Shown here: positions 1-25,216 of the stretch, one piece after another | Layout of the letters: the number at the start of each line of letters is the position of its first letter | Numbering within the stretch: position 1 is the first letter of the stretch | Origin: a virus | IMG/VR virus record: IMGVR_UViG_3300031857_001267 | Location: 1-25,216 of that record | Length of the DNA: 25,216 nucleotides | Reading direction: 5' to 3' (one strand) | Notes under the pieces: generated by a model | Told to the model about the DNA's origin: nothing | The model's database searches: none | Seen by the model: only the letters and a program-made list of their open reading frames with translations | Position numbers and translations under genes: made by a program

Positions 1-306
1 TGAATCACCACCATCAGCACCAGGAGTGCTTTGGTTTGATGAACCTGCTCCACCTGCGCCTACTGTAACTGTATAAGAGGCTCCTGCCGTAACAGGTAAT
101 GTTCTTGTAATAACACTACCACCGCCGCCACCTGCCGAAGCGCGACTAGAGGTGTTATTTACACACCCGCCACCACCGCCACCTCCAACAACAAATACTT
201 CAACCATAGTAGTGTTAGACGGCACAACAAATGTGCCTGTGCTTGTAAATTCTGTAACTTTAGGTGTGACCCCACCGCCAGCGGCAGGAAATACTGCAAT
301 ACCCAT
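1..306 (-). CDS. Glycine-rich tail-tip/adhesin protein (3' end cut by window)
   Basis: This is an open frame of 102 codons that starts at ATG (complement 304-306) and runs off the left window edge without a stop. An AAAGGAG Shine-Dalgarno (SD) sequence lies 6 bases upstream, and its bases abut the stop of the preceding gene. Residues 17-42 look like a beta strand pair (KVTEFTSTGTFVVPSNTTM then VEVFVVGG), followed by two glycine runs separated by a Cys/Asn/Ser segment. This matches the glycine-rich domain common in phage tail-tip and fibre proteins, in which a short beta domain precedes a polyglycine-II-like sandwich used in host binding. Its place after the distal tail and adhesin genes fits a receptor-binding role. 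Full length and C-terminal domain are unknown. Confidence 0.75.
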   Translation of the reverse strand, partial: MGIAVFPAAGGGVTPKVTEFTSTGTFVVPSNTTMVEVFVVGGGGGGGCVNNTSSRASAGGGGGSVITRTLPVTAGASYTVTVGAGGAGSSNQSTPGADGGDS

Positions 307-318
307 TTATCTACTCCT

Positions 319-624
319 TTAGGAAATCTCTACGCCTGAAATATGAAAATTAACATCTGTTGCGCTTGCGCCACCAGTAATTACTTGGGTCGCGGTAAGA
401 ACTTGTTTAATATCAAAAGTCGCAATACTGTTCGCCGCTATTGTTGTAGTAGTAGCGAAAGAAGTTCCTGCTAATCCTAATGTAAATGTGCGCGATGAAC
501 CTGATGTGTTAGTAACAACAATGTTAGAAACTACTGTTGTTGTTGAGGCTGGAACTGTGTATAGAGTTGTTCCCGTAGAGGTTGTTGCCGCTCCGCGGAA
601 TAGTGCTTTTGTTGTCGTTGCCAT
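319..624 (-). CDS. Small beta-rich virion protein (hypothetical)
   Basis: A 101-residue Thr/Ser/Ala-rich protein with ATG at complement 622-624. It reads as alternating beta strands: LYTVPASTTTVVSNIVVTNT, then SRTFTLGLAGTS, then an ATFDIKQVLTA strand. There are no charged helical segments, signal peptide or Cys residues. This composition is typical of small beta-sandwich decoration or tail-associated proteins that recur near fibre genes in siphophages, but I do not recognise a named family. It sits three bases after the previous adhesin gene and its stop overlaps the SD of the next gene, so it is co-translated with the tail-tip genes. A structural role is inferred from context. Confidence 0.7.
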   Translation of the reverse strand: MATTTKALFRGAATTSTGTTLYTVPASTTTVVSNIVVTNTSGSSRTFTLGLAGTSFATTTTIAANSIATFDIKQVLTATQVITGGASATDVNFHISGVEIS

Positions 625-627
625 GAT

Positions 628-1347
628 TTACAACGCTCCCATCATTAGTAGTGTGAGGTAATCAGGTATAGAGCCTACACCATTTGTGCCTGTTTGTGTG
701 AAATCTGTACCTGAATATGTTTTATTTGTTAGTGCCTGAGAACCCGTAAGTGTTACAACGCTGGAATTTATGGCAACCGAAGGTACTGGACCCGTGCCAT
801 TTGTAACTGTAATGCCTGTTCCGCCTTGAACTTCCGTAATATCGCCAATAGGTAGTTGCGTTGTGGCAATAACTCTGGTATCGGTGATATTTCCGCTATT
901 TATCTGCGTAACTGCCGCGCCTACGGCAATTGTTGCCAATGAAATTGAGTTTGTTGGTACGGCAGGAGCAACAGGAGAACCTGACGGCGTTCCAGCAACT
1001 ACTTGAAAAGTAACATCATCTAAGACGCCCGTGTAATAGGAATCGTTGATAGTAACAACAATGCGGTCAATGCGTGGATTTAATGGGTCAGCAATAGATA
1101 TTGGCAAAACTGTTGTGCCATCATTATAAAAATTATAAACACCCATATTGGCTTGATAATTACCAACAATTACACCCCAACCAGCCGCTACTTGTACAGT
1201 CATGGCGGCAGGTGAACTAGCGGTAACTGCTAAAGAAGATGTGCCAATAATTCCTGTTGTCGCCCAAATTGCCTGCATTGTGAGGCGGTCATTCTCGGCA
1301 GGGTGAAGTGCGTTTTGTAACCACGAAGGCGGAGTGCGTAGTGCCAT
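628..1347 (-). CDS. Tail adhesin / baseplate-upper-like minor tail protein
   Basis: A 239-residue protein with a clear AGGAGAAAC SD before ATG 1347. The N-terminal 165 residues resemble phage minor-tail or baseplate proteins: an aromatic start (PPSWLQNALHPAENDRL), a central VQVAAGWGVIVGNYQ strand, and the PLNPRIDRIVVTINDSYYTG strand typical of this group, ending in LATIAVGAAVTQI. The last 70 residues carry a collagen/fibre-like motif, LTGSQALTNKTYSGTD, which also occurs twice as LTNKTI-type repeats in the gene at 15511-16257. It probably forms a fibre or baseplate-peripheral subunit that contacts the host. It follows the distal-tail-protein gene, as expected. Confidence 0.75.
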   Translation of the reverse strand: MALRTPPSWLQNALHPAENDRLTMQAIWATTGIIGTSSLAVTASSPAAMTVQVAAGWGVIVGNYQANMGVYNFYNDGTTVLPISIADPLNPRIDRIVVTINDSYYTGVLDDVTFQVVAGTPSGSPVAPAVPTNSISLATIAVGAAVTQINSGNITDTRVIATTQLPIGDITEVQGGTGITVTNGTGPVPSVAINSSVVTLTGSQALTNKTYSGTDFTQTGTNGVGSIPDYLTLLMMGAL

Positions 1348-1354
1348 GTTTCTC

Positions 1355-2209
1355 CTAGATGTATGCCGAGTTCCAAGTTATTGTAACAGAGGTATCACCA
1401 GCGGCGGTGTAAGTGCCGTTGATGGTAAAGATATTATTGCCCGGTTGCGCATTAAACCATTCGCCTGAGGTTAGCAAATTACGAGCAGGTTGTCCATTAA
1501 GCGTTACAAGTTTATTGTATAAATCTATAACCAAATGGTCGGTGCTAATAAGCGTACAAGTAAAATCCAATTGCGCATTTTGAGTTAAATTACCTACTGA
1601 TGGATTTGTAATAGGACCTTTAACATCTATTGTTGGATAAGTAGCCGCCCAACCTGAATTAGTAACAGTTGTTTGCTTATATGCCGTTCCGCCACCATAA
1701 TCCAAATCATAAGTGCGGTCATAACTGCGCCCTTGGTCTAAACTATAAATAAATACGGCAGTTTGCGTATTGCTATTGTAATAACGAGGGTCTGGGCAAA
1801 ATAATTCTAATTGTGAAGTAATTTGTCCGTATGTATATTCTGGCGTAATGGTTGTAGTTAAACCACGCACACGAGCATTTACATATTGGTCGGTATTAGC
1901 AGTAGGCAGTTTGAAATATAACGGCGTTGTACCACTACTTTGCGGTAATAATTTGGATTGTAATGTATTGAAATTTACTTGCGCCGAATTGCCACCACTA
2001 CCATAGGTTTGAATAATCATGGAAATATTACGACCAGCAAGAAAATCGCGACCTGTAAACATGCCATCATTAAAACCGCGATTATCGTCTTGATTACGAA
2101 TTCCGGGCAAACTTTCCAAACCATCTACGGATAAAATCTGATACGGCGAACCAGCGCCACCAAAAGTTAATCCGTTAAATGAAAATGAATAAACTGCCGT
2201 AAGTGTCAT
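1355..2209 (-). CDS. Distal tail protein (Dit-like siphophage tail component)
   Basis: A 284-residue protein starting at ATG 2209, which overlaps the tape-measure stop by one base (TAATG). The N-terminal half has the features of the siphophage tail-component family: a short strand, FSFNGLTFG, a central DNRGFNDGMFTGRDFLAGR turn, then a long strand NISMIIQTYG, followed by FNTLQSKLLPQ and an F-C-P-D-PRYY turn (about residues 137-143) that closes the hub domain. The C-terminal half is a second beta domain ending in TSVTITWNSAYI. Dit forms the hexameric hub that joins tail tube and adhesins. Its position directly after the tape measure supports the call. A receptor-binding C-terminal galectin-like domain is possible but not shown. 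Confidence 0.75.
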   Translation of the reverse strand: MTLTAVYSFSFNGLTFGGAGSPYQILSVDGLESLPGIRNQDDNRGFNDGMFTGRDFLAGRNISMIIQTYGSGGNSAQVNFNTLQSKLLPQSSGTTPLYFKLPTANTDQYVNARVRGLTTTITPEYTYGQITSQLELFCPDPRYYNSNTQTAVFIYSLDQGRSYDRTYDLDYGGGTAYKQTTVTNSGWAATYPTIDVKGPITNPSVGNLTQNAQLDFTCTLISTDHLVIDLYNKLVTLNGQPARNLLTSGEWFNAQPGNNIFTINGTYTAAGDTSVTITWNSAYI

Positions 2210-5190
2210 TAGTCAACCAACATTCCGTATTTACCGCCACCGCCGCCTACTGGTGCCGTTACTTGAACAGTTGAACCATATTTTATGGCATTTAGCATTT
2301 GTGTTTTAACTTGAATTGGGTCTACATAATCGGTGTTGAAAGTCTGGTTAATAACTAATCCAGCCATAGATTTTTCTTCACCAGCGCGCCACGAAGCAAC
2401 GCTTCCATCTGCTACTACTGCTCTACTTGTACCCGTAGATGTTGCGGTTAGACCACTTGTAGTTAGTGTAGTTAATGCCGTAGTAGCAGTAGTTGTGGTA
2501 GTTCCACCGCCACCACCGCCTCCTCCACCACCCATACTGCCAACGGAAGCCATAGCCGCCTTTAATGCGTTAATAGCGGCAATAGTGGAAGCAATGGCGT
2601 TTTGAATATTGCCTAATTTTTCATTAAATTCTTTAGCCAATTCATCTAAAGTTTCAGTTAATTCTTTACGCGCCTCAGCAGTTGCTTCTGCCAAATCTTT
2701 AGCCGCTTCTGCTAACGCCTCGTTCAAATCTCTACTTGCTTCTGCCAAAGCGTTATTTAATTCTTTGTCTATCTCAGCAATACTTTCGTTATATTGCTTT
2801 TGAATTTCTGCTAATTGTTCTGCTAAATCTGCTTCTGCTTTGGCAAACGCTTCATCACGGATTTTTTCCGCTTCTGCCATTTGTTCGTTAAAATCTTTAT
2901 TTATTTCAGCCTGTCGTGCAGCATATTCTTCTGCTTGTACGGCTAAAAATTCAGTTAATTCTGCTTGCGCATCGGCGTAGGCTTTATTTAATTCTTCGGT
3001 TGCCAAACGACCGCCAGCGTTCATGGAATTGGCTAATTGGTTCAAACCATTATTGGTTTGATTTTCCATAGCAAGAAATGTTTTTTGTAATTCTGTAATA
3101 GTTTCAGGCGTTGCCTTCAAAATACTATCTGCTAATTCATTCCCAACTTCGGGTCCAGCAGATACAACTTGTTCAATAAATGTTTGGCTAAATCCAAGAC
3201 CAGCCAACTTAGATGCGTTAGCGGCTAATTGTTGTGCGCCAGCCAATTTGTTTTTAAGTGTTGATAGCAAATCATCGGCACTTCTTTTACCTGCTTCGGC
3301 AAGCCCTTTGAACAACTCGGTAACGCTAAATGAAGTGCCACTCTTATAGGCATCTCTTAGTCGGTTAATGGATTGTTGAACAATTGCTTGTAATTTTTCA
3401 GCATTAGCCTTATAAATCTCTTGAACTCTTTTAGCGTTATCTTTTTCAAGTTTTTCCAAATCATCGGCACGCTTTGTGTTCAATTTGCCCATAGTATTAT
3501 TAAATGCTTCTTGTGCCGCTTTACGCTTTTCTGCGGCTTCCTTTTCAGCCTTTAATATGCCTTCATCACGCTTCTTTTGAGCGTTTAATGTATCTTCGGC
3601 GGCTTTTTGATTTGCTTTAGCAACGGATTCATTGTAACGCTTATTAGCATCTGCTACTTTTTCATCATGAACCTTTTGCGCTTTAGCAATTGTTTCATTG
3701 TATTTCTTTTTAGCAGCCTCAACTTTTTCGTTTAAGTCTTTTACAATTTTCATGTAATCTTCGTTTTGCTTTTCAATCTTTTTCTTTTCCTCAGGCGTTA
3801 AGCCACCTTTGCTTTTACCTTTACCTGTACCTTTACCCAAATCTGGAATACCGCCATCGCCACCAAAATCTATCTTGATTGGCTTATTCAATTTATCTAA
3901 ATTACCTGCTAATTCTTTTGCTTTAGCAGATGCTTTATCCGCAAAATCGGATACGCCGTCTAAACCTTTATTAAGAATATCCAAACCTGCTTTGGCATAT
4001 TTGCCAACACCGGGCAATTTTGATAATGCGGTTAATACGCCTTTAAGTGGTGCCATAATAAATTTCAACATGGCTTCACCGACTTTACCCACAATCGGAA
4101 TTATTGAAGCAAACGCCATTAAACCAGCCTTACCAACCGCAATTACGCCTTTGCGGAAGGCTTCTGATTTATTCCATAGCAAAACAAATGCGCCTACTAA
4201 TAACATGGCGGCACTTACCACAAGTCCAATAGGGTTTAATTTCATAGCAGTATTAAGTGCTACTTGCTGACCTGTTAATAATTTAGTTACGGCGGCTTGA
4301 ATTCCAGTAACGACACTCCACGCTTTTGTTAGTGCCATTTGAACTTTCACAGTTGCGTTATATGCCGCAAGAGCAACTGTTACTGTTAAGAATATGCCGC
4401 CTAATACTTTGAACGCATCTGAGTGTCTTTTAACAAACTCAACGCCTTGATTTATCTTTTCCAACATACTTTTAAGCACGGGTAATAAAGCCGTACCAAG
4501 TGCTTGCGCGGTGTTATTAAATTGTTCTTTAACTATCTGTAATTGAACCGCAAATGTCTTTGTGGCGTTTTCTGCCTGTGTTCCAATTTTGTCATTTAAT
4601 TCGTCAAACGCTTTTGCTACTGCTTCTGCTCTTGGAATAGTGGTATCTAAAACAATACCTGCTTCCTTAAACGCTTTAGCGTTACCTGTGCTGGCTTTAG
4701 CCAAAATAGCAGATGCTTCGGTTAGTCCAATGTTCTTAGTGCGTGCTAAATCTGCTGATAGTGCTAATAGTTGTTGTGATTTCTCCAAATCACCAGTAAC
4801 ACGCAATAGATTTTCAAAACCTGCCGCCGCCGCTTCATCATCAAAACCTAATTGAACATAACTTTCGGATAATTTTTCTACTGCTAGTCTATTCTTCTCC
4901 GTATTAACCCCTGTGGCAGTCATGGTAGAACCAAGTTTTGCCATAATCTTTTCGGCTTCCATAGCCTCTTTGATACCAATAGCCGCAAAGCCAGCAAACG
5001 CCGTGCCTAAGCCAATTAAAACGCCAGTTGCTACTTTGGAAGCCTGTTCCATGCGGTTAATACCGCCGCCAGCCTTATCGGCTTCCTTCTCCATCTTTTC
5101 TAATTCGCCATTAACTTGCTTAAATTCAGCAATAGCCTTATCAGCAATTGCTTTAATTTCAATTACGGCAGGTGGAAGAAAATTAGCCAT
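2209..5190 (-). CDS. Tape measure protein
   Basis: A 993-residue protein, the longest gene here, and the ruler for tail length. At about 1.5 angstrom per helical residue it predicts a tail near 150 nm. Residues 75-245 resemble the TP901-type tape-measure core. Residues 262-282, 320-340 and 353-382 are hydrophobic helices suitable for membrane penetration during DNA entry. Residues 482-602 and 747-867 are two arrays of 11-residue coiled-coil repeats. These are followed by a run of ten glycines (887-896), a Thr-rich linker and a 70-residue C-terminal domain likely to contact the distal tail protein. Its stop overlaps the Dit start, and its ATG overlaps the stop of the preceding gene (TAATG at both ends). 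The order chaperones, completion-like protein, tape measure, Dit is close to the standard siphophage order. Confidence 0.93.
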   Translation of the reverse strand: MANFLPPAVIEIKAIADKAIAEFKQVNGELEKMEKEADKAGGGINRMEQASKVATGVLIGLGTAFAGFAAIGIKEAMEAEKIMAKLGSTMTATGVNTEKNRLAVEKLSESYVQLGFDDEAAAAGFENLLRVTGDLEKSQQLLALSADLARTKNIGLTEASAILAKASTGNAKAFKEAGIVLDTTIPRAEAVAKAFDELNDKIGTQAENATKTFAVQLQIVKEQFNNTAQALGTALLPVLKSMLEKINQGVEFVKRHSDAFKVLGGIFLTVTVALAAYNATVKVQMALTKAWSVVTGIQAAVTKLLTGQQVALNTAMKLNPIGLVVSAAMLLVGAFVLLWNKSEAFRKGVIAVGKAGLMAFASIIPIVGKVGEAMLKFIMAPLKGVLTALSKLPGVGKYAKAGLDILNKGLDGVSDFADKASAKAKELAGNLDKLNKPIKIDFGGDGGIPDLGKGTGKGKSKGGLTPEEKKKIEKQNEDYMKIVKDLNEKVEAAKKKYNETIAKAQKVHDEKVADANKRYNESVAKANQKAAEDTLNAQKKRDEGILKAEKEAAEKRKAAQEAFNNTMGKLNTKRADDLEKLEKDNAKRVQEIYKANAEKLQAIVQQSINRLRDAYKSGTSFSVTELFKGLAEAGKRSADDLLSTLKNKLAGAQQLAANASKLAGLGFSQTFIEQVVSAGPEVGNELADSILKATPETITELQKTFLAMENQTNNGLNQLANSMNAGGRLATEELNKAYADAQAELTEFLAVQAEEYAARQAEINKDFNEQMAEAEKIRDEAFAKAEADLAEQLAEIQKQYNESIAEIDKELNNALAEASRDLNEALAEAAKDLAEATAEARKELTETLDELAKEFNEKLGNIQNAIASTIAAINALKAAMASVGSMGGGGGGGGGGTTTTTATTALTTLTTSGLTATSTGTSRAVVADGSVASWRAGEEKSMAGLVINQTFNTDYVDPIQVKTQMLNAIKYGSTVQVTAPVGGGGGKYGMLVD
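2590..2952 (-). repeat. C-terminal hendecad (11-residue) coiled-coil array in tape measure
   Basis: Tape-measure residues 747-867 can be laid out as eleven consecutive 11-residue units, for example EQMAEAEKIRD, EAFAKAEADLA, EQLAEIQKQYN, ESIAEIDKELN, NALAEASRDLN. Positions 3-4 are hydrophobic/Ala and position 10 is usually an aromatic or Leu. The DNA period is 33 bp but the nucleotide copies are diverged. The acidic Ala/Glu-rich composition differs from the Lys-rich first array. Unit boundaries were drawn by eye. Confidence 0.75.
3385..3747 (-). repeat. Central hendecad (11-residue) coiled-coil array in tape measure
   Basis: Tape-measure residues 482-602 form eleven 11-residue units, including AKKKYNETIAK, AQKVHDEKVAD, ANKRYNESVAK, ANQKAAEDTLN and AQKKRDEGILK. 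The pattern is small/hydrophobic at unit position 1 and hydrophobic at position 9. An 11-over-3 periodicity gives a nearly straight or slightly right-handed coiled coil instead of the usual heptad. The array is Lys-rich, in contrast to the second array. Unit boundaries were drawn by eye. Confidence 0.75.
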
Positions 5191-5621
5191 TACTTACCAC
5201 CAACGGATAAATGCTTTGTAACGATACGCGGAGCAATAACTTTGAATTTCTTAAACGCAGGAGCCATGTATGGAAAACCTTTCACCGCAGTTGTTCCTTT
5301 CCATGACTTAGGAGAAAATTCTCCGCCTAATTCTACCGCCCTGCCGTAGATAATTGTTGGTCCCACAATAGCGGTATATTTAGCAAATCCTACTGTGCGC
5401 TTTTCGCCTCTAATGCTTCTGCGCAAATTACCAGTTCGGTTCATTGGTGGCTGACCTGCGGTTGCCTTTTGTCCCTCAGGTCGCCGACCTTTAATTTCCT
5501 CTTTTGATAACTGAATAAGCGTTACCATCATTTCATCACGGGCATTTTGCGCACCTTTGCCAATGTTATTTTCCATTGCCGTAAGTGACTGCCTAACCAG
5601 TTTAAGATTTGATGTTATCAC
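5190..5621 (-). CDS. HK97 gp10-like head-tail / tail completion protein
   Basis: A 143-residue basic protein starting at GTG (complement 5619-5621), with an AAAAGGG SD located inside the end of the frameshifted chaperone frame. The body reads as N-terminal helices, then PPMNRTGNLRRSIR, a VGPTIIYGRAVELGG strand-turn, and a KGFPYMAPAFKK segment. The TGxLRxSI ... YARxxExG ... PYMxPA pattern is characteristic of the HK97 gp10-like / minor capsid completion family that acts at the head-tail joint. Its location between the tail chaperones and the tape measure is unusual, because this family usually lies before the tail-tube gene. Start and stop both overlap neighbours, which indicates coupled translation. 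Family call fairly secure; exact ring position inferred. Confidence 0.75.
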   Translation of the reverse strand: MITSNLKLVRQSLTAMENNIGKGAQNARDEMMVTLIQLSKEEIKGRRPEGQKATAGQPPMNRTGNLRRSIRGEKRTVGFAKYTAIVGPTIIYGRAVELGGEFSPKSWKGTTAVKGFPYMAPAFKKFKVIAPRIVTKHLSVGGK

Positions 5622-6152
5622 TTTCCACCCTTTTAACAGTTGCTGATATGGCTAATAACCAATCAATTAAATAAGCAGGTTGCTCATCGGTTTCGTTTGG
5701 TGTCCAACCAAATTCTTTGGCACACAAATAATAAACCCATTCCTCATCTGGGTAATTAAATGCTTCATGCCGTTCGCCACCTTCTAATAGCCATTTTAAT
5801 CGTTGGAGCCGCCGAAAGGGCTATCAGCATTTTCCGAATTCTCTGGTGTATCCACCAACGATGGGAAAATTGCCTTTTGGAAATCTTTGCTTAAATCCGT
5901 CAAATGGTCGTAATCAGCAATATCTAATTCATCTAGCGATGAAATACGAATTGACGGAATTGGCAAATCTAATTCCCAACTCTCCACCATAATTGCCAAG
6001 ATGCCATCTGTTAGAGATAGCGCAGTCATAATGCCTTCATCTACGCCTTTTGTATTGGCATAAATTCTCTTGCGGTCTTTTTGCTTTAGTGCTTTAGGGT
6101 CGCGTAATACAACCTTTGCTCCGCTAACTGGGAGTTTTGTTTCTTTTGCCAC
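5602..6152 (-). CDS. Tail assembly chaperone GT fusion (made by -1 frameshift)
   Basis: Joining the frame of the 118-residue G protein to the -1 frame at the CCCTTTC heptamer (5814-5820) gives a predicted 183-residue fusion: 113 codons of G, then 70 codons that begin RRLQRLKWLLEG and end SDNIKS before TAA at 5602-5604. The extension is highly protein-like (EEWVYYLCAKEFGW, AYLIDWLLAISATV) and has no good start of its own. It matches the T half of lambda-like G/GT tail chaperones, which coat the tape measure and recruit tail-tube subunits. Its 3' end overlaps the next gene by 20 bases. The frameshift is inferred from sequence logic and conserved gene order. Confidence 0.82.
5796..6152 (-). CDS. 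Tail assembly chaperone G
   Basis: A 118-residue protein read from GTG at 6150-6152, preceded by GGAAGGA with five bases of spacing. An in-frame ATG at 6177-6179 would add nine residues (MEGTNGRNI), but it has no SD and its extension encodes the SD itself, so the GTG is preferred. The protein is soluble and acidic at the C-terminus (LDELDIADYDHLTDLSKDFQKAIFP). It lies between the tail-tube and tape-measure genes, the conserved place of the first tail chaperone. The slippery heptamer lies 15 bases before its stop codon, so most ribosomes would make this short form and a minority the GT fusion. Confidence 0.82.
   Translation of the reverse strand: MAKETKLPVSGAKVVLRDPKALKQKDRKRIYANTKGVDEGIMTALSLTDGILAIMVESWELDLPIPSIRISSLDELDIADYDHLTDLSKDFQKAIFPSLVDTPENSENADSPFGGSND
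5814..5820 (-). promoter_or_regulatory. -1 ribosomal frameshift heptamer CCCTTTC
   Basis: In the zero frame the codons read AGC CCT TTC GGC, so the heptamer is C CCT TTC, a perfect X XXY YYZ site. After slipping back one base the tRNAs pair with CCC and TTT and translation continues CGG CGG CTC CAA into the 70-codon T frame. No convincing downstream pseudoknot was found by eye. Confidence 0.82.
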
Positions 6153-6185
6153 GATATTCCTTCCGTTTGTGCCTTCCATATTTCA

Positions 6186-6191
6186 ATTATA
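6186..6191 (-). promoter_or_regulatory. Possible -10 box (TATAAT) before the tail chaperone gene
   Basis: The minus strand reads TATAAT, a perfect consensus hexamer, 34 bases before the GTG start of G and immediately after the hairpin arm. No TTGACA-like -35 box is found at 16-18 bases. It may be an internal promoter for the tail genes or a chance match. Confidence 0.3.
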
Positions 6192-6192
6192 G

Positions 6193-6246
6193 GTGCTAGG
6201 GGGCGGGAGCAGGGAAGGCGTCTGCTACAACCAACACCCCTAGCAC
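6193..6246 (-). terminator. Long hairpin after the tail-tube gene (attenuator or processing site)
   Basis: A perfect 10-bp inverted repeat, GTGCTAGGGG (6193-6202) and CCCCTAGCAC (6237-6246), encloses 34 bases. These contain a second 5-bp stem, AGCAG (6208-6212) and CTGCT (6222-6226). It begins 12 bases after the tail-tube stop. On the transcribed minus strand it is not followed by a U run; on the plus strand TTTT follows. It is therefore more likely an RNA stability or attenuation element than a strong intrinsic terminator. Confidence 0.5.
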
Positions 6247-6257
6247 TTTTGTTCTGG

Positions 6258-7244
6258 CTATGCGTAAGTGCCAGAAGCCTTTGCGTTTTGTAGAACCCAC
6301 TTAATAGGTGCAAATCCGCCAGATGCGCCAGCATCGGTGGTGTTACCTTGTGCGTTGAGTTCAATAGACACGGTTACAAAATCATCTCCGCGGTCAATAA
6401 CGGCTGCCGTGTAAGCACCCTTAGTGATAGTGGCTTGAATTTGTAGTGCCGATGCTCCTGCGCCGTATGCCCAGTTCAACACAATTGCTGGCTGAGTATT
6501 GGTTAGGAAGCGTGTAAGTTCGGAATCATCTTCCATTACAAACTTAATTGAGCCTGTAACTTCAAGTGCGCCGAGAAATACTTGATATGGATTTTGTGTA
6601 TTAGCAATTCCGTAAATTGGAGTTACGGCACGCTTCAAGTCAATGTTACCTTCCATAGAGGTAGCAACTGATGAACCGCCAATGCTTACAGTTCCGCGCC
6701 ATACTGGGGTTGGCAAAACTGTGCTAAATGCTGGTGTTGGGTCTGATGTTGTGCTAGAAACCCAACCAGTTGTCTTAGCATCGTATTCAAGCATTCCATC
6801 AGCGTTAAACTTCAATGAGAAATCGCTGAATTGGCAACCCGGAAATCTACGGACATTTACCGCATAGAAATCGGTAAGTGTGTAAGAAATTGGTTGTGTG
6901 TCTGTGCCTGATGTGAGGCTATTTAGAAGCGAAATTGTGTGTGTATATGGGGCTGATGCGCCAGCTGTGGCACAAGCACCCATAATACCTGCCAATGCGT
7001 AACCAATGGTGTCGGCAAATACTGCGCCACCAAAATCAAATGTTGAACGACCACGACCTTGAATGTAGTTGTAGTTCATAACATTTGAGCCACGAAGTCC
7101 TTGGTCGTACAAGGCATCATAAATATCTGCTGGCTTCAAACTATCTTTAGCAACAGGGATAAAGTCTGTTGCGCTTACTGCGGTTCCTTTTGTGGTTTCT
7201 TTAGCGATACCCACATAGGAACGGACTGAGGCTTGAATTGTCAT
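6258..7244 (-). CDS. Major tail tube protein
   Basis: A 328-residue protein with AGGAG eight bases before ATG 7244; its start overlaps the previous stop as ATGA. It opens RSYVGIAKETTKGTAVSATDFIPV and continues to QGLRGSNVMNYNYIQGRGRS, a pattern seen in the siphophage tail-tube family in which the N-terminal strands and loop build the tube interface. The middle carries tube-domain strands (PISYTLTDFYAV; FSLKFNADGMLEYDAK; TGSIKFVMEDDS). A last segment, VTVSIELNAQGNTTD, completes the sheet. It lies just before the chaperone pair, as in most siphophages, and is followed by a large hairpin that could separate its high expression from that of the genes below. Calling it the tube protein is secure from position and architecture. 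Confidence 0.85.
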   Translation of the reverse strand: MTIQASVRSYVGIAKETTKGTAVSATDFIPVAKDSLKPADIYDALYDQGLRGSNVMNYNYIQGRGRSTFDFGGAVFADTIGYALAGIMGACATAGASAPYTHTISLLNSLTSGTDTQPISYTLTDFYAVNVRRFPGCQFSDFSLKFNADGMLEYDAKTTGWVSSTTSDPTPAFSTVLPTPVWRGTVSIGGSSVATSMEGNIDLKRAVTPIYGIANTQNPYQVFLGALEVTGSIKFVMEDDSELTRFLTNTQPAIVLNWAYGAGASALQIQATITKGAYTAAVIDRGDDFVTVSIELNAQGNTTDAGASGGFAPIKWVLQNAKASGTYA

Positions 7245-7423
7245 TTGTCACTCTCCTGCTTTAGTTCCGATGTTGTTGTTTTTACTGCTGGTTTAGCCGA
7301 ACCTGCTGGTACAACATCAGGTGCGCTAAAGTTATCTGGCGCATCAAATTCTTCGCCCGGTTTTACAACAACTCCAAGCGAAGGGAACACGCGCTCATCT
7401 GTTCCGTTATATTTATATTTCAT
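7241..7423 (-). CDS. Small connector-region protein (hypothetical)
   Basis: A 60-residue protein with AAGGAG seven bases before ATG 7423 and an ATGA overlap into the tail-tube gene. It reads MKYKYNGTDERVFPSLGVVV followed by KPGEEFDAPDNF, a short beta element with the V-x-PG-x-x-F-x-A-P turn that recurs in small proteins near the head-tail connectors of many siphophages. The rest is an unstructured Pro/Ala/Thr tail. Its function is not known. Its place suggests an accessory joint or tail protein. Confidence 0.65.
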   Translation of the reverse strand: MKYKYNGTDERVFPSLGVVVKPGEEFDAPDNFSAPDVVPAGSAKPAVKTTTSELKQESDK

Positions 7424-7431
7424 GGTGCTCC

Positions 7432-7920
7432 TTATGCTTGTATCATCTCGGTAACATCAAATTGAAGTTCGGCGTAAATCTCTGTTGCCCCTTCATTAGT
7501 TGTTGCTGGTTCACCGTAACTGCCGTTTATAATTGGTTCTGCTCCTTGCCACACAAGTGTACCAGTAGCATCACCAAAATTATGGTCAGAGCGTAATCTA
7601 TCTTTTACCGCATCTACCAATTCATCAAAATCAGCCATAGCCACGCGAGCATCAGGTTGCAAAGAGTGCGTGTATATTTGAACAATTACAGAATAATCTA
7701 CGCGTTTCCAACCGTTAGTTGCTCCGCCAATAGCCAAGCGTGTTTCATTTTCAGATTGAATAAAAATAATTGCTTGCGAACGCGTTAATTGCCCTGCCTG
7801 AGCATTTTCTTGAAACTGAATACGCTTAGGAAAACTGGTGTGTATAACATTTAGATTTTGGATAGGTGGATTTGCTAAAAACTTCCACAAAGTATCCCGA
7901 ACGCCTACACGACCACCCAT
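7432..7920 (-). CDS. Putative tail terminator / tail completion protein
   Basis: A 162-residue protein whose ATG at 7920 overlaps the stop of the connector gene (TAATG). It has an N-terminal helix (VRDTLWKFLANPP), a strand (LNVIHTSFPKRIQF), a central paired sheet around SQAIIFIQSENETRLAIGG and RVDYSVIVQIYTH, a long helix (FDELVDAVKDRLRSD) and a final strand (EIYAELQFDVTEMIQA). The alpha/beta order, the size and the place just before the tail-tube gene match tail terminator proteins that cap the tube and join it to the head. Sequence motifs alone are not diagnostic, so the family call rests partly on synteny. Confidence 0.6.
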   Translation of the reverse strand: MGGRVGVRDTLWKFLANPPIQNLNVIHTSFPKRIQFQENAQAGQLTRSQAIIFIQSENETRLAIGGATNGWKRVDYSVIVQIYTHSLQPDARVAMADFDELVDAVKDRLRSDHNFGDATGTLVWQGAEPIINGSYGEPATTNEGATEIYAELQFDVTEMIQA

Positions 7921-8810
7921 TATCTAATCCTGCGGTACTTGTTCACCATATCCAGCGCAAGAGCAATTTCTCCGCCGTAACGATTTGCGCCTGGGGTTGG
8001 ATTGGCTTGTGGGAAAGTTGTAATGTTCATAGTCATTGAACTATCACCGCGCACTTTGATAAAGGCAGTTGTAATTAAGATACAGGCTTCCTTCAAAGCG
8101 TTAGGCAAATTGCCAATACTAGAACCAGTTGCGTGCGAATAAGTCAAAGCAGTCGTTAAAGGTACCGTTGTGGAACCGTAGGTATAAGTGCTGGCGACTG
8201 TAACGGACTCTGATGATGCGCCGTCATAGATACGCAATTTTTGATTAGGCAAAATGCCTTCGGAACGAGTAACAGTTAGGCTTGTTGCGCCAGCAGTACC
8301 ACTAGCAATTGGGTTATTTACATAACCAGCCACATATGTATATTTACAATAAACCTGTTGGCGTGGTAAGCCATAACCGCCAAATGCTAAAGGTCCCTGC
8401 GAAGAATAAGCCGTAGCAATATTGCTTAACGGAATAATAATTTGTTGTTCTTCAAACCACGACAAACTAGGGTCGCTCATGGTAATTAAATTATTTGGAT
8501 TTGTCCCATAGTTAAAATCTTCAAGCGCAATTATCGGTGTGTTATTTGGGTGTAACGCAATAAATCCATCTGGCGTAAAACGAGTGCGCTGAGTTTCCAC
8601 ATATTTTGTGGCATTAAGATTAGCGTTGAAATATTCGTCCATATAGGAAGAAGCACGAAGAATAACCTTTTCCAATTCGGCATCTTGCGCGTTAGCATTA
8701 CCGCCAATTACCAAATTGTTATAGTCAATGCTGGTTGGCGCATTTTTATATTCCGCAAGCGTTATGTATGGCGTTTCGTGAAATGTATCGGGTGTTGTTC
8801 CTACCGTCAT
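7920..8810 (-). CDS. Head-tail connector (gp6-like adaptor) with inserted beta domain
   Basis: A 296-residue protein with ATG at 8808-8810, directly following the TAA of the zinc-ribbon gene. The N-terminal part (AQDAELEKVILRASSYMDEY) and the C-terminal helices (NALKEACILITTAFIKVRG ... GEIALALDMVNKYRR) form the helical bundle of HK97 gp6-like adaptors, which dock under the portal. Between them, about residues 165-235, is a Thr/Ser-rich beta insertion with TSLTVTRSEG, KLRIYDGASSESVTV and STTVPLTTALTYSHATG, likely projecting from the neck. The length exceeds the usual 100-200 residues of the family because of this insert. The gene lies between capsid and tail genes as expected. Confidence 0.75.
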   Translation of the reverse strand: MTVGTTPDTFHETPYITLAEYKNAPTSIDYNNLVIGGNANAQDAELEKVILRASSYMDEYFNANLNATKYVETQRTRFTPDGFIALHPNNTPIIALEDFNYGTNPNNLITMSDPSLSWFEEQQIIIPLSNIATAYSSQGPLAFGGYGLPRQQVYCKYTYVAGYVNNPIASGTAGATSLTVTRSEGILPNQKLRIYDGASSESVTVASTYTYGSTTVPLTTALTYSHATGSSIGNLPNALKEACILITTAFIKVRGDSSMTMNITTFPQANPTPGANRYGGEIALALDMVNKYRRIR

Positions 8811-9086
8811 TTAGTCACCATCTTTCATAATGCGCTCATTTTCATGCCCACAACGCGAGCACTTTTTGAACCACGAACCAAAACCACACGCACTACACGG
8901 AAATCCCTCGCCTAATATTGCTCCGCTAGTGCTTGCCTGTCCTAAACCTTCATCTTTCATTTGCCGTGCGTGCTTTGGATTATCTACATTGATTAACCCA
9001 TCGCGACCTGCTCTATAAACCTTAGTGCCGCGTTCAGTTTTGATGGCAACTTCCTTCAAACCTGTTGGCGGTATCATCTTTGGCAT
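8811..9086 (-). CDS. Small zinc-ribbon protein downstream of major capsid gene
   Basis: A 91-residue protein with a strong AGGAGGG SD and ATG 9086. The N-terminal half (GLKEVAIKTERGTKVYRAGR followed by DGLINVDNPKHARQMKDEG) looks like a small beta/alpha unit; the C-terminus carries CSAC-x7-CSRC, a four-cysteine zinc ribbon. Small proteins with this domain order lie between the capsid and connector genes in a number of actinobacterial siphophages, so a head or head-tail joint role is likely. The start lies 20 bases beyond the capsid hairpin, which may limit its expression relative to capsid. Its exact function is not known. Confidence 0.72.
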   Translation of the reverse strand: MPKMIPPTGLKEVAIKTERGTKVYRAGRDGLINVDNPKHARQMKDEGLGQASTSGAILGEGFPCSACGFGSWFKKCSRCGHENERIMKDGD

Positions 9087-9105
9087 ATAACCCTCCTTTT
9101 GTGAA

Positions 9106-9138
9106 AGAGGCGCGACTTTTCAAATATGCCGCGCCTCT
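9106..9138 (-). terminator. Hairpin after the major capsid gene
   Basis: A perfect 9-bp inverted repeat, AGAGGCGCG (9106-9114) and CGCGCCTCT (9130-9138), with a 15-base loop, lies 13 bases after the capsid stop. On the transcribed strand the stem is followed by TTC and then the AGGAGG of the next gene, so the U-run is too short for a strong intrinsic terminator. It may act as an attenuator or as a 3' barrier that protects capsid mRNA. Confidence 0.55.
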
Positions 9139-9151
9139 CTCAATTTATTTA

Positions 9152-10861
9152 CTACGCGTTAACAATTCCTGAAACTGCGCCGTTCCATGCTGGTGCGGTG
9201 CAGAAGAATGTTCCACGGAAGTATGTGCTGAATTCATATGCGAACTGGGTTACAGGCCATTGAATGCCCATGTAATCCTGAACCATGAAGTTTGCCCATA
9301 CATCTGAAACTTCTGTATCTGGAATTGGAAGTGTGTAGGAAAGAACAGGTGAAACGCCCTGTGGAAGCCATGGGTGGACAGTTAGAGGAACCATCTTGCC
9401 AGTGATTTCGTTGTATAGAGCGCCAATTGTTGCTCCACCGACATAATCTCCTGCCTCAGTTTGAGTGAGAGTTAGACGATAGTTAGCAGTTGAGCCGTTC
9501 TTGATTGAATCAGAGAGTTGCTTACGGTCTGCGCCGTTAATCAAAATCTCATCTGGGTCAGCCTTTACATTGTTGTAAAGGTTATAGAAAACAACCTGAT
9601 ATTCATTGCCAGGGTTGCTGGTGCTGAATGTTGAGTTGATTGAGTTGTTATAACCAGAGTTTGAACCAAGTACGGTTGGAAGAATTCCGTCATAACCAGT
9701 TGCGTAAGCAGAAGTATCTGCGGAAGCACGGCTTGCGGCGGCACCAGTTGTGCTATATGCCGCGTTGTTACCAGTCAGACCAGTAGCAGAAGCGCCCTGA
9801 ATTGTGAATGTACCAGTTCCCTTTAGAGTTCCCTGATACTTCAAGTTTGCTGCGCCAGTTGTAGTTCCAACATAAATGTTGTAACCAAGTGCGCCAGCAA
9901 CTGCGGTGCTAACAGTAACTGTTAAAACATCGCCAGATGCGACTGCGGTGCTTGCTTCTGTTCCAAGAATTGACTCACCAAAGCCAGAGCCAGAAATACC
10001 AGCATCAGCAGTAACATTTACAAAGTAAGTTGTTGCTGCGAGTGCGGTCTGTCCTGCTCCTGCGACTGGTGAAGCAAGTGTGAAGGTTGGTGCAGATAGT
10101 GCGCCTGAGTATCCTGAGGCGGTTCCGCGTGCCATAAGCATCATGCGTTCTTCCATCAACATTGTTGCGTAGAGAGTACTTGTGCTTGAAAGTTGGCGAA
10201 GGTCCTGATATCCCTGACCCGAGAAGTTAGCGTCAAATGACACCATGTCGGATAGTGAGTAGGAGTTGTAAGGCAAAACTAGGTCGTCAGCCGCATAAGA
10301 AATAATCGGTCCGCGCTCGTAGTTAATTGAACCAAATGTATTGGTTGTGCTTTCGGTGATGCCCGGCCATGTGTTGCCTACTCCGCCTGTTCCAGTACCA
10401 GTGTATCCAAGAATACGCTTGACACGGTGCGAAGTGCCGACACCCTTCTTACGAGCAATTTTGTTGCGTAGAGGGGTTGGGCGTGGGGTGAGCAACTTAG
10501 CAGGTGCTTCTAGATCAAATGCCGCAAAAGATGTGCTAAGTGGGCTTGTTAGTGTGATTTCTTTCTGAATATCCTGCATTGCTAGGCGTTGTGATGCGAG
10601 AGCATTGTTCAACGCGCCAACAGCATCAGGAGAAAGTGACTTATTAGCGGCAAGTGCTTCAAGGCTTGCTACTGGGTCGCCAGATGCTTGCGCAAATGTT
10701 GCTTTGCCAGCCTGAATAGCGTTAATTGCCATTGGGTCTGTGACTGATTGTGAAACGGACTTGTTAAGTTCAGACTTAAACTCGTCCATGCGGATTGCGG
10801 CATCTTTTGCAGATGCTACATCGCCAAACAGGTCACTCGCTTTAGGTGCTGCGAGAGCCAT
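9152..10861 (-). CDS. Major capsid protein with an Ig/FN3-like insertion
   Basis: A 569-residue protein with AAAGGA before ATG 10861. Residues 1-105 are helical and Ala/Ser-rich, resembling the N-terminal delta region removed by a prohead protease; the mature fold would begin near LTSPLSTSFAAFDLEAPA. Residues 113-250 and 385-565 carry the capsid core, including SINYERGPIISYAADDLVLP, the long helix LYATMLMEERMMLMARGTAS and ADPDEILINGADRKQLSDSI in the second half. Residues 255-372 form an inserted Thr/Ala-rich beta domain (ATTYFVNVTADAG, DVLTVTVSTAVAGALGYNIY) of the kind that decorates capsid surfaces. It follows the protease/scaffold gene and is followed by a hairpin. The call is secure from position, size and architecture; the insertion boundaries are approximate. 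Confidence 0.9.
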   Translation of the reverse strand: MALAAPKASDLFGDVASAKDAAIRMDEFKSELNKSVSQSVTDPMAINAIQAGKATFAQASGDPVASLEALAANKSLSPDAVGALNNALASQRLAMQDIQKEITLTSPLSTSFAAFDLEAPAKLLTPRPTPLRNKIARKKGVGTSHRVKRILGYTGTGTGGVGNTWPGITESTTNTFGSINYERGPIISYAADDLVLPYNSYSLSDMVSFDANFSGQGYQDLRQLSSTSTLYATMLMEERMMLMARGTASGYSGALSAPTFTLASPVAGAGQTALAATTYFVNVTADAGISGSGFGESILGTEASTAVASGDVLTVTVSTAVAGALGYNIYVGTTTGAANLKYQGTLKGTGTFTIQGASATGLTGNNAAYSTTGAAASRASADTSAYATGYDGILPTVLGSNSGYNNSINSTFSTSNPGNEYQVVFYNLYNNVKADPDEILINGADRKQLSDSIKNGSTANYRLTLTQTEAGDYVGGATIGALYNEITGKMVPLTVHPWLPQGVSPVLSYTLPIPDTEVSDVWANFMVQDYMGIQWPVTQFAYEFSTYFRGTFFCTAPAWNGAVSGIVNA

Positions 10862-10890
10862 TTTTTTCCTTTCGTAAAGAGTTGGTTTTT

Positions 10891-11688
10891 TTATTTGGCT
10901 TGAATTGCTTTTGCTTTGAGTTCAGCATCTTCTGCTAACTCGCGATAGCCCCGAGCCAAATCGGCATCGCTTGTTTGTGTGGCTTTGGCACGATACTCAG
11001 CCGCTTTAGCCAAGAATGAGCCAAGTTCAGCAATTTCAGTTTTGATAACTGAACGCTTTGGACCACCTGCTACTGCTTTTGTTTTCGCCGTTGCCAATTC
11101 AGACTGTAACTTATTAACTTCCTCTTTGTAGGCGTTAATCTCATCAGTTACGGCATCTTTAGCACTCTTTACGGCTTTTTCAATGATGGCAGTAATTGTC
11201 TTTTCGGACAAATCCTCGTCATCTGAGGAATCTTCATCTTCAATAACTGTGCCAATTTCTTCTGTTACTGGCGCAGGAATAATTGTGCTCTTTGGAGTTT
11301 GAGTTGGTGAAACCATTGTTGCGGTTGTCATATTGGAAGTTGTGCCATCTGGTAGAACAGTTTGTCCGCCGCCATGTGAATTACCTACTTGATTGCAACC
11401 GCACTCTAGGCACTTAGTTGTTTCGGCACTTTTACCTTCGGCTTCTTCAACTTCTTCCTCGGCGGCTTCAGGCTTACTTCCTTCTTCGGTTTCTTCCTCA
11501 GCACTTTCGCCATAGGCACGCTTTTCTTCGGCTTCTTCATCTTCATCGCCGTCAATTTCAATTTCTACACCTGCTTCTTTGCACATGCGAGTAATTTCGT
11601 CATATGCTTTTTTAGCGGCGGCGTAACGCTCCATCAATTCTTCTTTAGACGGCTTCTCTGAAACCGCTTTATCTTCTTCCATTTCCAT
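10891..11688 (-). CDS. Nested scaffold protein from internal start
   Basis: Within the protease gene and in the same frame, AAAGGAGA (complement 11693-11700) lies five bases before ATG 11686-11688. Translation from here gives a 265-residue protein, MEMEEDKAVSEKPSKEELME onwards. It contains a coiled-coil helix, a Glu-rich acidic region, a CLECGC knuckle, a Pro/Thr linker, a second long helix (EKAVKSAKDAVTDEINAYKE) and a basic-to-helical C-terminus that could bind capsid subunits. This is the arrangement of lambda C/Nu3, in which the scaffold is made in excess from an internal start of the protease gene. The start is inferred from the unusually good SD inside a coding region; expression is not shown. 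Confidence 0.7.
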   Translation of the reverse strand: MEMEEDKAVSEKPSKEELMERYAAAKKAYDEITRMCKEAGVEIEIDGDEDEEAEEKRAYGESAEEETEEGSKPEAAEEEVEEAEGKSAETTKCLECGCNQVGNSHGGGQTVLPDGTTSNMTTATMVSPTQTPKSTIIPAPVTEEIGTVIEDEDSSDDEDLSEKTITAIIEKAVKSAKDAVTDEINAYKEEVNKLQSELATAKTKAVAGGPKRSVIKTEIAELGSFLAKAAEYRAKATQTSDADLARGYRELAEDAELKAKAIQAK

Positions 11689-12531
11689 GTGTTCTCCTTT
11701 TACGGTTTCAGCCTCAATTAGTTCCTCAACTTGAACTAGATTGTCAGCGTTATCAGATTTTGCCAACATTAGTTTGGCATTTGGGTTTGCTGGTCTATCA
11801 ACTAGCGAAACTTCCACAATTTGTCCATCTATGATGCGACCATTTGCGGCTTTGTTGTCGCGCACAATTCGTGGTGCGCGAATTCCGATGCTGAACCCTT
11901 TTAGTACGCCAGTTTCCACTTTCTTAACCGAAACTGGGTCCACAACTAATGCTGAAATGTAATGCCCATCTGATTTGCTATCTAATTCTTTAGCAACGCC
12001 AGCGGCGATATTGCTATGTTGTTCTCTAATGTTACCGCCAGTTTTGAACCATTCTGGCATAGCCTTTTCCAACCAACCAGCATCACAGATTTGTTGGTCA
12101 ATATCTACTGAATCGTCAGTTGCCTTACCATATACGAGCAAAGTGCCATCGTTTTGTTTTTCTTGTTTAACAATTACGGCATATGTGCTAGTTGTATCTG
12201 TTGCCATTGATTTATCCTTTTTCTTTTCTCGTTCCGCAATACTGTTTGCCCACGCTTTGCCAGCATCTCCGCCCCATAGAAGCCAAGCAATATAACCTTT
12301 TGATGGGTTTTTAGCGTTACCCCAGTTTTCTCCTTGCTTATCTACCTCGTGTCTAGCGAAATAACTTACCATACGGTTAATGGTTTCCAAAGGAAGCGAT
12401 TTACCATTTGATAAATCTCTTGCGCGTGCTACGCCTACTTGTGTGCCGCCACGACCAAATTCTTTACGCAGTTCAAGACCGCGCCGTGCGTTTTCACGCA
12501 CTTTTGCTGGTGGTGTAAATCCATCTGCCAT
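10891..12531 (-). CDS. Prohead protease-scaffold fusion with an extra N-terminal domain
   Basis: A 546-residue protein read from ATG 12531, which overlaps the previous stop as TAATG; an in-frame ATG at 12582 would add 17 hydrophobic residues with no SD and is rejected. Residues 1-95 form a separate basic domain (VRENARRGLELRKEFGRGG ... RMVSYFARHEVD ... IAWLLWGGDAGKAWA). Residues 109-258 are an S78-type prohead protease: His172 in REQHS, Ser214 in LKGFSIG, then EVSLVDRPANPNA. Residues 260-546 are acidic and coiled-coil-rich, with a CLECGC knuckle, and act as scaffold. Two more in-frame starts have SD sequences: ATG 12207 (AAGGA) just before the protease and ATG 11688 (AAAGGAGA) for the scaffold. 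The protease cleaves scaffold and capsid delta regions during head maturation. Confidence 0.85.
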   Translation of the reverse strand: MADGFTPPAKVRENARRGLELRKEFGRGGTQVGVARARDLSNGKSLPLETINRMVSYFARHEVDKQGENWGNAKNPSKGYIAWLLWGGDAGKAWANSIAEREKKKDKSMATDTTSTYAVIVKQEKQNDGTLLVYGKATDDSVDIDQQICDAGWLEKAMPEWFKTGGNIREQHSNIAAGVAKELDSKSDGHYISALVVDPVSVKKVETGVLKGFSIGIRAPRIVRDNKAANGRIIDGQIVEVSLVDRPANPNAKLMLAKSDNADNLVQVEELIEAETVKGEHMEMEEDKAVSEKPSKEELMERYAAAKKAYDEITRMCKEAGVEIEIDGDEDEEAEEKRAYGESAEEETEEGSKPEAAEEEVEEAEGKSAETTKCLECGCNQVGNSHGGGQTVLPDGTTSNMTTATMVSPTQTPKSTIIPAPVTEEIGTVIEDEDSSDDEDLSEKTITAIIEKAVKSAKDAVTDEINAYKEEVNKLQSELATAKTKAVAGGPKRSVIKTEIAELGSFLAKAAEYRAKATQTSDADLARGYRELAEDAELKAKAIQAK

Positions 12532-12809
12532 TACAAAGTCCAGAGTAGGCAAATTTTGGAAGATGATGCCGATAAACACCAAATCTGTTCGCCGCCATTA
12601 AGTTCCATATTTAAGTGTTCTCCATTATCTAAATTAAATCCTTCAAGAACGCCCGAAGTGGTTACATCTTGAGCACCTAAATATGCTTTACTCCCACCTT
12701 CATTTGATATATATAAACTAACTTTGCCGTAAGTAGTTGGTGCTTGAAATAACATTACTGCGGTGTTATTTACTGTTGTTGTGCTATGACCTACTTGTGG
12801 TTGTGCCAT
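12531..12809 (-). CDS. Small beta-rich head protein (hypothetical)
   Basis: A 92-residue protein whose ATG at 12809 overlaps the stop of the MuF gene (TAATG) and whose TAA overlaps the protease start in the same way. It begins MAQPQVGHSTTTVNNTAVML and continues as a beta sandwich, KVSLYISNEGGSKAYLGAQ, VTTSGVLEGFNLDNGEHLN and EQIWCLSASSSKICLLW. Small proteins of this kind occur next to portal/MuF genes and may be decoration or stopper-like proteins. I do not recognise a named family. Coupling on both sides makes a head-assembly role likely. Confidence 0.7.
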   Translation of the reverse strand: MAQPQVGHSTTTVNNTAVMLFQAPTTYGKVSLYISNEGGSKAYLGAQDVTTSGVLEGFNLDNGEHLNMELNGGEQIWCLSASSSKICLLWTL

Positions 12810-13657
12810 TAGTCAAATTCCTCTCCAAGCATCATGGATAACGCATCTTCACCAATATTGCGAGTGTCCGCCACATATGGCGCTAAATCGCAAACACAGT
12901 TTGGGTGCGCTGGTGGTTCGGTATCTCCGCTTGGGAAAGTTTCACCAATACCGATAGGCGAAACATCGGCATTCTCCTCGCATAAATCACAAGGGTCTGC
13001 TACTAGCCATTCTACCAGTTCCACGCCGCTTTCTTCATATAACTGCCTAGATGCCGCAGTAACGGCGCGGCTCATTTCTGTTTGCGCAATAGTCAAAGCA
13101 CGGTCATTATCATCATCTATCGTGTCGGCAATTTGGTCTTTAATTTCATTTGGCGTCCAACCCTTAGATAACGCACGCGCCAAGATAGTGCCAATGCGGT
13201 CAAGCGTTGTGTTATTTATACCTTGAATTGTTACACCGCGATTATCCAAAAGTGTGCTAAGACCGCGTGGTTTGCGCACTAATAATGCCGCTGGCTTATT
13301 GCCCGGTTTCCAAGTATCCCAATTTATGCCCATAGCGCGTTGTAATTCTTTTAGCGTAGGTGCTTTGCTAATACGAGCCTTAGCAATTGCGCTCATACCA
13401 ATATCTTCGCCTAATACATATGCTTCCACATAAATTGTAAATAACGCTTGCCGTAACGCATCATCATTTAAGCGTGTGTGAGTACGCGCCCATTGTCGTG
13501 CCTGTTCTGGCGTAATGGTTTGAAAGTTCATGGCAACAAAATCATCTACAACCTGTTGCGTACTAAAAGATTGATTTATGCCTTCGCGAATAAGTTTAGC
13601 GCGCCTTGCGGCTAGCCGTATCTTTGCGCCGTTTCGTTTTTTCCACGCACGGTTCAT
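12809..13657 (-). CDS. MuF-like head morphogenesis protein
   Basis: A 282-residue protein with ATG 13657. The N-terminus is basic and helical (KKRNGAKIRLAARRAKLIRE). The C-terminal third carries the phage MuF signature: ALTIAQTEMSRAVTAASRQL, then VEWLVADPCDLCEENAD and PPAHPNCVCDLAPY, with four cysteines that could bind metal. MuF proteins enter the head at the portal and help assembly; some carry toxin domains at the C-terminus, but this one ends 25 residues after the motif, so no effector is present. It directly follows the portal gene and is coupled to the next gene, which supports the call. Confidence 0.88.
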   Translation of the reverse strand: MNRAWKKRNGAKIRLAARRAKLIREGINQSFSTQQVVDDFVAMNFQTITPEQARQWARTHTRLNDDALRQALFTIYVEAYVLGEDIGMSAIAKARISKAPTLKELQRAMGINWDTWKPGNKPAALLVRKPRGLSTLLDNRGVTIQGINNTTLDRIGTILARALSKGWTPNEIKDQIADTIDDDNDRALTIAQTEMSRAVTAASRQLYEESGVELVEWLVADPCDLCEENADVSPIGIGETFPSGDTEPPAHPNCVCDLAPYVADTRNIGEDALSMMLGEEFD

Positions 13658-13664
13658 TTTGCGC

Positions 13665-15494
13665 CTATGCTAAATAGCGTTCAGCGTACCACCGTGCGCT
13701 ATCGTAATCTTTAACGGCAATAAATTTGTTTAACACTTCGGCATAAACGACAGGAACTTCCTTAAATCGGAAACTGCGTGTCGGTGATTTCTTTAACCAT
13801 CTAACAAATTGCTTTAATTCCTCTTGTACAGATTTTTCTTCATTTTGTACGCCTTCTTCAATGGCTGGTTTTTCAGCAACGGGAACAATTTCTTCCTGAG
13901 TTGTTGCTTGCCCATCTTCGGTAACTAATACAGTTTCGTCAATTGGTTTTAATCCACTATCCGTTACAAGATATGCGCCTGTTCCTGCTACAAGAATTGG
14001 CATATCTGCTTCTGGTGCTTCAATAAGTGGCAAACCTGCCCGTGAGCGTGCTTCATTAAGCGTTAGCGTTCCTGATTTGATATTTATTTCAGTAGTGCGT
14101 GCTGATGCTTCTGTATCTTCACGACCGCCTTCCATAAATCTAAATTCAAGTTCGCGTGGCATACCTAAGAACATATAAGACAAGTGGCTAATCATCTTGC
14201 CTACCCAAGTAGCCAATGGCAACGCACCTAATACATCACCAGTTTCAATTTGCCCATCTTGCCAACCTGCGCCACCTAATCCACTATCAGGATTAAATCC
14301 AATTTCTGCTGGTGTAACGCCATAGTGACCGCAAATGCTATTTACCAAATACTCATCAAGCGTGCTCTTAAAGCGTTCGCCGTATCCGTCAAATTGAACA
14401 GGTGTCATACCTGCTGGCAATAGACGAACACGCTTGCGTTGTTCTGTCTGACCTGCTAAATCGCTATTGAAAATGTTTTCGTAAGCGCGTAACAAGTCTG
14501 GGTTATTACCAAAATTAGCATCTGTCTGCATTAACAATTCTGGTGTAACGCCATCGGTATATTCGGCACGAAGCCATTGCTGACGGCGCAAATAAATATC
14601 TGCTAGTGGAAGTGCGCGTTCCGTTGGTGAATAGCCATATACGCTAGTTGTGCGGCGATTGCGTACAAAATAAGCCAATTCATCGCTGGTAAATTCGCCA
14701 TCTGCCTTTTCGTTTTCGTTAGGCGCAGAAAATTCTGAACGAGGAAAGCCGTACAAGATTTGCTGATATGCCGAGTAAGGCGGCATTGGTCGCATACCTC
14801 TGTCGTCAATAAGTGGCTTAATTGTAGAGCCGTCAAGAATTTGTAATCCGTGTAATTCTCCGCCAACTGTCATTTGCGGCCAAATAGCCCACGCATCTAG
14901 CACTAAAATTTCTTCCAGTGCAATATTTAACCAGTCATAGAAAAGCAAACCATTTCCTTTATCTGGTTGCTCCCAAAATTGGCGAACGCGGTTAATATCT
15001 TCGGTGTATTTCTCGCGTGCTACTGCCATAGCGCGAACGCGAGCGCCACCGATTTCGCTAATAATCTTTTCAGCACTATCTTCGCCTAAAGTAATATCCC
15101 AATTAAAGCCAAGTATCTTTGCCTTCTGCACTTCAATACATCTGCGAAGAATATCTATTTGGTCTGCCGCTACTCGCAAAGTTCTAAATGGAACAAGGCG
15201 TGTTTCGGTGATATTGATATTTTGAGCGACTTGAAATTCATAACGGCGTGGGTCGGGTCTGCCATCTGTTGGGCGTGGTGGATTAATTGCGCCCGGAATA
15301 ATTGGCTGACCTGGGGCAAAAGGAACGCCAGCAAGATTAGGCGCACGCTCTAATGGAACAGTTTGTCCATAAGTTGTGTTAGCGCCCGTTTGCCGCATCT
15401 GTTGCTCAGTTACTGTAATTGCACCAGAAGGCAAGTTAGGCGCTTTGACAATTTGCTTTGCCACTCGCTCTGCAAATCGGTCAATCAAACCCAT
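13665..15494 (-). CDS. Portal protein
   Basis: A 609-residue protein with AAGGGA before ATG 15494. It opens with a helix (DRFAERVAKQIVKAPN), then a Pro-rich strap (VPFAPGQPIIPGAINPPRPT), and continues through the portal core: LRVAADQIDILRRCIEVQKA, GLLFYDWLNIALEEILVLD, LQILDGSTIKPLIDDRG, FTSDELAYFVRNRRTTSVYG, and SPTERALPLADIYLRRQQWL. The SPTERA/YLRRQQW pair and the later GDVLGALPLATWVGKMI belong to the stem and wing of siphophage portals. The C-terminal 90 residues are Glu-rich with an EEIVPV linker and a final FIAVKDYDSARWYAERYLA helix. The dodecamer forms the DNA gate and binds TerL. Placement next to MuF is standard; separation from TerL by five adhesin genes is not. Confidence 0.9.
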   Translation of the reverse strand: MGLIDRFAERVAKQIVKAPNLPSGAITVTEQQMRQTGANTTYGQTVPLERAPNLAGVPFAPGQPIIPGAINPPRPTDGRPDPRRYEFQVAQNINITETRLVPFRTLRVAADQIDILRRCIEVQKAKILGFNWDITLGEDSAEKIISEIGGARVRAMAVAREKYTEDINRVRQFWEQPDKGNGLLFYDWLNIALEEILVLDAWAIWPQMTVGGELHGLQILDGSTIKPLIDDRGMRPMPPYSAYQQILYGFPRSEFSAPNENEKADGEFTSDELAYFVRNRRTTSVYGYSPTERALPLADIYLRRQQWLRAEYTDGVTPELLMQTDANFGNNPDLLRAYENIFNSDLAGQTEQRKRVRLLPAGMTPVQFDGYGERFKSTLDEYLVNSICGHYGVTPAEIGFNPDSGLGGAGWQDGQIETGDVLGALPLATWVGKMISHLSYMFLGMPRELEFRFMEGGREDTEASARTTEINIKSGTLTLNEARSRAGLPLIEAPEADMPILVAGTGAYLVTDSGLKPIDETVLVTEDGQATTQEEIVPVAEKPAIEEGVQNEEKSVQEELKQFVRWLKKSPTRSFRFKEVPVVYAEVLNKFIAVKDYDSARWYAERYLA

Positions 15495-15510
15495 TGTTTT
15501 TCCCTTCGCT

Positions 15511-16257
15511 TTAGATGCAATCCATTATTTGTAAAGTTTGGAAGTCCTTAACATTACCAACTGCGCCTGTCGCCGTCATGTTAATAATACCGCTTGCGGT
15601 TACTGTGTTGGAAAGTGTTGGACCACTTAAAGTCAAACCAGCAATAGTTGTAACTGTTGCGCCTGATGAGATAAGTGTTGAACCAAGTGTCGGTGCTGAA
15701 TAACTGGCAACTGTTCCCCATGATGTATTTGTACCATCTGTAGTCAAATACTTTCCTGAATTGCTAGTTTGAGAAGGTAATAGAGCATTTGCCGCGGCAT
15801 TGGCAGTTGTCTGACCTGTACCGCCATTACCAATAGGCAAAGTTCCAGTTACATCATTTGCCAAACGAACAGTTAATGTGTTATCTGCGCCTGCAATAGT
15901 TTTATTTGTGAGTATTTGACTATCGGAAGTTCCTACTACTGTGCCAGTAGGGATTGCTTTTTGTGCCGCCGACCCATCAATATATCCAGATGCGTTTGAT
16001 ACTACAAAACTAGATGCCGCAACGCCTGAAATAGTGTTGTTATCGGCACTGATAGTTTTATTTGTAAATGTTGCCGTGCTATCAGCAGTAATACCATTAA
16101 GAACAGGCAAAGAATTCCACGCAGTTGAACCATTACCGATTTTGAAATTACCCGTATCGGTTTCGTAACCCAATTCACCTGCCGACAAAGTCGGGTTAGT
16201 GCTAGACCATTGAGAGGCAGTTCCGCGCCTAAATTGAATTTGTGTAATGACTGCCAT
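15511..16257 (-). CDS. Tail fibre-like protein with Mtd-type N-terminus and LTNKT repeats
   Basis: A 248-residue protein whose ATG at 16257 overlaps the stop of the preceding gene. It begins with an IQFRRGTASQWSSTNPTLSA unit, then GELGYETDTGNFKIGNGSTA, a short N-terminal fibre module also found in tropism determinants and many phage tail proteins. After it come FTNKTISADNNTISG, ILTNKTIAGADNTLT and GNGGTGQTTANAAANALLP, which are fibre-shaft trimerisation repeats. The C-terminus ends abruptly (NVKDFQTLQIMDCI) without a receptor domain, so the protein may be a shaft or a truncated fibre. It lies between TerL and portal, away from the tail-tip genes. The assignment as a fibre is firm in character but the partner and target are unknown. 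Confidence 0.75.
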   Translation of the reverse strand: MAVITQIQFRRGTASQWSSTNPTLSAGELGYETDTGNFKIGNGSTAWNSLPVLNGITADSTATFTNKTISADNNTISGVAASSFVVSNASGYIDGSAAQKAIPTGTVVGTSDSQILTNKTIAGADNTLTVRLANDVTGTLPIGNGGTGQTTANAAANALLPSQTSNSGKYLTTDGTNTSWGTVASYSAPTLGSTLISSGATVTTIAGLTLSGPTLSNTVTASGIINMTATGAVGNVKDFQTLQIMDCI

Positions 16258-16514
16258 TATGGAGTTCCTCCTGTGACTATTTGTGTTGCCGTTGTATCAG
16301 GATACGCACCGCTATAACCATTAACGGCATCTGGTTGTCCGCCATCTACATCGCTAATGGTATTACTACCGACTGCTACCCATGCACTTCCCGAATAAAC
16401 AAATAAACTGCTTGCGGTTGTATCGTAATACAAATCGCCAGCCCGAAGCGTAGGAACGCTTGGCGGTGTGGCTAAAGCAGGTACATTTGTTGGGGTAAGA
16501 GCAAGACGGCTCAT
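16257..16514 (-). CDS. Short adhesin-like protein with a GSAW repeat module
   Basis: An 85-residue protein, ATG 16514. It carries one beta-hairpin module, LRAGDLYYDTTASSLFVYSG then SAWVAVG, which is close to the modules in the 498-residue fibre upstream. The tail, DVDGGQPDAVNGYSGAYPD, resembles short Asp/Gly-rich ends found on phage virion proteins. No membrane or catalytic motif is present. It sits six bases after the large fibre gene and overlaps the next one at TAATG, so it is likely made with them as an accessory or short-fibre subunit. Confidence 0.65.
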   Translation of the reverse strand: MSRLALTPTNVPALATPPSVPTLRAGDLYYDTTASSLFVYSGSAWVAVGSNTISDVDGGQPDAVNGYSGAYPDTTATQIVTGGTP

Positions 16515-16520
16515 GCTTTA

Positions 16521-18017
16521 TTACCCGTGAACAACTACGCGATATTGATTGCTTGTTGGTGCTACGCTAAATAGCAATGTGATTGCTGATGTAGAAGTAT
16601 GTTGAACATCGCAAATAACTTCGGCATATGGGCTTGAATTGTCATATACCGCAACAGTTACATCTTGCGTATTCAAGTTGTGTGTGACTACATAGGAAGT
16701 GGCAGAACCGTTACCCACATTAGCCGCATACTTACGAACCGCAATTGTTGTATCTAATTCAAAACCAGTTGAACCGACAGATAAACCGCCGTTTGCTACA
16801 ACTACGCCTGAGAAGTTAGAACCAACTAATTGAACGCCGTTAGAAGCAGTATAAGTTCCAGCACCGCTAAATTGCTGGAAAACAATTGGGTCTGTGCCAA
16901 CAGTAGTTACTTCATCAACATTCACCCAGCCAGTATTAGCAAGTGTTGAACCAGCATCTACGAATGTGAAATCTCCGCCAGCAATTTCTGCGGCAGTATC
17001 AAAGTCAGTTGCGCGTGTAAGTACCCAGTTAGTTGAACCGCTACCTACTGTTGTAAGTGTATAAATACCATTTTGACTTGTTGTTGTTTGGTTCTTAACC
17101 AAGATACGAGCATTAAGCGCAGGGCTTACACCATCAACGCTAAATGCCGCCTGAGTTCCAGCGTTAGTAAGTGTTGCGCCAACACCGCTAGTTCCATTAT
17201 CGTAAGTAGCATTTAGATTTGCGGTAGTTGCGGCATATGAAGCGGCATGAATATTCAAACCTTGCGCAACATCATCTACATATTGCTTATTAACCGCATC
17301 TGTGGCAACTGTTGGTGTACCAAGATTTGTAATCTTGTAAGTAGCCATTGACACATCTGCCGTAGGTGCGGCAAGTGCTGAAAGATTGATAAGAGAGTGC
17401 GCCGCATTATCGTGCGTTGGAGTTCCGTGCGTATGGTCGGCACGCGCAATATTTACAGACGAACCATTGCCGCTTGATGCGCCAAATGAAGTTTGCGCAG
17501 TAACTGAACCAAACGCTGGCATAGCGTGCTTATGGTCGTCACGCGCAGGTGCCGTTCCAGTTCCAACAGTTGCGCTATCACCGATTGCTTGCGTACTTGC
17601 CGCGTTGCTAGTTAGTGGTGGCGTGCCGTGTGTGTGGTCGGTACGAGCATAGGAGTTACTTGTTCCATTACCACTTGTTTGTCCGTATGAAGTCTGCGAA
17701 GTTACATTGCCAAATGCTGATACTTGCGCCCAAGTTGCGCCATCATCAAAATAAAGTAGTGCTTGGTCTGTTGCATAATACAAACGACCAGCAGTTCCAG
17801 CCGCAGGACGAGCAGAAAATACTCCGTAAAGCACTTCGCTTTCTGCTTGTGTGCTTTCCCATGCTGAACCATTGTAAAAATAAAGTTCGTTATCGCCTGT
17901 ATTGTAATAAATCTGACCAGCGACAGGGCTAGAAGGCGCAGTGCCAAGATTTTGAATTACGGCATTTTGTAATTCATTTTTATTTAAGTCAATACTTACT
18001 AAAAATTTGCGTGCCAT
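16521..18017 (-). CDS. Tail fibre protein with repeated DHxH motifs
   Basis: A 498-residue protein with AGGAGAAATA before ATG 18017. Residues 24-55 and 70-100 are two related hairpin modules (GQIYYNTGDNELYFYNGSAW and GRLYYATDQALLYFDDGATW). Residues 102-133 and 169-200 are near-duplicate segments ending ARTDHTHGTP and ARADHTHGTP, with a third site, ARDDHKHAMP, between them; such DHxH sites could chelate metal in a trimeric shaft. After a shaft (MATYKITNLGTPTVATDAVN), residues 255-395 are a larger beta domain with VKNQTTTSQNGIYTLTTVG. The C-terminus (VVTHNLNTQDVTVAVYDNSS) is a small beta domain. No catalytic glycosidase motif was seen. It most likely binds the host surface. Confidence 0.83.
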   Translation of the reverse strand: MARKFLVSIDLNKNELQNAVIQNLGTAPSSPVAGQIYYNTGDNELYFYNGSAWESTQAESEVLYGVFSARPAAGTAGRLYYATDQALLYFDDGATWAQVSAFGNVTSQTSYGQTSGNGTSNSYARTDHTHGTPPLTSNAASTQAIGDSATVGTGTAPARDDHKHAMPAFGSVTAQTSFGASSGNGSSVNIARADHTHGTPTHDNAAHSLINLSALAAPTADVSMATYKITNLGTPTVATDAVNKQYVDDVAQGLNIHAASYAATTANLNATYDNGTSGVGATLTNAGTQAAFSVDGVSPALNARILVKNQTTTSQNGIYTLTTVGSGSTNWVLTRATDFDTAAEIAGGDFTFVDAGSTLANTGWVNVDEVTTVGTDPIVFQQFSGAGTYTASNGVQLVGSNFSGVVVANGGLSVGSTGFELDTTIAVRKYAANVGNGSATSYVVTHNLNTQDVTVAVYDNSSPYAEVICDVQHTSTSAITLLFSVAPTSNQYRVVVHG

Positions 18018-18025
18018 TATTTCTC

Positions 18026-18310
18026 CTATATCACATACGCCGTGCCGCTAAAAGCACTGGTAAAGGTTATCACCATTTGGTTTTTGCTTGGGTAACTAAA
18101 TGTGCCTTCACATTGCGTTCCTGCGCTATCTAACACAACCGCAGTAGGTTCACCATTGAGATTGTGATTGATAGTCCATACGGCACTAGCAACTGCTTGC
18201 GTGTGTGTATAGAAAACTTGTGCTGATGTACCGCCCGGTCCTTGCGGTCCCGGTGCCGATACAGTAACAGTAGGGACTACTGGCTTTATTACAATTAAAT
18301 CATCGCTCAT
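18026..18310 (-). CDS. Short collagen-like / fibre-tip protein
   Basis: A 94-residue protein with ATG 18310 and an ATGA overlap with the gene upstream. An N-terminal Pro/Val stretch leads into a brief collagen-like GPQGPGG, followed by VFYTHTQAVASAVWTINHNL and VVLDSAGTQCEGTFSYP, a compact beta domain very like the C-terminal VVTHNLN domain of the next fibre. This shape is typical of short tail-fibre tip or attachment proteins. No receptor is predicted. Location in the adhesin cassette supports the role. Confidence 0.7.
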   Translation of the reverse strand: MSDDLIVIKPVVPTVTVSAPGPQGPGGTSAQVFYTHTQAVASAVWTINHNLNGEPTAVVLDSAGTQCEGTFSYPSKNQMVITFTSAFSGTAYVI

Positions 18311-18852
18311 CTAGTCACCTCTGGGCTAACTACAACTTGTCCTTGCGCAACGCGAGTAACAATACCACCTGCGCTTGTTAATTCTAGGTCGTAATAGTAT
18401 GTGCCTTCATCTATTGCGGTAGTTTGTAACGCCGTAGCATGAACATCTATTTGCCCCGTTAATGCCGTAAGCGTTATTCCGCTTCCCGTAGTTAAAGACA
18501 ACACCGCGTTTGGGCTATCTGGCAAAGAGCGTACTTGTAATGCCGCCGTATATCCCGTCAAATTAACTGGCGCATATGCCAAACCGCCAGAGATATAAGT
18601 TCCCGTTGTTGGATTTGTAATTGTGAAATTGCTATTTGTCGTACTGGCAATTGTAAAGTTTTGAAGATTATATTGCGATGGATTAACACCGCTTATAGAT
18701 GCCTTTTGACTTGGTGTAAAGCCATTAACCGCAGTTACAGTAATTGTTGTGCCATTAGCAGTAATATTTGTAATTTCTGCTGGCTGATTGTAAATAAAAG
18801 TAATATACCAATCCGCGCCTTGGTCTATCGTGGTGTTATATGAAACTGCCAT
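18307..18852 (-). CDS. LtfC/BppU-like adhesin with inserted Ig-like beta domain
   Basis: A 181-residue protein whose ATG at 18852 overlaps the TerL stop (TAATG). The framework, MAVSYNTTIDQGADWYITFI ... LTGYTAALQVRSLPDSPNAV ... GTYYYDLELTSAGGIVTRVA followed by QGQVVVSPEVTR, matches the beta-sandwich family found in siphophage adhesion and head-side proteins. Residues 27-95 are an insert, NITANGTTITVTAVNGFTPS to NFTITNPTTGTYISGGLA, a phage-type beta repeat unit. It has no enzymatic motif. It begins the adhesin cassette immediately after TerL. The family resemblance is from memory of pattern and not from a search. Confidence 0.7.
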   Translation of the reverse strand: MAVSYNTTIDQGADWYITFIYNQPAEITNITANGTTITVTAVNGFTPSQKASISGVNPSQYNLQNFTIASTTNSNFTITNPTTGTYISGGLAYAPVNLTGYTAALQVRSLPDSPNAVLSLTTGSGITLTALTGQIDVHATALQTTAIDEGTYYYDLELTSAGGIVTRVAQGQVVVSPEVTR

Positions 18853-20198
18853 TATTCTCCCAAACTAGCGCCGCAGGATACACAAACTCTTGCCGTTTTA
18901 GGTGACGGCATACCGCACTTAGCACATAATAATGCCATATTTGCTAAGGCAATCATACTACTTCCGCCCTGATTTAATTCAGTTAATGCCCAAACCAAAG
19001 CATCAAGTCTGTCGGGACTTTCGTTAGATATTGGCGTCCATTCGCACATCTGCGTTTCTAATTCGGCTAAATAACCAACATGATGCACTTTGCCTTGCTC
19101 ATATAAAGCACTAATCGGTTCAGCGCGTAATTGTTTGCCTCTAGTGGCAGTTACTTTTTTTGTAGCCACACTTCTATCAACTTGTTGTAATGTTAATATC
19201 ACCATATCGCCACCGTTGTTAGTTTCAGCAACTATCTTGTCGGCTTTTAATTCGTGATATAGGTTTACCGCTTGTCTTGCCCACGCATCAGGACTGGCGC
19301 GTAACGATTTATCCGATAACACATAATATTCGCCACTACTGGTAATTCCAGCGGCAACTATGCCTGTTTCATCGCTATTCTCATTGGCAGTTACGGCAGG
19401 GTCTAAACCGATAACAATGCGTACTAATGGTGGCGCACTAGCCACTCTGGCGTTATCTATCATTTCGCGAGTCCATAGTGCGCCTTCCACATTATCCAAT
19501 ATTTCGCCATAAAGTTCTTGCCTACCCAAGCGCGTGTTTTCGTATCGTGCCTTAAATTCTGCTAATGCTGATGGAGCAAGATTTGCCGCGTTATCAAAAG
19601 TTGAACCACGCACGACACGCACGCCATCACGCGTTAGCAACTCCTTTACTAACTTAATCGGCTTTGGCGTAGTTGTAACGATAGTTTGTGGAAATGTGCC
19701 TAAACGCAAACCAAATTGATACTGGTCCCATGCCTCTGGATACTTAAATGCGGCTAACTCATCAAACCAACCGCCATGATGCTGAGGTCCACGCAAACGC
19801 TCTGGTTCTTCGCCTGAGAATAACTTTATGCGCGTGCCATTGGTTAAAAATATTTCACCGATGCTTCGGTTGTAATCTTTCAAAGTGCCATACTCACGCA
19901 AGATTTGAACAATACCGCTATTGCCTTCTGCGCAAGTATCACGCGCATCTCCGTAAGTAGGCGCTACGATAGCCCAACGAGTAAGAGGATAACTAGATGC
20001 CTGATACGCCAGCCACTCTGCCGCCATGCGTGTCTTGCCCGCACCGCGACCAGCAAGATATAGCCAAGTCTGCCATGTGTTATCTTCAGTCGGTAACTGT
20101 TCCTGTCGGGCTAATTGGTGTGTCCAGCGCACTCTGCGGCTTGCTATTAAGGAGAGAGACAAGTCTGGCGACTTCGGCATCAATTGAATTTCGGTCAT
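18852..20198 (-). CDS. terL: Terminase large subunit with C-terminal zinc ribbon
   Basis: A 448-residue DNA-packaging motor that cuts concatemers and pumps DNA through the portal. The ATPase has Walker A AGRGAGKT (residues 49-56) and Walker B GWFDE (143-147), with a coupling TTTP motif (175-178). The RNase H-like nuclease has Asp266 in GLDPAVT, Glu325 in VAET and Asp399 in SPDRLDALVWAL. After the nuclease there is a 24-residue tail with C425-x2-C428 and C439-x2-C442, a zinc ribbon not usual in TerL. The ATG at 20198 has GAGGT eight bases upstream and gives the full adenine-binding N-terminus; the next Met (residue 7) has no SD. It overlaps TerS by 113 bases and its stop overlaps the next start. 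Confidence 0.95.
   Translation of the reverse strand: MTEIQLMPKSPDLSLSLIASRRVRWTHQLARQEQLPTEDNTWQTWLYLAGRGAGKTRMAAEWLAYQASSYPLTRWAIVAPTYGDARDTCAEGNSGIVQILREYGTLKDYNRSIGEIFLTNGTRIKLFSGEEPERLRGPQHHGGWFDELAAFKYPEAWDQYQFGLRLGTFPQTIVTTTPKPIKLVKELLTRDGVRVVRGSTFDNAANLAPSALAEFKARYENTRLGRQELYGEILDNVEGALWTREMIDNARVASAPPLVRIVIGLDPAVTANENSDETGIVAAGITSSGEYYVLSDKSLRASPDAWARQAVNLYHELKADKIVAETNNGGDMVILTLQQVDRSVATKKVTATRGKQLRAEPISALYEQGKVHHVGYLAELETQMCEWTPISNESPDRLDALVWALTELNQGGSSMIALANMALLCAKCGMPSPKTARVCVSCGASLGE
18855..18926 (-). other. Four-cysteine zinc ribbon at the end of TerL
   Basis: TerL residues 425-448 read CAKCGMPSP then KTARVCVSCGASLGE. The spacing CxxC-x10-CxxC is that of a zinc ribbon, attached after the end of the nuclease fold by a short Ala/Met linker. 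Confidence 0.75.
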
Positions 20199-20562
20199 GA
20201 ATATTTACCTCTACCTGCGATTTAACTGGAACATCTAGTCCGAGTAACCGCGCTCGCCTTTCCATAATTTTGATTAAAGCCAATATGGCACGCGCACGCT
20301 CTTGCGCATCTGCGCCATTAACTACATCGCCCCATATAGCCGCCTGAGCAATATCTAGACGGTCTATCTCGGCATTTCTAATCGCAACTACATCTTCAAC
20401 AATAATGCGCCGACACGCCGACTGATACGCCTTATGCGCACCACTAGCGTTGGCATATCCCACGCGGTCTGCGATTAGGTCAAATGTTAATCCGCCACGC
20501 CGTAATTCCAGCACTTTCTTCTCGCGCTCAATTACTGCTGGGTCAGATTTACCTTTACCCAT
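20086..20562 (-). CDS. terS: Terminase small subunit
   Basis: A 158-residue protein with a strong GGGAGG SD and ATG 20562. Residues 10-50 form a helix-turn-helix (VLELRRGGLTFDLIADRVGY followed by ANASGAHKAYQSA), the DNA-binding end that recognises the packaging site. Residues 55-112 are long helices for ring oligomerisation (IAQAAIWGDVVNGADAQERA and RAILALIKIMERRARLLG), and the last 45 residues, rich in Ser/Pro, would contact TerL. The length and the adjacent TerL agree with the family. The 3' 113 bases also encode the TerL N-terminus in another frame. The preceding 40 bases contain a possible promoter. Confidence 0.85.
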   Translation of the reverse strand: MGKGKSDPAVIEREKKVLELRRGGLTFDLIADRVGYANASGAHKAYQSACRRIIVEDVVAIRNAEIDRLDIAQAAIWGDVVNGADAQERARAILALIKIMERRARLLGLDVPVKSQVEVNIHDRNSIDAEVARLVSLLNSKPQSALDTPISPTGTVTD

Positions 20563-20585
20563 TTTTTCCTCCCATATGTACTACA

Positions 20586-20594
20586 AATATAGCA
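20586..20594 (-). promoter_or_regulatory. Possible extended -10 promoter before terS
   Basis: The minus strand reads TGC-TATATT, an extended -10 form, about 24 bases before the terS start codon and in the only non-coding gap between the accessory cluster and the packaging genes. No consensus -35 was found. A late-gene promoter here would suit the order but is not proved. Confidence 0.35.
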
Positions 20595-20601
20595 TAAAGC
20601 G

Positions 20602-20775
20602 TTAAATACTCCACCAACCTTGCTTACTCGCTTTACCGCTACTTATCCATTCTCGGTGTAATCGGTGTTGTTCTTGCCAATTCGTTTCGTGCGTACATCG
20701 TGCGCACATAGGACATATGGCATACCCCGTATTGCGGTAGATATGCTCGCACTTTAATTGCTCGGCTTTGGACAT
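20602..20775 (-). CDS. Small Cys/His zinc-binding protein (WWSI family-like)
   Basis: A 57-residue ORF, ATG 20773-20775 to TAA 20602-20604. It reads MSKAEQLKCEHIYRNTGYAI, then CPMCARCTHETNWQEQHRLH, ending GWWSI. The C-x-H plus CPMC-x2-C-x-H set could bind zinc, and similar short proteins with THE..W..QH and a terminal WWSI are common in phage genomes, as far as I recall. Its start overlaps the ABC-GNAT stop by 22 bases. A second frame in the same place (20639-20851) lacks any such signature and is treated as a shadow. Function unknown; it may be a regulatory or DNA-binding accessory. Confidence 0.75.
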   Translation of the reverse strand: MSKAEQLKCEHIYRNTGYAICPMCARCTHETNWQEQHRLHREWISSGKASKQGWWSI

Positions 20776-21884
20776 AACACTTTAGCAATATCTTCATTCG
20801 GCGCACCTGCGTATCTAAATCCTGTCGTGATGCGACTGCGTGATAAGCCAAGCCGACCAGTAATAGACGATGTCTTGCCTCTTTGGGCGACCCGTGAAGG
20901 TTGTCTAATCATTTCCCAATTGGGCGACTTATTCAACGCCCTAACGCGTGCTGGGTGACTTGTGGTCGTATATGTAGAGAGCCCCTGCGCCTTCAATCCA
21001 GCGCAAATAGCATCTACGAAGCGACCACCTAAGCCAATACCCTGATAATCAGGCAAAACTACTGTTCTGCTTATCCTACGAGCTGCTTTCACATTGGCAT
21101 TGATAAGTGGCAATATGGCAGTCATGACGGCTGGCTGGTCGTTAATTAGCCCAACATATATTTGCGCCGATTTGTTCAAACTGTCGCTTAAATAGTGATG
21201 TTTAGCGAAGATTTGCCACGCCGAATAGTTTGCCCAAATGACTTCGCAATTGACTTGTGGGCGGGGTTGAACCGACCCCCAAGTGAAGGCACCTAAGTGC
21301 GGCTGATAAATCCAGTCAGGTTGTAACCATTCTTCAATATCGTAGTGGCACGATACTGCGACAAACTTTTGCTTACGCGCTCTAACAGTTTTAGCAATAG
21401 CGGCTGAACCGATTTGCGCAACTGTACGGTCAATGACCGATGTAAATTCATCTACAACGGCTATATCTTTGCTTTCTGCCAATACGCGTGCCATAGCAAC
21501 ACGAAACTTCTCGCCGTTGCTGAGATTTTCATATGGGCGCAACCACGCTGGCGGTGAAGAAAAGCCAACGCTAGACAGCAACTCGGTAATGTCTTTAATT
21601 GGCATCTCTTTGGGAAAATCGTCAATAACGGCGTTGTTAGCACCCCAAGTCATGCCTTCTGCTGATGCCAATTCTTTGCCAAACATATTCTTGGCAATGG
21701 TTGTTTTACCAGCACCCGAAGGACCCACAATTAAGCCAATATTCCAATCGCGTGTACCTAAATCGGGAATGTTATTAGGGACTTCGGTAGTGGATATTTT
21801 GGCGGCTTGTAAATCAAATATGCCTTCTAACTGCATCACGCGTGGTGTGCGGTTAATCTCTGTCGTTAATTTAATTGTGTTCAT
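20754..21884 (-). CDS. Soluble ABC-type ATPase fused to a GNAT-like acyltransferase domain
   Basis: A 376-residue protein from ATG 21884, which overlaps the upstream 48-residue ORF by 14 bases; an in-frame ATG at 21914 adds ten residues and is less likely. The ATPase has Walker A GPSGAGKT (54-61), ABC signature LSNGEKFRVAMARVLAE (from 121), Walker B IAVVDE (141-146) and switch His180 in VAVSCHYD. No transmembrane helices are present and no permease is near, so it is not a transporter. The C-terminal half, about residues 213-320, is GNAT-like: AKHHYLS, VGLINDQPAVMTAILPL, then VVLPDYQGIGLGGRFVDA as the cofactor loop. The HHYLS start recalls Mom-like modification enzymes but this is a weak comparison. 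Its context with ParB-like suggests action on DNA or on a host protein. Confidence 0.82.
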   Translation of the reverse strand: MNTIKLTTEINRTPRVMQLEGIFDLQAAKISTTEVPNNIPDLGTRDWNIGLIVGPSGAGKTTIAKNMFGKELASAEGMTWGANNAVIDDFPKEMPIKDITELLSSVGFSSPPAWLRPYENLSNGEKFRVAMARVLAESKDIAVVDEFTSVIDRTVAQIGSAAIAKTVRARKQKFVAVSCHYDIEEWLQPDWIYQPHLGAFTWGSVQPRPQVNCEVIWANYSAWQIFAKHHYLSDSLNKSAQIYVGLINDQPAVMTAILPLINANVKAARRISRTVVLPDYQGIGLGGRFVDAICAGLKAQGLSTYTTTSHPARVRALNKSPNWEMIRQPSRVAQRGKTSSITGRLGLSRSRITTGFRYAGAPNEDIAKVLCPKPSN

Positions 21885-22017
21885 GGTCGTGTGCGTGTGC
21901 CAACGCATGAACATCTACGACAAAGCCTAGAAAAGCGCGTGCTTCTCCGACATTGATGATTTCATTTTTAACTAAGTCAATTAACTCTTGACCCGTTAGC
22001 GTTACTTGTATATTCAT
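21871..22017 (-). CDS. Small His-rich protein (48 residues, hypothetical)
   Basis: ATG 22015-22017, with AAAGG six bases upstream, runs to TAA 21871-21873. The protein begins MNIQVTLTGQELIDLVKNEI and ends HALAHAHDHEHN, a metal-binding-like His cluster. A central helix (INVGEARAFLGFVVDVH) follows the first strand. It is coupled to the ABC-GNAT gene, overlapping it by 14 bases. A real SD, its fit between two genes and the protein-like composition support it. Its function is unknown; a metal-binding partner of the ATPase-acyltransferase is only a guess. Confidence 0.72.
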   Translation of the reverse strand: MNIQVTLTGQELIDLVKNEIINVGEARAFLGFVVDVHALAHAHDHEHN

Positions 22018-22030
22018 TTGTGCCTTTCTG

Positions 22031-22564
22031 TTAAATAACGATTGCTCTTACTTTTAATCCTTCTTGCGATAAGCGAAGCAATAAAGCAGTTTGCTCGTTT
22101 TCATCTTCGCACTCAATAACTACCTCGTAACGCTCTGCGATTTCTTTAATGCTAGTATCTATTTCTTCACGGGTTTTCAAATCAAAGTCTTTGAAGCCCA
22201 ATTCACCAACATTCCAATCCTCTAGTTTCAATTCACGCAATTGGCTTAATAACACTTCGCTATCCCACGATGCCAATTCAGCCGTGCGATTATCTGCGAG
22301 CGCGTAGGCTTTAATTGTGTCGCTATCCCAGTCAGCAGGAACGCGTACAACTGCCAAGCCTTTCCACCCGATTTGTTTAGCCGCTTCTAATGTTCCATTA
22401 CCAGCAACGACAACATTATTTTGCGTTATAACGACAGGTTTGCGTTGCCCAAATGTTTGTAACGATTTAGCAATAGCATCTATGTTCTTTTTGCTATGCG
22501 TGCGTGCGTTATTTTCATCAGGCACTAAATCATCTATCGGGATAATTTCCGTGTTTAATTCCAT
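22031..22564 (-). CDS. ParB-like protein
   Basis: A 177-residue protein, ATG 22564 with an AGGAAAGG SD. Residues 1-95 are a ParB/sulfiredoxin-type N-terminal domain: IPIDDLVPDENNARTHSKKN, IDAIAKSLQTFGQRKPVVIT, VVVAGNGTLEAAKQIGWKGL and AYALADNRTAELASWD. There is no ParB-type central helix-turn-helix and no methyltransferase. The last 30 residues, YEVVIECEDENEQTALLLRL then SQEGLKVRAIVI, form a small alpha/beta unit seen on some phage ParB-like proteins. It heads the accessory cluster, separated from the HTH gene by a hairpin. Phage ParB-like proteins can act as nucleases, NTPases or partners of DNA-modification genes; which applies here cannot be told. Confidence 0.8.
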   Translation of the reverse strand: MELNTEIIPIDDLVPDENNARTHSKKNIDAIAKSLQTFGQRKPVVITQNNVVVAGNGTLEAAKQIGWKGLAVVRVPADWDSDTIKAYALADNRTAELASWDSEVLLSQLRELKLEDWNVGELGFKDFDLKTREEIDTSIKEIAERYEVVIECEDENEQTALLLRLSQEGLKVRAIVI

Positions 22565-22587
22565 TTTTAGCCTTTCCTAAATTATGT

Positions 22588-22621
22588 GAGAGGGGTGCCA
22601 AGGGACGGAAGCACCCCTCTC
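22588..22621 (-). terminator. Hairpin between HTH gene and ParB-like gene
   Basis: A perfect 11-bp inverted repeat, GAGAGGGGTGC (22588-22598) and GCACCCCTCTC (22611-22621), with a 12-base loop, begins seven bases after the HTH stop. The transcribed strand continues ACATAATTTAGG, so the U-run is poor. It likely attenuates or separates the replication genes from the ParB/ABC-GNAT cluster, or marks an RNA end. Confidence 0.6.
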
Positions 22622-22628
22622 TTACTCG

Positions 22629-22832
22629 TTACTCCGAAGGGATAAACGGAGTACGAGCCGCCTTCGCTCGCTGAACATCTGCCATGTTAAAAAGCGACCT
22701 GCGCTTTTGCTTTCCTACTGGAACAAGTATTTTGCGATGAACCAATTGTCTCAAATTGTTTGGTGTAATGCCAAGTAATTCTGCGGCATAAACGCTATCA
22801 ACAATATCATCGGATACATCAGGGTTTTCCAT
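22629..22832 (-). CDS. Small helix-turn-helix (MerR/excisionase-like) DNA-binding protein
   Basis: A 67-residue protein, ATG 22832 with an AAAGG SD. Residues 12-60 form a winged helix: VDSVYAAELLGITPNNLRQL then VHRKILVPVGKQKRRSLFN, followed by MADVQRAKAAR. It resembles the MerR/excisionase-type HTH in which recognition helix LRQLVHR is followed by a basic wing. Small proteins like this regulate phage transcription or direct excision. No integrase is in the window, so regulation is more likely. It follows SSB in the same direction and precedes a hairpin. Confidence 0.75.
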   Translation of the reverse strand: MENPDVSDDIVDSVYAAELLGITPNNLRQLVHRKILVPVGKQKRRSLFNMADVQRAKAARTPFIPSE

Positions 22833-22844
22833 ATTTTGCCTTTC

Positions 22845-23243
22845 TTATGCCCACGGGTCGTCTAGTGGGTCCTCAATTGGTCGGTCACTTTGCGGTGATA
22901 CAGGTTCAACTGTATTACGCGGAACAATGCCATAACTATCGCAGTTAATTTGTAATGCTTTTTGATTATTGCCTTCTTTATCAACCCAAGTTTCAACATT
23001 AAATCTGCCAGTAACAACTACACGCTTACCTTTGCGTAATTCGTTAGCCGCGCCCGTAGCATCTTTGCCCCATACAAAACAACGAAACCAAATTGTTTCT
23101 CCATCTTGCCATTCGTTATTTTTCTTAACTCGCGGTGTGTTTGCGATTGTAAAACCTGTAACTGTTGCCCCACTAGGAGTTTGCCGTAATTCTGGGTCGC
23201 TTCCTAAGTTGCCAGTTACTGTGATGATGCCTTCACCAGCCAT
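22845..23243 (-). CDS. ssb: Single-stranded DNA-binding protein
   Basis: A 132-residue SSB with an AAAGGA SD inside the preceding HNH gene (11-base overlap). The OB fold shows IITVTGNLGSDPELRQTPSG, ATVTGFTIANTPRVKKN, TIWFRCFVWGKDATGAANEL, GKRVVVTGRFNVETWVDKEG and NNQKALQINCDSYGI. The C-terminal tail ends DDPLDDPWA-like (EDPLDDPWA), a phage variant of the acidic DDDIPF tip that binds partner proteins. The length is shorter than bacterial SSB (about 170). It protects single-stranded DNA in replication and recombination next to HNH and RusA genes. Confidence 0.92.
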   Translation of the reverse strand: MAGEGIITVTGNLGSDPELRQTPSGATVTGFTIANTPRVKKNNEWQDGETIWFRCFVWGKDATGAANELRKGKRVVVTGRFNVETWVDKEGNNQKALQINCDSYGIVPRNTVEPVSPQSDRPIEDPLDDPWA

Positions 23244-23583
23244 AGCCTTCTATCCTTTCAATGTAATCGTAATTACCATCAGCCGTTAGTGTAACAATAG
23301 AACCGTTAGGTAATCGTAACGGAATATTATTTGGTTCGGCGTGTCGTGATACGACATGACCGCTTTCAGTTGCTTTTTTTATGTTCATATGAACACTAGA
23401 AGATGTCAAGTTATGGCAATCATGGTGTAGTGCTATCAGATTGTTAATTTCATCTTTTCCACCACGCGATTTGAATTTGCGATGATGTAACGCGAAATTA
23501 TCTGTTAGTGCTAACCCACATAATTCACAGTACCCTTGGCACCGTGCTAACACCATCTCGCGTAGAGATTTCCAATCCGCCAA
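23233..23583 (-). CDS. HNH endonuclease
   Basis: A 116-residue protein read from TTG 23583, with GGGAGG six bases upstream; a nearby ATG in another frame is one base from the SD and opens only a short ORF, so it is rejected. The HNH core has CQGYCELCG (Cys19 and Cys22), ALHHRK (His33, His34), Asn48 in EINNLIALHHDCHN and the second zinc pair Cys56/His57. The C-terminal 45 residues (RLPNGSIVTLTADGNYDYIE) are a small beta tail. HNH proteins of this size assist terminase in packaging in some phages or nick DNA in others. Here it lies by SSB and RusA, away from TerL, so a recombination or packaging role is unclear. Confidence 0.85.
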   Translation of the reverse strand: MADWKSLREMVLARCQGYCELCGLALTDNFALHHRKFKSRGGKDEINNLIALHHDCHNLTSSSVHMNIKKATESGHVVSRHAEPNNIPLRLPNGSIVTLTADGNYDYIERIEGYGW

Positions 23584-23612
23584 TCCATGCCTCCCTTGAA
23601 TTTAATGATGGT

Positions 23613-24104
23613 TTAATCGGAATATGCGTTGAAGTAATCGTCTATGACGGCTTCGGCGCGGTTCAAACTGCGGCTTAACTTTTCCCTATCTATAATTTTT
23701 ATCCACGCCCCTTCCGTTTCGGCATACTCTTTGCTAGCAGTTAATTTAACTACTTGCTCATCATCATCATAAGCAACACCTGTTAAAGCATCTAGCACGG
23801 CGCGTGCTAACTTGTCTATATCAGGTCGCTTAAATGGTTCTTTGCGTTTAACTGTTTTCGGGCGCGCCATATGGAAAATTACATTAATTTCAACGCCTTC
23901 TAATGCTTTATTGACTTGCGCATGGCGAGCGCAGTTTGCGATAGTCGCTCGCCATACGGCTAAGTCGTTTGCTCTGACATGAATTGCGTGTCCGTTAATG
24001 AATTTAAGCGAACCTTGCGGTACGGGTCTGCCAGCCACGAAGAAATGGGTACTAATACCACTTATTTCGTTGCCAGAATTTCCATGCGTTACAAGGTTGT
24101 CCAT
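23613..24104 (-). CDS. rusA: RusA-like Holliday-junction resolvase
   Basis: A 163-residue protein read from ATG 24104. After a short polar start, THFFVAGRPVPQGSLKFI is the normal RusA N-terminus. Key acidic residues follow: Asp95 and Asp97 in KRPDIDKLARAVLDALTG, and the Asp113-115 cluster in AYDDDEQVVKLTASKEY, which bind metal and cut four-way DNA. Because the first 19 residues have no conserved motif and the SD before ATG is weak, a GTG at Val23 (about 24036-24038) is an alternative start. The gene overlaps the lysin gene by 53 bases. It would resolve recombination intermediates before packaging. Confidence 0.9.
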   Translation of the reverse strand: MDNLVTHGNSGNEISGISTHFFVAGRPVPQGSLKFINGHAIHVRANDLAVWRATIANCARHAQVNKALEGVEINVIFHMARPKTVKRKEPFKRPDIDKLARAVLDALTGVAYDDDEQVVKLTASKEYAETEGAWIKIIDREKLSRSLNRAEAVIDDYFNAYSD

Positions 24105-24453
24105 AACGATGCTTAATATACCGCAAACCGTTATTGATTTGTTTCATCGGACTGATACTTGTTTCACCAAGCATTTGCGCTATTCCAAATGCCGTACTTG
24201 TAGGGTTATCAGCAAGGTGGTTCCATGCTGATTCCTTACCCCATAAGGCATTTAGGCATTTTGCTTGTGTTTTGCCCCAACCATAATCAGCCATTTTTAT
24301 CTTGGCGTATGTCTTGGGTTGATTTATTGCTATCGCTTTATGGACTTGTATTAACTCTGCCTTAGGCGCAAACGCGTGGGCTGGATATACAACTAATAGC
24401 CCAAATGCTAGTGCCATAATTACAGAGATTTTGAGTTTTTTGCGATTTGGCAT
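24052..24453 (-). CDS. Secreted lytic transglycosylase-like protein (possible endolysin)
   Basis: A 133-residue protein with AAGGAG five bases before ATG 24453. A basic N-terminus, MPNRKKLKISV, is followed by the hydrophobic core ISVIMALAFGLLVVYP and a signal-peptidase-like AHA site, so a cleaved Sec signal peptide near residue 27 is likely. The mature part has ALWGKESAWNHLADNPTSTA (Glu74), FGIAQMLGETS and NNGLRYIKHRYGQPCNAW, the SLT/lysozyme-like transglycosylase pattern with catalytic Glu. Cys66 and Cys121 could form a disulfide outside the cell. It cleaves peptidoglycan; as it exports itself it may need no holin, and no holin is visible here. Confidence 0.85.
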   Translation of the reverse strand: MPNRKKLKISVIMALAFGLLVVYPAHAFAPKAELIQVHKAIAINQPKTYAKIKMADYGWGKTQAKCLNALWGKESAWNHLADNPTSTAFGIAQMLGETSISPMKQINNGLRYIKHRYGQPCNAWKFWQRNKWY

Positions 24454-24462
24454 TTCTACTCC

Positions 24463-24777
24463 TTAGAGAGTACGGGTTTTTTCCGCCTCTTTTTGTTCGT
24501 AGTTTTCTGCGTGTTTATATTTTGAACGCTCCCGTAATCGGTGAGCCATTTCCTCGCTAGATGTAGATGTTTGCTGGATATGCGCCCGTTCAGGGTCACA
24601 TACGGAGCAAAATTGCACTCCATCATACCAAGTTTCAACCACAATTTTTTGCCCTTGTTTAATTTTTTCTTGCTTATCTACATAACGAATATGAATAAAC
24701 CCCTTTTCACACCCTTCGGTGTGCGTACAACGGCAGTTAATTCTTCCGCAGTGCATCTGATTATTGCCTAATAACAT
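24463..24777 (-). CDS. Zinc-finger-like phage protein (hypothetical)
   Basis: A 104-residue protein with GGGAG five bases before ATG 24777, which overlaps the upstream stop as TAATG. The first half has two cysteine sets, MHCGRINCRCTHTEGCEKGF (C10, C15, C17 and C23) and FCSVCDPERA (C57 and C60), a knuckle likely to hold zinc. Residues 26-55 include the strand GQKIVVETWYDGV. The C-terminal 40 residues are a charged helix (AHRLRERSKYKHAENYEQKE). Proteins with CxH...GC...W and a later C-x2-C are common in phage early regions and have no assigned role. No catalytic motif was found. Confidence 0.7.
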   Translation of the reverse strand: MLLGNNQMHCGRINCRCTHTEGCEKGFIHIRYVDKQEKIKQGQKIVVETWYDGVQFCSVCDPERAHIQQTSTSSEEMAHRLRERSKYKHAENYEQKEAEKTRTL

Positions 24778-24950
24778 TACAACTCCCTTCTAATTAGGTT
24801 CATTACATCATCTAGCGCCGTGTCGTAACCGTGTTTATAAACAAACGCTAATTCGTTCATCGGCGTATCTGTTACATGAAGTTCATTTACTCCGCGTAGC
24901 AGTTTTTGTAGTAACTCAAAGTTACTTAGATTTTGATTTTCGTTTTCCAT
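24777..24950 (-). CDS. Small helical protein (57 residues, hypothetical)
   Basis: ATG 24948-24950, with AGGAAACC upstream, to TAA 24777-24779; the stop and the next ATG share a base (TAATG). The protein MENENQNLSNFELLQKLLRG, then VNELHVTDTPMNELAFVYKH, then GYDTALDDVMNLIRREL is two amphipathic helices with no Cys. The SD, the exact fit between two genes and the 29-base overlap with the upstream gene make it likely to be real. I do not recognise a family. Confidence 0.7.
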   Translation of the reverse strand: MENENQNLSNFELLQKLLRGVNELHVTDTPMNELAFVYKHGYDTALDDVMNLIRREL

Positions 24951-25216
24951 TTTGGTTTCCTAACGCTATATCGGCGCAAATGGTTTGAACACCAATTAAA
25001 GCGTTATCCACCGAACCAGCCGTTTTGATGATTTCAGTACGACTTTTTAATGGTTGCCACGCCATTATTTCTGCCGCAATTTGATTGCGTATTTGTGCTT
25101 CTAGGACTGTTACAACTTGTTTAGCCAAATCAGCATCTTTGCCATTTGGCGTATCTAGCAATAACTGCCCATTTTTTACCTGCCAATGTTGTTTGCCACA
25201 TTTGCGCAAATTAAAC
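24922..25216 (-). CDS. Partial hypothetical protein (5' end beyond window)
   Basis: The frame is open to the right window edge, reading FNLRKCGKQHWQVKNGQLLL then DTPNGKDADLAKQVVTVLEA, QIRNQIAAEIMAWQPLKSRT, ending in the Lys/Ser-rich NGKRKSKSK. A TTG at 25209 could start it, but the codons upstream (TTT AAT) continue without a stop, so the true start probably lies outside. CGKQHWQVKNG hints at an upstream zinc-ribbon half. The central part is a helix pair. It overlaps the next gene by 29 bases. No function can be assigned. Confidence 0.6.
   Translation of the reverse strand, partial: FNLRKCGKQHWQVKNGQLLLDTPNGKDADLAKQVVTVLEAQIRNQIAAEIMAWQPLKSRTEIIKTAGSVDNALIGVQTICADIALGNQNGKRKSKSK

Follow-up and report, generated by a model that had tools for sequence, protein, structure and literature searches.

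Gene content of the locus

The analysed window, a stretch of 25,216 nt of viral DNA, carries four open reading frames between positions 20602 and 22564, all on the minus strand and all confirmed at the coordinates first given. Read along that strand, these are a ParB-like protein of 177 aa (22031..22564), a 48-aa ORF with the His-rich end HALAHAHDHEHN (21871..22017), an ABC ATPase-GNAT fusion enzyme (ABC-GNAT, 20754..21884) and a 57-aa Cys-rich ORF containing CPMCARC (20602..20775). The relatives of ABC-GNAT begin at the internal ATG at 21884, which gives a protein of 376 aa; with the upstream ATG at 21914, as first read, it has 386 aa. The unit lies beside the terminase genes, also on the minus strand: a probable small subunit called by its position (20086..20562), which is kept between ABC-GNAT and TerL in relatives, and the large subunit (18852..20198; Pfam Terminase_6N, E 2.9e-26, and Terminase_6C, E 4.4e-18). 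The PHROGs label for the small subunit family, phrog_645, is "Rnase E".

The sequence-only reading had taken the four genes as one cluster. The four frames are real, but the conserved unit consists of two genes, ParB and ABC-GNAT, and the other two are lineage-specific small ORFs. In a relative whose DNA is 82-90% identical in the aligned parts (L007), stretches of exactly 150 bp and 159 bp are missing, which correspond to the 48-aa and 57-aa ORFs, respectively. The 48-aa ORF had no family match in the Pfam and PHROGs scans and its matches were confined to its own sequence; the 57-aa ORF has one further, weaker relative (L016) and reached 17.1 bits against Pfam DUF2387, under the cut-off of 25.9. 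With such precise gaps in L007 and matches near-absent elsewhere, we rejected both ORFs as members of the conserved unit and regard them as accessory insertions.

ABC-GNAT matches phrog_11143 over both domains (E 2.8e-106; residues 13-374 of 386 onto positions 2-354 of 357). Its relatives were found in 75 phage records, 45 of which cover at least 80% of its length. Gordonia phage BiggityBass and Leptospira biflexa phage LE4 are among the carriers of ABC-GNAT. The ABC nucleotide-binding domain (residues 1-205, 21270..21884; ABC_tran, E 6.9e-10) includes the Walker A motif GPSGAGKT (residues 54-61, 21702..21725), the Walker B motif VVDEF and the H-loop CH, as claimed earlier; the signature, which had also been called intact, is LSNGE, a variant of LSGGQ. 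Among 39 aligned relatives G54, G57, G59 and K60, S122 and G124, D145 and E146, D152 and H180 are invariant, and by these key positions (Walker A, LSNGE, the Walker B D-E, the D-loop and the H-loop H180) the ABC motifs are hydrolysis-competent. The GNAT acyltransferase domain (residues 209-362, 20799..21260) carries the CoA-binding motif QGIGLG (residues 281-286, 21027..21044), with Q281, G282 and G284 invariant in the same 39 sequences, and 36 of the 39 members match Acetyltransf_1/7 in Pfam. The AlphaFold model of the enzyme (mc322b89d97f2) has a mean pLDDT of 87.8 and a pTM of 0.80; its fold matches reach Z 14.9 among ABC ATPases (VIA-align, 7w7c), and in the GNAT half Z 13.6 (RimI 5isv, residues 212-362) and 13.4 (1y9k). 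The proposed fusion is thus borne out, and a cofactor-binding site is present at the level of sequence motif (QGxGxG) and fold.

Neither a transporter permease nor a ParA partner ATPase was matched among the ten neighbouring proteins scanned (Pfam, PHROGs), in agreement with the earlier remark on the missing permease. ABC-GNAT itself consists of an ABC and a GNAT domain, so that the membrane-spanning part of an ABC transporter was seen neither in it nor among those ten neighbours. PADLOC matches to mad3 and mad8 involved the ATPase part alone and were discarded. The literature searched gave no match for COG2401, a family in which an acetyltransferase is presumably joined to an ABC ATPase.

The ParB partner and its tail

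The ParB-like protein matches phrog_620 (ParB-like, E 1e-39) and phrog_498 (ParB-DNA methyltransferase, E 2.6e-34), and the N-terminal part of PADLOC MTase_II (E 5.4e-19); its Pfam ParB_N score, 20.5 bits against a cut-off of 26.3, is sub-threshold. It is composed of a ParB core (about residues 1-132) and a beta-alpha-beta tail of about 45 aa, RYEVVIECEDENEQTALLLRLSQEGLKVRAIVI (residues 133-177, 22034..22168; tail HMM, E 5.8e-22), and is a putative adaptor or targeting protein.

The linkage of the two genes was evaluated at 235 ABC-GNAT loci, all non-redundant and all reaching far enough upstream, by counting separate ParB genes within 600 bp. Such a gene is present at 215 of them, and five more loci are natural fusions in the order ParB-tail-ABC-GNAT, so that the pairing, which had been put forward as a point to check in related phages, held and was found to be common to unrelated phages and prophages. 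The partner is missing in five carriers (pT24, PX29, vB_VmeM-32, P12024S and TR-TP2). Of 57 viral loci, 47 have a terminase large subunit gene on the same strand at most 3 kb downstream of ABC-GNAT; of 64 loci in bacterial genomes, 33 do.

The tail follows the enzyme. The beta-alpha-beta tail is carried by 211 of the 215 ParB partners of ABC-GNAT, and none of them has a CxxC tail; among the ParB partners of Mom, 41 of 42 have the CxxC tail and none the beta-alpha-beta one. In addition, stand-alone beta-alpha-beta tails devoid of a ParB core, of 49 aa (L090) and 42 aa (L091), both in phrog_28816, are encoded upstream of ABC-GNAT. In the core tree of ParB proteins, 29 changes of enzyme label were counted, at least 6 of them forced by supported branches. 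As far as the sequences go, the ParB core does not sort by enzyme and the tail does. The rule may not be perfect, since the end of the ParB found beside a D12 methyltransferase (L514) resembles the beta-alpha-beta tail. The AlphaFold model of a natural ParB-ABC-GNAT fusion has a pTM of 0.57, at which the docking of the tail is not settled; in a Foldseek search with it, the matches listed were ABC-domain proteins.

One ParB core, several DNA-modifying enzymes

The same ParB core was found fused to N6/N4 methyltransferases or adjoining genes for C5-methyltransferases, Mom and TET/JBP-glycosyltransferases. When 71 cores were sampled blind to tail and enzyme, 47 were fused to a methyltransferase-motif domain, with N6_N4_Mtase identity confirmed in the four fusions tested, while 6 accompanied ABC-GNAT and 4 Mom; C5-MTase, D12 MTase and TET/JBP with TAGT were also recovered. 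The ParB-DNA methyltransferase fusions of phrog_498 share their core with the protein studied here and differ from it in having the methyltransferase in the same chain, with no beta-alpha-beta tail called. Furthermore, methyltransferases, Mom and TET enzymes occupy in other phages the same place before the terminase genes as ABC-GNAT.

This last observation bears on the possibility that ParB and an SMC-like ABC ATPase make up a packaging or genome-segregation factor that organises DNA on behalf of the terminase, the GNAT domain being secondary. The place of the unit immediately before the terminase genes would suit such a role, as would relatives in Rhizobium and SSU5-like phages that consist of the ABC part alone, lack a GNAT and are accompanied by ParB genes. 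However, the GNAT motifs are invariant, Porphyromonas phages and a Gam-carrying Pseudomonas phage have the gene after tail genes instead, and the pre-terminase place is shared with those other enzymes, so we regard a packaging role as very improbable.

In related Arthrobacter phages one locus holds two enzymes, ParB with ABC-GNAT in EastWest and ParB with Mom in StevieBAY: the flanks are 83%, 63% and 46% identical and the ParB core 53%, and the ParB tails are different. The Pseudomonas phages Komp_PAO1_1 (ABC-GNAT) and GEC_PNG14 (Mom) share no proteins in the stretches compared, and no enzyme exchange is claimed for them. Like ABC-GNAT, Mom of phage Mu (PF25680, 8bv8) is a GNAT-superfamily enzyme, and Mom relatives also have an upstream partner gene with the ParB core. 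Unlike ABC-GNAT, Mom has neither an ABC domain nor the QGxGxG CoA motif, and its motifs ELxR and YQA are missing from ABC-GNAT.

The comparison with Mom made in the sequence-only reading survives in part. The best local alignment pairs HHYL of ABC-GNAT with KHYS of Mom, the Pfam Mom model gives sub-threshold matches inside two distant ABC-GNAT genes (14-15 bits against a cut-off of 27.1), and the viral fold matches listed for the ABC-GNAT model in BFVD include LP65 Orf128, a protein of the Mom family (E 5.8e-5). On the other side, direct homology was not borne out by profile-profile comparison, which was not significant with 39 or with 131 GNAT domains (hhalign probabilities of 0.7 and 0.5 percent), leaving the homology argument weak, and PF25680 is absent both from the matches of ABC-GNAT and from the 25 commonest families of its 39 relatives. 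The Mom structure 8bv8 is not among the fold matches listed, which are filled by the ABC domain, and this carries no weight against a Mom fold. By sequence, ABC-GNAT is not a member of the Mom family.

Predicted function

A GNAT coupled with an ABC ATPase has already been predicted to be an acyl modifier of DNA bases (Iyer et al. 2013, cited by PMC7824862), with pT24 given there as an example phage. The pT24 protein is a full-length relative of ABC-GNAT (35.5% identity), and the enzyme described here belongs to the same predicted modifier family (phrog_11143). The main text of PMC7824862 contains 0 occurrences of ParB. Beyond the family prediction, the tail, the fusions, the tail rule and the formyltransferase described below are what this analysis adds; the ParB linkage may already be noted in Iyer et al. 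2013.

We propose, at a probability of roughly three in four, that ParB and ABC-GNAT form a two-gene phage DNA-modification module. In other phages a DNA-modifying enzyme is encoded at this position, so the two proteins in all likelihood add a chemical group to the DNA of their own phage, which would protect it against host defences. The ParB linkage, the shared core, the tail rule and the exchange with Mom make ATP-driven acylation of DNA bases the most probable activity of ABC-GNAT. The base-modification reading suggested earlier is thus strengthened by this linkage, the natural fusions, the ParB core on methyltransferase, Mom and TET-glycosyltransferase genes, and the exchange with Mom at the same locus.

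A protein could also be the substrate: the enzyme would acetylate a host or phage protein, such as RNA polymerase, a nucleoid protein or the terminase, and ParB would deliver the enzyme to targets bound to DNA. The solved GNAT folds nearest to ABC-GNAT among the matches listed are protein or small-molecule acetyltransferases, RimI being the nearest and a protein acetyltransferase; a phage GNAT, Rac of phiKMV, acts on host RNA polymerase (cited in the text of PMC7824862), and the gene adjoins the terminase. This alternative appears unlikely, given that the ParB core elsewhere carries DNA-modifying enzymes, that ABC-GNAT and Mom swap at one locus, and that the adjoining terminases span several groups, so that no single protein substrate is conserved there. 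Hardly probable at all is a modification of host or phage tRNA in the manner of the tRNA(Met) cytidine acetyltransferase TmcA, which uses ATP to acetylate the cytidine amino group: TmcA (2zpa) appears at rank 23 among the Foldseek matches because it is also a P-loop ATPase with a GNAT, and tRNA genes lie near the unit in some carriers, but the likeness is limited to this two-domain plan, and the ParB partner points to DNA. The ATPase of ABC-GNAT has a signature and an H-loop of its own and aligns with ABC domains (Z 14.9), unlike the helicase-type ATPase of TmcA with its tRNA-binding parts.

For the DNA-modification module, the following sequence of events can be proposed. The ParB core would contact phage DNA, and the beta-alpha-beta tail of the ParB protein would recruit ABC-GNAT, as co-occurrence, fusion and stand-alone tails suggest. 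ATP-bound ABC domains would then pair up, clamping or remodelling the DNA and thereby bringing a base to the GNAT site, as would fit the conserved motifs and what is generally known of ABC proteins; the gating of the acyltransferase by ATP hydrolysis, as predicted, is plausible. The intact CoA motif and the fold suggest that the GNAT domain would move an acyl group from acyl-CoA to the amino group of the base. Given its location immediately ahead of the terminase genes, the module would act late, marking virion DNA shortly before packaging and so shielding it from host nucleases. A PF00551 formyltransferase (phrog_9240) is encoded immediately downstream of ABC-GNAT in three unrelated phages, suggesting further decoration of the same group; none was found beside the unit in the window. 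The fuller picture, in which interchangeable enzymes work with one ParB core and are chosen by the ParB tail, and ABC-GNAT is an ATP-driven clamp that writes a previously unseen acyl group on a DNA base, sometimes formylated afterwards, is put forward tentatively.

EastWest and StevieBAY form a natural pair in which the enzyme of a single locus differs. If the proposal is true, a widespread family of predicted enzymes would become directly testable, with the tail rule indicating which ParB to pair; its product would be a new DNA base, and the enzyme possibly a new tool. Furthermore, many phage genes annotated as "ParB-like partition protein" or "nuclease" would turn out to encode adaptors for enzymes that modify DNA. 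Short hypothetical ORFs such as those of phrog_28816, one of them labelled "acr candidate", would then be stand-alone adaptor tails.

Gene layout in the window

The window is phage DNA, a virus record of 25,216 bases. On its minus strand, four ORFs, namely a ParB-like gene (22031-22564), a 48-aa ORF (21871-22017), the ABC-GNAT gene (20754-21884) and a 57-aa Cys-rich ORF (20602-20775), lie directly before a small ORF in the terminase-small position, which is followed by the large terminase gene. A 13-bp gap separates the ParB-like gene from the 48-aa ORF, which shares 14 bp with the beginning of ABC-GNAT; the ABC-GNAT gene in turn overlaps the 57-aa ORF by 22 bp. Starting ABC-GNAT from the in-frame ATG at 21914 would lengthen it by 10 residues, but its relatives use the internal ATG. 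The sequence-only reading had taken these genes as a four-gene cluster. All four ORFs are present, but in the close relative L007, whose DNA is 82-90% identical where it aligns, two stretches of exactly 150 bp and 159 bp are missing, corresponding to the 48-aa and 57-aa ORFs, and the same two junctions hold gaps of differing length among relatives. Therefore, both ORFs are accessory and the conserved unit consists of only two genes; explanations of it should not draw on the His-rich and Cys-rich features.

As regards the surrounding genes, the ORF in the terminase-small position (20086-20562, minus strand) matches phrog_645, named 'Rnase E' by PHROGs, a name that looks doubtful given this position. 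The large terminase (18852-20198, minus strand) carries at its C-terminal end (residues 425-446) a zinc ribbon with four cysteines (CAKCGMPSPKTARVCVSCG), conserved in 7/7 relatives compared; zinc-ribbon models match the window protein only below threshold. In addition, a 104-aa Cys-rich ORF (24463-24777, minus strand; CGRINCRC...CSVCDPE) may bind metal.

The ABC-GNAT enzyme and its relation to Mom

ABC-GNAT matched phrog_11143, which has no function assigned, over its whole length (E 2.8e-106). On its structure model (mean pLDDT 87.8, pTM 0.80; built from 39 sequences), ABC ATPases aligned to residues 1-205 (Z up to 14.9) and GNAT acetyltransferases to residues 209-362 (RimI, Z 13.6; 1y9k, Z 13.4). 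The key residues of the ABC part (Walker A, signature LSxGE, Walker B D-E, D-loop D and H-loop H), the interdomain stretch EWLQPDW and the GNAT motif residues R273, V275, P278, D279, Q281, G282 and G284 are invariant, as are W223, F226, H230 and Y231, the HHYL stretch picked out earlier. These fold matches and motifs bear out the proposed ABC ATPase-GNAT fusion, and the protein therefore looks competent for ATP hydrolysis and acyl-CoA binding. The annotation of Oenococcus phage unk162 splits the two domains into genes that overlap by 4 bp, and Streptococcus phages likewise have them annotated apart. An ABC-only relative of about 210 aa, without GNAT, adjoins two ParB-like genes in Rhizobium RHEph10 (L099, 5016-5660) and Salmonella SSU5 (L100, 4980-5618); there, the ABC part may function without GNAT or with another enzyme.

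The likeness to Mom proposed from the HHYLS-like start and fold logic is weak at the sequence level: profile comparison of ABC-GNAT and Mom gave probabilities below 1 percent, although its top local alignment matches HHYL to KHYS. In Pasteurella Pmp13 and Leptospira LE4, the Pfam Mom model matches within the ABC-GNAT gene below threshold, and the Mom relative LP65 Orf128 is among the viral fold neighbours of ABC-GNAT. Because of this weak sequence relation, ABC-GNAT was not filed as a Mom family member; it appears to do a job comparable to that of Mom, although by a different enzyme. Aeromonas phage PX29 (L092) has both, ABC-GNAT (4965-6143) and, elsewhere, a Mom-like gene (8112-8600); a HAD_SAK_2 RNA-repair-type protein is encoded downstream of its ABC-GNAT.

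The ParB partner and its tail

ABC-GNAT relatives were found in 75 public phage records and many viral contigs, as well as in bacterial genomes, where terminase and other phage genes are often adjacent. The co-occurrence of both genes proved to be a conserved linkage: of the 235 non-redundant loci that offer 700 bp or more of upstream sequence, a ParB gene (in a few, a bare tail) lies within 600 bp upstream of ABC-GNAT in 215, and a single reading frame encodes ParB, tail, ABC and GNAT in five. Such fusions were seen in six loci (L057, L060, L067, L199, L123 and L230), one of which falls outside this count because its upstream sequence is too short. ParB was not detected within 400 bp upstream in L126, L129, L135, L141, L143 and L146, mostly Nonomuraea genomes. 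In 47/57 viral and 33/64 genome loci, a same-strand gene for the terminase large subunit is found no more than 3 kb downstream, and these terminases belong to several groups.

The partner is built of two parts, a ParB core and, C-terminal to it, a tail of roughly 45 residues whose sequence pattern suggests a beta-alpha-beta arrangement (RYEVVIECEDENEQTALLLRLSQEGLKVRAIVI in the window). Pseudomonas phage Komp_PAO1_1 and Porphyromonas phages keep the tail without the core, as a 49-aa or 42-aa gene that overlaps the ABC-GNAT start and matches phrog_28816, a 54-aa family; thus, the tail is retained more tightly than the core. One such 42-aa Porphyromonas phage gene (L091, 4888-5016) is annotated 'acr candidate'; being a stand-alone tail of this type, it more probably partners ABC-GNAT than acts as an anti-CRISPR.

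A ParB core also lies upstream of Mom in 42 of 45 non-redundant Mom loci, and tail type goes with the enzyme. Tails of ABC-GNAT partners are beta-alpha-beta in 211/215 (three of the four exceptions resemble it by eye) and CxxC in 0/215, while those of Mom partners are CxxC, zinc-knuckle-like, in 41/42 and beta-alpha-beta in 0/42. The cores themselves are not sorted by enzyme: a Mom-type and an ABC-GNAT-type core can share 74% identity, and a tree of 183 cores has 29 enzyme-label changes, at least six forced by well-supported branches. Repeated exchange is needed, its exact number being uncertain because of the few alignment columns. A natural exchange of this kind is observed at a locus common to Arthrobacter phages EastWest and StevieBAY (63% identity for the gene before ParB, 53% for the ParB core, 83% for the HTH gene and 46% for the sliding clamp): between ParB and HTH, EastWest holds ABC-GNAT and two small genes, whereas StevieBAY holds Mom along with one small gene; the tails of the two ParB proteins differ as expected. 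The ParB-Mom pair, again with a CxxC tail, also occurs in Microbacterium phage Pickles13.

Other enzymes on the ParB core and the proposed role

A survey with the Pseudoalteromonas SL25 ParB core, tail omitted, covered 71 non-redundant viral loci. A methyltransferase-motif domain is fused to the core in 47 (N6_N4_Mtase confirmed in 4/4 fused examples tested); the rest comprise ABC-GNAT (6), Mom (4), a separate methyltransferase motif (2) and others or cut (12). One of the two separate-motif loci, L514, has a D12 adenine methyltransferase, and its ParB end resembles the beta-alpha-beta tail, not called by HMM, so the tail rule may have exceptions. Among the others, L513 has a C5-cytosine methyltransferase, of which L525 encodes a near-identical start; ParB partners of C5-methyltransferases also end in a CxxC tail, a further possible exception to the rule. 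In L534 (1336-3424), the core is followed by a TET-associated TAGT glycosyltransferase and a Tet_JBP oxygenase, both matching slightly under Pfam cut-offs; the PHROG of the oxygenase is named 'queuine tRNA-ribosyltransferase'. In another locus, L581 (3001-5080), an FkbM-type methyltransferase comes after the core, together with a gene that by eye is similar to that oxygenase gene, a possible further modification pathway. In the phage collection the core matched 479 records, many annotated as DNA methyltransferase.

ABC-GNAT also has other neighbours. A Formyl_trans_N protein (PF00551) directly follows it, overlapping its end, in three unrelated phages, Pseudomonas Komp_PAO1_1, Porphyromonas phage008a and Gordonia BiggityBass (L090 6068-6682, L091 6143-6613, L097 1823-2470), the last annotated 'tRNA-methyltransferase'; such a neighbour hints that the transferred group undergoes a second step. 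Genes with an ASCH domain lie next to ABC-GNAT, on the same strand in Streptococcus phages and downstream on the opposite strand in Nonomuraea loci related to those above where no ParB was detected; ASCH domains were reportedly proposed by Iyer and colleagues as modified-base readers.

We consider DNA-base modification the role of the unit with a probability of roughly three in four. The fold, motifs, ParB linkage, fusions, tail rule and shared core are shown by the results above. In the mechanism inferred from them, ParB would bind or slide on phage DNA while anchoring ABC-GNAT through its tail; the ABC domains, pairing under ATP, would present a base, and the GNAT site would acylate an amino group, late in infection. 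That the module acts on a protein is improbable, and an RNA substrate or a packaging role would each take a still smaller share. The idea of DNA-base acylation is not new, since PMC7824862, citing Iyer et al. 2013, describes an earlier prediction that a GNAT joined to an ABC ATPase modifies a DNA base with an uncharacterised acyl group and names Tenacibaculum phage pT24 as an example; the window ABC-GNAT falls in that family. In the literature searched, which excluded Iyer et al. 2013, we found no mention of the link to ParB, its fusions and stand-alone tails, the tail rule, the formyltransferase or the exchange with Mom.

By eye, apparent terminase genes lie just downstream in core-survey loci L512, L513, L525, L534, L536, L562 and L581. 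Together with the core's range of DNA-modifying partners, this suggests that the place before terminase serves as a slot where DNA-modifying enzymes are kept, with ABC-GNAT as the recurrent occupant.
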